From: Candidatus Altimarinota bacterium
GTDB taxonomy: Bacteria; Patescibacteriota; Gracilibacteria; BD1-5; UBA6164
Reading direction: 5' to 3'
Assembly (NCBI GenBank): GCA_027019405.1
Contig: JALUWO010000386.1
Location: 62,001 to 126,000 of the forward strand
DNA length: 64,000 nt
Shown: piece by piece, positions 1 to 64,000 of the stretch
Position numbering within the stretch: the stretch's first letter is position 1
Layout: each line of letters starts with the position of its first letter
Notes under the pieces: generated by a model
Told to the model about the DNA's origin: nothing
Database searches by the model: none
What the model saw: only the letters and a program-made list of their open reading frames with translations
Made by a program: the position numbers and the translations under genes

Positions 1-57
1 GCTTGAGAAATAGAAAGATGAAATAATATATTAAAACAATTAAAAACAAAAAAATAA
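1..57 (+). CDS. 3' end of an unidentified protein (partial)
   Basis: The window opens inside a plus-strand frame that ends at TAA 55-57. Only 18 residues are visible (reading TGA as Gly: AGEIERGNNILKQLKTKK). They are basic and carry no recognisable motif. The gene lies directly upstream of an FtsA-like gene and is separated from it by a terminator, so an FtsQ-like or other division protein is possible, but nothing seen proves it. Confidence 0.5.
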
Positions 58-62
58 TTAAT

Positions 63-92
63 AACCAGTCTTTTTGCTTTAGACTGGTTTTA
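63..92 (+). terminator. Intrinsic terminator after the first partial gene
   Basis: AACCAGTCT (63-71) pairs perfectly with AGACTGGTT (81-89), and a T-rich stretch follows. It lies six bases after the TAA of the upstream frame, so it probably ends that transcript before the FtsA-like gene. Confidence 0.8.
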
Positions 93-123
93 TATTAAAT
101 ATATATTTAAACTTAAAAAAATA

Positions 124-1350
124 ATGAGTAAATTTATAAAAAATAAGATTAACTCTGAAATAATAACTATTATTGATTTATGAAGCTATAAAATAAGAGT
201 TGCAATTTGTGAATTTTTAAAAAATAACTCAAATAAAGAATCTATAAAATTATTAGCTTTTACAGAAAAAAGACAATCAATATGAGATATAGAAACAAAT
301 ACAATAAAAAATCTTGATAATATATGTGAAAATATTCAAATAGCTATAAAAAAAGCTGAAAAAATAGCAAATATAAAAACTAATAAAGTTGCTATAAATT
401 CTAGTTTTATGCCTAGTTTTTTAGAAACTTCTAAGATAAATTATAAAAGAACAAATAAAAATAAGCTTATAAACATAGATGAATTAAAAAATATATTGAA
501 AGATATTGAAACTAAATCTATAAAAAATCAAACAAAAAGAATAAAAGAGAAATATGATTACTCATTTAAAAACTTAGATATAATCTTAAATGATATATCA
601 AATATAAATATTGATAATGAATTAACTTCAAAATTAATATGATTTTCTTGAGAAAAAATATCTTTTAATATAACTAATATTTTCATACCAAAATCAAATT
701 TTGATACTATAAATTATATTGAAAAATACTTAAAAATAAAAATAACTAAAATACTTCCTGAGGAATTTACTCTTACAAGATTATGGAAAAAACAAAAAGA
801 TATAGTTATAATAAATATATGAAATTCATCTAGTTACATAACAATTAAAGATAAAAACTGAAATATAATATGAAGTATAAAAATAGATGTATGAATAGAA
901 AAATTAATTAACAATATAAAACAAATTTCCAATCTAACTAGAAGTGAAATAATAAAAAAATTAAATAGAGATGATTTTTATAAACAAGAGAAAAAAGATT
1001 TTTTAGATATATATAGTTTTTTAATACTTCAATCATTAAAAGAAATATTAAAAGAAAAAATATGTCCTAATAATTTTTTTATTATTTGATGATGATGAAA
1101 TAATAACTTTTTTAAAAACTATTTAAAGAAAATAAATTTCATAGATTATTGAATAAAAATAACTAAACAAATAAAATTTATACTACCTGATATAAAAAAA
1201 ATAGCAAAAATTGAAAATGTTGAAGAAATATTAAATAAATCAAATCTAAATATTATCTCAATGATTTTAACATATGATTTTTTATTACAAAAAAAAGAAA
1301 ATACAATTGAAAAAATAACAAAAAATATAATAGAAAAACTAGAAGATTAA
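124..1350 (+). CDS. ftsA: FtsA-like actin-fold cell division protein (divergent)
   Basis: The product is 408 residues, read with TGA as Gly. The actin/FtsA ATPase layout is visible. A phosphate-1 segment IIDLGSYKIRVAICEF is near residue 18. An AIKKAEKIANIKTNKVAINS segment resembles the FtsA 1C region. A phosphate-2 segment IVIINIGNSSSYITIKD is near residue 226, and a late FFIIGGGNN adenosine-type motif follows. In bacteria FtsA tethers FtsZ to the membrane. The first glycine-rich loop is degenerate compared with typical FtsA, so nucleotide handling may differ. The last codons run into a palindromic terminator shared with the convergent ABC gene. A divergent Hsp70/actin-like protein is the alternative. 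Confidence 0.7.
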
Positions 1351-1366
1351 TCTTCTAGTTTTTTAT
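1337..1366. terminator. Bidirectional terminator overlapping two stop codons
   Basis: A perfect palindrome ACTAGAAGAT-TAATCTTCTAGT flanked by A and T runs contains the TAA stops of both convergent genes, which overlap by four bases (1347-1350). Because the stem is coding on both strands, both proteins end in KLED. Confidence 0.85.
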
Positions 1367-2075
1367 TATCAAAATTATTTATTTCAGATATAAAATAATC
1401 TTCTAAACTTCATTTTATATCAGACATATTTTTATTTTGAACTATTATATTTCATTTATGAATTATACTTATTTTATCACAAATACTTTCAACATCAGAT
1501 AATATATGTGTATTAAAAAATATAGTTGTTCATTGTTTCTTTAAATCAAAAAGTAAATCTTTTACCATTTTTCTTCAAATTGGATCAAGTCAACTCATTG
1601 GTTCATCTAAAAATAATAACTTTGGCTTATTTATAATTGACTGAGCTAATCATATTCTTTGAAGCATTCCCTTTGAAAAATCCTTTAAATATTTTCATTT
1701 TGCATCTTCCAATCATACTTTTTCTAATAACTCATCTACCCTATCATCTAATTCCTGTTTTGTAAATCAAAAAAAATTTCAATTAAATTTTAAAAATTCT
1801 TCTGTTTTTAAATGCTTATATAAATAAGTATTTTCTGGCATAAAACCAATTTGTTTTTTTGAATCTATATTTAATCATTTTTTTCAAAAAATTTCTATTA
1901 TTCAAGAATCAAGTTTTAAAAATCATAAAATGCATTTCATAGTTGTAGTTTTTCAAGCTCAATTTGGTCATAAAAAACCATAAACTTCCCCTGTTCTTAC
2001 TTCAAAACTAACATTATTTAATATTTGTTTTCTCTTTAATTTTTTATTTACTTTATCTAATTTTAAAATTGTCAT
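1347..2075 (-). CDS. ABC transporter ATP-binding protein
   Basis: The 242-residue protein is a complete ABC ATPase. It has Walker A GPNGAGKTTT near residue 36, a Q-loop region IGFMPENTYLY, a signature-like segment FSKGMLQRIGLAQ, Walker B KLLFLDEPMSGLDP and the switch histidine in FNTHILSD. It resembles export or bacitracin-resistance type ATPases. No permease gene is adjacent. The nearest upstream gene (2138-2527) encodes a single-pass membrane protein only, so the membrane partner must be encoded elsewhere. The signature reads FSKGM rather than LSGGQ, as seen in many CcmA/NatA-like exporters. Substrate unknown. Confidence 0.93.
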
Positions 2076-2137
2076 AATTTAATTTTAATACATATTAACT
2101 TAAAATATCATATACAAAATATAATTTTGTAAAGAAA

Positions 2138-2527
2138 TTATTTTAATATTCTTTTTATTTCAGTCTCATATTCTTTTTGTTTTTTTAAAAGTGTTGATTC
2201 TCATATTAAATCAAAATCATGCACAAGTTTATTTCTAATTTTATGAAGTTCCCAAATCTTATTAATATCAAAAATTTCTTTAGGATTTTGTTTTAAAATT
2301 TCTCAAAAACTTCATTTATATCAAAGTATTTTTAATATAAAATGATATAATTTATCTAAATCAATAATTTTTTCTTTTATAGAATTTCTAGATTTTATTA
2401 TATTATTTAATCTTAGTAAAATTTCTTCTTTTTTTGCTAAATCTAATTTTTTATTTTTAGAAAGTTTATAAGAAAAAAATAAAATAATCAATACTAAAAA
2501 AAGTAATATTCCAAAAATATAAATCAT
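2138..2527 (-). CDS. Membrane-anchored protein with HEPN-like RNKLVH motif
   Basis: This 129-residue protein has one N-terminal membrane helix (MIYIFGILLFLVLIILFF) followed by a charged, helical cytoplasmic part. Near the C-terminus IRNKLVHD matches the R-x4-H pattern of HEPN-type helical proteins, but the match is short and could be chance. It precedes the ABC ATPase on the same strand with a gap of about 60 bases, so the two may be co-transcribed. Function unknown. Confidence 0.7.
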
Positions 2528-2604
2528 CCTCTAAAAATAAGTAATATATATATATTATTATAAATAATAATATTATTATATCAAGATATTATTATTCATA
2601 TTGT

Positions 2605-2633
2605 TTGACAATATAATAATAAAATTTTATAAT
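2605..2633 (+). promoter_or_regulatory. Consensus sigma-70 promoter of the pilin gene
   Basis: TTGACA (2605-2610), a 17-base spacer and TATAAT (2628-2633) match the housekeeping consensus exactly. The pilin start codon follows 35 bases downstream. Confidence 0.88.
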
Positions 2634-2668
2634 ACTCTTGTTATATTTTTATAATTTAATTTTATATA

Positions 2669-3319
2669 ATGAGAAAAAATACAAATAAACTAGGTTTTAC
2701 ACTTATTGAATTACTAGTAGTAATTACAATTATAGGTATACTTGCAACTGGTGCTGTTACTGTTTATACTAGTCAATTACAAAAAGCCAGAGATAGTACT
2801 AGAGTTACATCTATGAAAGCTTTACAATGATCTGTTGAACAATTTTACTCAGATATATCTGAATATCCTTCAACTAAAACTTATGGTTCAGTTACAACTT
2901 GTGATCAATGAGATTGAAATAATGAATTAGATTGTGTAATTGATTTATGATATATGAGAAAATTACCTAAAGATCCAAAAGATTGACAAAAAGGAGCTTG
3001 AAGTCCATTATTAATGAATTATAAAGTCCAAAATGATACAAACTGAGTTAATAATCAATGGTATGAATTAAGTGAATGATTTGAAGCAAAAGCTTCTGTA
3101 TTATCAAAAGCTAAAAAAGATTCTTGAAGTGATGCAAATAGACTTGAAGTATGAAGTGCTACAGATGTTATAAATACATCTTTTGCAACTTGTACAACAA
3201 CAAAAACTAGTTCACCTGAAGATAGTGTGAGTGTTGATTGTAAATGAAAAACAACTTGAACAATGTTTACAAACTGAGCAACTGATACAGATGATAAAAT
3301 AATGATAGTAAATGGATAA
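2669..3319 (+). CDS. Type IV pilin / prepilin-like protein
   Basis: The 216-residue protein starts with a short basic leader and the class III prepilin motif GFTLIELLVVITIIGILA. Gly is the residue before the cut, Phe is mature +1 and Glu is +5, as needed for PilD processing and assembly. The hydrophobic N-terminal helix is followed by a polar head with four cysteines (CDQ, LDC, ATC, VDC), suggesting disulfides. It stands alone behind a perfect promoter, which suggests strong expression and a major-pilin role. Episymbiotic CPR bacteria use type IV pili for attachment and DNA uptake; that role here is inference. Confidence 0.92.
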
Positions 3320-3328
3320 TCAAAATAA

Positions 3329-3363
3329 AAAACTTATAAGTTTAAACTTATAAGTTTTTTATT
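3329..3363. terminator. Bidirectional terminator between pilin and nrdB
   Basis: AAACTTATAAGTTT is followed directly by AAACTTATAAGTTT, forming a long A/T hairpin with a T run on the plus strand and a usable U tract on the minus strand. It lies between two convergent stop codons. Confidence 0.8.
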
Positions 3364-3366
3364 TTT

Positions 3367-4413
3367 TTAAAATTCCCAACTTCAATTCATAGCACTACTT
3401 TGTGCATAGTTTGTAACTGTAGATTCAAAGAAATTCCCTTTTTCACCATTATTATCTTGAAGTCTATCAAGATGTTTTAATGGATTTGTTGTATAACCTG
3501 GATAAATAGGATTAATTCATAACATATTCATTCTTTCATTTGCTAACCATTTTGTATAATTTTCAATATTTTCATTTCATAATCAAATTATATTTTTACC
3601 AAGAATATGTTGAGACCATTTTATCTCTTGCTCAACTGCTACTTTCATCATATCTATAATAGTTTGCTCATCATACATTTCTGGAAACTCATTTTTTATT
3701 TCCTTTAATATATTTGCAAAAATAGTTATATGAGTTAACTCATCTCTTCTTATATAATTTATCATTCTATCAGTTGCAACCATTTTTCCTTGATCAGCTA
3801 ATGTATCAAAAAAAGCAAATCAATTATAAAAATATATACTTTCAAGTAAAAAATTTCAAATTATACCTCTAAAAAAGTTTTCATCAGTAGGATTATCAAT
3901 AAAATCTTGATAAATTCCTCCTATAAATTCATTTCTTTCAAGTAAATTTTTATCAGTTCTCCAAAAATAATAAATCTCATCTCTTTGTTCTGGTTTTACA
4001 ACTGTTTCAAGAATAGTAGCATATGATTGAGAATGAATAGCTTCTTGATATGCTTGTATAGAAAGTATTAAATTCACTTCAGGAGCAGTAATATAATCAT
4101 TAAAATTTGGTAGATTTACAGTTTGAATGGAATCAAGAAAAATCAAAAAAGATAATATTCATTTATAAGCTCTTTTTTCATCTTCTGATAAAATTGTTTC
4201 AAATTGAGTTGCATCATCTCAAAGACCTGATACTTTTTCTGGTACCCAAAAATTACCAACCATTACTTGATAAAGTGATTTTGCCCAAGAATATTTTGTA
4301 GCATTCAATTGAAATAATCAAGTTGTATCTCATTTTATTATTGTTCTATGTGAAACTTCATCATCTCATTTTGGATTAAAAATAACATTTGCTTCCAATT
4401 CTTGTTTTATCAT
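3367..4413 (-). CDS. nrdB: Ribonucleotide reductase class I, beta (R2) subunit
   Basis: The 348-residue protein is a complete R2 subunit, which houses the diiron-tyrosyl radical cofactor used by NrdA to make deoxynucleotides. Visible ligands are Asp94 (FLDSIQTV), Glu124 and His127 (YQEAIHSQSY), a Glu in NFLLESIYFYN and the Glu/His pair in RRDELTHITIF. Tyr131 sits where the E. coli radical Tyr122 sits (SQSY versus SRSY), so this looks like a tyrosyl-radical enzyme. It lies downstream of the nitric oxide reductase gene on the same strand, with hairpins between them; nrdA is further upstream. The radical is a known target of NO. Confidence 0.96.
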
Positions 4414-4467
4414 AATATTTTCTTTAAAAATTAATTTTTAAATATTTTAATCAATTATACAAAAAAA

Positions 4468-4493
4468 TCACATTATTTTATAAAATAATGTGA
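4468..4493 (-). repeat. Perfect inverted repeat upstream of nrdB
   Basis: TCACATTATTTT is followed by ATAAAATAATGTGA, a 26-base inverted repeat in the nrdB leader. It could be an operator or a second terminator arm for the upstream qNor gene; the sequence does not decide. Confidence 0.5.
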
Positions 4494-4505
4494 ATTAAAT
4501 GTTAA

Positions 4506-4540
4506 AAAAATAGATTGATTAAATCAATCTATTTTTTTTA
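4506..4540 (-). terminator. Terminator of the nitric oxide reductase gene
   Basis: AAAAAATAGATTGATT and AATCAATCTATTTTTT form a near-perfect stem with a run of A on the left, giving U on the minus strand. It includes the last codon of the qNor gene. Confidence 0.75.
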
Positions 4541-6871
4541 TTTTTCTAAGTCTGGTTTTCTAGCTGCTTGTAATATTTTACAAGTTAAGTCAAAGAATAT
4601 TCAAACTCAACCAGCAATCATCATTGTATCAGGAATTATTCTAAACCACATCCAACCTATCATAGGAGTTAATATTTCATGTAATCTAGTAAAATAATAA
4701 CCATCATTAAATGCAACTGCTCATTGATGAAAACCTATTATTATAGTTGGAAGAGCAAAAAGTAATACTCAAAGAGTTAATAACCAAAATGAAGTATTTG
4801 CTAATTTTGTTTTCCATTGCATTCATTTTGAAGCAACATAAGATCTTACAAATAAATATAAGAAAGCTATAGCAATATAACCAAATGCTCAAAGTAAAGC
4901 AACATGAGCATGAGGCATAATTAAGTAAGTACCATGAGTATAATAATTCATTGTTGGAGTATTAATTACCATACCTAACCATCATGCTCAAATAAAATTT
5001 AATACAGCAGAACCACTTATCCACATAAAAACTGTTGAGAATTCAAATTCTTTTCAACCAAAAGTTTTTTCTCTATAATTATTCCATGCTTCAGCAATCA
5101 ATAATACAAGAGGAACTGGTTCCATAGCAGAAAAAATTCAACCAATAGCTATCCAATGTTTATCAAGACCTTGCCACCAATAATGGTGTCCTACTCATAA
5201 AGTTCATGATAACATTACAAGTAAAAGTTCAAATACCATCAATCTTACTGCTGATTTTTGTGAAACAAGTCAAAGAGATACAGTAAAGAAAGATATAACT
5301 CATACAGCAAATAACTCAAAAGTAAGTTCAACCCAAAGATGAATAACCCACCATCTATAAAAATCATCAGCTGTAAAGTTTGGCATTATTTTTTGAAAAG
5401 GAATCATTCAAGCAACATACAATCATGCAATAGCAAATGCTGACCATACAATAGTAGCAGCTAAAGGATTCTTAACTGAAGCTTTTTTTAATACTGAAAC
5501 AATCATAAAAAACCATAATAAAAGTCCAGCCATAACACCAAAATCCCAAAGTCTTCATAAATTTATAAGTTCTCTTCATTCATTACCTAACCAGAACCAA
5601 GTTTTTGGAAGCATACCTGTTGGTCACATATATAATCAAATAACAGAACCAACAACAACTACAACAATTGCAGCAAATAAGATATGAACTAACCAAGGAA
5701 ATTTATGATCTTTTCAAGCTACCCAAGGAACTATCATTAATCAACCAACTAACCAAGATCCAGCAATCCATAATATTGCTAATTGAGTATGAATAGATCT
5801 AATTGCATTAAATGGAAGCCAACTTTGAGGAATATTTATAATACTTTCAAGTCATGGAAATGTAAATCATTGACTTGGATCAGCATAAACATGAGCTAAA
5901 TAACCTCATAGAGTCATTTGAACAACAATTAAAAGTGCAATAATAGGAACTATCCAAATAAGATTTTTTTGAGACTTAAATAATTTTGTAATTTTTAATG
6001 GTTTTTCTAAATCTTTTCTATCTTCTGGTTTAAAGAAATAATTATAACCAAGAATAACAACTAAAATAGAAAAAGGCCATAAAATCAAAAATTCAAAAAG
6101 TGATACAACATGATTACTCCAAGATAAATCTTGATCAACTAAAGGTTCATTTGGCCAATTATTAGACCAAGTTCTATTTAATACTTTATTAGTTTTATAT
6201 TCAATTCTAGGAGAAGATATAACTAATTGTGACCAATCAACATAAGCTGCTATTTTTTCAGCTTCTTTAACTGTCATAAAATGACCTGGATAAGCTCTAG
6301 ATTTATCTCAATTTACCAATTGATCAACTAATTTTTTTACATTATCTTTATAAGCTAAAGCTGAAGCTTCACTATAAACTACTTTATCTTTTTTTAATAG
6401 AGTATTTTTAAAATCAGCTTTTACTATTTCCTTTATAGCTCATTGTTGAGCAGGATTCATTAATCAATCAGATTTTACAGGAACAACATCTCAATTTTTA
6501 TTAACTGTTTTATCAGCAAAACCTAATCAAAAATTTTGTTGCCCATAATAGTTATATAAAAATACAGCTCTATTATGGAAAAAATCAGTAGAAAAATCTG
6601 GACCAATATAAGCTCACATTCAAAGAAATGTTCACCAATCCATTAAATCAAATTCTTGAAAATATGCCTTACCTTGTGCAATATCTCCAGAATTATAAAG
6701 TACTTCACCATTTACACTTACTACTTGATCAGGAATAGGTGGAGTTTCTTTTCCTAAATTAGCAGTATAAAATATCAAAGCAGAAACCATAACAACTACA
6801 GTAGTCCAAAATCACCAAGTGATCCATTTTGTAGTCATCATTTTGTCTAACAAACTTTCTTTTTTGTCCAT
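4538..6871 (-). CDS. norB: Quinol-dependent nitric oxide reductase (qNor)
   Basis: The 777-residue integral membrane enzyme reduces two NO to N2O with electrons from quinol. An N-terminal helix and a large extracytoplasmic domain without any CxxCH haem motif mark the quinol type. A multi-helix heme-copper oxidase-like core follows. The FeB and haem ligands are present: His511 and Glu515 in HLWVE, His562-His563 in GVGHHYWW, and His654 and His656 in MPHAHVALLGAFGY. The MEPVPL glutamate motif is also there. No frameshift is seen and TGA codons are spread through it as glycine. The gene sits between nrdA and nrdB, with its own leader palindrome and terminators on both sides. Electron source unknown, since CPR bacteria usually lack quinone synthesis. 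Confidence 0.96.
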
Positions 6872-6895
6872 AAGCCAAAAATAAAATAATAAAAA

Positions 6896-6944
6896 ATTAC
6901 ATAATGTAATCATTATCAGTATATACACTAAGCAATTTAGTCAA
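6896..6944 (-). promoter_or_regulatory. qNor leader: palindrome and candidate promoter
   Basis: A perfect 15-base inverted repeat ATTACATAATGTAAT (6896-6910) lies 25 bases upstream of the qNor start. Upstream on the minus strand, TTGACT (6944-6939) and TATACT are spaced 15 bases, a weak promoter that the palindrome would flank. An operator for a nitric-oxide or redox regulator is a reasonable guess but the motif matches none I recognise. Confidence 0.45.
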
Positions 6945-7000
6945 GAATATAAAAGGACTTTTATATTGACTATAATAAAATATATTTCATTAATTAAAAA

Positions 7001-7032
7001 AGAGAATTATTCTTATTAAAAAATAATTCTCT
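7001..7032 (-). terminator. Terminator after the nrdA-zinc ribbon unit
   Basis: AGAGAATTATT (7001-7011) pairs with AATAATTCTCT (7022-7032) over 11 bases, and a run of T follows on the minus strand. It separates the nrdA unit from the qNor gene. Confidence 0.85.
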
Positions 7033-7050
7033 TTATCATATTTATAATAA

Positions 7051-7173
7051 TTATCAATGTATAACTTGAGGTAAACAAGCTACACAAACATAATCATCTT
7101 TTTGTTCCCTTTCTATTTTTACAAGTACTTTATCATTACTTGTATTTCAACACATAAAACATTTATTTTCCAT
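7051..7173 (-). CDS. Small zinc-ribbon protein (two CxxC)
   Basis: This 40-residue protein has CFMC near the N-terminus and CVAC near the C-terminus, the spacing of a treble-clef or rubredoxin-like metal knuckle. It ends HG* (TGA then TAA). It begins 28 bases after the nrdA stop and ends before a terminator, so it is probably the last gene of the nrdA transcript. A zinc-binding or redox accessory role is possible. It is not a standard glutaredoxin or NrdH. Confidence 0.72.
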
Positions 7174-7200
7174 AATTTTTTAATTAAAAATTAAAATTTA

Positions 7201-9813
7201 TTATCCACTGCAACTTTCACAACTTTTAACTTCTAAACTCATAGATCTTACATAATATACTGTTTTTATTCCTTTTTTATGAGCAGTCATATAATATTCA
7301 TATAATTGTCTTGGAGAAGTTGTTGCTGGATTTATCATCCATTCAAATGAAATTGATTGATCTATCCATTTATAAACAGTTGCTATCATATCAATTACAT
7401 CATTCATATCCATATTTACATATTCTTTATAATACCAAAAATTTTCTTGATCTAAATTTGGAGCAACATTTACACTTGGTGCAATAGCATTTGTTTCAAC
7501 AAAATATTTTTTATATATTGGTAAAATTGAAGCTGTTGTTCAAACAACAAGTGCAGTTGAAGTATTTGGAGCTGGAGCTAAATGATATGCAAATCTCATA
7601 CCATCTTTTTTTATATTTTCAATTAATTTTAACCATTTATCTGACATTTCAGAATTTTTCTTGAACCAATCAGCATCTTTACCAATTAAAATTCATTTTG
7701 ACCATTCAGATCACTCATAAACTTCATAAGTTCATCTTTCTTTTGCCAATTTATTTGATGCTTTTAATGTATTGTATGTATATTTTTCAAATAATTTATC
7801 TACAACTTCTCTTGCCTCTTTTGAATCATATGCAAGTTTATTTACTGCTAAATATTCAGCCAATCATAAAAATCAAAGTCAAACAGATCTATATTTTTTA
7901 GCAGTATTTTCTGCTTCTTTTATTGGATAAAAATTTAAATCTATAACATTATCTAAAAGCCTCATAGCAACAGGAATAACTTCTTTTATTTGTTTATCAG
8001 TATTTACTTTTGCTACATTTATAGATGCTAAATTACATACAACACTATCACCTGGCTCATATTTTATAACTATTTTACCATCTTCTATTTGTTCTTCTAC
8101 AAACTTTGAAGGACTAGTATTTTGACAAATTTCTACACAAAGTTGAGTTGAATAAACATTTCATACATGTTTATTTGGATTTAAATTATTTACAGTATCC
8201 CTAAAAAATGCATATGGCATTCAAGTTTCTACTGTAACTTTTAAATAAGTTTTGAATAAATCTTTAGCATTTACAACATCTTTTAATTCTAAGTCTGAAT
8301 TTTTTTCACATTCTATATAAAATTTTTCAAATTCATATCAAAAATGATCTTGTAACTTTTTACCTGTTTTGTCATATATTTCTTTTGGGTCAAATAATGT
8401 CCAAGATTCATTATTTGCAACTCTTTGCATAAATAAATCAGGAAAAGTAACAGCAGGAAAAACATCAAAAGATTTTGATCTAATATCTCAAGTTTCAGTT
8501 TGTAATTCTAAAAATTGATAAATATCTCTATGAAAACAATCCAAAGTTACTGAAATTGCTCAAGCTCTAGCTCATAATTGATTTACAGCTACAGCTGTAT
8601 CATTTATAACTTTTATCCATGGGTTCACTCATCAAGCTGCTCATTTTACACCTCTAATATATCAACCTTTTGATCTAATATTTCATAAATATACTCAAAT
8701 TCATCAACCAAATTTTGATACTTGAGCCATATTTTCAATAGAATGGTAAATTGCTCTTAAATCATCATCAATGTTAAATTTAAAACAACTAGATAGTTGA
8801 TGAAAGTTTGTTCTAGCATTTAATAAAGTAGGAGTTGGAAGAGATATTTTTCAAGTAGCACAATAATCATATATCTTTTTAGCAACTTCAAGTCTTACTT
8901 CTTTTGCTTCAGGAATAGCTAAAAATAAAGCAACTGACATATACATTTCTTGAGGTAATTCTTTGATTATTTTATTTGGATTTAATAAATATCTTTTTCT
9001 ATACATCATCATTGTTGTATAGTTATAATCAAAATCATATTCTTTCTTCAAGTATTTTCATGCTTCTAAAATATCCTCTTCACTATAATAATCATAAAAT
9101 TTTTTATAATAAAGTCATTTTTCTATATATTCATCAAACAATGATTTATAATGTTTTGCTTCATATATTTTTTTAATATCCATTGATCTATTATTTGAAG
9201 CCTCTTTATATAAGTCAATTAAAGCTAATCTTCATGCTATAAATTGCCATGATGTATTTTCAACTGAAATCAAATCAATAGCTGATTTTATCATCATTTT
9301 TGTTATATCAGAAGTTTTCATCCCTTCAACTATATATTTTTTTAGAGATTCTTCCAACACTTCAAACTTACATTTTCTAGCTAATTTATAACTAACTCTT
9401 TTATAAGTTTCTTTTACTTTTAAAATATCAAAATCTTGTTTTTCTCAAGAAGATTTTTTTATTTTCAATTTATTTTGTTCTAATTTTTTCTCTACTTTTT
9501 CTTTTTGTTTTTCTCTTCTTTTTATTCTTTCTGCTCTATATATTATAAAATGCTTACCAACTTCAAAATATCATTCAGACATCAAAACTTTTTCTACTTC
9601 ATCTTGAATTTCTTCAATAGTCAAAAAAGCTTGTTCTCATTTTTTTGATAAAACTTTTTTTAGATTTTGAATTATCATATCAGTAATATCTTCAACAAAA
9701 GATAAATCAATCATTCAAACTGATTCTGCTGCTTTTTCAATAACTCTTTCTATTCTTGTTCTATCAAAAGGTATTAGATCTCCCTCTCTTGTTTTTATAA
9801 CTTTTATTTCCAT
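7201..9813 (-). CDS. nrdA: Ribonucleotide reductase class I, alpha (R1) subunit
   Basis: The 870-residue catalytic subunit reduces ribonucleotides. The N-terminus is an ATP-cone (VIKTREGDLIPFDRTRIERVI), the allosteric activity switch. The barrel has the active-site strand STQLCVEICQN with the thiyl-radical cysteine and conserved E, and a GMPYAFFRDTVN segment. The C-terminus ends ESCSG with a CESC cysteine pair for re-reduction. Length is larger than E. coli NrdA (761) because of N-terminal and loop additions. It starts after a 336-base gene-free region with repeated TTGTTAAAAA motifs and is followed by a zinc-ribbon gene; nrdB is separated from it by qNor. Confidence 0.95.
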
Positions 9814-10030
9814 TTCTTTTCAAATTATTATCTAAAAAATTCAAATTATTTTTTGTAAAATAATATTATTAAAATATAGAGATTTTTAATTTTTTTGCTA
9901 TAATTTTTTATACAAGCTTGTTAAAAAGTTTTAGTATATTGTTAAAAAATCAATTTTAATATTTTAAAATCAATTTTCTATATTTTATTTTTTTAATAAA
10001 AAACAAAATATAAACTTTGTAAATAAAAAA

Positions 10031-10058
10031 TAAGTTTTTAACAATTGTTAAAAACTTA
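10031..10058. promoter_or_regulatory. 28-base perfect palindrome, candidate operator
   Basis: TAAGTTTTTAACAA is followed by its exact complement TTGTTAAAAACTTA. Each half contains the TTGTTAAAAA motif that recurs closer to nrdA. It may be a protein-binding site or, less likely, a hairpin of a transcript. Confidence 0.55.
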
Positions 10059-10094
10059 TAACACATAATATTTTTTACTTTTGTATTAAAGTAA

Positions 10095-10126
10095 AAAATG
10101 ATTTACTATATAAAGTAAATCATTTT
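10095..10126 (-). terminator. Terminator of the ferredoxin gene
   Basis: AAAATGATTTACT (10095-10107) pairs with AGTAAATCATTTT (10114-10126), a 13-base stem with a six-base loop. On the minus strand it is followed by a T run. An overlapping alternative stem (TTTTTACTTT with AAAGTAAAAA) lies just beyond. Confidence 0.85.
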
Positions 10127-10149
10127 AATAAATCAAATTCCTTAATTTA

Positions 10150-10383
10150 TTATTTTTCCCAACTAATTGCATCTACTGGACAAGCAGAAATAGCATTATC
10201 AACATCTTCTTTATTATAAGAATCTGCAGCAATTACTACTGATAATCCATTGTCATCTAATTCAAATACTTCTGGAGCAATTGCTACACAAGCAGAACAT
10301 CAAATACAAGTTGAATTTACATTTGGAACTTCAATTCCTGCTTCTCTAAGTTTTTTTACTTGTTCTTCTGTAATTATACTCAT
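10150..10383 (-). CDS. 4Fe-4S ferredoxin (single cluster)
   Basis: This 77-residue acidic protein has the cluster motif CIGCSACV near residue 27 and a remote cysteine in ISACPVDAI near residue 68. It binds one cubane cluster, like the Thermotoga/Desulfovibrio single-cluster ferredoxins. It carries electrons for unknown partners, and no oxidoreductase gene is adjacent. A long leader with a stable structure and an upstream terminator (10452-10488) precedes it, so expression may be controlled by attenuation. The TGA between the first two cysteines is the usual glycine of CxGC. Confidence 0.94.
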
Positions 10384-10451
10384 TTTAAATTATTTTTAAT
10401 TTATAAATATCTACTATAAAAGTAGTTATTATTATTTTATAAAAAAATAAA

Positions 10452-10488
10452 AAAAAGCAAGAAAATATTACTTTAAATCCTGCTTTTT
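10452..10488 (-). terminator. Terminator of the structured RNA
   Basis: On the minus strand AAAAAGCAGGA pairs with TCTTGCTTTTT (one G-U) and is followed by a T-rich tract. It lies between the RNA candidate and ferredoxin and could act as an attenuator. Confidence 0.72.
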
Positions 10489-10710
10489 ATTTTGAACAAT
10501 AAATTAAAAGTAAAAAATCCAATTTAAGGTCAGTTTAGAGATTTTGTATCTCTTGATTTCCAAGATTTAGAAATACCTTTGATTCTTCAGAAAGAATTAA
10601 CCCTCATCTAAATCATCACAAAGTGATATAAGAGTATTTCAAGTAATATTTAACTGTAAGAGAAAAATATTCCAAAGCTTGCAGCCATTAAACTAGACTT
10701 TTAACTAGAC
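10452..10710 (-). ncRNA. Candidate structured RNA or attenuator ahead of ferredoxin
   Basis: Several short stems nest regularly. CAGTT (10531-10535) pairs with AACTG (10652-10656) and encloses GAGAT/ATCTC (10538-10552), TCTTG/CAAGA (10551-10565), a 7-base stem ATTTAGA/TCTAAAT (10565-10613) with an inner ATTCTT/AAGAAT, and ATCAC/GTGAT (10615-10627). The terminator at 10452-10488 works only on the minus strand, where an A-C mismatch becomes a G-U pair. This makes a minus-strand RNA of about 250 bases ending 70 bases before ferredoxin. It matches no RNA class I recognise (not tmRNA, RNase P or SRP RNA). Confidence 0.5.
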
Positions 10711-10712
10711 TT

Positions 10713-10741
10713 ATTATAATCACTTTTGATTTATTACAAAA
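10713..10741 (-). promoter_or_regulatory. Candidate promoter for the structured RNA
   Basis: On the minus strand TATAAT lies at 10718-10713 with a weak -35 (TTTTGT, 10741-10736) 17 bases away. The plus strand also reads TATAAT here (10715-10720), so ybeY may share the region. Confidence 0.4.
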
Positions 10742-10785
10742 AAAATATAAAATAAAATCAAAATATTTCACTAAAAAACAATAAA

Positions 10786-11226
10786 ATGTTTAGTTATAAT
10801 ATGATAGAATCCCCTAGTTTTACAATAAATATAAAAACAATTGACAAGATATTTAATATTTTTTCTAATATAATAGATAAAAAGCAGAATTGAATACTAA
10901 ATATAATATTTTTAGACCCTGATAGTATACAAAATTTGAACAAAAACTATAGATGAATAGATAAAACAACTGATGTTTTAAGTTTTCATTATTTCAATAA
11001 TTTTTCAAATATAAAATCAGATGAAGTGGCTTGAGAAATAATTATGTCTGAAGAAAAGATAAAGTCTCAAGGTATAGAATTTTGATTATGAGAAGAAAAA
11101 GAATTTTATAAATTATTAATACATTCTGTTTTACATATATTATGATATGACCATGAAAAAGATGATGATTATATCATAATGTCTAAACTTGAAAAGACTA
11201 TTTGGCAAGAAGTATTTGAAAAATAA
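10786..11226 (+). CDS. ybeY: Endoribonuclease YbeY (rRNA maturation)
   Basis: This 146-residue protein carries the family metal-site motif H-x3-H-x5-H as HSVLHILGYDH near residue 110, preceded by DKTTDVLSFHYF, the usual DVLSFP segment. YbeY is a zinc-dependent RNase that trims 16S rRNA 3' ends and helps ribosome quality control. It is the first plus-strand gene after the structured RNA region and is followed by the secretion-like cluster. Confidence 0.93.
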
Positions 11227-11274
11227 AAAAAATAGTATAAAATAAAGTAAAATAGTATATTTTATATAAAATTT

Positions 11275-11691
11275 ATGCAATACAAAATACCAGTTCAAAT
11301 TGAAAATGATGATCCAATAATATTGTGATTATGATTGAAACAATTAAGTGTATTAATTATTTGATGATGACTTGCTTGGGCTATATACAATTGATTAATG
11401 AAAATTGTATGACCAGAAGTAGCTATACTTCCAGCATGAATAATTGCAATAATAACACTTCTAATTGTCTTTTTAAAAGTAAGTGAAATGACTTTTCTAC
11501 CATATATTCTTAACTTAATAAGACAATCTATTAATTGATGAGAAAAGAAATGGGTTAAATGAGTTGATAGTTTTCAAGCAATTGATATATGATATGTAAA
11601 AAAATCTATAGAAAAAAAAGAAAAACATATAGAAGTATCAAATAAAAAAGAAACTCTAAATGATTTAAAAGATAAACTAAAAAATATTTAA
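11275..11691 (+). CDS. PrgI-family type IV secretion membrane protein
   Basis: The 138-residue protein starts MQYKIPVQIENDDPIILGLGLKQLSVLIIGG, the PrgI pattern of a short soluble lead (VPQ-x-ID-x-EDKI) followed by two adjacent membrane helices (about 25-75). A basic amphipathic C-terminus follows. PrgI proteins belong to Gram-positive conjugation systems and sit next to VirB4. The following genes (VirB4 N-terminal-like, VirB2-like) fit. TGA glycines are frequent in the helices. Confidence 0.82.
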
Positions 11692-11704
11692 TAATTTTAA
11701 AACA

Positions 11705-12421
11705 ATGTCTGTTAACAGTGTAAAAACAAAAAAGAAAGATTTACCTGATAATTCAACACAAAGATACTTAGCATTTTCTCAAATAAGAGATAATATAATA
11801 ATAATGAAAGATGATAGTGCTAGATTGGTATTAAAATGTAGTTCTATTAATTTCTTACTAAAATCTCAAGAAGAACAAGATGCAATAATTATAAGTTTTC
11901 AAAGATTTTTAAATTCATTAAGTAATCCAATACAAATACTTGTCAGATCAAAAAAACTAGATATAGATTCTTATCTATGAAATCTAAAAGATAAAGCATT
12001 AAAACAAAAAAATCCCCTACTCCAAAACCAAACATATGAATATATAGAATATCTAAAAAAATTAATTGAAGTAGCTCAAATAATGAAAAAAGAATTTTAT
12101 ATAATTGTTCCTTATGATAAAGAAGATGATCTAAGTGTAAGAAATAACACAATACTTTGACCATTAAAAAATTTCTTTGCATGAGTTTTTGGAAATAGTA
12201 TTGATAAAGAAAAGATAAAACAACAATTAAGAAATTTAAGTAATTTAAAAAAATGACTTAATTCAAGAGCAAATATGATAAAAACATGACTTGAAAATAT
12301 ATGAATTAAAGCAACTGAACTTGATAAAGAAGAATTAATAAAGTTTCTAATTGATTATTATAACCCTAGACTTGATAATTTTACTGAAATAAAAACAGAT
12401 ATATCAAACTTTAATATATAA
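11705..12421 (+). CDS. VirB4/TraC N-terminal-like protein (no ATPase domain)
   Basis: This 238-residue soluble protein has the features of the N-terminal domain of VirB4/TraC ATPases: a lead segment (RYLAFSQIRDNIIIMKDDSARLVLKC), an LSNPIQILVRSKKLDI segment and a long helical middle (YIEYLKKLIEVAQIMKKEFYIIVPYD). No Walker motifs are present and it stops at TAA well before an ATPase domain. It lies 13 bases after the PrgI-like gene. In CPR genomes such a split partner is often followed by a separate VirB4 ATPase gene, which is missing here. Confidence 0.75.
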
Positions 12422-12431
12422 AATATAAAAA

Positions 12432-12806
12432 ATGAAAAAATACTTAAATATATATATATGATTATTTTTACTTCTATTTTCAAAAATAACATTTGCAACT
12501 AATGATGGATGAATTTTTTGAGATGATATGTGAGATAAATTAAAATGAAAAGAATATAAAGATGGAAAATGAATAACATTAAATGATATTCCTAATATGA
12601 TAAAAAATGCTATAGAATTTTTTATATGAATAGCATGAACTATTTCAATAATTTTTATAATTATTTGAGCATATCAAATCTTATTTGGTTCTCTTCAACA
12701 AGATAAAACAAAGTGAAAAAACACTATTCTTATGGCACTATGAGGTTTTGCAATATCAACTCTTGCATGGTTTATAGTTCAAATGATTTTTAATAATTTT
12801 AGCTAA
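12432..12806 (+). CDS. VirB2/TrbC-like pilin-type membrane protein
   Basis: The 124-residue protein has an N-terminal signal (MKKYLNIYIGLFLLLFSKITFA) and two hydrophobic helices separated by a short basic loop (QQDKTKGKN). That is the layout of VirB2/TrbC pilins of type IV secretion systems. The segment before the helices (ITLNDIPNMIKNAIEFFIGIAG) is typical of CPR homologues. It is in the same orientation 10 bases after the previous gene. It probably forms the extracellular filament or channel lining. Confidence 0.78.
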
Positions 12807-12828
12807 TTAATTTTTTAAAAATAATAAA

Positions 12829-13290
12829 ATGACTGAAACTCTTTATAGTTGGTCTTTTGACTGAAAAAGACAAAGATGAAATCTTTGGTATATAATAATC
12901 ATATCTATAGCTGTATGACTTATAATATGGTGATTTATAAATAAAATCTATTGATTAAGTTTTGTTATAATGATTTTGGCATGACTTATGTATTTTATTG
13001 AAAATAATTCTCCTGATAAAATAAATGTAGTTATAAATGAATTATGAATACAAGTATGAACAACTTTTTATGATTTTTGAGATATTTCATCATTTACTAT
13101 AATTTATGATAAATCAACTCCTTATATGCTTAGACTAAACCTAACAAAAAAAGGATTAAAACACTTAGATTTATATATAACTCCTGATAATGCAAGTCAA
13201 ATAAAAAATATTTTATTAAACTTTACTCAAGAAAATTGAAAACAAGACCTTAGTTTTATAGAAAAAATGACAAGATTATTAAAATTATAA
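12829..13290 (+). CDS. Conserved two-helix membrane protein of the secretion cluster
   Basis: This 153-residue protein has an N-terminal aromatic segment (ETLYSWSFDGK), two close membrane helices (about 22-60) and a cytoplasmic beta-rich domain (INVVINELGIQVG...ISSFTIIYD) ending in helices. The pattern of a membrane pair plus a bPH-like soluble domain occurs beside PrgI/VirB2 genes in CPR bacteria. No catalytic motif is seen. Function unknown; a structural role in the same apparatus is inferred from position only. Confidence 0.72.
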
Positions 13291-13294
13291 AAAA

Positions 13295-13417
13295 ATGAAA
13301 GACTATATAAAATTACTTATATCAAGTTTATTAATAATAATTTCATTTTTTATATGATATTATTATGCAAAGCAAGAAACTTTATCTATTTCAAGTCAAA
13401 ATAATATACTAAAATAA
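13295..13417 (+). CDS. Small single-pass membrane peptide
   Basis: A 40-residue frame begins five bases after the previous stop: a lysine, one membrane helix (LLISSLLIIISFFIGYYYA) and a polar tail. It ends just before a terminator and so closes the cluster transcript. Too short to identify. Confidence 0.55.
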
Positions 13418-13423
13418 AAAAAT

Positions 13424-13466
13424 AAAAAAAGTATTAAAAAAAATTTGACTAAAATACTTTTTTTAA
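13424..13466 (+). terminator. Terminator of the secretion-like cluster
   Basis: AAAAAAGTATT pairs with AATACTTTTTT, with a loop of about 17 bases, then a T run. It lies between the cluster and the tRNA genes. Confidence 0.78.
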
Positions 13467-13493
13467 TACTATACCTCTCGCAAGATAATTTAT

Positions 13494-13570
13494 GCGGGTA
13501 TAGCTCAATTGGCTAGAGCATCTGCCTTCCAAGCAGAGGGTTGTGGGTTCGAGTCCCATTACCCGCTCCA
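13494..13570 (+). tRNA. tRNA-Gly (anticodon TCC)
   Basis: The cloverleaf is complete: acceptor GCGGGTA/TACCCGC, anticodon loop CTTCCAA with anticodon TCC, T-arm GTTCGAG and an encoded CCA. It reads GGA (and by wobble GGG), not TGA. The tRNA-Gly(TCA) needed for the recoded TGA is not in this window. Confidence 0.97.
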
Positions 13571-13584
13571 TTAAAACTTGTAAT

Positions 13585-13628
13585 AAAAGTAGGCAGTATT
13601 TTAAACACTACTATCTACTTTTCTTTTA
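13585..13628 (+). terminator. Terminator after tRNA-Gly
   Basis: AAAAGTAG (13585-13592) pairs with CTACTTTT (13615-13622), followed by a T-rich stretch. Each tRNA here has its own hairpin. Confidence 0.65.
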
Positions 13629-13634
13629 TTATAT

Positions 13635-13711
13635 GGGTGTGTAGCTCAGTTGGTTAGAGCGCACGACTGATAATCGTGAGGTCGAAGGTTCAACTCCTTC
13701 CATACCCACCA
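13635..13711 (+). tRNA. tRNA-Ile (anticodon GAT)
   Basis: Acceptor GGGTGTG pairs with CATACCC (one G-T). The anticodon stem CACGA/TCGTG frames the loop CTGATAA, giving anticodon GAT for ATT and ATC. The T-arm and the 3' CCA are encoded. Confidence 0.97.
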
Positions 13712-13728
13712 TAAATAAAAAATAAAAT

Positions 13729-13772
13729 AAAAGCTGTTTGTTTAAAAGTTTAGACAGCAGCTTTAATTTTTT
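13729..13772 (+). terminator. Terminator-like hairpin after tRNA-Ile
   Basis: AAAGCTG (13730-13736) pairs with CAGCTTT (13758-13764), and ATTTTTT follows. Confidence 0.6.
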
Positions 13773-13781
13773 AAACCATAT

Positions 13782-13858
13782 CGGAGATTGGCGCAATTGG
13801 CTAGCGCACACGCTTTGGGAGCGTGGGGTTGTGAGTTCGAGTCTCACATTTCCGACCA
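13782..13858 (+). tRNA. tRNA-Pro (anticodon TGG)
   Basis: Acceptor CGGAGAT pairs with ATTTCCG. The anticodon stem CACGC/GCGTG frames TTTGGGA, giving anticodon TGG, which reads all or most CCN codons. The CCA end is encoded. Confidence 0.97.
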
Positions 13859-13868
13859 TTTGATATTT

Positions 13869-13905
13869 AAAAAACTCTTAGAAATAATTTCTAAGAGTTT
13901 TTTAA
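13869..13905 (+). terminator. Terminator after tRNA-Pro
   Basis: AAAACTCTTAGAAA pairs with TTTCTAAGAGTTTT around a three-base loop and is followed by T. Confidence 0.85.
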
Positions 13906-13996
13906 TAAAAATTTATCATATTTTTTCTTTTTCTATTTACTTGAAACTATAAAATAAATAAATATAATTTTATTACTTATATATTTAAATAAAAAT

Positions 13997-14422
13997 ATGA
14001 AAATGCTTTTTTCAATAATACTAAATGCAATTATCCTTTTTGTAATAACATATTTGCTTTCAGCAAACTTAAATATGTGAGTCACAAATTGAGTTACTTT
14101 ATGATGTTGAGATTGTGGATATAATTCACTTGATGCTTGGAAAATATATTTACTTTGAGGTATTATCTTGTGATTAATAAATATTACAATTAAACCTATT
14201 TTAAAGATAATATCAATACCATTATTTTTTCTTACATTTTGACTTGTAACTTTTGTAATTAATGCTATAATCCTTTGGCTTTTAAATTATGTTATAAATA
14301 ATATACTAGTTATTCCTTGATTTACTTATCATATAAATTGATGGATTAACTTTGCAATTGCTGTTGCAATATTTACTATTTTTAATATGATTTATTCTTT
14401 ATTACTTTTTAAAAAATGATAA
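13997..14422 (+). CDS. Phage holin family 4-like membrane protein
   Basis: This 141-residue protein has four membrane helices with the signature middle part of the superfamily IV four-helix holin-like proteins (TIKPILKIISIPLFFLTFGLV). Such proteins are common, function unknown, in bacteria and are not evidence of a prophage. A CGDCGYNS segment in the first loop has two cysteines. The TAA stop overlaps the ATG of secG (TAATG), so the genes are translationally coupled. Confidence 0.85.
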
Positions 14423-14643
14423 TGTTACAAATACTTCAATATTTAGAAATTACTGTTGCTATACTTTTAAGTTTAGTAGTATTAGTTCAATCTAAAAATG
14501 CAAGTTTAGATCTTACCTCTATGTCAGGAGGAATGGATACTATCACAAAAAGATGACCTGAAAAAATATTACAAAATGCTACTATTATATTAGGTACATT
14601 ATTTATAATAAATTCAATTTTATTGTATGTAATTAAAGCATAA
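14422..14643 (+). CDS. secG: Preprotein translocase subunit SecG
   Basis: The 73-residue protein has two membrane helices joined by a glycine/serine-rich loop with the SecG pattern (LVVLVQSKNASLDLTSMSGG then DTITKRGPEKILQNAT). SecG assists SecYE in the inner membrane by easing SecA cycling. The start overlaps the upstream stop, and a strong terminator follows. Confidence 0.9.
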
Positions 14644-14649
14644 TTAAAG

Positions 14650-14692
14650 ACACACTTAAATTTATTTACAAGTTTTAAGTGTGCCTTTTTTT
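14650..14692 (+). terminator. Terminator of secG
   Basis: CACACTTAAA (14651-14660) pairs with TTTAAGTGTG (14674-14683), followed by a T run. Confidence 0.85.
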
Positions 14693-14724
14693 CATATAAA
14701 TAATAAATTATTACTATCTATAAA

Positions 14725-16980
14725 ATGGAAAAAAAATTAATAATTTGAAAAATAAAAAAATACTTATTTTTTATAAGTATAGTTTTTTTAGTACTTACTT
14801 CTTTTCATTTATGATATAAATACATATATAATGATTCAAAAGAAGTAGCAGAAAAATGATGAACAATTTCAGAAGCAATTATTTGAAAATTTCCTAATCT
14901 AAATCCTCTTAAAAAGAATAATAATTATAATGATTATATAAATCATATATTATACAGATCACTTTTAACATATAGTACAAAAACACAAAAAATAGAATGA
15001 GATATAACTAATTGTGATATTTCAAATCTATCAAGTATAGAGTGTTTTTTAAATAATAATGTAATGTGGTCTGATGGAACTCCTATTACTTATGATGATA
15101 TAAAAGAAACTTATAATACACTAAAAAATTCAAATATAAATCCTATTTTAAAATCTTTATTACAAGATATAACTATACAACAAAAAGAATCTAGTATAGT
15201 TTTTAAATCAGATAAAAAAGATATAAATATATTAAATATATTTTTTCAACCAATACTTCCTAGTAAAGTTATATCAAACTTAAATCAAGATGAGTTAAAA
15301 TGAAGTTTTTCACCAATTGATGGAATATATTCATGAAAATATGTAATAAATAGAGTTACACAAGATGAAACTTTATGAATAACTAAATTATTCCTAGAAA
15401 AAAATAAATATTATTACAATAATCCAGCATATATTGATAAAATAATATTTAAAATATTTGATAGTCCTTCTCAATTTTTAAAACATAAAACAAGTGTAAA
15501 TATCTTTAATGATAAAAATAACTTAATATGAGATTCTATACCAAAATTTAATCAATATAAATATAGTTTAAATCAATATATATGATTATTTATAAATAAA
15601 GATAAAATAATTTATCCAAAATTAAGAAATTTTATTTTAAGATCAATAAATAGAGATGAATTATTAAAAAAACTTGATTCTAAAAATTATAAAAAAATAG
15701 ATTCACCATTTTTTAATGATTTAAAATTGGAAACAAATACTCAATCTACTCCTCTAAATAAATTATTGTCTTCTATTTGATACTATTCAAAAAGTGAAAT
15801 ATTAAATAAATTATGAGCTTCTACAAATACTTACTCTCAAGAAGCACAAATAAATCTTAATACACCAAAAACTTCAACTTGAACTAATAGTTCTACTTGA
15901 AATATAAATTATAAAAAAATAACAAAAGATAATTATATAATTGATTCAAAAATAATTACAGAACCTAAATGGGTTGATAATTATAATTACATAACTAAAA
16001 ATAATCTAACTTTAACTTGAAAAGTTGAGCAATTAATTGATGCAATATATATAAATGATAAAAAACTTGATTCATATAAACCATGACTTAATTACTTTAC
16101 TTTAAATCTAAAAAATTCTTTAAAAATATGAGAAAATCAGTATAAAATTTATTTTGAAAGAAACTGAAAAAAAGAATTAAAAGATACTATAACTTTCTTT
16201 TATAATCCTGATAGAACAAAACAAAAATTATATGAAGAAGAATTAATAAAAAGACTTAACCAAGAAGCAAAACAAAAAGCATTAATTGAAAAAATAAAAG
16301 AAAATTCTCAAAAAAATAATACACAAAAAGAAGTAAATAAAGAACTTATAGAAAAACTAAATAACTTAAATCCAAAATTCTATTATAATGATAAATTGGA
16401 TAGTTATAAAATAAATCTTTATTATATAGAAAATAATTTATATAACAAAATAACTGCCAATTATATTAAATCAAAATTAGAATCACTTTGAATAGAAGTA
16501 GAAACTCAAGCAATTTGAATAAATTATCTAACAAAAAGTTTAAGAGAATGAGAAAAAAATTATGACTTACTTATTGCTTGAATAAATTTAGGATATTTTG
16601 ATTTTAACATATTCCCTTATTTCCATTCTAGTCAGGCTAAATTATGATACAATTTTTCAAAAATTAAAAAATTAAGTCTAGATCAAATATTAGAAGAATT
16701 AAAATCTTATAATCTTTGAGAAAAAAAATTAAAATTACTTGAAAATAAAATAAATAAAATTTTAAAACAAGAAGCTATTTTTAAACCACTATTTACTCCT
16801 TTGTATTCAAATCTTATTGATAAAAATATTCAATGATATAATTTACCTAAAAAAATTCCTTCTGAAATATATAGATTTGATCCATTAATAAAATCATATG
16901 TACTAAAAAAGAAAATAATAAATTATGATAATAAATCTATAATAAATTATTTTAAATACTTATTTAATATTCTTTTTTAA
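14725..16980 (+). CDS. Family-5 solute-binding protein (peptide/nickel type) with inserted domain
   Basis: The 751-residue protein has one N-terminal membrane helix and then the SBP_bac_5 fold: EGGTISEAIIGKFPNLNPL-like start, a VMWSDGTPITYDDIKETY motif near residue 113 (the WSDGxPxTAxDV signature) and a late NLGYFDFN...FHSSQA segment. Family members capture peptides or metals for ABC importers. Between residues about 390 and 530 there is an additional region: a Ser/Thr-rich linker, a beta-rich Ig-like stretch (NLTLTGKVEQLIDAIYIN) and a Lys/Glu coiled coil. It is anchored by a helix rather than a lipobox. No permease or ATPase genes lie nearby. Confidence 0.85.
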
Positions 16981-16982
16981 AA

Positions 16983-17897
16983 ATGCAACAAAGTCCTAAA
17001 AATAAAATTATTCAAGAAGCTTGGGAATTAATAAAAGATGATATAAATCTAAAAAAAATGTACTTTATTCCAGGTTTATTATCAATTTTATTTTTAACAA
17101 TATTATTAGTATACCAAAGTATATATACCTATGTAGTTATATTCCATCAAAAAGAAAAAGCTCTTGAAATAATTCTTGCCTTCTTTCATTCACATTATGC
17201 TATACAAATAATTATATTATTTATAATTTTCTTAATTATTTATATATTTCTATCACCTATTTTTGAATGATGACTTATAAGATATATATTTAAAAAAAGT
17301 GAATGAAAAGCTATTACTCCATGGGAAGCATTAAGTTTAGGTGTTTATAAATTTTTCCCATTATTTAAATACTCAAATCTATTTTCTGAATTCAAATTTA
17401 TAAGTGTATTTAATGGATATTTATTCATAATAAGAATGTTTGATGGACAATATATAAATATTATAACATATGTATTTATAGTATTATTTATACTATCTTC
17501 TATGATAAATATTGTTGTTATATATGCTAAATATATAATAGTAATAGAAAATAAAAATGTTTATAAATCATTAGCAAAATCAATGAAATTAACAGTTGTA
17601 AGTTTTGCAACTACTTTAAAATTATATTTTATAATGTTTATATTAAATACTAGAGTAATTATAAACTTTATTATATTTTTAGCTTTCCCTATAGCTATAA
17701 TAACTCTAATAACAATAATTACTTCAAAAATTTTCTTAACAATAACAATAATTTTATTATCAATAATATTTATAATCTTCATATTCTTTTTATGATATCT
17801 TAGTTGAACTCTAGAAGTATTTAAAAATGCAATATGGTTTTTTGCATATAAAAATGCTACTATAAAATTACATAAAATAGAAGAAGAGACAAAATAA
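16983..17897 (+). CDS. Polytopic membrane protein of unknown function
   Basis: The 304-residue protein starts two bases after the binding-protein stop. It has an amphipathic N-terminus (QQSPKNKIIQEAWELIKDDINLKK), about six hydrophobic segments and a cytoplasmic tail ending EEETK. The layout resembles the DUF7847/GtrA-free glycerophosphoryl-permease type proteins with paired helices, but I cannot name the family. Position suggests co-expression with the binding protein. The last codons lie in a terminator stem shared with the convergent gene. Confidence 0.72.
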
Positions 17898-17932
17898 AAA
17901 ATCCAATTATGGATTTTTTTATTTTGTCTCTA
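17885..17932. terminator. Bidirectional terminator spanning two stop codons
   Basis: AGAGACAAAATAAAAAATCC pairs with the matching GGATTTTTT-ATTTTGTCTCT around a short ATTA-centred loop (one extra T on the right arm). Both convergent genes end inside it, both as ETK-stop. Confidence 0.85.
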
Positions 17933-18689
17933 AAAAATGTTTTTTATAATATCATTTAAAATATTCTAAATTTTGTAAAACTTTTTCATCTGTTCAAGCT
18001 CACATTTCTCTTGGAGTTACTTTTAAGGTAATAAATGCAGAATAACCTGAAGCTCTTAATTTCATTAAAAAACTTTCCAAAGGTAAATAAGAAGTTCCTC
18101 ATCAAGCAAGTCATGGTAATATACCCTTTTTAGGTCAATGCTTATCAGAAAAGTAAATATTTTTTAAACTACTTCATAAATTCTTTTGTGCTTTTAATAT
18201 ATCCATTCAAGAAGAACTATCTATAGAAGATAAATCAAGTGCTGTATCACCTGTAATTCTTTTAATTTCAAGTAAACTTGCATTTTTATATTCTGGAATA
18301 ACAAAAAATATAAACTTTGGTTCTACATTTGCAATAGAAATAGATAAATGTGTATCTCTTTTTACTTTTGACAAATACCTTGTATACCATGTAGTATTTT
18401 TATCTGTAAGATATGGTGGGAAAAAAGTTATATTTTGAGCTCAAACTTTTTTAGCAATATCTACAATCATATCTACTTTTTTTTCATTTAATCACTTATT
18501 TGGTGCAGTAATTGACAAAATTGGTACATCAAAATTATCAATTAATGATTTTAAATAATCAGCATTCCAAGTATCAAAATTATTTTTAGTTAAAACTAAA
18601 TCTATACCATCATATCATGCCTCTTTTACAAATCAAAAAATTCTATGTAATCAATATCATGTTAAACTTGATGTTGAAACTAATAACAT
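17919..18689 (-). CDS. Xylose isomerase-like TIM-barrel protein
   Basis: This 256-residue protein has the alternating beta/alpha pattern of the AP endonuclease-2/xylose isomerase-like barrel. LLVSTSSLTGYGLHRIFGFVKEAGYDGIDLVL opens strand 1 and 2, then FDVPILSITAP, NITFFPPY and a terminal LPLESFLMKLRASGYSAFITLKVTP. Metal-binding residues are not all conserved, so the reaction is unknown. It ends inside the terminator shared with the upstream membrane gene. A candidate promoter with a palindromic spacer lies just upstream. Confidence 0.78.
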
Positions 18690-18711
18690 AACAAATATTT
18701 TATTAATAAAT

Positions 18712-18737
18712 AATATACAAACAAAAGTTTGTCTCAA
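18712..18737 (-). promoter_or_regulatory. Promoter with palindromic spacer
   Basis: On the minus strand TTGAGA (18737-18732) is followed by the palindrome ACAAAC-TTTT-GTTTGT (18732-18717) and TATATT or ATTATT. A repressor bound to the palindrome would cover the promoter spacer. The 14- or 17-base spacing depends on which -10 is used. Confidence 0.45.
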
Positions 18738-18767
18738 TTAACTTATATATAGTTTAACATATATATA

Positions 18768-18797
18768 AAAAAACTGCAATAAAAATTGCAGTTTTTT
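18768..18797 (-). terminator. Terminator of smpB
   Basis: AAAAAACTGCAAT (18768-18780) pairs with ATTGCAGTTTTTT (18785-18797) around AAAA. It begins at the smpB stop codon. Confidence 0.88.
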
Positions 18798-19263
18798 ATA
18801 TATATTTTTTCATCATTATCTTTGCTTGCTTATCCATAGCTCTTTCTTTTAACACTTGTTTTTTTTGATAAGCTTTCTTCCCTTTAGCTAAAGCTACTTT
18901 TATTTTTATCAAATTTCACTTAAAATAAACCTCTAAAGGAATTATAGAAAATCATTTCTCTTTGATTTTTCATAATAAATAAATAATAGTTTTCTTTTTT
19001 AAAAATAATTTTCTTATTCTATCTGTTTCTATACTAGAATTTTTTGGTAATGCCTTCCAAGCTGAAATATTAGCTCATTTTAAAAACAATTCTTCTCAAA
19101 TAGCAACTATATATGATCATTTTAGATTAATATATCAATTTCTTACTGATTTTACTTCATATCATTTCAATTCTATTCAAGCCTCCCAGCTATCTAAAAT
19201 TTCATAATCAAAATAAGCTTTCTTATTTTTTGTAATTAATTTATATGTATTTTTATCCAGCAT
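18796..19263 (-). CDS. smpB: SsrA-binding protein SmpB
   Basis: The 155-residue protein has the SmpB core ([27 protein letters not shown], then GSYIV...ELFLKGANISAW) and the C-terminal helix region ALAKGKKAYQKKQVLKERAMDKQ that enters the mRNA channel. SmpB carries tmRNA to stalled ribosomes. The tmRNA gene was not found in this window. It starts five bases upstream of the M23 peptidase stop region, so the two genes form one minus-strand unit. Confidence 0.96.
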
Positions 19264-19267
19264 ATTT

Positions 19268-20422
19268 TTATTTTTTAAATACTTTATCTTGATTTTCTAA
19301 TATATATTTAGAACTTTTTCACTTAAAATACCAATCCCAATTTTCATAATCATTAAAAGTATATTTTCATACTTTTGAAATTATATATGGATTTTTTTGT
19401 ATTGGCATATGCATATGATAATCTTTATAATTTTTATCAGGAACTCAAGAAATTCCTACTTTTCAAATTATATCTCATTTATTTACAAAATCTCATACTT
19501 TTAATCAACTAGTAATTGAATCAAGATGACTATAAAAAACCACATCTCATCTTGATGTTTTTAACCATACTTGATTTCATCTAAGTATATTTAAATTGTC
19601 CAATTTTTCCTGTTTAGTTAAATTTTTTGATTTTTTTATTTTATTTAAATCAGAAAATTTAAAATCTGATATAATTCTTACTATAACTCAAGAATCAATA
19701 GCTCTTACATCATGCCTAAAACTTGTATCAAAATCCCATCAATGATGAATTCAATCAGTATATGATGATCTATAAGGTCTAGGAGAATTAGGAATCTTTG
19801 ATAATTTAGTTGGAGTTCATACTCATTTTATAGGAGTAAGATATTTTAAACTTCTAAGATAGATAATATCATTTAATATAGATAATTTATAATTCAACTC
19901 TTGCTTTAATCTATCCTTCTCTAAAGTAGAAAAAATATCTTTTTTAGAAACTAAATTATTTAATTTATTATTTAAATATTTTTTAATAAAAAATAAATTT
20001 TTATTATCTAAATCAGAAAATAATTCAAAAATTTTTGCTTTTGTAAAAATATTTAAATTAATTTTTGAACCTAATAATTTATTTCAATATTTATTTTCTA
20101 AATATAAACTTGAATTAAAACAATTAGATAAATACTTTACTTGAAAAACATATTTATTTAATTTATTTCAAACAAATTTTGATTCAATCTTACAAGGACT
20201 AAATAATTTAAATCAACTTAAATCTTCTCAAGAAGTATAAATTATTAAATCATTTTTTAAATTTTTAGAATCAATAAATATATTTTTACTTAATTTATCT
20301 ATTTTATCTATTTTTACATCAAATACTAAATTACTTCAAAAAACCACTCCTACTCATAAAAAAACCAAAACTATGGTTATTAAATAAATAAAAATAGATT
20401 TATATTTTAAAAAGTTTATCAT
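19268..20422 (-). CDS. M23 (LytM-type) metallopeptidase, membrane anchored
   Basis: The 384-residue protein has an N-terminal membrane helix (FIYLITIVLVFLGVGVVF), a long charged region and a C-terminal M23 domain. The zinc ligands are visible: HHGWDFD near residue 226 supplies His and Asp, and YHMHMP near residue 340 supplies the HxH histidine. DVVFYSHLDSI and VGDFVNKGDIIGKVG are the usual core strands. M23 enzymes cut peptidoglycan cross-links during growth or, in predatory/episymbiotic CPR, might act on the host wall (inference). It is co-oriented with smpB, four bases away. Confidence 0.9.
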
Positions 20423-20490
20423 ATTTTATATATTGTTTTCTTTTACTAAAGTGAAATTATTATAGTATTTTTTATTTTTTTTCAAGTAAA

Positions 20491-21993
20491 TTATTTTGAT
20501 TTTAAATTGCATCATTTATCTAAATATCTATAAATTTTTATATTATCAAATCATTTCTCTTTCAAATATAAACTATGTAATCTAGATAATACTCATTTAT
20601 CACAATAAAATAAATAATTTTTTGATTGATCTAAATTTGGAAATTTCTGATTTATATCATAAAAAGGAATTTCCAAAATTTCTACCTTATCTAAAAATAA
20701 AGGTTTTTTCTTTTTATCTGCTTCTTCTCTAATATCTATAACTATATCTTCAGATCATGGGACATAACTTACTTCAATATCTTCTCAATCTATTTTATCA
20801 AATAAAACTTCATCTATTTTTTGAACTTTTTTATTTTCAATTGAATTTTTAAGCAAATCAAAATCAAAATTTTCCTCTTCTTTTAAAACTTTTTCAAGTT
20901 TTGCAGCAGTAGCAGGTTTATCAGAAATAACTCAACAATACTCTGGCATATTGCAAGCAAACTCATAAGTTCATATTTTCTTGGAAAGATCTATTATTTC
21001 TTGTTTGTTAAAAGTAATAAGAGGTCTTAAAACTAAAGTATCTGATGCTTTATCTACTACAAACATATTTTTTAAAGTTTGGCTTGAGACTTGTCATAAA
21101 CTATCTCATTTAATAATTGCATAATATTCATTTTCTTTGGCTAATATATCTGCAGCCATTAAAAATAATCTTTTTAAAATAATTCATCTATATTTATGAT
21201 CTATTTTTGTAACTAATATCTTTACAATTTTCTCAAAATTTATAGTTATAAACCTTGCTTTATATCAAGAAGAAAAATTTTTCCATAAATAATAAGCTAC
21301 TTGTTTAACTCATAATTCATGAGCAGTTCATCATAAATTAAAAAATAAATAATCTACTTTTGCTCATCTTTTTGACATAGAAAAAGTTGATACTCAAGAA
21401 TCAAATCCTCATGAAATCAAACTTAAAACTTTATCTTGAGTTCAAACAGGATATCATCAAATTCAAAAATATTTCTCAACAACTAAAAATAATTTACTAT
21501 CTTTTATCTCAATATTTACAGTAAAATCTGGATTTTTCATCTTTACAGATGCATTTTTTGAATATTTTAATAAACCACCTCAAATATATCTTTCAAGTTC
21601 TATGGAATTATAATCATGTTGTCATGACCTTTTTACTCTTGAAACAAAACTTTTATTTTCAATTTTATCAAGAAAAAAATCTTTTGCCTTTTTAAAAATA
21701 AAATCAAATTGTTCCTCTTTAGTTTTTCAAACAATATCAAATTCTAAAACTTCCAAAAAAAACTCTATTCAAGGAATAAATTTTAATGCTCAAATAATAT
21801 TTCTTGAAATAATCTCATCATTTACTCAATCTAAACTAACTTCAAGTTTATCCCAAAAAACTTTTACTTTTATTTCTTTATAATCTTGTTTTAATCTAAA
21901 CTGTATATTATTTCCTAGTATCTGCATAAATCTTTTTTTTACTGGTTTTGATTTAATCATTATTTCAGGAAATGGTTTTATTAAAAATTTCAT
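20491..21993 (-). CDS. thiI: tRNA 4-thiouridine synthase ThiI with rhodanese domain
   Basis: The 500-residue protein has all ThiI parts: an N-terminal ferredoxin-like and THUMP region, the PP-loop SLISGGFDSGVSTF near residue 200, [18 protein letters not shown] with the conserved Cys, and a C-terminal rhodanese domain with the persulfide cysteine in [19 protein letters not shown]. The rhodanese cysteine and the partner cysteine correspond to E. coli Cys456 and Cys344. It makes s4U8 in tRNA with sulfur from a cysteine desulfurase. A terminator separates it from the pilin-like genes upstream. Confidence 0.95.
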
Positions 21994-22002
21994 TTTTCTT
22001 AT

Positions 22003-22035
22003 TTAAAAAAATATAAAGTCTAGTAAAACTAGACT
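22003..22035 (-). terminator. Terminator of the pilin-like gene group
   Basis: AGTCTAGT (22017-22024) pairs with ACTAGACT (22028-22035). On the minus strand a T-rich tract follows. Confidence 0.75.
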
Positions 22036-22042
22036 AAAAATA

Positions 22043-22972
22043 TTATTGGAAAACTGTAAAATCAAAAGCTTCATTAACAGTTTGTTGAGGAATAGATAAA
22101 TCTATTGTTTTCTTAAATCAATATGCTTTTCAAGCAGTATCTAATTGTGTATATCTTAAAGGAATAGTTTTTCAAGCAGAAAGTCAAGATAAATCTATCT
22201 TCCATTCTAAATATGGTACAGGAGTATTCTTTGTATTTAATTCTAATTTACTTATAACTGACATCTTCAATATACATTCATTTCAAGATTTACAATTAGT
22301 TTTATAATAATTCTTAAAATTATCACTATTTCAATCTAAATCTACTCAAACAGAATAAGTAACTCAAGCAGAATTACTATTAGTTCAATCAAAAATAGTT
22401 CAACTAATATTTAAATCTCAAATCATTACTTGACTTCAACTAGCATTTAATACTCAACTTCATGCTATTAATTGCCAATTAATAACAGGATTAGTATTTG
22501 ATCAACTTAAAGTTTCATCATTTCAATTTTTTTTATCTAAGTCAGGAACTTTAAAATCAAATTTTAGATTTCAAACAGTTCAATCTGATTGAATTAATCT
22601 TCAATTTCAAATTTTTAATTGTATAGGTTCTCATACTTTAAGTCTATTAAAATTTTTATCATATTCACTATTTCATTTTCAACTAGGAGGTAATAATCTT
22701 CACTTGGCAACTATGCTATAAGAATAATCAACAGAATTAGAAGTATTAAAAGATTTTTGACTATCAGTTCCAAAATTATTTTTTATAAAAAATAAAGAAT
22801 TTTCAACTGCCTTTTCTGATTGATAATATGCTTTTGCAACATTTTCAATTCATTTAACATTTCTTGAAAAAGGTATAATATAATTTATCATATAAATAGC
22901 AATCAAACTCATTATAATAGTTAAAACAATTGCCAAAATTATAGACATTGCTTTTTTATTACTTTTTTTCAT
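22043..22972 (-). CDS. Pilus-associated pseudopilin-like protein (PilX-like)
   Basis: The 309-residue protein has a basic lead (KKSNKKAMSIILAIVLTIIMSLIAIYMI) followed by a hydrophobic helix and a large polar, Asn/Ser/Gly-rich extracellular part. The lead lacks the GFTLIE motif, as in PilX-like minor pilins of Gram-negative bacteria. One cysteine pair (CKSGNEC) may form a disulfide. It follows a clear prepilin gene by 27 bases, which supports a role in the type IV pilus tip. Homology beyond the lead is not recognisable. Confidence 0.7.
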
Positions 22973-22999
22973 ATTTTTAAAATATTATATTGTTATATA

Positions 23000-24184
23000 T
23001 TAATATTCTCTACTATAAATACCAGACAATGATATTGTAGTTGAATATTTAAATTCTGGAACTTTTCACTTTATTCTCTTTTTTATTTTCCAACTTGGAG
23101 CAAGTGTAACATCCAATCTAACATAAGGTGATATATTAGTTTTTACTGAAGAATCTTTCCATGCTCTATTTACATCTTTATTTGGATATGGATAAATCTT
23201 AAAAGATAACACATTTACATTATTTGAAAATAATGGCAACCAATAATTATTAGAATTACTTCAAGCAACTATAGTACTTCAATTACTTACAAAATTATTA
23301 TTAATCAACCAAGTATCAATAACTCAATCATATTGTGTTCAATCTGAATCTACTGTTGTTATATTATGATCCATTCACCAATCTTTTCATTCAAGCTTTA
23401 AAATTTCTATTTGTCATAGACATCAAGTTCAAGTATATGTTATTCATGAATCTAAACTAGTACAAGTTGAACCATTTGGTCTATTTGGATCAAGAATATA
23501 ATTTAACCTCAATAATGTTCTAGTTTTTTTATCAGCTGAAATTAAATATAACTCCCTTACATTAGTTCATCAAGTAAAAGCAATTGGTCAATTTCATAAA
23601 TATTCATCATCATCATCTCAAATAATAAGTTTATCTCCATCTTCATCTCATAAATCAGAGTCAGCATTTGAATTATAATCTATAAATTGAAAACTATACT
23701 CTCAATATCTTTGAGGAGTTCAAGAATAATCTACATTATTATTAGGAGATCAATCAGTTCTTCAAGTATCATTATTATTAGTAGTTACACAACCTCAAGT
23801 TCCCATTTTTGTTCATCAATTACTGCTTCTACAAAAATAAAAATCATTTCAATAAGTTGTAGTTCATAGTATTCCTGATTTTCAAAAATTTCAAAAACCT
23901 GTATTTTGGGAATAATGACCTGATGAATATATAGTATTTCAAACTACTTTTCTATCAAAATATTCTTCATAATCAATTGTTCATCACTTTTTTATTGTCT
24001 CAAAAAGTCTTTGAGAAAAGAAAAATGTTTCTTTTTCAATATTTGCACTATCAATAAGTTTTATTTTTCAAATTGAAACCTTTGATACAACATCAAAAGC
24101 AACAATTAATACTCAACTAACAATTAATATTCAAAACATTATTTCAATAAGAGTAAAAGCTATCTTATTTTTTCTTATCTGCAT
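23000..24184 (-). CDS. Prepilin-like protein (PilW/PulJ-like) with Asp-rich loop
   Basis: The 394-residue protein begins KIAFTLIEIMFGILIVSGVLIVAFDVVSKV, a prepilin-type N-terminus with Glu at +5 and Ala before Phe. The polar head contains an acidic stretch DEDGDKLIIGDDDDEY that resembles a calcium-binding loop, cysteines (CRSS, WGCV, CTSL, CL) and a late YPNKDVNRAW segment. Large heads are typical of minor pilins PilW or PulJ. Its start overlaps the upstream gene by 20 bases. Confidence 0.8.
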
Positions 24185-24428
24185 ATCTTAAAATTAAATA
24201 ATCAAATAAATCTCAAAAAAATGAGAAAAATCTATATAAGCTTGGATTTTTCCAAAAGTTTTCAGGCCATATTTTAAATATAAAATTTAAAAAATCAAAA
24301 AATAGATTATTTTCTATATTATTTGATTTAATTCAAAACAATAATAAAATACTCCTAAAAAAATCAAATATAAATGATATAAATAATAATATTATATTTA
24401 AAAAAGTATTTTCCTTTTTACTTTTCAT
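24165..24428 (-). CDS. Small hydrophobic protein overlapping the prepilin gene
   Basis: This 87-residue protein has hydrophobic stretches (FLNIILLFISFIFDFFRSILLLFGI and a later NFIFKIWPENFW) and a basic tail RYADKKK. Its last codons overlap the start of the prepilin gene by 20 bases in another frame, implying coupled translation. It is the first gene of the pilin-like group. Function unknown. Confidence 0.65.
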
Positions 24429-24558
24429 AAATAATGAAAATAAACATATATTATTATAAGTATATAATATTTTTTAAAAAAAGCTAAAAAATATAGCTTT
24501 ACTTTTAAATAAAAAATTATAAATTAAATCTAATAATTAAAATTTTAATAAAATAAAA

Positions 24559-25134
24559 ATGTATAATTCTAGAGTAAAAAATAGAAAATTAAAAACAATA
24601 CTTATAAAAATAGTAAATCTAACAAAATTTAAAACTAATAATTTTGATTTCAATAAAAAAACAATTTTACTATCAATAATACTATGATATATAAGTTTAT
24701 TTTTAAATTGGATTATCATAAAAGATAATGATGTGATAAGTTATTTTAATTCATTTAATAAAATAACTATTTTTAACAGTATCACTATTCTTACAATTCT
24801 AACTATTAGTTTATTTGTTTTATTTTCTGCAAAGAAAAAAGAAAAAATAAAAATAGTAACTCATTTTCAAATAAATGATAATATATTATTAATAACTATA
24901 AATTTATTAATAATAATATTATCAGTAAGTTCTATATTTACTATATCATGATTAAATATTTTTTATAAAAATATAAATTACTGACAATGAGTCATATTAA
25001 CAATCATATCATGAATTATCTGAATAATTGCTAGTATTAGAGTAAAACAAAATAAAAATACAAAAATTATAATAAATGAAAGTGATGATAAAGATAATAT
25101 TATTGACAATAATAATATGAAATTGCCAATTTAA
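24559..25134 (+). CDS. Membrane protein of unknown function (four helices)
   Basis: This 191-residue protein has four hydrophobic segments arranged as two pairs, separated by a charged loop (SAKKKEKIKIVTHFQINDN), and an acidic, Asn-rich C-terminal tail (NESDDKDNIIDNNN). It lies upstream of the sigma-like regulator on the same strand, but a strong promoter between them suggests separate transcription. Extremely Ile/Leu rich. No family recognised. Confidence 0.62.
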
Positions 25135-25135
25135 T

Positions 25136-25163
25136 TTGACATTCTTACTACAATAATTATATT
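25136..25163 (+). promoter_or_regulatory. Promoter of the sigma-4/HARE-HTH gene
   Basis: TTGACA (25136-25141), a 16-base spacer and TATATT (25158-25163). The start codon is 35 bases downstream. It begins right after the stop of the preceding gene. Confidence 0.82.
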
Positions 25164-25198
25164 AAATATTAGTAATTTTATTCTAAAAAAAACAAAAA

Positions 25199-26248
25199 AT
25201 GGGAACTGCAACTTTAGATAAAAAAATAATAGAAACAAGCTTCAAAGATATTATCAATAGTCTTTCTGATAAAGAAAAGACTGTAATATCAGAAAGAGTT
25301 TGACTTAATTGAGATAGAAAAACTCTACAATTTATTGGTACATCATTTTCTCCATCAATAACTAGAGAAAGAGTTAGACAAATAGAAGATTCATGAATAA
25401 AAAAAATTGGTAGAATTATTAAATCATCTAATCTATATGATATTCAAAATAAAGCTAGAGATATAGTAAAATTACACTGAAATCTAATTTCAAAAGATAA
25501 ATTAATAAATAATATTATAAAAGAATTAAATATAGATCCTTCTATAAATTCAAATATACTTGAAACAATAATACAAGCTGATGTTGAAATATTAAAATCA
25601 AAACCAAAATTAGGAACAAAAACATATTTTTACTTCCCTTCTATAAATAAATCATTAATTGAACAAATTCATAAAGAATGAGTAAAAATATTAAAAAAGA
25701 AAAAAGATGTAATGAGAAAACTTGATTTATATGAACAAATCAAGCATAACATATGAAATAATTCATTATCAAATGTATTAATTGATAATATAATGGATAT
25801 TTTTGATGATGTAGTTGATTGAGAAGAAAATTTAATCTGATTAACAAAATGGAAAATACTTAATCCAAAAACTCTAAAAGACAAAGCTATATATGTAATG
25901 AAAAAACAAAAAACTCCTATGCATTTTGTTGATATTTCAAACAATATAACTAAATATCTTTGAGATAATGTTAAAGTAAATACTATTCACAATGAATTAA
26001 TAAGAAATAATGAATTTGTTCTTATATGAAGATGATTATATGCATTAAAAGAATGGTGATTTAAACCTGGTACAGTAATTGATGTTATAATTGATGTTCT
26101 TAAAAAGAACAAAGAACCTATGAGTACAGAAGATATAATAAAAAATGTTTTAAAAGTTAGAAATGTCAAAAAAACAACTATATATATGAATTTACAAAAT
26201 AAAGATATAATAAAAAGAGTAGGTAGAAATTATTATGATATAAAATAA
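25199..26248 (+). CDS. Sigma-70 region 4-like protein fused to HARE-HTH domain
   Basis: The 349-residue protein opens with a region-4 helix-turn-helix (LSDKEKTVISERVGLNGDRKTLQFIG, then ITRERVRQIEDSGIKKIGRII), the part of sigma factors that reads -35 elements. No region 2 is visible, so it is not a complete sigma factor. The C-terminus (TVIDVIIDVLKKNKEPMSTEDIIKNVLKVRNVKKTTIYMNLQ) is a HARE-HTH winged helix, the fold of RNA polymerase delta (RpoE). It likely binds RNA polymerase or promoter DNA. It has its own near-consensus promoter and terminator, so it is probably well expressed. Confidence 0.82.
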
Positions 26249-26276
26249 GAAGCAATAATTATTGCTTCTTTTTTAT
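26249..26276 (+). terminator. Terminator of the sigma-4/HARE-HTH gene
   Basis: AGAAGCAATAA and TTATTGCTTCT form a perfect 22-base palindrome followed by TTTTTT. Confidence 0.85.
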
Positions 26277-26339
26277 ATACTTTCTTTACTTTTAAAAGAA
26301 AAATAATAAAATACAAAAAATATTTTTTAAAAAAAATAA

Positions 26340-26960
26340 ATGAAAATTTTTGTATTTGATACTGAAACAACTTGATTTATAAATAAAAAAGAAACAGATT
26401 TAGATAAGCAACCACATATTATACAATTTGCATGAATTTTATGAGAGATAGATAAGCAATGAAATTTTACTGAGGAAAAAAGAGTTGATATACTAGTAAA
26501 TCCAAAAATGCCAATTCCATTTTGATCTAGTGAAATTCATCATATCTATGATATTGATGTAAAAGATGCTCCTTATATAGAGGATGTAATTGATGATTTT
26601 TTATCATATATAAATTGAGCAGATATTATTATATGACATAATATTGAATATGATGAAGATATGATTAAACTAGAACTAAAAAGGTTAAATAGAGAATATG
26701 AATACCACCCTAAACAAGTAATATGTACAATGAATGAAACAATTAATTTCTGTAAATTACCTAAAAAATTAGCAAGTTCGAGTTGATATAAAAGACCAAA
26801 ACTTTGAGAATTACATAAAAAACTTTTTGATAAATATTTTGTTTGAGCTCATGATGCAATGACTGATGTAGAAGCAACCTTAAACTGTTTTATAGAATTA
26901 GTAAAAATTTGAGAAATTAAATTAAAAGAACAAAAAGAAGAAATAATAAGTTTATTTTAA
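26340..26960 (+). CDS. dnaQ: DnaQ-like 3'-5' exonuclease
   Basis: This 206-residue protein has the DEDDh motifs: FVFDTETTGF (ExoI: Asp, Glu), GHNIEYDEDMIKLEL (ExoII Asp) and GAHDAMTDVEATL (ExoIII His and Asp). It could be the proofreading epsilon subunit of DNA polymerase III or a free exonuclease. No UvrC-like or helicase fusion is present. A small zinc-ribbon gene follows after 13 bases, then recA with its own promoter. Confidence 0.9.
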
Positions 26961-26973
26961 TAATATTTTAAAT

Positions 26974-27201
26974 ATGTCTTGATTTTGAGATTTAGTAAAT
27001 ATAGAAGAATTTTGAGATAAAAGAGAAGACTTCAAAAAAGATAGATGAGAAATATCTTTTTATTGTAAAGATTGTAAAAAATTAGTTGAAGTAGATAGAC
27101 CTGACCCAAAATGATATAAATTTATTTGTACAATATGTAAATGAACAAATATAGTTATATGAACAGAAGAAGGACTAAAATCAAATTATAAAATCAAATA
27201 A
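26974..27201 (+). CDS. Small zinc-ribbon protein
   Basis: The 75-residue acidic protein has two CxxC knuckles (CKDC near residue 33 and CTIC near residue 55), giving a zinc ribbon. The N-terminal part (GDLVNIEEFGDKREDFKKD) is charged. It follows the exonuclease gene closely and precedes the recA promoter. Function unknown; nucleic-acid binding would fit the fold. Confidence 0.75.
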
Positions 27202-27228
27202 TTTTATCAAATGTCTACAATAAATTAT

Positions 27229-27256
27229 TTGACATGATATACACTTTTTATATACT
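27229..27256 (+). promoter_or_regulatory. Promoter of recA
   Basis: TTGACA (27229-27234), a 16-base spacer and TATACT (27251-27256). No LexA-type palindrome that I recognise overlaps it. Confidence 0.85.
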
Positions 27257-27288
27257 CAATATATATTTTAATAAATAAATACATACAT

Positions 27289-28281
27289 ATGGATAAAAAA
27301 GAAGCATTAAGTGATGCATTAGCAATGATTGAAAAACAATTTGGTAAAGGTTCTATAATGAGATTATGAGATAAAGATTGATGAATGAATGTAGAAACAT
27401 TTAGTTCTTGATCTCTTTGATTAGATATTGCTTTATGAGGTTGATATGCAAAAGGTAGAATAATTGAAATATATTGACCAGAATCATCTGGTAAAACTAC
27501 TTTAACACTACATGCAATAGCAGAAATACAAAAAGCATGATGAACTGCTGCTTTTATAGATGCAGAACATGCCCTTGATCCAAATTATGCAAAAAAGATT
27601 TGAGTTGACATTGATAATCTTATAATATCTCAACCAGATTATGGAGAACAAGCTTTAGAAATAGTTGATGCATTAGTAAGATCAGGAGCTGTAGATTTAA
27701 TAATTGTTGACTCTGTAGCAGCACTTACTCCAAAAGCAGAAATAGAATGAGATATGTGAGATTCTCATATGTGATTACAAGCAAGATTAATGAGTCAAGC
27801 ATTAAGAAAAATAACTTGAGCAATTTCAAGAAGTGGGACAACTGTTATATTCATAAATCAAATAAGAATGAAAATTTGAGTTATGTTTGGTAGTCCAGAA
27901 ACAACTACTTGAGGTAATGCTTTAAAGTTTTATGCAAGTCAAAGGCTTGATATAAGAAGAAAAGCAAAAATTGAATCTTGAACTTGAATAGATAAAGAAG
28001 CTACATGAAATCTTACAAAAGTAAAAGTTATAAAAAATAAAATAGCTCCTCCATTTAAAGAAACAGAATTTGATATAATGTATAATCAATGAATATCAAA
28101 AGTTTGAGAAATACTTGATTTATGAGCTACAAGCTGAATAATTAAAAAATCTTGAGCATTTTATTCTTACTGAGATACAAGACTTTGACAATGAAGAGAA
28201 AAAGCAAAAGCATTTTTACAAGAAAATCCAGAAATTGCTTGAGAAATTGAAGAGGTTATTAAAAATAGTTTAGAAAATTAA
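27289..28281 (+). CDS. recA: Recombinase RecA
   Basis: The 330-residue protein is complete. It has Walker A GPESSGKT at 63-70 (its first Gly is a TGA codon), the Walker B region [21 protein letters not shown]1/L2 DNA-binding loops ([40 protein letters not shown]) and a short C-terminus without a long acidic tail. RecA drives homologous recombination and repair. A single strong promoter and a terminator flank it. Confidence 0.98.
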
Positions 28282-28285
28282 AAAA

Positions 28286-28331
28286 AAATAAAAAGATGAT
28301 AAATTTAAAATTTATCATCTTTTTATTTTTC
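28286..28331. terminator. Bidirectional terminator between recA and the GGDEF gene
   Basis: AAAAAGATGATAAATTT and AAATTTATCATCTTTTT form a long perfect stem with T runs on both strands. It contains the stop codon of the convergent GGDEF gene. Confidence 0.88.
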
Positions 28332-29115
28332 TATCTTTTTTATTCTCATACATTCTTGAATCAGCAAGTCTATATAATTCTTCTGAATTACTACTTTCTT
28401 TTTTTTCAGATACTCAATATGAAAATCATATTTTATGGTTTAAATTTTTTCAATTATGTATAAACAAAAATTTTCTATTTGATAACCAAGTAATTAACTT
28501 ACCTATCTTTCTATTAATTTCATCTATAGAATCAAAACTAATAATTGTAAATTCATCTCAATGAATTCTAAATAGTTCATTTTTTGATTCTCAAAATATA
28601 AGATTTAAGTTCTTTGCAAATTCTTTTATAATATCATCTCAAATATTATGTCAATAATTATCATTTATAAACTTCAAATTATCTAAATCTATAAAAATTA
28701 AATTAAATTCTTTATCTTCCAAAAAATATAATTCTAATTTTTTATCAAAAAAATCTCAATTATACAATCAAGTTAATTTATCTCTATTTAACTTTTCATG
28801 AAATAATTTTATTGTATTTTCTCATTGTTCTACACATTCCATAGTTTTATCAGTATTTTCTCTTATATCATCATTTAAAACATATAAATTCATTAATAAT
28901 TCCAATACTTCATTTTTTACTCAATCTAAAACTTTTTTTGTATCTGATGATAAATTTAATCAACACTTTTCAAATATATCTTTTACTTGCTTATCTAAAT
29001 CTCATATACTAGCAGTTACACTATCCAAATAAATTTTAGATTCATCTAAAACTTTATGTGATTCTTTTGTATATCCTTTTAATAATTCAATCCAATTATT
29101 TCAATCTTCTTTCAT
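28312..29115 (-). CDS. GGDEF-domain protein (putative diguanylate cyclase)
   Basis: The 267-residue protein has an N-terminal helical region of about 130 residues with no membrane helix, then a GGDEF domain: DKLTGLYNGDFF, the metal site IDLDNLKFINDNYGH, and the active-site loop RIHGDEF. The first Gly is replaced by His (HGDEF), a change tolerated in some active cyclases, and the signalling/metal residues Asp and Glu remain. No RxxD inhibitory site is seen. Diguanylate cyclases make c-di-GMP. The last residues are encoded within a shared terminator. Confidence 0.85.
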
Positions 29116-29157
29116 TTTATTTATATAAAAATATAATTTTAAATATTTAGATATAAA

Positions 29158-29185
29158 AATATAAATATATTCTTATTAAAGTCAA
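29158..29185 (-). promoter_or_regulatory. Promoter of the GGDEF gene
   Basis: On the minus strand TTGACT (29185-29180), a 16-base spacer and TATATT (29163-29158). Confidence 0.7.
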
Positions 29186-29273
29186 TAGTTTTTTTATAAA
29201 CCATATAAAACTTGCCTTTTAAACATTTTTTTATATATTTTTATACAATTACTTAAAAAATAATAATAACAAA

Positions 29274-31637
29274 ATGAAAATTTCATATAATACTTTAAAA
29301 AGATATATTCCAAACATAAAATCAGCTGAAGAAGTAGCCCAAGATTTGATAATGCATACTGCTGAAGTAGAAGAAATAATTTATGAATGAAAAACTTTTG
29401 ATAACATAGTTATTTGAGAAATAGAAGAAATAAATTCTCATCCTAATGCTGATAAATTAAAAATATGTCAAGTTAATATATGAGAAGAAAAAACTCAAAT
29501 AGTTTGTTGATGAACAAATTTAAAATTATGACAAAAAGTTGCAGTTGCTAAAATTTGAGCAACTGTATCTTGGCATGGAGAAGAAACAATTACAATGAAA
29601 AAAACAAAAATAAGATGAATTGAAAGTAATTGAATGATTTGTGCTTCAGAAGAAATATGATTAGAAGATCAATTTCCTGCTGAAAGTCCAACTGAAATTT
29701 TAGATTTATCTAAAATCAAAACAAAAACTGGAGAAAATTTAGCAAAAACTCTAGAGAAAAATGAAATAATTTTAGAAATAGACAATAAAGCTATAAATCA
29801 TAGACCTGATTTATTTTCACACATAGGTATTATAAGAGAATTATATGCTATAAATAATCAAAAATTTGATTTTAAATATGAAGATAAAGACTTTTCATGA
29901 TTGAAAGAATTAAATATTCAAAATGAAATTTCAGAAGTTGTAAAAAGATATATGGGATTAAAAATTTCTTGAGTTGAAAATATAGAATCAAGTAATTATA
30001 TAAAAGAAGTATTATTTGCTTCTTGAGTTAATTCAAAATGATTATTAGTTGATCTTTCAAATTATAGTCTATATATGTATGGTCAACCTACTCATATATT
30101 TGATGCAGATAAGATAAAATGAAAAATAACTGTAAGATTTGCAAAAACTAATGAAATTTTTATAGCTCTTGATGATAAAGAATATAAACTAAATGAAAAT
30201 GATATAGTAATAGCTGATGAAGAAAAAATCTTAGCTTTATGAGGTATTATTTGAGCTAAATCTAGTTCTGTATCAGATAAAACAAAAAATATTATTATTG
30301 AATCAGCCAATTTTGATCAAGCTATTTTAAGAATGACTTGAAAAAGATTATGAATTAGAACTGATAGTTTAAATATATTTGAAAAAGATATCCTACCAGC
30401 TTCTAGTCAATGGTGATTAAGTTTAATAGTTTCAGAACTAGAAAAAGTTTTTAAAAACTTAAAAATTGAAAGTTTTAAAGATATTTATCCAAATAAACAA
30501 AATAATTCAGAAATTGATTATGATATTGCTTTTATAAATAGACTTATTGGAAAAAATTATAGTGATACTCAAGTAAAAAAAATACTAAACAATTTATGAA
30601 TAAAACTTGAAGACAATAAATTAATCATACCAGCTTGGAGAAAAGAATTAAATTTTAAAGCAGATATTGCTGAAGAAGTAGCTAGAATAGATTGATATGA
30701 TAAAATAGAAGCAAAAATCCCAGAGATACAATTATGAGCAATAAAACAAGAAAATATATACAAGATAAAAACATTGTCTAGAAATTTCTTTATTGATAAT
30801 TGATTTTTTGATATGTATACATATTCTTTTGTAAATAAAGAATTAATGAAAAAATCAAATAGTGATAATACAAATCTTGTTAAACTAAAAAATTCACTTA
30901 GTGAAGATGCTACTCATATGAAAAATAGTTTAATACAAAACTTATTACTAACTCTAGAAAAAAATGTAAGAGATTTTAAAAACTTAAAAATATTTGAAGT
31001 AGAAAAAGTCTTTGAAAAAGATGGAAATAATATAAATGAAAAATATAATCTTTCTTGATTAATGATATCAGAAAAAAATATTGTTTACTATGATATACAA
31101 AATATAATCAAAAATTATTTAAACAAAATTTGAATAACTAAATTCTCTTTTGAAAAAATAACTGAGAAACCTTGATATGCTCATTGATGAAGAACTGCAA
31201 ATCTTGTAATAAGATGACAAAAAGTATGAGTTATTTGAGAAATACATCCAAAAATAGCAAATAATTTCTGAGTTAAATCAAAAATATGATTTTTTGAAAT
31301 AAATTTAGATAAGATAAAAGATATGGCTTTTTGAATAACTAAAGCAAAAGAAATTTCAAATTTCCAAGCAAGTAATTTTGATATAAGCTTTGAAATATCA
31401 AAAGATATAAAATGAGCAAATATAAAAAATGCTATACAAAAAACAAATCCAAAATTAATTCAAAAGGTTGAATTATTTGATATATATGAAAACAAAGAAA
31501 AATTATGAGATAATAGAAGTTTATCATTTAAAGTCTACTTACAAAAAATGGATAGTGAAGTAAATGATAAAGAAAAAAATGATTTAATTTCAGAAATAAT
31601 TAAAAAAGTTGAAAAACTATGAGCAAAACATAGATAA
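29274..31637 (+). CDS. pheT: Phenylalanyl-tRNA synthetase beta subunit
   Basis: The 787-residue protein has the beta-subunit domain order: N-terminal B1, an EMAP/tRNA-binding fold with SHPNADKLKICQVN near residue 60, the B3/B4 editing region, B5 (NSEIDYDIAFINRLIGKNY), the class II-like core and a C-terminal FDX-ACB anticodon-binding domain (SNFDISFEISKDIKGANIKNAI). It partners with PheS to charge tRNA-Phe and clears mischarged Tyr. The pheS gene, usually just upstream, is not in this window; a GGDEF gene on the other strand takes its place. Confidence 0.96.
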
Positions 31638-31654
31638 AAATCTACAAAAATCTT

Positions 31655-31682
31655 TTGACTAATCATAGTTTTTTCATATAAT
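31655..31682 (+). promoter_or_regulatory. Promoter of rpsT
   Basis: TTGACT (31655-31660), 16-base spacer, TATAAT (31677-31682). The same AATCTTTTGACT and CATATAAT elements recur in the rplA promoter (33253-33280), suggesting a common ribosomal-protein promoter type. Confidence 0.85.
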
Positions 31683-31688
31683 CTGCCT

Positions 31689-31722
31689 GCTTACCACCAT
31701 TTTTTGGTAATTTTAAGCCCCG
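31689..31722 (+). promoter_or_regulatory. Structured leader of rpsT
   Basis: In the 5' leader, TTACCA pairs with TTGGTAA and the flanking GCTTA pairs with TAAGC, giving one hairpin ahead of S20. It lacks a U tract, so it is not a terminator. Autoregulation by S20 is known in E. coli; a role here is inferred. Confidence 0.45.
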
Positions 31723-31759
31723 AAAAAATTTAATTTAACTTTAATAATTTTTGTAAAAG

Positions 31760-32068
31760 ATGCCTATAATTAAGTCTGCAAAAAAACAACTAAGACAAAA
31801 CAAAAAAAGAAAAGCAAGAAATGATCACTATAAAGGATTATATACTGAAGCTAGAAAAGCTTTTGAAAAAGCAATCAAAGCTAGTGATTCAAAGACTGCA
31901 AGAACTATTTTTGTTAACCAAAAAGATAAAGAAGGTAAAACAACTAAAGCTGGTTTACAATCTATTATTGATAAATTGGTAAAAAAGAATATAATACATA
32001 AGAACAATGCTTCTAGAAAAAAAGCTAAATTTGCAAAAATGTTAAAAGCTTTAGAAGTAAAATCTTAA
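31760..32068 (+). CDS. rpsT: 30S ribosomal protein S20
   Basis: The 102-residue basic protein has the S20 start (PIIKSAKKQLRQNKKRKARN) and the Lys/Ala-rich helical body (KAFEKAIKASDSKTARTIF, ASRKKAKFAKML). It binds 16S rRNA early in assembly. It has no TGA codons: all its glycines are GGA or GGT, unlike most neighbours. It precedes infC with a 19-base gap. Confidence 0.95.
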   Translation: MPIIKSAKKQLRQNKKRKARNDHYKGLYTEARKAFEKAIKASDSKTARTIFVNQKDKEGKTTKAGLQSIIDKLVKKNIIHKNNASRKKAKFAKMLKALEVKS

Positions 32069-32087
32069 AACCTAACTAACTTTTTAA

Positions 32088-32603
32088 GTGAGTAAAGAAA
32101 AGAAAAGACCATTAAATGATGAAATTAGAGCTAATAAAGTTCAAGTTATTACTGATTCTTGAGAAAACTTATGAGAAATGAGTTTAAAAGAAGCAAAAAT
32201 AAAAGCTTCAGAACAATGATTAGATCTAATGGAAATCTGAAAAAATTGAGACTTAACAATACTTAAGCTTCTTGATTATTGAAAATTCTTGTATAGACAA
32301 AAAAAACAAGAACAAAAAAATAAGCAAAAATGAAAAACTCCTGATTTAAAAACAATAAGAATTACTTTTAAAATTGGTGAACATGATTTAGAAACAAAAT
32401 ATAAACAAGCAAAGAAATTTGCTGAATTAGGTCATCCATTAAAAGTAACATTAATGTTAAGATGAAGAGAAAATCATTATGCAGCTATAGCTCAAGAAAA
32501 AATGGAATCTTTTGTTAAAATGCTAGAAGAGATTTATAAAATTGATTGAACTATCAAAAAGAATTGAAATACTTTTATAGCTATGTTAAAACCTATAAAA
32601 TAA
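32088..32603 (+). CDS. infC: Translation initiation factor IF-3 (GTG start)
   Basis: The 171-residue protein has both IF-3 domains: the N-terminal KKRPLNDEIRANKVQVITDSGE and a linker, then the C-terminal KTIRITFKIGEHDLETKYKQAKKFAELGH with RGRENHY. It blocks subunit joining and selects the initiator tRNA. The frame is closed immediately upstream by TAA (32085-32087), so GTG at 32088 is the only plausible start. A rare start codon recalls the AUU used by E. coli infC for self-control. The order infC-rpmI-rplT is the classic operon. Confidence 0.94.
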
Positions 32604-32624
32604 TTTAATAATTAATAATTAATT

Positions 32625-32822
32625 ATGACTTTAAAAACTAGAAGTTGAGTTAAAAAAAGAGTAAAAATAACTTGAACATGAAAAGTACAAGTACAAAAAG
32701 CTTGTAAAAGACATTTACTTTCAGATAAACAAAAAAGTGCAAAAAAGAAAAACCAATATGGTGAAACTTTAGATAAAACTGAAGTAAAAAAAGCAAAAAG
32801 ACAATTACCTTTTGGTAAATAA
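32625..32822 (+). CDS. rpmI: 50S ribosomal protein L35
   Basis: The 65-residue very basic protein has the L35 pattern KTRSGVKKRVKITGTGKVQ, then KRHLLSDKQKSAKKKNQ. It lies between infC and rplT, as in most bacteria. Confidence 0.95.
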
Positions 32823-32850
32823 AAAATATTTATAACTTATAATAGAAATC

Positions 32851-33195
32851 ATGGTTAGAGTAAAAAGAGGTCTAATGACTAGAAAAAGACATAAAAAAAT
32901 CTTAAAAGCTACTAAATGATATAGATTATTAAACTCTAGAGTTTTCTCAAGAGCAAAAAATGCTTGGATGAAAGCTGGTTTAAATGCATATATTGGTAGA
33001 AAAAGAAAAAAAAGAGATTTTAGAAGATTATGGACTGCAAGAATTAATGTTTCTGCTAGACTAAACTGAACTACATATTCAAAATTAATCGGGGCTATGT
33101 ATTCAAAACAAGTAAAACTTAATAGAAAAGTTTTATCAAACTTAGCTATTACAAATCCTACAATTTTCACAAATGTTGTTAACTTTACAAAATAA
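32851..33195 (+). CDS. rplT: 50S ribosomal protein L20
   Basis: The 114-residue protein has the L20 N-terminal extension and globular part: [61 protein letters not shown]. It is needed for 50S assembly and in other bacteria represses the infC operon. A strong terminator closes the operon. Confidence 0.97.
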
Positions 33196-33226
33196 GAATT
33201 AGTAAAAACTAATTCTTATTTTTTTA
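33189..33226 (+). terminator. Terminator of the infC-rpmI-rplT operon
   Basis: AATAAGAATTAGT (33191-33203) pairs with ACTAATTCTTATT (33208-33220) around AAAA, followed by T. Confidence 0.88.
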
Positions 33227-33252
33227 TTACAAATTATCTGAACAATAATCTT

Positions 33253-33280
33253 TTGACTTTTTTAGTTTTATTCATATAAT
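33253..33280 (+). promoter_or_regulatory. Promoter of rplA
   Basis: TTGACT (33253-33258), 16-base spacer, TATAAT (33275-33280). Closely similar to the rpsT promoter. Confidence 0.85.
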
Positions 33281-33349
33281 TCCCCCACCTGAAAAGGAAG
33301 ATATATAAAATATATCGTTAATACCTTTATTATTTAAAAAAATTATATT
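33281..33349 (+). promoter_or_regulatory. rplA leader with possible L1 binding hairpin
   Basis: GATATA (33300-33305) pairs with TATATC (33311-33316). Below it an asymmetric internal loop is closed by AGG (33295-33297) with CCT (33324-33326). An internal-loop hairpin in the leader is what ribosomal protein L1 recognises when it represses its own mRNA in other bacteria and archaea. Not proven here. Confidence 0.45.
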
Positions 33350-34048
33350 ATGGCTAAACATGGTAAAAAATATAATAAAGCTTTAGAACTTGTTAATCAA
33401 GAAATAGCTTATACTCCAGCTGAAGCTGTTGAATTATTAGAAAAAACTAATACTGTTAAATTTGACCCTACAGTTGAAATTCATTTTAATCTTAACCTTG
33501 ATCCTAAATATCAAGATCAAATGATTAGAACTACTTTATCTCTACCAAATGGTACAGGTAAAACTCCTAAAATTTGTGCTATTACTGATGGTGATACTAA
33601 AGCAGCTAAAGCTGCTGGTGCAACTATTGCTGGTGGTGAGGAATTAATTGATGATATTGCTCAAGGTAATGTTGCTCTAGATTTTGATGTAGTAGTTGCT
33701 ACTCCTTCAATGATGAGACATTTAGGTAAAATTGCTAGAGTATTAGGACCAAAAGGTTTAATGCCAAATCCTAAAGCTGGTACAGTTACTCCAGATTTAG
33801 AAACTGCAATTAAAGAAATTGCTGCTGGTAAAATTGAAATTAGAACTGATAAACATGGTAATGTTCACTCTATTTTTGGTAAATTATCTTTTGGTAAAGA
33901 TAAATTAGTTCAAAACTTAGAATACTTCTTAAATGCAATTAATGAAGTAAAACCTAGCTGAGCAAAAGGAAAATATATAAATTCTGTTAATATTTGTAAT
34001 GCTATGGGACCAGCAATTAGAATTGATACTAATACTGAAGAAAAATAA
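33350..34048 (+). CDS. rplA: 50S ribosomal protein L1
   Basis: The 232-residue protein is complete: MAKHGKKYNKALELVN start, HFNLNLDPKYQDQMIR, VLGPKGLMPNPKAGTVT (the L1 signature), KIEIRTDKHGNVHSIFGKL and a C-terminal SGAKGKYINSVNICNAMGPAIRID. L1 forms the mobile stalk that releases deacylated tRNA. Only one TGA glycine occurs (in SGAKGK); the others are nearly all GGT. The usual partner rplK is not next to it. Confidence 0.97.
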
Positions 34049-34050
34049 TA

Positions 34051-34114
34051 AAAAAACTACTTTTAAAAGTAGTTTTTTTATTTAAGAAAAACTAGAATTT
34101 TACTAGTTTTTTAT
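34051..34114 (+). terminator. Tandem terminators after rplA
   Basis: Two hairpins lie in series: AAAACTACTTTT/AAAAGTAGTTTT (34051-34080) and AAAAACTAG/CTAGTTTTTT (34087-34114). Both end in T runs. Together they isolate rplA from leuS. Confidence 0.8.
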
Positions 34115-34151
34115 TATAATTTAGCAAATTATAAAATTTAATTGATAAAAA

Positions 34152-37358
<3,207 letters not shown>

Positions 37359-37360
37359 AA

Positions 37361-37402
37361 TAAAAAAGTTAGAATTTATACAAATTCTAACTTTTTTATT
37401 TT
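37361..37402. terminator. Bidirectional terminator after leuS
   Basis: AAAAAAGTTAGAATTT pairs with AAATTCTAACTTTTTT around a short loop. It ends at the stop codon of the convergent small gene. Confidence 0.85.
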
Positions 37403-37589
37403 AAATATTATTTCTAACTTCTCTTAAATCCAACATTTTAGTTCACCATTTTCTATCCTCCAATATTTCAAATGTATATACTTTAGTTCATAAAATTATT
37501 GTTTCATATCAAAGAATTTTATAACTAGAGCTTTTTTTCTTTTGTTCTATTTGTTTGATTTTCATAAACTGAGAAAATTCTTTATCCAT
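37401..37589 (-). CDS. Small protein of unknown function
   Basis: The 62-residue protein is basic, with an N-terminal helical part (EFSQFMKIKQIEQKKKSSSYK) and a beta-like C-terminus (GTKVYTFEILEDRKWGTKMLDL). No family recognised. A promoter with TTGACA lies upstream, and it ends in the leuS terminator. Its distance to the Rrf2 gene suggests that it is transcribed separately. Confidence 0.6.
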
Positions 37590-37648
37590 AATTTTTTTAA
37601 TAAATTATTAAAAATAAAAACAATTTATTCTATTATTTTTTTAAGAAA

Positions 37649-37678
37649 AAGATACTAATCATTTAATATCTATGTCAA
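37649..37678 (-). promoter_or_regulatory. Promoter of the small gene 37401-37589
   Basis: On the minus strand TTGACA (37678-37673) and TATCTT (37654-37649) are 18 bases apart. Confidence 0.55.
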
Positions 37679-37690
37679 TTATTTTAATAA

Positions 37691-38089
37691 TTAATTTTTT
37701 ATTATTTTATCTAAAGTTTGAAGTTTCAAAATACCATTAAATGATTTTTGTAAATTTCAAAATAAATCAGTAGTACTACAATTTTTACTATTTTCACAAA
37801 TTAATCATTTTGTACAATCACTTACTCAAAGTTCTTCTCAAACACTATTTAATATATCATAAACTGAAATATCTTTTAAATCCATTCATAAATTAACTCA
37901 TCACTCTCTACCCTTTGTTGTTATTAAAATTCATGATTTATCTAACTCAGCAATTATTCTTCTAAGAAGAGATTCTGAAATATTTAAGTCTGCAGAAATA
38001 TCCTGAATTTTTTGTAATTTAGGATATTTTTCAGCTATATAAATTACAGCTTTTAAAGCATAAGATCATTTTTTTGAAAGTTTTATCAT
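37691..38089 (-). CDS. Rrf2-family regulator with IscR-type cysteines
   Basis: This 132-residue protein has an N-terminal winged helix (KLSKKGSYALKAVIYIAEKYP...IQDISADLNISESLLRRIIAELDKSGIL) and the Rrf2 dimer helix. Three cysteines at 92, 98 and 104 (DCTKGLICENSKNC) are at exactly the positions used by E. coli IscR to bind an Fe-S cluster; NsrR, which senses NO, has nearly the same spacing. It lies beside the suf genes and 8 bases from a divergent promoter. Control of Fe-S assembly, or of the NO reductase at 4.5-6.9 kb, is plausible. Confidence 0.9.
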
Positions 38090-38096
38090 AAAATAC

Positions 38097-38129
38097 TTGA
38101 CATATATATATATATATATAAGTGATAAT
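38097..38129 (+). promoter_or_regulatory. Promoter with (TA)9 spacer, possibly phase variable
   Basis: TTGACA (38097-38102) is followed by nine TA repeats (38103-38120) and then AGTGATAAT, giving GATAAT at 38124-38129 with a 21-base spacer (TATAAG at 38117 would give 14). Loss of two repeat units would bring the spacer to the ideal 17. Slippage in such a tract is the known phase-variation mechanism of some fimbrial promoters. Confidence 0.6.
38103..38120. repeat. (TA)9 microsatellite between divergent genes
   Basis: Nine TA units lie between the -35 and -10 elements of the plus-strand promoter and 14 bases from the start of the divergent Rrf2 gene, so length change could affect both. Confidence 0.8.
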
Positions 38130-38138
38130 ATATATTTA

Positions 38139-38169
38139 CTACCTTACCAAAAAGGTAAATTCTAGGTAG
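38139..38169 (+). promoter_or_regulatory. Leader hairpin before the small membrane gene
   Basis: CTACCT (38139-38144) pairs with AGGTAG (38164-38169), enclosing TTACC/GGTAA (38144-38158). The stem ends four bases before the AAGGAG ribosome-binding site. Confidence 0.5.
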
Positions 38170-38183
38170 AAAAAGGAGAAACT

Positions 38184-38396
38184 ATGGATAAGTTCATAGA
38201 AATAATGATAGGAATACTTATGGTAATAGGACTAATTGTAGTTGTTGGAGTAATTATTGGATATCCAACAATGCTTCTGTGGAACTGGCTAATGCCTGAA
38301 ATATTTGGTCTTACCAAAATAACATTTCTACAAGCAGTTGGTCTGTACATCCTAAGTGGTATACTGATTAAATCAGGTAAATTATCATCAAAATAA
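38184..38396 (+). CDS. Small two-helix membrane protein, likely imported
   Basis: The 70-residue protein has a long N-terminal membrane helix (IMIGILMVIGLIVVVGVIIG), a conserved-looking WNWLMPEIFGLTKITFLQA loop and a second helix. Similar small proteins occur in many bacteria and phages; function is unknown. It has no TGA: glycines are GGA and GGT. CTG, rare in this window, is used three times. A strong AAGGAG (38173-38178) lies five bases before the start, and a GC-rich terminator follows. These traits differ from the neighbours and suggest recent transfer from a standard-code donor. Confidence 0.75.
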   Translation: MDKFIEIMIGILMVIGLIVVVGVIIGYPTMLLWNWLMPEIFGLTKITFLQAVGLYILSGILIKSGKLSSK

Positions 38397-38402
38397 ACTC
38401 TT

Positions 38403-38430
38403 GCCCAGAGTATAAATGGGCTTTTCTTTT
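38403..38430 (+). terminator. GC-rich terminator of the small membrane gene
   Basis: GCCCA (38403-38407) pairs with TGGGC (38417-38421), then TTTTCTTTTT. The G/C stem is unlike most terminators in this window. Confidence 0.8.
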
Positions 38431-38441
38431 TGCTTGAATTT

Positions 38442-39410
38442 TTAATCCAGAATCCCATTAATCATAAATTTAATAGCTTCTTCCTCACTAAATCCTTTAA
38501 TCATAAGATTTTCTATAGATTTTTGTTCAAGTGTTCACACTGCAGCTTCATGAGTAAGTCTAGAACTAGGATTATTTACTTCAAGTGCTGGAATTGTAGT
38601 AATCTTGCATTGTCACATTGAAACCTCACTACATTCAATATGTCATTGAGTATCATCTCAATCTCAAGTTAAGTTTGATTTAAAAATATTTGTTCCACCT
38701 TCAAAAGTAACAGATTTACTCATAATTACTCAAGAAGAATTTTTTCATTTTAAGAAAAACTGAATATCAAGATCTGAAATATCCCCATCTAAAACTTTAT
38801 TTTTTGTAATAAAATCAGCCTTTGCATTTTCTCCCTCTAAATAAACCCTTCATTTTGTAATTCAATGTCACAAGTGTCCCATTGTAGATTCATAGTGATT
38901 CTTAAAATAAGCATTTTTTCCTACATGAGCTGTAAAAGTATTATAAACAGTCATATAAGACTCATCACTATTGAAATTAAACTCATAGATTTCTAAAGAA
39001 CTTCATTCATCTAAATAATAAGTTTTTCAATCTCAATGAGTTACATCTTTATCAAGTCCAAAACAATAAGCAAAAATTTTAACTTTTGAATTTTTCCCTA
39101 TATGCCATTCTGGAGCCACTGCTTGTTTTGTTCAAGAACTATCTAAACTAAAACAAAAATACCAAGGATCTTCCATAATATAATTATCAGGAACTCTAAT
39201 AATTGATTTCATAGAATTATTTTCTATTTTTGATTCCATTGTAATTTCAGAAGTATCAACTTCTTTTGAAATATTATCATGATTAACATTATTGTTTATG
39301 AAAACAATATTTGGTTTTGCTGTTTTTTTCATTAAAATTTTTGAAAGTGGCAAATTTAAAACTTTTGCTACTCTTTTTAAATCATTTAATGGTGTTTTTA
39401 CATCTGACAT
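38442..39410 (-). CDS. SufB/SufD-family Fe-S cluster assembly protein
   Basis: The 322-residue protein has the beta-helix core and C-terminal signature of SufB/SufD: ESTMGHLGHGITKGRVYLEGENAKADF, then SRLTHEAAVGTLEQKSIENLMIKGFSEEEAIKFMI. It is shorter than E. coli SufB (495) or SufD (423). Only one SufB/D gene is present with sufC, so it may serve as a homodimeric scaffold; which of the two it represents is not certain. It is downstream of sufC on the same strand. Confidence 0.9.
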
Positions 39411-39437
39411 ACTATTTTTTTTAAATTATATTTTTAA

Positions 39438-40145
39438 TTAAGATTTACAATTATCTCATTCACAACCTTCACAACTTCAAAAATATTTTTTTAATAATTG
39501 TTTATTTTCTCCTGATAAATCAATTTTTCAAGAACAAAGTAAAATTCAAGAAGAAGCAAGTTCTAAAATATCCTTACTATGAGAAACAATTATAAATGTT
39601 TTTCAATTTTCTTTATATTCTAATATTAATTTAATAAGTACATCTCTAGAAGTAGCATCAAGAGATGCTTCAATTTCATCAAGTAAATATAAATCTTTAT
39701 CCATTAAAAAATTTGTAATAATTTCAACCTTTTTTCTTTCTCAACCAGATAAATGACTATCAAAAAATCTAGTTTTATATGTTTCATAATCAAGTCCAAA
39801 ATCTTCAAACAATTTACTTACTTTTTCTAAAGTAAATTTATCTTTTAAAATTCATTTTATATAAGTTTCAACAGCTATTCCAGTATATTCAGGAATTTCT
39901 TGCATTATATATGAAATTCATAAATTTGCTCTAGAAGATATATCCAATTTTAATAATTCTTCTGTTTTAAATAAAATTTCTCAACTAACTTTATTTAAAC
40001 CAATTATTGACTTTAAAAGACTTGTTTTTCAACTTCAATTATGCCCTAAAATATTAAATATTTCTCAAGAATTAACATCAAAAGAAATATCTTGCAAAAT
40101 TTTTTTATCTCAAATTTCTAAATTTAACTTTTTTACTTTTAACAT
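39438..40145 (-). CDS. sufC: Fe-S cluster assembly ATPase SufC
   Basis: The 235-residue ABC-type ATPase has Walker A GHNGSGKTSLL near residue 33, signature LSGGERKKVEI, Walker B LYLLDEIEASLD (typical SufC DE-x-E/D-SGLD variant) and the switch His in VSHSKDI. It powers the SufB/D scaffold. The C-terminus has an unusual cysteine-rich tail SCEGCEGDNCKS, not found in ordinary SufC and able to bind metal or a cluster. The next gene in the operon is the SufB/D-like protein. Confidence 0.93.
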
Positions 40146-40458
40146 ATTTTTATATTTATTTAATTTTTAATATTTCTCATTAAAACATTACTATTTTAGT
40201 AATATTTTAAAAAAAGCAAATAAAAATTCTATATTTTAATATACTCATTTTATATACTTTTCTTTAAAATAGAGCTTGTAAAAAAAATGTTAAAAAACAA
40301 GAACTATTCCCTTTATAAAGCAAAACTTATTTTTTAAAAATTGTCTAGTCTTTTAGTTAAAGAGATTTTGACAATAAGTCAAAAATCCTTAAATATATAT
40401 ATAAGAAATGTTTAAAAATAAACATTTTCTAACAATAATTAACATTTTTTTAACAATA
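40146..40458. other. Gene-free divergent regulatory region, sufC / rsmH
   Basis: No gene is supported. The region contains the motif TTTTTAACAA just before rsmH (40447-40456), a related ATGTTAAAAAACAAG near 40288, an inverted repeat AATGTTTA/TAAACATT (about 40407-40426) and TTTTGAC/GTCAAAA (about 40367-40385). The repeated GTTAAAAA words also occur upstream of nrdA, so a common regulator is possible. Confidence 0.5.
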
Positions 40459-41436
40459 ATGGACAATTTATCTGAAAATATTTGAAAAAAACATATATCT
40501 GTCTTATTAAATGAATTAGTAGACAGTATAGAAATATTTAAAGGTAGACAAAATATTGTTGTTGACTGTACTCTTTGAATGGCTGGACATTTTATAGAAG
40601 TAGCAAAAAAATTAAATACTTGAGATATAATTATCTGATTTGATGCTGATATAAAAAATCTATGACTTGCTAAACAAAGAATAACTGATAGTTTAAAAAA
40701 TATTAATTTTATAGAAAAAAAACAACAAGAAAAAAAAGATAAAATAAATATTTGTTTAATAAATGACAATTTCTGAAACATAAAAGAACAACTTGAAAAT
40801 AGATGAATACAAAAAATAACCTGAATTTATTATGATTTATGATTATCTAGCCTTCATCTAGATGAAGCTGATAGAGGATTTAGTTTTATGAAAGAAGGAC
40901 CTCTTGATATGAGATTAAATAAATCAAAATGACAAAAAGCTAGTGAAATAATTAATTCATATACAGCTTCTAAACTTAGAGAAATATTTTTAAAATATTG
41001 AGAAAGTTCTCAAGCCAATAAAATATCACATAAAATAATAGAACTAAGGAAAAAGAAAAAATTTGAAACAACAAGTGATTTAGCTGAAATCATTCCTGGT
41101 CCTCCAAAAGAAAAAGCAAAAATTTTTCAAGCTCTAAGAATAGAAGTAAATAAAGAGCTTGAAATGCTAGAAAAAAGTTTAAAAGAAGCAATAGAGCTGC
41201 TAGAAAAAGACTGAAAAATATTTGTAATAAGTTTTCATTCTCTAGAAGATAGAATAACAAAGCAAATATTTAAAAAAGAAACTAGAGATTGTATATGTAA
41301 TGATTTAATATGCAGTTGTCATCATAAAAAAACATTAAAATTATTAAATAAAAAACCTATTCTTCCAAGTGAAAATGAGATAAAAGAAAATCCTAGAAGC
41401 AGAAGTGCAAAAGCAAGAGCTGCACAAAAAATATAA
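40459..41436 (+). CDS. rsmH: 16S rRNA (cytosine-1402-N4)-methyltransferase RsmH
   Basis: The 325-residue protein matches RsmH/Mra[16 protein letters not shown] start, SAM motif VVDCTLGMAGHF near residue 35, [28 protein letters not shown], and the late [16 protein letters not shown] and [12 protein letters not shown]. It methylates C1402 in the decoding center. The next gene is FtsL-like, the standard start of the division and cell-wall cluster, though mraZ is absent upstream. Confidence 0.96.
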
Positions 41437-41455
41437 ACTTAAAAAAATATAAAAT

Positions 41456-41821
41456 ATGAATCCAAGAGTAATAATAAATAATTATGATAAAGAATTTGTA
41501 TCTAAAAGAAAACAAAATAAAGATAACTTTTTATTAAATATAAAAAGTACTTATTCTATATTATTAACTGTTGTTGTTGCTCTGCTTTTATATTATGTAT
41601 GGATATTGAATGTAAATGCAACAAAAGGATACAATATAAGACAGCTTGAAATAGAAAAAAGAAATTTATTAATGGAAAAAGAATTACTTGATGTAAAAAT
41701 TGCTGAACTAGAAAGTTTAGATAATATACAAAACAAAGAAGATACTAAATGAATGGAAAAAGCAGAAAATAATGATTTCCTTGTAGTAAAAAACAATGTA
41801 GCTTATACATATGCTGATTAA
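41456..41821 (+). CDS. FtsL/DivIC-like division protein
   Basis: The 121-residue bitopic protein has a basic N-terminal cytoplasmic part, one membrane helix (SILLTVVVALLLYYVWILNV), and an extracellular coiled coil (GYNIRQLEIEKRNLLMEKELLDVKIAEL). The position after rsmH and this layout match FtsL or DivIC (septum formation initiator), part of the FtsQLB complex that activates septal wall synthesis. Sequence similarity in the family is always low, so the call rests on layout and order. Confidence 0.78.
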
Positions 41822-41839
41822 AATAAAACATCAACTCCA

Positions 41840-41870
41840 AGCTCTCTTCTAATACAAGAGGGCTATTTTT
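41840..41870 (+). terminator. Terminator after the rsmH-ftsL unit
   Basis: AGCTCTCTT (41840-41848) pairs with AAGAGGGCT (41856-41864) around a seven-base loop, then ATTTTTT. Confidence 0.75.
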
Positions 41871-41944
41871 TAAATTATAATTAATTCTAGACTTTTTTTT
41901 ATTATTATATAAAATAATTGAAATTTATTTATATATTTAGTAAA

Positions 41945-42553
41945 ATGCCTGAAAGTTTAAAAAAATTAATAAATTCTATTTCATATCTACCATGAATATG
42001 AGAAAAATCTGCTACAAAATTAGCTTTTTTTTTACTAAATTCAAATCAAAATTATTTAGATAATTTATGAAATAATTTGATAAATATAAAAAATAATATT
42101 TGAAAATGTAGTAATTGTAATACTTTAACAGATAAAAATAAAAATCTTTGTAATATATGTTCAAATATCAATAGAAATAAAAATCAAATAATGATAGTTG
42201 AAGAATATCTTGATATGATTACAATTGAAGAAACTCAAGTATTTAAATGAGTATATCATATATTATGATGAGCAATCTCTCCTATAAATTGAATATTTAT
42301 ATGAGATTTAAATTTTGAAAAGTTATTTGAAAAAATACAAAAATCAGAAGAAAAAATAGAATTAATACTTGCAACAAATCCAAATATAGAATGAGAAGCA
42401 ACAAGTAGCTATATAATAGAACAAATAGAAAAAAGAAAATTAAAACACAAAACAATTATAACAAAATTATCTAGATGATTATCATCATGATTTATTGAAT
42501 ATGCAGATAATATAACCCTTATAAATGCACTAAAAGAAAGAAAAACAATATAA
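41945..42553 (+). CDS. recR: Recombination protein RecR
   Basis: The 202-residue protein has the RecR order: helix-hairpin-helix SISYLPGIGEKSATKLAFFLL, a four-cysteine zinc finger (CSNCNTL...LCNIC), the Toprim domain (IMIVEEYLDMITIEETQVFKGVYHILGGAISPINGI) with ILATNPNIEGEAT, and a Walker-like end. It acts with RecO and RecF in gap repair and RecA loading. A small coiled-coil gene follows. Confidence 0.95.
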
Positions 42554-42572
42554 TATTTCATAATAAAATATA

Positions 42573-42761
42573 ATGTCTGAATTTGCTCCACCTTGAAGAA
42601 AAGTAAAAATGACAAAAGCTCAAGTAAAAAAATATATAAAAGACCTAGAAGAAAAAAGAAAAATAGCTCAAGCTAAATTAGAAAAAGCTCAAAAATCATG
42701 AGAATTTGATAAAGAAAAAAAAGAACTAAAAGAGATAGAAGATTTACTTGAAGATTTATAA
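42573..42761 (+). CDS. Small charged coiled-coil protein
   Basis: The 62-residue protein is almost all Lys/Glu/Leu after a short lead (MSEFAPPGRKVKM), predicted to be one long coiled coil (KKYIKDLEEKRKIAQAKLEKAQKS). It is 19 bases downstream of recR and is probably in the same transcript. Function unknown. Confidence 0.65.
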
Positions 42762-42788
42762 TTGACTATAATAAAATATAGCTATACT
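42762..42788 (+). promoter_or_regulatory. Promoter of the imported-looking gene 42818-43120
   Basis: TTGACT (42762-42767) and TATACT (42783-42788) are 15 bases apart. An 18-base identical word TTGACTATAATAAAATAT also occurs at about 6966-6983 beside the qNor leader. Confidence 0.5.
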
Positions 42789-42817
42789 TATAAAACATCA
42801 AAAAAAGGAGTGTAATT

Positions 42818-43120
42818 ATGGCTGAGATTCTACTTGAAACAAAAAGAGTGGTTTATGCTTTTGCTATAAGCAAAGATGGTGAAATAGCTTATTTTTTCAA
42901 GAAAAAAGCAAAAAAACTTGATACAAAATGGTATGAACAATTAAGAAGATGGCTTTCAAATATTGAAAAAGTAGCAAAAAATAAAAATCTTGATGAAATT
43001 AACCAAAAAGATTTTTGGGATCAATGGAATATACTTGATGGATATGCTATCAATAAAAAAGAACCAAAGATTCATTTTAGAGTTGGAAAAGATTCATGGA
43101 GAATGCTATATTCTTCATAG
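42818..43120 (+). CDS. Small basic protein, TGA-free, likely imported
   Basis: The 100-residue protein is lysine rich with aromatic clusters (KWYEQLRRWLSNIEKVAKN, KDFWDQWNILDGYAI) and a C-terminal strand pair KIHFRVGKDSWRMLYSS that recalls RelE/HigB-type toxin folds, though no antitoxin gene is adjacent. It contains no TGA, uses GGT/GGA for Gly, stops at TAG, has a strong AAGGAG (42805-42810) seven bases before ATG and a GC-rich terminator. Like 38184-38396 it looks foreign. The function is uncertain. Confidence 0.7.
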   Translation: MAEILLETKRVVYAFAISKDGEIAYFFKKKAKKLDTKWYEQLRRWLSNIEKVAKNKNLDEINQKDFWDQWNILDGYAINKKEPKIHFRVGKDSWRMLYSS

Positions 43121-43134
43121 AAACATCCATTATA

Positions 43135-43164
43135 AAAGAGGAAGGGAAAAATCCCTTCCTCTTT
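43135..43164. terminator. GC-rich bidirectional terminator
   Basis: AAAGAGGAAGGGA (43135-43147) pairs with TCCCTTCCTCTTT (43152-43164) around AAAA. It sits between the plus-strand gene and the yvcK stop. Confidence 0.85.
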
Positions 43165-43165
43165 A

Positions 43166-44167
43166 CTATTTTATCCATCAATCTATTATATCATTTATAA
43201 CTCATGCCATTTTTACTGGAGAATGTCTTACAAAATCTTTTTCATTAATAAGATCTCTTTGAATAATATTATATTTTTTATCTTTAAAATTATCTAAATC
43301 TTTATCTTTTATTTTTACTGGTTTTTTATTTTCTTCTTTTTTATACTTAGCAACCATATAATCACTAATATGTCAGTTATTTACAACTACATAATCAAGA
43401 ATTCAAGTTCATAAATATTTTTCAATCTCATTTACAAAATCAACAACTTCAAAATTTGTTGTTTCTCATGATTTTGTCATAATATTACAAAAATAAACAA
43501 TTTTTGCATTATTATGTTTTTTGGCTCTTTTTATTGATTTTGCAACTCATTTAACAAGTAGATTTGGTATTATTGATGTATATAAATCACCAGGTCAAAT
43601 AATAATAATGTCACTTGATTCCAATGTTTCTTTTCATCTAGGATTTATCTTAACTTCTGGTTCTAAATAAGCTATTTTTATACATAAATTTGGATTATGA
43701 ACTGGACAATCAATATTTGTTTCCCCTTTTACAATTGTTCAATCTTCCAATTCTACAACCAAATCTGAAGTTTCCAAAGTAACTGGAACAACTTTTCATC
43801 TTACTCTAAAAAGTCTTGAAACCTCATCTAATCATTTTTGAAAATCTCAAGTAATATCATTCATTGCTGTAAGTAAAAGATTTCAAACAGTATGACCTGA
43901 TACAGAACTTTCTTTATCAAATCTATATTCAAATAATTTTCTTAAAAGTAAACTTTCTTCACTTAAAGCTAAAACAGCTCTTCTTATATCTCATGGAGGT
44001 AAAGTTCAAAATTCATCTCTAAGTAATCAGGTACTTCATCAACTATCACTCATAGATACAATAGCAGCTAAATTTAACTCTCTATTTTTTTTCAATCAAC
44101 TCAAAACATTATAAGTTCAAGTTCATCAACCTATCATTGTTATATTTGTCTTATTCTGAATTATCAT
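43166..44167 (-). CDS. yvcK: YvcK/GlmR-like gluconeogenesis and cell-wall factor
   Basis: The 333-residue protein has the CofD/YvcK fold: ITMIGGGTGTYNVLSGLKK near residue 9, IVSMSDSGGSTGLLRDEFGTLPPGDIRRAVLAL, VSGHTVGNLLLTAMN, then SSDIIIIGPGDLYTSIIPNLLV. In Bacillus GlmR binds UDP-GlcNAc and stimulates GlmS, linking metabolism to wall precursor supply. The adjacent upstream gene is a GlmU-like nucleotidylyltransferase only four bases away, which supports a UDP-GlcNAc role. The stop is TAG. Confidence 0.92.
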
Positions 44168-44171
44168 AAAT

Positions 44172-45350
44172 CTATTTTATTATTTCTCAAGGTAAAGTAG
44201 TAGAATTTGTCATCAAAGTTCTAGCAGGATAACACAAAGTATTTATTCATAATTTTGAATTATCTCAAAGAATTATTCACAATTTTCTAAGTCAAGTATC
44301 AATTAATTTTCACTTAACCATAGCCCTCATATTTTTCCCATCATGTCTTAAATTTGCAACTTTAAATCAAGCTCAAAAATTACAATTATTTCATATTATA
44401 CTATCTCATAAATATGTTAAATGTCATATATTTGTATTATCTCAGATATTTGAATTTTTTATTTCAACTGCATTTCATACATGACAATTATTTCAAAACA
44501 CTGTATTTCACCTTATATAACAATTTGGTCATATAACACAATTTTCTCAAAAAATTACATTTCATTCAATATAAGTTCCTGTTTTTAAAATACTTCATTT
44601 TCATAAAACAATATTTCCCTTAATAGTAACTCATTGTTCTACCTCTCAATTTATCTCTGATTTTGTTAATTTTTCTAAAAAATATTTATTTGCTCATAAA
44701 ATATCCCAAGGATATCATACATCTATAAATTCTCACTGTAAATTTATAAGTTGAAATTTATTCTTTTTTAAAAATAAATTTATAGCATCAGTTATTTCAT
44801 ATTCTCATCTACTAGATAATCATATATTATTAACTAAATCAAAAATCTCACTAGAAAATTTATAAACTCATAGATTTGCAAGATTTCAAATAAAATTAGT
44901 TGGTTTTTCTACAATTTCTGTAGCAAATCATTTTTCATCTTGTTTAAAAATTCAATATTTTTCTGGAGTACTAGTTTCTAAAACTAATGCTCAATATCAA
45001 TCTAAATTTAAAATCTTGTCTATATCTTTTTTCTCAAAAATACTATCTCAATTTATAAGTATGATGTCATCTTTTCTTTCTATTCCTCTTATTGCTGCAG
45101 CTGTTCATTTTTTATCATTTTGAATATGATAAGTTATCTTTGTTCCTAAAAAACTATCTTGAAAATAATTTATTATCTCATCTTTTAAATACTTAACTAC
45201 AATAATTATTTCATCAACATGAGAATAAATATTTTCTAAACTATATTCTAAAATAGGCTTTCAAGATATTTTTATCATTGGCTTTGGAACAGTATCAGTA
45301 AAAGGAACCAATCTTGTCCCTCTCCCTGCAGCTAATATTATTGCTTTCAT
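44172..45350 (-). CDS. GlmU-like sugar-1-phosphate nucleotidylyltransferase
   Basis: The 392-residue protein has an N-terminal nucleotidyltransferase domain (KAIILAAGRGTRLVPFTDTVPKPMI; DDIILINGDSIF) and a C-terminal left-handed beta-helix of hexapeptide repeats (VFGNNCHVGNAVEIKNSN, IGDNTNIGHLTYLGDSIIGN). This is the GlmU-type layout, making UDP-GlcNAc, or a related glucose/mannose-1-phosphate enzyme. The co-transcribed yvcK gene favours UDP-GlcNAc. Glycines of the hexad repeats are mostly TGA. The stop is TAG. Confidence 0.88.
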
Positions 45351-45369
45351 ATTTTATATATAAAATAAA

Positions 45370-47190
45370 CTAATCCTTAATTAACACTGCTTTTATTCTT
45401 CTTACTCCTCTACTACTAGCCTCTTCTTTTTTAATTTTAAATTTTCCCATTTTGCTAGAATCTTCTACATGAGGTCATCCACAAAGTTCTCTTGAATAAA
45501 TAGTTCAGTCATTACCTTTCATAGTATAAACTTTTACTACATCAGGGTATTTTTCCCAAAAAGCTCATCTTACTCATTCTTCCATTGCCTTATCTTTTGG
45601 CATTTCTTCCATAGTTGTTGCAAATCCATTTGAAATTGCATTATTTACAAATTCTTCTACTTTATCAAGTTCTTCTCTTGTAACTTTTCTATCAAAATTA
45701 AAATCAAATCTTAATCTTTCTGGAGTGATATTACTACCTTTTTGAGAAATTCAACCACCTAAAACTTGATTTAATCATTCAAGCATTAAGTGAGTTGCTG
45801 AATGAAGTGCTGTAGTTTCTTGTGAAGAATCTGCTAATCAACCTTTAAATTTTCCTGCTGAAGCAGTTCTTGATTTTTCTTGATGTTCTTTGAAAGCTTT
45901 TTTAAATCATTCTACATCTACTTTTAATCATTTTTCTTTAGCTAAATCCTCAGTCATCTCAATAGGAAAACCATAAGTATCATAAAGTTTGAAGGCTTTA
46001 GTTCAAGCTATAGTATCAATTTTTTTACCAGTTCTCTCAAAAGCTATATCAAAACCTTTAATCAATTTATCAAATTCTTTCAGACCTTTTTCTAAAGTTT
46101 CTCCAAATTGTTTTTCCTCTGCTTCTATTTCTTTTAAAATTTCATCTTTTTTATCAATCATATGAGGATAAGCTTTTCATAGTTTATCTATTATAACAGA
46201 AGATACTTTACTTAAAAACAATCATTTATATCCAAGTTTATGAGCTTGTCTTATAGCAATCCTTATAAGTCTTCTAAGTACATAACCTTGATCTACATTT
46301 GATGGAACTACTCAATCAGAAATCATAATAGTAGCAGTTCTAGCATGGTCTGCAATTATTCTAATACTTCTTTTTGTTTCATCATTATATTCTACTCAAA
46401 TACTTTTTGTAATTTCATTTATAATATAATCAAACATATCTGTATCATAAACTGATTTTACTCAATTTAAAGTAGCTGTAATTCTTTCAAGTCCCATTCA
46501 AGTATCTACATTTTGAGCTGGAAGTTTTTCTAAGCTTCAATCTTCTAATCTTTTATATTCCATAAAAACATTATTCCAAATTTCCATCCAATTATCTTCA
46601 TCTGTTTCTACATTGCTTCCTTCAGGTGGAAATTCAGATTCTCAAACCCAATAAAAAATTTCACTATCTGGTCCACAAGGTCCAGTATCTCAAGCTGCCC
46701 ACCAATTATCTTCTTTTCATAAATAAGAAATTCTAGATTTTGGCATTCATACTTCTTCCCATATTTTAGCAGCTTCTTCATCTCTAGGAGCACTTTCATC
46801 ACCTTTAAAAACTGTTACAGCTATTTTTCTAGGATCAAGAGCTAGCCAATCTTTTGAAGTTAAAAATTCCCAAGAATAGTTAATTGATTCTTTTTTAAAA
46901 TAATCTCATAAACTCCAATTTCCTAGCATTTCAAAAAAAGTTAAATGAGAATTATCTCCTACTTCTTCAATATCACCTGTTCTAATACATTTTTGAGAAT
47001 CAGCTAATCTAGTTCCTGATGGATGCTTTTCCCCTAATAAATAAGGAACTAAAGGTTGCATTCAAGCAGTATTAAAAAGCACAGTTGGATCATTTTCTGG
47101 TACAACTGGAGCAGAAGGAATTATTGCATGATTTTTAGTTTCAAAAAAATCAAGATATTTTTGTCTTATTTCATCACTATTATATTTCAT
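45370..47190 (-). CDS. alaS: Alanyl-tRNA synthetase, short form without C-Ala domain
   Basis: The 606-residue enzyme is far shorter than the usual 870. The catalytic half is complete ([55 protein letters not shown]). The editing domain has its zinc motifs HSATH and CGGPHV. It ends soon after [10 protein letters not shown], so the linker and C-Ala domain are missing, a known CPR trait. It corrects Ser/Gly mischarging. The stop is TAG. Confidence 0.95.
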
Positions 47191-47241
47191 AAATCTTATA
47201 ATTAATTTTATCTAAAGATAAAAATATTATAAGTATAAAAT

Positions 47242-47268
47242 AAAAAAAACAAGAGTTAATAACTCTTA
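47242..47268 (-). terminator. Terminator of gene 47266-48264
   Basis: AAGAGTT (47251-47257) pairs with AACTCTT (47261-47267). On the minus strand it is followed by a T run. Confidence 0.75.
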
Positions 47269-48264
47269 TTTCATATATGATTTTATCTTTTCTAAAAGAA
47301 CAAAAAATTCTGTTTTTAATAATTGAATCTCTTTTTGTGAAAATTCTATATCAAATTTATCAAATATATCTTTCAAACTATATTTATATACTCATTCTGA
47401 TATTGTATACAATATATCATATAATTTCCTTAATTTCTCAGTTTTATTAAATAATTGTGGATTTGAAATAATAAAATCATATATATCTGCTATAACTTCT
47501 TCAAAACCTACTCATAAATCAGATTTTTCATCATAAAAAACTTCTCAGATTTTTTTATCTTTATTTCTTTTCAATAAATCTAATAATCAAAAAATCTCAT
47601 TTTTAATTCAATCTAAATAAACTTCATCATAAGTTCAATCCAATTTATAATCTTGGTATTCTTGATATTCTTTTAATAATCAATTTACTTTTGATCCTTT
47701 TAAGTATATACTAGATAATTTTTCAGAATGATTATATAAAAATTTAAAAAAAATATTTCAATCATTATTTAAATCTGCAATCAATTTTCACTTATCATTT
47801 GAAGTTATTTCTTCTAAATCATTATTTATATAAGGAATTTTATCTAAATTTACATTATAAACAAAGATTTTAAATTTTTCTAAAAATTTTTCATATATAC
47901 TTGTATCTCAATTGTTATTTAATAAATCAGAAACTAATTTTTTTACTAAATTATCTCATAAATAAAAGTTGTTTATTCCCATATTTTCAGTCAAAAATAC
48001 ACTTATAATATCATCAATATCAATTAATAAATCAAAAATCTTGCTTTTTGATTTTTTATTTTGGTTAAATTTATAAATATATTCCTCCAAAAAAACAGAT
48101 GTTTGTTCTTCATAAATTAATTCATACTCTGGTTTTGTTATTATATCATCTACAAAATACCTTAATCTACTTATAAAATCCTTTCATTTACAATCAGATA
48201 TTAATTTTATTTCCTGAGTATATTTATATGGTAAATCTATATTGATTTTTCTTTCTTCCAACAT
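47266..48264 (-). CDS. Lineage-specific helical protein of unknown function
   Basis: The 332-residue protein is rich in Asp, Glu, Lys, Asn, Ile and Phe. It has no signal, membrane helix or recognisable catalytic motif. Predicted mostly helical (EEYIYKFNQNKKSKSKIFDLL, KRNKDKKIGEVFYDEKS). It is divergent from the genes at 48388 and 48725. It may belong to the same lineage-specific group. Confidence 0.6.
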
Positions 48265-48387
48265 AACAAAAAAATATTAAAAATAGTTAAAATAATTATA
48301 AAAGTATTTAGTTATTAGTCAATAATATTTTTTGTTTTAAATAAGATAATATGATAATATAATAAAGTATCTAATATATATAATATT

Positions 48388-48702
48388 ATGGAAAATAGAG
48401 AAAAAATTGAAGAAAGAATTCTTCAAATAATTTCTTACATAGACCAAGATAAAATGTTACAGCCTCTAGTATGAAGTATAAAACTTTTTTCACTTGAGGA
48501 ACTTTTACAATTAAAAGATTTTCTAGAAAGTTGAGATTATAAACCTATATATATATTATTAGACAAAAAAATTAAAGAATATTTAAATATAATGGAAGAA
48601 ATAAAACAAATAAAACTATGAGAAAAAATGAAGAAAATAAAACAAAAAGAAGAAGATGAAAATAAAAATGAACAAATAAATATAGATACCTTAATAGCTT
48701 AA
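48388..48702 (+). CDS. Small helical protein upstream of the giant gene
   Basis: The 104-residue protein (ENREKIEERILQIISYIDQDKML...) is helical and charged with a coiled-coil second half (IMEEIKQIKLGEKMKKIKQKEEDE). It begins the two-gene unit with the 1125-residue protein, 22 bases downstream. It could be its partner or chaperone. No family recognised. Confidence 0.62.
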
Positions 48703-48724
48703 ATAAAATATAAATAATTAAATT

Positions 48725-51700
48725 ATGAAAGATAATCAATTACATAATACTGAATTACAAGAAAAAGCAGTTGAAACTTTTGATTTGAAAAAAATAAAAG
48801 AATTATTAGATAAACTAAAAAACAATAAAAGTTTATCAAAAAAAGATTTTGAAAATATTGATAAACAAGATAACAATTTAAGTGAAACTGAAAAAAAACT
48901 ATATGAAAAATTATGAGATACTAAATCTATAATATCTTTTTTAGAGTGAGTTATAAATATACTTGAAAAAAAAGATTCAATTCTTTCAACTTCTTGGAAA
49001 TCTATTTGATTAAAACAATGATGAGAAACTTCTTTATGAATTCAAGCAGCCAGCCAAAAATGACTTTGAAATATTAGTAAATATGAAATTTCAGCATTTA
49101 AGATATCTAAAAAAATTTTAGATTGAAAACCTTTAATATTATGAAACATAGTTAATAATAAAGAATTAAATACAAAATTAAACAAAATATGAGAAAAGTT
49201 TAAAAATAAGGAAGAATTATTAAAAAATAGAGAAGCTAGACTACAAATATTAAATATTGATGCTAGTATGTTAAAATTATGTCCACAAATAAGATTTAAA
49301 GCATGAACTTTTACTTATCTATATGAATTAAAAAAAGAAATAGTAGAAATTGAAAATAAAGAATTAGCAAAACAATTAAAATGATATTTACCAAAAGATA
49401 AAATATCTAATATATTAAATTGAGATTGTAAATCTGAAAATTTAGAAAAAATATTACTAGAAAAATGAATGAATGAAGAACAAATAAAAAATATTTTATA
49501 TCATAATTCATTAACTTGATTAAATAAAGATAGATTAGACTTAAGAGATATAATAAAAGATAAAGATATTACTATTTATCAACTAGAAAATTTAAAACAA
49601 GATAAACTAAAAAATTTCTTAGATAAAAATTTTTCTCAAGAAGATAAGAAAAAAATATTAACTATATTACAAAAAATAAATTATAATAAAAAACAAATTG
49701 AAATAAATAATATTCTAAAATCTTGAACAGAATGATATAATTATTTTTCTAATGAATATTATTTAAATAATCAAAAGAAAATAAAATTTATAACTAAACC
49801 TAATAAGTTTATTGAGGTTATCAAATTTTTAAAAACTAAATGAAATATTTCTAAATGATTTTATGATATATCTAATCCTAAATTAAGAAAAAATTTTCAA
49901 TTAATAAGTAAGTTTTATGAAATAAGTGATTATAATATAATATTTAGTGATTTAAAAGAAGTTGATTTTTCTACATTAAAAGATGAAGAAAAAGAAAAAT
50001 TTTTAAATATGATAATTAATAAAGATTTTTTTTATACATATATTGAACTAAATAAAAATTTTATAGATATAAATAAAATTAAAGATACAAAATTAAAAAA
50101 TAAAATAAATGAATATCTAAATTTTAAGTATACACAAGTAGAAAATCCAATATTTTGAGCTGAAAATAATATAATACAAATATTAAATAATGATAAATAT
50201 TTATTAAATAAATTAAAGAAAAATCCAATAAAAATATTAGAAGAATATTTAAATAATTATGATATTAATATCATAAATAAATATCCAAAAAGTTTTAAAT
50301 ATATTTTATCAAATAAAAATCTAGTTGATGAAATTGTAGTAAAAGATAAAAGTCTTAAGTTTTACAAAAACATTTTAAATTCAAAACAAAAAGCTGAACA
50401 TAGTATTTCATATACAAAACTTGTATTATCTTGAAAAAATGATTCAATAAAAGAAAAAGATGTTGATTTAGCATTTTTAGAATTTAAAGATATACCAAAC
50501 CTAATTCAAATTTATGATTTAATAAAGAAACCTCCTAAATGAGATAAATTAATACAAGATTTACTAAAAAGACCTTTATTTAGATTAACATTAAGTAATT
50601 TTCAAATAGAACATAGAGAAGATATAATTAGTTTAAAATGAAAAAATAAAATAAAATTAAATGAAATTTTTCAAGAACATTTAAAAACATTAGAAGAAGA
50701 AAGAAATAAATATAAAATGATATATAATAAATCTGAATTAAAAAATACTTTATCAAACAATAATAATGATATAATTAATAATATATATAACAATAAAGAT
50801 TTTATTAATTATCTCTCAATACAACAATCAGAAATTCAATGACCAATTGTTTGAATAATAAGATTAACTCTATGAGAATGATGGGAAAATGAAAATATTG
50901 ATGAATATATAAGTATTATAGCAAATTCTATCACTCAAGAAGAATTAGCAAAAAAATTAAAAGAAATTAATTCTTTCATAAAAATTCAAATTGAAATAAA
51001 AACAAAAAATATATTTAATAATATTCCAGAAGATTTAAGAAAAAAATTAATAAAAATTTCATTTTTAAATAACAAATGAAGTATAAACTGAAAAAATATA
51101 TATGATTTTTTAAATGAATATAAAAAAAATAATCCTAAAAGTACCCTAACAGATAAAGAAATTGTAAACTTATACTTTAAAACAATTTTTAAAAATCCAA
51201 TATTAAATAAAAATGATATAGATATAATAAATAAATCATTATTAAGTAATATATGAAAATTGTGAAATTCATCCCTTAATATAAATTGAATTGGATGACT
51301 AACAGAACTATGATTAATGCAATTAAATCAATATAAATATAATAAAAAAATAGATGCTATTGAACATGATAAAGAAATTTATGAAGCTTATAAACAAAAA
51401 AATTATGAAAAAGTTAATAAATTAGAAAAAGAATATTATAAAAAATTAGAGCAAAAAGAAAAAAATAATAAAGAAGAAAGTAATAAAGAAAAAAATAACA
51501 AAAATCAAAAAAATATAAATTATGATAACTATACTATTAATAAATCATCAGATAACAACTATACAATAAATATAGACTGAGAAAAAATTGATTGATTAAC
51601 AAAAGATGAAATAGAAACATTATGAGTTAAAAAAGATAAAAAATGAGAAATAATAATAGAAAATAAAGAAGCACTTAAAAATCTTATAAATATGAAAGAA

Positions 51701-52102
51701 ACTCTTGAATCTATTTGAATAGATTTTGCTTGGAAATATAGAAATGAACTTATAAATATAATGAAATCATCAAAAGGTTTTATGTGAATGCAAATGGATT
51801 TAAATGATAAAAATTTAATTAACCATACTGAACTTAATAATTACCTAAGATTTATTCTTACAATAATATGAGAAAATCCTGACACAACTCTTATGTGAAA
51901 TAAACAAAAAATAAGACAATTAAATGATTATTCTCAAACTAATAAAAACAAAAATACAATGAAATGATGACTATCAAAAGTATGAGAAAAATTTATTGAT
52001 ATGTGATTTTTAACAACAAATTGAACTCTACAAACAAATTGGTCAGCAAATCTAAATTACCATATATCAAATAGAAAAAATAATATAGAAAAAAAGAGCT
52101 AA
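48725..52102 (+). CDS. Giant Asn/Lys/Ile-rich protein (1125 residues), unknown function
   Basis: The protein is cytoplasmic in look: no signal peptide or membrane helix. The N-terminus is a coiled coil (KIKELLDKLKNNKSLSKKDF), the middle is a long run of helices with no known domain (GKNISKYEISAFKISKKI region; YILSNKNLVDEIVV), a low-complexity Lys/Asn/Glu coiled coil lies near residue 895-930 (KEYYKKLEQKEKNNKEESNK), and a folded C-terminal part follows (GFMGMQMDLNDKNLINHTEL). The C-terminal part resembles an EF-hand-like or peptidoglycan-binding-like pattern but does not match either. Many TGA glycines. Probably restricted to this lineage. Confidence 0.75.
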
Positions 52103-52120
52103 AATAAGCTCTTTTTTTAT
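52091..52120. terminator. Bidirectional terminator, giant gene / gyrA
   Basis: AAAAAGAGCT (52091-52100) pairs with AGCTCTTTTT around AAAATA-type loop. It contains the TAA of the giant gene and reaches the TAA of gyrA (52117-52119). Confidence 0.83.
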
Positions 52121-54654
52121 TCTTCATCTTCACTTTCTCTTACAATACTTGCTCTAACAATCTCATCTGAAGCATTTTTCAATTTAGTAAGAATAACTCA
52201 TTGAGTAACTCTTGAAGTTTTTCTTATTCATTTTAATGGTAATCTAATAGTTTGACCAGCTTTTGAAATAAGAATTACTTGAGAATTTTTTCTATCTTCA
52301 TCTGATAACATTTTAGCACTTACTAAATGTCCTGTTTTTTCAGTAACAGCCATTGCTTTTACTCAAGAACCTCATCTATTTTGATTTCTATATTCTTCTA
52401 TAGCTGTTATTTTTCACATTCACTTTTCAGTAACAATGAATAAAAATTCATTTTCTGGAGTAGCAATAGCAACTTCTATAACAACATCATCATCTTTTAA
52501 TCTTATTCATCTTACTCATGCTGCTGCTCTACCCATTGGTCTAACATCATTTTCATCAAACTGTATAGCTTTTCAAGCTTTAGTTGCAATAAAAATATTA
52601 TCATCTCAAGTTGTAGTTTTTACCCACATAAGTTCATCTCAATCTTTTACTCACACAACTTTTAATCCATTTGACCTAATATTTTTCACATCATCCATTG
52701 CAAGCTTTTTAACAGTTCATAACTTAGAAACAAAAAATAAATATTTATTTTTTTCCTTTGAAATATCAAGTATAGCAGCAATTTCTTCTCATTTTTGTAA
52801 ATTTAATAAATTTACAATAGGTTGTCATTTTGCTGTTCTAGATGTTTCTGGAATTTCATAAGCTGGAAGAGAGAAAACTCTACCTTGAGTTGTAAAATAT
52901 AATAAATCTGAATGATTTTTAGTAGGAATAATTAACTTAATTTCATCATCTTCTTTAGCTCAAGTAGTTACTCACTTCCCTCATCTTCTTTGAGTTCTAA
53001 ATGCAGATTCTTTTAATCTTTTTATATAAGAATTTTTTGTCAAAACAACAAATACATCTTCATTTGGAATTGTATCTTTTGGATTAAATTCTCAAACTTT
53101 TCCTTGATTTACTTGAGTTCTTCTCTCATCTCCAAATTTTTCTTTTATTTCATCAAGTTCATCAATAATAATTGAAACAATTCTTTCAGGTTTAGCTAAA
53201 ATATCTTTTAAATCAGCTATTAAAAGTAATTTTTCATTTAATTCATCTTCTATTTTTTGTCTTTCAAGTCAAGCAAGTTTATTCAATTTCATTTCTAAAA
53301 TAGCATCAGCTTGAATTTGAGTAAAAGCAAATTCACTCATCAAATTAGTTCTAGCATCATCTTTTGTCTTACTTGATTTTATTGTTTTGATTATTTCATC
53401 AATATGATCTAAAGCTTTCTTTAATCATTCAAGAATATGAGCTCTAGCTTCTGCTATTTTTAATTCATAAATAGTTCTTCTTTCAACTACTTCCTTTCTA
53501 TGATCTATAAATGCTAAAAGCATTTCTTTTAGATTAAATAACCTAGGTTGAATTCATCTATCTCAAAGAGAAATCATATTATAACCAAAACTTGTTTGAA
53601 GTTGAGTTAATTTATATAATTGATTTAATATCTTCTTTGGAAAAGCATCTTTTTTAAGTTCTATAATAATTCTTACAGAATCTTTATTTGATTCATCTCT
53701 CAAATCAGAAATACCAACTATTTTTTTATCTCTAACAAGCATTGCTATTTTTTCAACAAGTGAAGATTTATTTAAACCATAAGGAATTTCACTTATATTT
53801 ATAATATTTCTTCATCTTTTATTTTGCTCAATATTTGCTACTCATCTTACTATTACTGATCATCTACCAGTTGAATAAGCTGTTAATATAGCTTCACTAT
53901 CATAAACAATTCATCAAGTTGGAAAATCTGGTCATTTTACATATTCCATTAAATCAGAAATTGTTACTTCTTCAGTATTTGGTACTTTTAATAAATACTC
54001 TATAGCATCAATTAATTCTGTTAAATTATGAGGAGGAATATTAGTTGCCATACCCACTGCAATACCCATTACACCATTCATTAATAAATTTGGTATTCTA
54101 GTTGGTAATACAGTTGGTTCTTGTTTAGTAGTATCAAAATTATCTCTAAAATCAACTGTTTCTTTTTCTATATCAGCTAACATATATTCAGCTAATTTTG
54201 TCATTTTAGCTTCTGTATATCTATATGCAGCAGCTCCATCACCATCCATAGAACCAAAGTTACCTTGACCATGAACTAAAGGATATCTAAGTGAAAAATC
54301 TTGAGCCATTCTAACCATAGCTTCATAAACAGAACTATCACCATGTGGATGATAATTTCAAAGTACATGTCAGACAACAGTTGCTGATTTTCTAAATTTT
54401 GCAGAAGCCCTTAATCATTGTTCATGCATAGAATATAAAATCCTTCTATGAACAGGTTTAAATCAATCTCTTATATCAGGTAATGCTCTAGAGACAATAA
54501 CACTCATTGCATATTCCAAATAACAATTCTCCATTTCATCTTTAATTGATCTATTTGAATCTCATTCATAAGTAATTCAATTTGATAAACCTAAAGAAGT
54601 TTGTTCTCAATCATTTTCTTCTGGATTAATATTCTCATTAGTATTTTCAGACAT
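52117..54654 (-). CDS. gyrA: DNA gyrase subunit A
   Basis: The 845-residue protein has the topoisomerase winged helix and active-site region ([26 protein letters not shown]; the catalytic Tyr in [10 protein letters not shown]), the tower and coiled coil, and a C-terminal beta-pinwheel. The GyrA box QRRGGKG is present (in FRTQRRGGKGVTT), which marks gyrase rather than topoisomerase IV. It is the last gene of the long minus-strand ribosomal block; gyrB is not in the window. Confidence 0.96.
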
Positions 54655-54747
54655 AAGCTATATTTTAAAAAAAGAAGTAAATTTATACTTATATAATATT
54701 TATTTTTAGCCAAAAATCAAACTAAATATGATTTTAATAAAACAAAA

Positions 54748-54776
54748 AAAATAAATCATAAATGATTTATTTTTTT
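54748..54776 (-). terminator. Terminator after rpmA
   Basis: AAATAAATCAT pairs with ATGATTTATTT around a short loop and is followed on the minus strand by a T run. It overlaps the rpmA stop and separates it from gyrA. Confidence 0.83.
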
Positions 54777-55047
54777 AAACAATTGATACATATTTATCTT
54801 TATATTTTCTACCATCAAATCTAGTTCTAGTTTTTTCAGTAAAAGTAACTACACCATCTTTAGTAGCATATAAAGTAAAATCATGTCCTTGAGAAACACC
54901 TTCAGCTGGCCAATATTTATTACCTTTTTGTCTAATAATAATATTACCTGCAATAGCTTTTTGTCCCCCAAATAATTTCACACCAAGTCTTTTGGCATTA
55001 CTATCTCTACCATTATTAGTAGATCATTGAGCTTTCTTATGAGCCAT
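54775..55047 (-). CDS. rpmA: 50S ribosomal protein L27
   Basis: The 90-residue protein begins [24 protein letters not shown] and has [16 protein letters not shown], the L27 signature. The start matches the non-cleaved Gammaproteobacterial type: no Firmicute-like N-terminal prosequence precedes the AHKK lead that reaches the peptidyl transferase center. One TGA glycine. It is separated from rplU, its usual partner, which is not here. Confidence 0.95.
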
Positions 55048-55101
55048 CTTTTCAAAAATTAATTTATAAAATTTCTAAGTTATAACTTTTTAAAATAGTT
55101 A

Positions 55102-55539
55102 TTATCTTCTTTGAGCAAATCTAGCAAAAGCTTTATTTGCTTCAGCCATTTTATACACTTCTAATTTCTTTCTTACAGAATCCCCTGATTCATTAGCTGC
55201 ATCAATTAATTCTCCAGCTAATAATATAGGAAAAGCAGCACCTTTTTTCTTTCTAACAGCTTCTAAAATCCATTTAGCAGCTAAGAATAATTGTCTTTTA
55301 GGTTTTACTTCTTGAGGTACTTGATATATAGAACCTCATACTCTTTTAGGTCTTACTTCAATTTTTGGCATAACATTTTCCAAAGCTCTAAAGAAAATAG
55401 CTTTAGCATCTTTTTGTCATTTTGATTTAATAACCTCAAAAGTATCATTCATTAATTTTTGAGCAAGAGATTTTTTACCATGTAACATTACATAGTTAGT
55501 AAATTTCTCTAATAAAGCTTCACTTTTTACATCATTCAT
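55102..55539 (-). CDS. rpsG: 30S ribosomal protein S7 (short N-terminus)
   Basis: The 145-residue protein has the S7 body: LLEKFTNYVMLHGKKSLAQKLM, VMPKIEVRPKRVGGSIYQVP, and RKKLEVYKMAEANKAFARFAQRR at the end. It starts with MNDVKSEALL, so the basic N-terminal arm (about 15 residues in E. coli, PRRRVIGQRKILPDP) is missing. No alternative ATG, GTG or TTG in frame upstream restores it. S7 nucleates the 30S head. It follows rpsL as in the str operon, but fusA and tuf are not downstream. Confidence 0.93.
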
Positions 55540-55625
55540 TGTATTTGTAACAATTAAAAAATAATTATAAAATTATGTATCTTTTCAGTATTGTTAAACT
55601 TACTGCATAATTTTATATAAATTGA

Positions 55626-56042
55626 CTATTTAGGTTTTTTAGCACCATATTTAGATCTAGATTGTTTTCTATCTGATACTCATTCAGTATCTAAAACTCA
55701 TCTAACAACATGATATCTAACTCAAGGTAAATCTTTTACCCTACCTCATTTAATAGCAACAACACTATGTTCTTGTAAGTTGTGTCCTTCTCAACCAATA
55801 TAAGCATTAACTTCATATCAGTTAGTTAATCTAACTCTTGCAACTTTTCTAAGTGCAGAATTAGGTTTTTTAGGAGTCATTGTAGTAACTTTAACACAAA
55901 CTCATCTTTTTTGAGGACATCCTCCAGGTATTTCTACTTGTTTACTTCTAATAGTATTTCTTGTAACTTGTAAAGCAGGAGAAGTACTTTTTTTAGCAGG
56001 AGTCTTTCTTTTTCTCTTAACTAATTGGTTAATAGTAGGCAT
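55626..56042 (-). CDS. rpsL: 30S ribosomal protein S12
   Basis: The 138-residue protein has the S12 hallmark [23 protein letters not shown] (Lys43 equivalent in PKKPNS) and GVKDLPGVRYH-like KDLPGVRYHVVRG. The N-terminal insert (KSTSPALQVTRNTIRSKQVEI) makes it the longer, Gram-positive-like form. S12 monitors codon-anticodon pairing. Many of its glycines are TGA. The stop is TAG. Confidence 0.96.
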
Positions 56043-56125
56043 TTTCCTAATTTTTAAATTTTAAATTTTTTCAAACTCTTTTAAAATATTGAGAAATTAT
56101 ATAAAAAATATATAAAAATCAATAA

Positions 56126-56515
56126 TTATCTTTTTGACCATTGCATAGATTTTCTGGCTTTATGTTTACCAGGTTTCTTTCTTTCAACTTTTCTAGCATC
56201 TCTAGTCAATAAACCAGCTTCTTTTAAAACTGTTCTAAAACTTGGTTCAACTTCTACTAATGCTTTAGCTAAAGCATGTTTTATAGCATCAACTTGAGCT
56301 GATTCACCAGATCCAGATACTTTAACTTCAAAATAAAATTTTCATTTATTTTTTGTTAAAGATAATGGAGTATATAGTTTTTCAAATAAGTCTGATCTAT
56401 TTATGTATTCACTTACTTCTTTTGTATTAATTATATCTTTTCATTTTCAAGCATATAATCTAACTTGTGCAGAAGCTGTTTTTCTTTTTCAAACAGAATA
56501 AGTATATTTACTCAT
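56126..56515 (-). CDS. rpsI: 30S ribosomal protein S9
   Basis: The 129-residue protein has the S9 pattern [66 protein letters not shown] and the invariant C-terminal QWSKR (usually QFSKR) that contacts P-site tRNA. It pairs with rplM upstream, the common rplM-rpsI unit. Confidence 0.96.
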
Positions 56516-56529
56516 AAATTTATTTTATA

Positions 56530-56961
56530 TTATAATTTTATAACTTCAGGTTTTTGTGCTGTAAAAGTATGTTCAGTACCTGTAAATAATTTTAATCTAG
56601 AAATCATTTGTTTTCTTAATTTATTTTTAGGTAACATTCAACTTACAGCAAATTCAATAGCTTTTAAAGGTTTTTTTTCTAATAAATCTTCTAAAGAAAT
56701 TTCTTTTAATCCTCATAAGAAACCAGTATGTCTGTAATATTTTTTATCAGTCATTTTTTTACCAGTAACTTTAAATTTATCTGCATTGATAACAACAACA
56801 TAATCACCATTATCAACATGAGGAGCAAAAGTAGGTTTATTTTTACCTTTTAATATAGCAGCTATTTGAGTAGCCATTCTACCAAGAGTTTGCCCTTCAG
56901 CATCAACAATAAACCATTTTCTATCATTACCTTTAATTTGTTTAGGCATTATAGTTTTCAT
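56530..56961 (-). CDS. rplM: 50S ribosomal protein L13
   Basis: The 143-residue protein has [49 protein letters not shown] in pieces and GRYYRHTGF-like [12 protein letters not shown]13 binds 23S rRNA early in 50S assembly. It uses mostly GGT/GGA glycine codons and begins 20 bases after rplQ, with rpsI following. Confidence 0.96.
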
Positions 56962-56981
56962 TTTGCTAATTTTTTTAATAA

Positions 56982-57344
56982 TTAAACTAATTCTAATTTC
57001 ACTAATTTTGCATTATCACCATCTCTATATTTAATAGGAATGATTCTTGTAAAACCAGATGTTCTTTCTCCTTTATATTTAGGTGCAACATTTGTAAATA
57101 ATTCAATTGATGCTTCTTTTGTATAAACAGTTTTCATAACTTGTCTTATAGCATTCATTTCATCTTTATTATTTACAACATTTATTAAACCATCTACAAT
57201 AGAAATAATAGATTTTGCTCTTTTTTCAGTAGTTTTTACTGATTTATGTAAGAATAATGCTGTTACTAAATTTCTTTGCATAGCATCTCTATGAGCAAAA
57301 GTTTTATTATTAAACTTAAGATGTTTTCTTACTCTATGTCTCAT
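56982..57344 (-). CDS. rplQ: 50S ribosomal protein L17
   Basis: The 120-residue protein begins [20 protein letters not shown], then [23 protein letters not shown] and ends with [23 protein letters not shown]. It contains no TGA codon at all. It follows rpoA, as in the alpha operon of most bacteria. Confidence 0.97.
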
Positions 57345-57381
57345 AATAAGTTTTAAATTTTAAATTATAATTTTTCCCTTT

Positions 57382-58362
57382 TTAATCATCTCATAAAAGT
57401 TTTAAACCTCTTTCATTCAATGAATCTCTAATTTCTGTCATAGCTTTTTTACCAAATCATTTGATAGAAGAAAGCTTAGTCTCAGTACATTTAGTTAATT
57501 GCTCTATAGATAATATATTACCATTTATTAAAGCATTTAATGTTCTTGGAGATAATCACATTATCTCAATAGGAGTATAAGTTTCTTTTTCAAGTTCTTC
57601 TTTTATTTCTTCTTTTTCTTTATTTAGTAGATCTTTTACATCTGATATAAAACTTCCTTCAACTTGTAATCATTCTTCATTAAATAATGAAAAGTATGAA
57701 ACAAGCATATTTCAAGAAAATTTTAAAGCATCTACTGGAGATATTGAACCATTAGTTTCAATTTCCATTTTTAAAGATTCAAGATTAGTTATTTCTCAAT
57801 GTCTAGTTTTTTCTATATTATATTTTACATTTAATACAGGTGAAAAATTAGCATCAATCAATAAAACATTAACATCATCTTCAATTTCTTTTAATTCTTC
57901 AATACTTTTATATCAAACTCATTTTTCAACTCTTATATCTAAATCTAATTCTAATCAATCTTTATCTATTTCAGTTATATATAGATCTTTATTTAAGATT
58001 TCAACTCCAGCTGGAGTTTTTATATCTCAAGCAGTTACTACACCTGCTTTATTTTTTTCTAATTTTAACCATTCTATTCAAATCTCTTTTTTGTCTACAA
58101 TTAAATCTTTTAGATTTAACATTATATCCAAAACACTATCTTTTACCCCTGGTAAACTTGAATATTCATGAGATACTCATTTTACTTTTATTCAAGTAAC
58201 TTTAGTTCAAGGTATAGTAGAAAGTAAGACTCTCCTTAAAGAATTTCAAAGAGTAACTCCATATCATCTAGGTAAAGCTCAAATCTCAAAATTTGAAATA
58301 TTTGAATCTACATCTTTTTGTGATATTTTTGGAACTCAAATTAATTCGTGAATAATATGCAT
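57382..58362 (-). CDS. rpoA: RNA polymerase alpha subunit
   Basis: The 326-residue protein has the alpha N-terminal assembly domain ([39 protein letters not shown]) and the alpha C-terminal domain (PIEIMGLSPRTLNALINGNILSIEQL, then SSIKGFGKKAMTEIRDSLNERGL) that contacts UP elements and activators. It sits between rpsD and rplQ as expected. Confidence 0.97.
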
Positions 58363-58388
58363 ATTATGTGAGTTATAAAAGTATAAAA

Positions 58389-59012
58389 CTATTTAGAATA
58401 AAATTCAACAATTTTTTGAATATCAATAACTTGTTCAAAGTCATCTTTTTCAGGTAATGCTTTAATTGTAATTTTTAAATTTTTAGCATCAACATCAATC
58501 CATTTAGTTGTAGTGATTTTACCTTTATTTTGTTTAGCAAATTCTTCTAATTCTTCAATTAAACTTTTATATAAAGGTGATTCTTTCATTTTATCTCTTA
58601 ATTCTATTACATCACCAATTTTAACAGAAATTGATGGAATAGTAACTTTAACTCAATTAACTTTAAAATGTGCATGTGAAGCAAATTGTCTTGCTTGCAT
58701 TCTTGTTCTAGCTAAACCTGATCTATAAATTACATTATCAAGTCTAAGTTCTAGTAATCTAAGCATTTTTTCTCAAGTAGTTCATTCAGCATGAGATTTT
58801 TGTGCTTTTTTAAAGTATGATGCAAATTGTTTTTCACTTAAACCATACATCCTTTTTGCTAATTGTTTTTTTCTCAATTGAGTACCAAATTCACTAGTTT
58901 TTCTAGTTCTTAATGGAGCTCTTTTTCATTTATTTAAGTCATATTTTTCAGTTCAAAAAAGGTTAACCCCTTCTCTTCTACATAACTTTTTTTTCGGTCA
59001 AGTATATCTCAT
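58389..59012 (-). CDS. rpsD: 30S ribosomal protein S4
   Basis: The 207-residue protein has [19 protein letters not shown], then the S4 RNA-binding domain ([39 protein letters not shown]). It starts 30S assembly. It shows only one cysteine in the N-terminal zinc region, so it is probably a zinc-free form. Stop is TAG. Confidence 0.96.
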
Positions 59013-59081
59013 AGATTACTTTTAAAAATTAAAAATTAAATTTTTTAGTTTTTAATTAATAAAGATATTAATTAAATTGAT

Positions 59082-59474
59082 TTATAGTTTTCTAACTTTT
59101 TTCTTTCTACAACCATTGTGAGGGATTGGAGTAACATCAAATATTGCTTTTAATTCAGCTCAAGCAGATATTAAACCTCTAATTGCTTGTTCTCTACCTA
59201 TACCAATTCATTTAACATATACATCAACAGTTTCCATTGAATGTAGTGTTTTTGCATTTTGCATAGCTTGTTCAGCAATTACTTGTGCAGCATAAGGAGT
59301 AGATTCTCTAGCACCTTTAAAACCAGCACTTCAACCAGAAGCCCAAGATAATACATTACCTTTTTCATCAGTAATAGTTACAATTGTATTATTGAATGAA
59401 GCCATTATATGAGCTTGTCCATGTTGTACTATTTTTCTAGTTTTTTTACTTTTTTTAGTAGTAGTCTTAGCCAT
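59082..59474 (-). CDS. rpsK: 30S ribosomal protein S11
   Basis: The 130-residue protein has [31 protein letters not shown] and [16 protein letters not shown], ending [16 protein letters not shown]11 lines the mRNA exit channel. It lies between rpsM and rpsD. Confidence 0.97.
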
Positions 59475-59501
59475 AATACTTGTTAAATTCTAAATAAAAT
59501 A

Positions 59502-59870
59502 TTATTTTTTCTTATTTGCTATTGCTGTAGATTTTCATTTTCTAGTTCTAGCATTTGTTTTTGTGTTTTGACCTCTAACTGGAAGTCTTTTTTGATGTCT
59601 TATACCTCTATAACATCTAATTTCCATAAGTCTTTTAATGTTACCTTGAACAAGTCTTCTTAAGTCTCATTCAACATTAATAGATTCTTTTATTTCAGAT
59701 CTAATTTTATCTAAATCATCTTCAGACAAAGTTTCAATCTTTACAAATGGGTCAATTTTTGTTTTTTCACATAACTCTAATGCAGTACTTTTTCAAATAC
59801 CATAAATATAAGTTAATGCAACCCATGTATGTTTACCATTTGGTAAATTTACTCAAGCAATTCTAGCCAT
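59502..59870 (-). CDS. rpsM: 30S ribosomal protein S13
   Basis: The 122-residue protein has [26 protein letters not shown], then [30 protein letters not shown], the S13 pattern. It bridges to the 50S subunit and touches P-site tRNA. The C-terminal tail is Lys-rich ([11 protein letters not shown]). Confidence 0.97.
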
Positions 59871-59942
59871 TATTTAAAATACTTAATAAATTAAATTTAA
59901 ATTAAAATACAATTTTATCATATTTTTATATAAACAAATCAA

Positions 59943-60056
59943 TTATCCTTGTCTTTGTTTATGTTTAGGAGTTTTACAGATAACTCTAACTACTCCTTTT
60001 CTTTTTATTACTTTACAATCTTTACAGATTGGTTTCACAGAAGCTCTAACTTTCAT
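59943..60056 (-). CDS. rpmJ: 50S ribosomal protein L36 (zinc type)
   Basis: The 37-residue protein begins [21 protein letters not shown] and ends [14 protein letters not shown]. The C-x2-C, C and H residues are the zinc-ribbon form of L36. It lies between infA and rpsM as in the typical order. Confidence 0.96.
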
Positions 60057-60079
60057 ATTTATTTAAAATAAAAAAATAA

Positions 60080-60310
60080 TTATTTTTGTCTAAATGTAAT
60101 TCTTCATTTAGTTAAGTCATAAGGACTTAATTCTATTAAAACTTTATCTCATTCAATAAGTTTTATAAAGTTATTTCTCATTTTTCAACTTAAATAACCT
60201 TTAACTATTCCTCATCAAAAATCATCTGGTAATTGTACTTCAAAAACCAGACTTGGTAAAGCTTTAATAATAGTTCCCTCAACTTCAATTTTGCTTTCTT
60301 TACCAGACAT
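60080..60310 (-). CDS. infA: Translation initiation factor IF-1
   Basis: The 76-residue S1/OB-fold protein has [61 protein letters not shown] in pieces. It occupies the ribosomal A site during initiation. A terminator upstream and a possible TTGCAA-type promoter (60339-60334) suggest infA starts the ribosomal transcript that runs to rpmA. Confidence 0.96.
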
Positions 60311-60350
60311 ATAATGTGTATTTATTAAATAGCTTGCAACAGTTTATAAA

Positions 60351-60395
60351 AAATAAACAAAAAAGCAAATTTATTTTTTACTTTTTTGTTTATTT
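60351..60395 (-). terminator. Terminator between the infB-cNMP unit and infA
   Basis: AAATAAACAAAAAAG (60351-60365) pairs perfectly with CTTTTTTGTTTATTT (60381-60395), a 15-base stem, with A on the left giving U on the minus strand. Confidence 0.82.
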
Positions 60396-60411
60396 GTTTT
60401 TTAATATAATT

Positions 60412-60828
60412 TTAACTATCAATTTTTTCTTTATTTATTTGTTTTCTCTCATTTATAATATTTTTTATCTTATCTAATAGTTCTGAATTTTTTTGAACTA
60501 ATTGTTTTATAGAAAAATCTAAAATAGTTAATAATTTACTATCCTCTAAAGCAACAATAGATGCTGTTCTTTTTCTTTTATCTAAAAATAAAGCCATTTC
60601 TCATAAAATTTCCTCAGGTTCTATTATTCATAATTCAATAATTTCATTATTTTTTTCAACAAAAGCCTTTAATTTTCATTCTAATAAAAAATACATTGAA
60701 GTAGCATCTTCTCATTCCTTAAATAACAATTCTCATTTTTTTAATTCTTTCTTTTGAATAAATAGTGATAAATTTTTCTTATCATCTAAACTTAAATCTT
60801 TGAATAATTTTATATTATCTAAATTCAT
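60412..60828 (-). CDS. Stand-alone cyclic-nucleotide-binding (cNMP) domain protein
   Basis: The 138-residue protein is one cNMP/CRP-type beta-barrel (LFKEGEDATSMYFLLEGKLKAFVEKNN, then PEEILGEMALFLDKRKRTASIVALEDSKLLTI). FGEMALFxxxxRxASV is the phosphate-binding cassette pattern, here GEMALFLDKRKRTASI. No DNA-binding helix-turn-helix and no transporter or kinase domain follow; only a short helical tail. It lies between infB and infA. Ligand unknown. Confidence 0.88.
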
Positions 60829-60845
60829 TTTTTTATTTTTATAAA

Positions 60846-63275
60846 TTACTTTTGTATTTCAGTTTTATAAAATTCTAAGACATCTCATTTTTCAACAACA
60901 GTATTTCATTCAAATTTAATTCAACATTCCAATGGTCATTCTACCTCCTTTACTTCCTCTATTCAAATTTTTAATGATGAAACTTTACCAGTTCAAACTT
61001 TTTTATCTTTTCTTATAACTCTAACATCAACATCTTTCTCTATCTTTGTTCATTCTGGAACAACTAATCATAAAATCATGAATTTTTTATCTGAAAAGAA
61101 TATTCAACCAACTTTTGCTTTTCATAATTCTATTTCAACTTCTTTTGGATCAAGCATTCATGTAACTATTTTTTCAACTTTTTCAGTTATATGATATATA
61201 ACATCACTAGAAATATATTCTATTTTTGAATTTTCAAGAATTTGTTTTGCAGTAGAAACAACTCAAGTATTAAATCAAACAAGTAGAGCATCTGATCATT
61301 CACACATTAATACATCTCATTCAGTAATAGCTCATACTCAAGAATGAATTATTGCAACATTTGTTTCTGCTGTTGATAATTTAACTAATGCTGCTTTTAA
61401 TGCTTCTAAGCTTCAATTAGTATCTGCTTTTAAAACAATTTTTAATTGTTTTAAGTTTCAAGCCTTAATTTTTGACATCAAAACATCTAATCATGACTTT
61501 TTATTTTTTTCTCTATTTTGTATAATAGTTTTATATTCTTCAGCTTTTTGTTTAGCTATTGAAGGAGAAGCTACAACTTGTAAATAATCTCATCAATTTA
61601 CTACCTTATCTAATCATACTATTAAAACAGGATCTCAAGAAAAAGCTTTTATTATAGATTTATTTTCATAATCTTTCATAACTTTTACTCTTCAAAAAGA
61701 ATCATTACACACAATTGAATCTCATTTATTTAAAGTTCAAGTATTTATTAATACAGTAGCAACTGGTCATAATCTAGTATCTAAGTGAGATTCTAATATA
61801 GTTGCAATTCATGCTCTATTATTATTTGCTTTTAATTCTTTCATTTCTGCAACCAATAAAATCATTTCTAATAATTCATCAATTCAAAAACCTGAATGTG
61901 CAGAAACTGGAATCATAGGAGTATCTCATCCCCAATCTTCTGGAGTTAATCAATGCTCAGCCAATTGTCATTTTACATGATCAGGATTAGCTCATTGCTT
62001 ATCCATTTTATTTATTGCTACAATAACAGGAATATTAGCTTCTTTTGCATGATTTATTGATTCTATAGTTTGAGGTTTTACTCATTCATCAGCAGCAACA
62101 ACTAAAATAGCTATATCAGTAGCTTTTGCTCATCTAGCTCTCATTACAGTAAAAGCCTCATGTCATGGAGTATCTAAAAATGTTATTTTTTGACCATCTT
62201 TCTCAACTTGATAAGCTCAAATACTTTGAGTTATTCAACCTGCTTCTCAATTTGTAACAGCTGATTGTCTTATATAATCCAAAAGAGAAGTTTTTCCATG
62301 ATCAACATGTCACATTATACTAACAACTGGTGGTCTAGGAGTTAACTTTGATGAATCATCTTCTTTTAATAAATCATCTAAACTTAATTCCATTACATCT
62401 TTTACACTTAATCATCAAGAATTATCTTTTTCCAATTTTATATCAAAAGATTCAGCAACAATTGAGGCAGTATCAAAATCTATTTTTGAATTTATATTAA
62501 CCATCATTCAGTTTTTCATAAATTCTACTATAAGTTGAGGTAATGAAACTCAAATTTTTTCAGAAAATTCTTTTAAAGTCAAAACATCAGAAATTGTTAT
62601 AGTTTCTCATTTATGATCTACAAGATTTTGTTTTATATCTTCAACCTTTTTCTCTTCTTTTTGCTTTTTATTTATTTTATTTGATCTAACAAAACCTTTA
62701 TCTTGTGTTTCTTCTTCATAAAAATTAAATCTTCCTCTATTTCTAGATTTTCAAGCAGGTTTTAACTTTGATTTTTTAGTATTTTTTTCATAGTTATCAT
62801 TTGATCTTTGTTTTACTTTATTTGGTCATTTATATACCTTTTTTTCTTTATTTTCATCTCTATTTTTTATATTTAGTTCTTTTGAAAAAGATTTTTTTGA
62901 ATCAGTATTACCTTTTTTATCATCATTTTTTTTATGATAAAATCTATTTTTATTTTCTGAATTTCTTTTACTATTAAAACTTGAAGATTTTTTTGAATCA
63001 CTATTAGGTTTTTCTTTTATAACTTCAATTTTTTGTACTATTTTTTTCTTTTTTGAAAAAGTAGCTCTTTGAGTATCATTATTATTTTCTTTTGTTTTAT
63101 TTTCTATTTTTTTATTATTTTCTTCAGTTTTTTTCTTTACTACTACTTTCTTTTTTATTACTTTTTTAGGTTTAGGTTTATTTTTTGATGTATCAGAAGA
63201 GTCTCAACTAGTATTACTAGATGAGTTTTTATTTAAACTACTATAATAGTCATCTACTATCTTTTTGTCTGCCAT
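60846..63275 (-). CDS. infB: Translation initiation factor IF-2
   Basis: The 809-residue GTPase has a long Lys/Asn/Ser-rich N-terminal region of about 190 residues, the IF2-N domain, then the G domain with G1 GHVDHGKTSLLD, G3 DTPGHEAF and G4 NKMD, and C-terminal domains II-IV that bind initiator tRNA. Most Gly codons are TGA, including those of G1. A clear promoter lies upstream; the cNMP gene follows 17 bases after the stop. Confidence 0.97.
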
Positions 63276-63314
63276 TAGTTTCTTTTAAATTAATTTTAAA
63301 TTATTTTAGCATTT

Positions 63315-63342
63315 AATATAGTATTTTTTGCTTTTTTGTCAA
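63315..63342 (-). promoter_or_regulatory. Promoter of infB
   Basis: On the minus strand TTGACA (63342-63337), 16-base spacer, TATATT (63320-63315). Confidence 0.82.
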
Positions 63343-63420
63343 AAGAATATAAAAACTTGTAAAAAATAAAAAACTAAATAATCTTTAAAAAGATTTTATA
63401 TCTTAGCCCCTTTTTTAAAA

Positions 63421-63912
63421 ATGGAAAAAGAAATAAATACATATGTAAATAAATTTTTTGATAAATTTCAATTCCCTATAGACAGTATAGAAGTTATAAA
63501 ACAAAAAGAAGATATATATTTAATAAAAATAAAATCTCTAGAATCAAAATTATTAATTTGAACTCATTGAAAAAATCTAAGAGATATAGAATATATAATA
63601 AAAATACTTATATCTAAAAATATAAGTGAAAAAATAAAAATACATTTAGAAATAAATGATTATATATACAATAAGGATTTACAACTTTTTTCATATATTG
63701 ATGAAAAAATAAAGCAAGTTAATGATACTTGAAAAGATTATAAGTTAGGCTTTTTAAGTGCATATGAAAGAAAAAAAGTTCATTCTTATATTGCAGATTT
63801 AAAAAACAAAAATATATTTACTAAAAGTATTTGAGAAGGAAATCAAAGAAGATTATATATCTGTAAAAAAAGTGATAATATAACTATAGATTTAGATTGA
63901 AATGATATATAA
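63421..63912 (+). CDS. Jag/KhpB-like KH-R3H RNA-binding protein
   Basis: The 163-residue protein has a KH-like domain with IGTHGKNLRDIEYIIKILISKNI (normally GxxGxxL of KH) and a C-terminal R3H domain (FLSAYERKKVHSYIADLKNKN, then SIGEGNQRRLYI, the RxxxH and GEGxxR pattern). KhpB/Jag binds mRNA and is linked to division and membrane insertion; in many bacteria it follows yidC and rnpA. Here it is divergent from infB, and the next gene encodes an exported protein. Confidence 0.88.
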
Positions 63913-63942
63913 ATTTTAATATATAAAACTAAAATATAAAAT

Positions 63943-64000
63943 ATGAAAAAGATATTATTATCTGTCTTTTTAATTATTTGTTTGTTTTCATTTTATAAAA
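63943..64000 (+). CDS. 5' end of an exported protein (partial)
   Basis: A frame starting at ATG 63943 reads MKKILLSVFLIICLFSFYK, a typical signal peptide with a possible lipobox cysteine, and runs off the window. Identity cannot be judged. Confidence 0.6.
   Translation, partial: MKKILLSVFLIICLFSFYK

Follow-up and report, generated by a model that had tools for sequence, protein, structure and literature searches.

A gene predicted to encode a quinol-type nitric oxide reductase (qNor) sits just after nrdA inside a wider aerobic-plus-anaerobic ribonucleotide reductase (RNR) gene cluster in three genera of one Gracilibacteria family. The linkage between qNor and the RNR genes is genuine and long-standing in the lineage, and it is selected or at least stable. 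We are moderately confident that qNor is a quinol-fed NO reductase, acquired once and lodged in the RNR locus under an nrdD-type promoter, which would use scavenged quinone to remove NO under low oxygen. This explanation draws on the intact sequence, the conserved linkage, the single origin, the common promoter element, the co-occurrence with cytochrome bd and quinone reductases, and the missing UbiA.

Genes of the locus

The window (the whole 64,000-nucleotide stretch of DNA analyzed) is part of a contig of 149,893 bases from a genome of 2.70 Mb in 504 contigs that is 93% complete (G000), a large bin. All genomes compared were MAGs, and ORFs were translated under genetic code 25, in which TGA encodes glycine. 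The two relatives that also carry qNor, G111 (public record JAQVGG010000001) and G117 (JAMOTX010000003), are separate MAGs from other genera of the same family. The order nrdA-qNor-nrdB that had been read from the window was confirmed under this code (Table 1), although the qNor frame could also open at a GTG at position 6928, a codon inside the putative promoter.

Table 1. Features of the RNR-qNor locus in window coordinates
Feature	Position	Strand	Remarks
nrdB, class I RNR radical subunit, 348 aa	3367..4413	-	Intact; Tyr131 present
Two hairpin + T-run terminators, qNor to nrdB	4461..4533	-	-9.1 and -9.9 kcal/mol
qNor, quinol-type nitric oxide reductase, 777 aa	4538..6871	-	ATG start, intact; 34 TGA = Gly
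Putative qNor -35/-10, TTGACT-N15-TATACT	6918..6944	-	Inferred by comparison with G117
Promoter element TAGTCAATATAAAA upstream of qNor	6959..6972	-	Sole exact match in window; common to relatives' nrdD promoters
Hairpin + T-run, terminator between nrdA/zinc-ribbon ORF and qNor	6996..7034	-	-14.7 kcal/mol; equivalents in G111 and G117
Zinc-ribbon-like ORF, 40 aa, CxxC...CxxC, between nrdA and qNor	7051..7173	-
nrdA, class I RNR large subunit with ATP-cone, 870 aa	7201..9813	-	Intact, code 25
Single-cluster ferredoxin (Fer4_13), 77 aa, upstream of nrdA	10150..10383	-	Present in G111 too
Conserved noncoding stretch upstream of ferredoxin-nrdA	10500..10690	-	Contains GGCTGCANGCTTTNGAATATTTTTCTCTTACA ... 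GAGATACAAAATCTCTAAACTGACC

Pfam domains of the nrdA product were the RNR barrel and the ATP-cone, and that of the nrdB product was Ribonuc_red_sm. Aligned with 7AIL, NrdB retained the di-iron ligands, E124/H127, the DELTH motif, and the radical Tyr131 noted in the sequence-only reading; the radical tyrosine and the di-metal carboxylate/histidine ligands of a class I RNR are all in place.

Several smaller features accompany these genes. A microprotein of 40 to 42 aa with the pattern CxxC...CxxCLP is encoded between nrdA and qNor both in the window and in G117 (L006:12849-12977, minus strand). This zinc-ribbon ORF was missing from every qNor-less RNR locus that was examined, and its derivation from the qNor donor was rejected, as 0 of 78 donor-type loci have one. 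An extra ORF of about 81 aa and unknown family occupies the same interval in G117 only (L006, about 12550-12830). The noncoding stretch upstream of ferredoxin-nrdA is conserved in two genera (second copy, L005:4426-4620, plus strand), matched no Rfam family at gathering score, and is possibly an unrecognized structured RNA.

Predicted properties of qNor

The qNor product contained PF00115 (COX1) and PF22085 (NorB cytochrome-c-like domain), and its closest solved structures were qNORs, matched over the full length: that of Geobacillus (3AYF; E = 1e-107), followed by those of Neisseria and Alcaligenes. As in known qNORs, for which residue roles have been described (PMC13087809, PMC10256718), an N-terminal cytochrome-c-like domain without heme c (the CxxCH motif is absent) is fused to the NorB core. 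All six histidines for heme b, heme b3, and FeB were located by alignment to 3AYF (H361, H511, H562, H563, H654, and H656), which bears out the claim, made from the window alone, of a complete set in an intact protein of 777 aa. Both catalytic glutamates (E515 and E584) and the quinol site (H327, W742, R744, and D748, equivalent to Ax His305, Trp718, Arg720, and Asp724) were likewise present. None of these key residues had been lost; all are invariant across the three family homologues. The position of Glu309/Glu332 in known qNORs is occupied by Asp331. An AlphaFold prediction on a three-row alignment gave a pLDDT of 41, too low to be informative. Judged from its residues, qNor appears to be a fully working enzyme whose quinol site is intact, and it would be expected to act as an NO reductase.

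Distribution and gene order among relatives

A PF00115 (heme-copper oxidase) profile search covering 353 genomes of the class recovered a full qNor homologue in only three, which represent three genera of one family. An even draw of 380 genomes of the phylum yielded one CPR qNor besides the window's own, in G573; the 11 kb of surrounding sequence that was read contained no RNR homologue. The two homologues in G111 and G117 are 74 to 75% identical to the window's protein. In all three genomes, qNor immediately follows nrdA. The order in both G111 and G117 is nrdA-qNor-nrdD-nrdG-nrdR-nrdB on one strand (nrdA of G117 is cut by a contig end), so the arrangement in the window is a pared-down version of a larger RNR cluster. 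Direct nrdA-qNor-nrdB adjacency, which the sequence-only reading proposed to look for in relatives, is therefore specific to G000, since G111 and G117 have the anaerobic RNR genes between qNor and nrdB; the placement of qNor after nrdA did recur, in both other genera. Adjacency of qNor and nrdB in G000 goes with the absence of nrdD-nrdG-nrdR; no nrdD was found anywhere in that genome, whereas 25 of 48 family genomes carry one. Among 20 qNor-less relatives, the locus read nrdA-nrdD-nrdG-nrdR-nrdB, nrdA-nrdB, or a variant. The premise that nrdA and nrdB are normally adjacent needs correction for this family, in which either the longer order or nrdA-nrdB is usual.

An assembly artifact or contaminant was ruled out by the two independent MAGs, by the in-frame TGA codons (32 to 38 in each of the three qNor genes), and by a TGA share of glycine codons in qNor (0.54) like that of its neighbors (0.52 and 0.69). 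A contig join, the artifact against which the observation was to be checked, is likewise at odds with the occurrence in relatives.

Origin of qNor

The three family sequences formed one clade in the qNor tree (SH-aLRT, 100), with G000 and G117 paired (97), and this clade was nested within a Bacteroidota/Ignavibacteriota/Chlorobiota clade (99). In the NrdA tree, the three qNor genomes fell within one 10-genome clade (100) and branched in the same order, (G111,(G117,G000)), with the NrdA of G117 partial; the NrdB tree gave no resolved grouping of the qNor genomes. The simplest reading of these trees is a single horizontal acquisition from the Bacteroidota/Ignavibacteriota/Chlorobiota group and later losses, in which case the three nrdA-qNor linkages are not three independent events. 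Bacteroidota-type qNor loci contained no nrd genes within reach. Cotransfer of qNor with nrdDG from the donor was rejected because of these loci and because qNor-less relatives already have the order nrdA-D-G-R-B. A viral origin was also discarded, as no relatives were found among viral contigs.

Transcription signals

All three genomes have a hairpin followed by a T-run upstream of qNor; G000 and G117 also have one downstream of it, where G111 has a long palindrome that may instead be an nrdD operator. On these signals, the genes would not form a cotranscribed nrdA-qNor-nrdB operon, in which no terminator or promoter is expected between them. Since terminators flank it, qNor is probably a separate transcription unit.

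In each of the three genomes, the sequence upstream of qNor includes GTCAATNNAAAA followed by a -35-like TTTGC/TTGAC, and the same layout precedes nrdD in relatives. This composite element occurred at 14 sites in 119.5 kb of family intergenic DNA, compared to 0.22 expected under a first-order Markov model. Three of the sites belong to qNor, eight to nrdD, one to an nrdB-nrdD cluster, and one to a pilin-like gene (G102), and one lies between convergent genes. The strict element was found in 9 of 23 nrdD upstream regions, compared to 0 of 31 for nrdB and 0 of 16 for nrdA. In G102, GTCAATNNAAAA also precedes type IV-pilin-like genes with large variable C-termini (L204:6352 and L205:5043 and 6413); the element is therefore not exclusive to nrdD. 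Palindromes are present in the qNor promoter, and their match to NrdR boxes was not convincing. By its putative promoter element, qNor is linked more closely with nrdD-type control than with that of nrdAB, and low-oxygen control of qNor would be expected. Because G000 lacks nrdD, the partner suggested by promoter type is gone from that genome.

Quinone, heme, and electron supply

The usual picture of CPR bacteria is one of fermenting cells that do not respire. The sequence-only reading had likewise assumed a cell with little or no respiration, which did not hold for G000, where cytochrome bd and a sulfide:quinone oxidoreductase (SQR) were found. The bd subunit I gene (cydA) was present in 6 of 48 family genomes, near full length in 5, and occurred in 3 of 3 qNor genomes versus 3 of 45 others (hypergeometric P = 0.0012, uncorrected for kinship). 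In G117, cydA lies at a contig end and is broken by a frameshift, and cydB was not seen. A candidate quinone reductase lies beside cydAB in every bd-complete genome: SQR in G000, G111, and G084 and, next to cydA in G117 and G090, a flavodoxin-fold NAD(P)H:quinone-reductase-like gene. No SQR was found in the bd-less genomes tested.

In G000, cydAB and SQR lie about 5 kb apart on contig C17 (L179:1618-10105), a quinol module seemingly dependent on borrowed quinone and heme. Aligned to 3H8I, this SQR has the three cysteines of the Acidianus enzyme (ysmCdd, apCegp, and vlCimg), which we take to be the redox cysteines. The G111 homologue (L180:6119-7384) scored below the cutoffs of the NCBIfam SQR models, and the gracilibacterial SQR may be a divergent subgroup. 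Cytochrome b561 was dropped as a general electron donor, being confined to G111.

The UbiA prenyltransferase, to our knowledge required for every known isoprenoid quinone, was found in 0 of 9 family genomes searched and was matched in 14 of 14 control genomes, in agreement with the initial view that the cell does not make its own quinone. Ferrochelatase was found in neither G000 nor G117. With neither UbiA nor ferrochelatase, both quinone and heme would have to come from outside; quinone would presumably be scavenged, with electrons flowing through it toward bd and qNor.

Proposed role and alternative explanations

In the explanation favored here, qNor would catalyze 2 NO + 2 e- + 2 H+ -> N2O + H2O at the expense of quinol and would be kept in the RNR locus of one Gracilibacteria sublineage as its own transcription unit behind a class III RNR (nrdD)-type promoter. 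Cytochrome bd and a quinone-reducing flavoprotein (SQR in G000) are its probable partners on a quinone pool that would be taken from the host or the surroundings. Removal of NO under low oxygen would allow the radical- and metal-dependent RNRs and the bd oxidase to keep working. Counting against this explanation are the element at the G102 pilin-like genes, the absence of nrdD from G000, the cydA frameshift and unseen cydB in G117, the missing ferrochelatase, and the reliance on MAGs, one of them a large bin. More tentatively, and with some doubt, the organism can be pictured as an ultrasmall symbiont in which sulfide or NAD(P)H would reduce scavenged quinone for bd (O2) and qNor (NO), with heme also not self-made and the NO branch wired into both the promoter program and the locus of DNA-precursor synthesis.

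Nanomolar to micromolar NO is enough to inactivate di-iron RNR (PMC3820574), which makes protection of RNR by qNor plausible; as a specific purpose of the gene, such protection is possible. The narrower proposal made originally, that qNor was placed with nrdAB as a dedicated shield because NO quenches the NrdB tyrosyl radical, can appeal to this inactivation, to the retained Tyr131, and to G000, which keeps only nrdA, qNor, and nrdB together. We nevertheless consider it rather unlikely and not the best reading: terminators lie on both sides of qNor, the promoter element is common to nrdD and not to nrdA or nrdB, and nrdD-nrdG-nrdR come after qNor in both other genomes. Furthermore, 45 of 48 family genomes, most of them with nrdB, manage without qNor, and NO diffuses so freely that gene position alone would give no local protection. 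Slightly more credible, though still unlikely, is hitchhiking, in which one chance insertion after nrdA was coinherited and its position and promoter, the latter copied from nrdD, mean nothing functionally. The single origin and the congruent qNor and NrdA trees amount to one event, as hitchhiking would have it, and the element occurs at pilin-like genes too; however, adjacency and element have outlasted divergence to about 75% protein identity, over which the downstream flanks, the spacers, and the nrdD-G-R content changed.

A role in partial denitrification for energy or redox balance, in which NO from neighbors or the host would be the acceptor of a short sulfide/NAD(P)H-quinone-NO chain and qNor would lie in the RNR locus only incidentally, would account for the co-occurrence of qNor with bd oxidase and quinone reductases, and the pairing of qNOR and quinol oxidase in UBA1550 Patescibacteria has been read so (PMC12931201). 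It leaves the conserved RNR location and the nrdD-type promoter unexplained and appears quite improbable. An NO dismutase making O2 for class I RNR would belong to a related fold family and would offer an attractive tie to an O2-dependent enzyme. Dismutases, however, carry His-to-Asn and Glu-to-Gln changes at the metal site and are missing the quinol site (PMC3413370). No such changes were found in qNor, and since all of its heme, FeB, catalytic-Glu, and quinol-site residues are present, we regard this activity as extremely improbable.

Comparison with known systems

In three genera of tiny, host-dependent bacteria, a DNA-precursor gene cluster houses a borrowed NO-destroying enzyme. These genera apparently lack quinone synthesis, yet they have a second oxidase that uses quinone and an enzyme that is likely to charge it. 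How the few CPR bacteria with quinol enzymes feed them is an open question (PMC12931201); with bd and an adjacent quinone-reductase candidate in all qNor genomes, the question of the electron donor becomes open to direct testing. One denitrifier plasmid was already known to link NO removal with deoxynucleotide synthesis; the link reappears here in a lineage unrelated to it, where expression data can put it to the test.

The known qNORs of Geobacillus (3AYF), Alcaligenes (8BGW), and Neisseria (6L3H) resemble qNor in full-length architecture, metal ligands, glutamate pair, and quinol-site His/Trp/Arg/Asp. Unlike them, the window's qNor belongs to a code 25 Gracilibacterium without UbiA and lies within an RNR cluster. 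Two Campylobacterota loci, L151 (Arcobacter) and L165, also have a qNOR with nrdD-nrdG within 8 kb, as in the family; these are only 2 of 78 non-Gracilibacteria loci, fall outside the donor clade, and had no class I RNR genes found there.

The close precedents for pairing qNor with RNR genes or a quinol oxidase are Cupriavidus necator megaplasmid pHG1 and the Patescibacteria UBA1550. UBA1550 has a qNOR and a Cyo quinol oxidase, no classical electron transport chain, and an electron source stated to be unknown (PMC12931201). Like UBA1550, the qNor genomes belong to CPR cells and combine a qNOR with a quinol oxidase; they differ in having a bd oxidase, a quinone-reductase candidate, and qNor in the RNR locus. 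On pHG1, the order is norR-ytfE-qNOR-...-nrdD-nrdG, with the qNOR (left out of the qNor tree) preceding nrdD-nrdG by about 1.2 kb on one strand, and its nrdDG is needed for denitrifying growth (PMC2864759). The pHG1 cluster differs from that of the window's family in its norR, ytfE, and nos genes and in the absence of nrdA and nrdB within it, and it is like G111 and G117 in placing a qNOR upstream of nrdD-nrdG.
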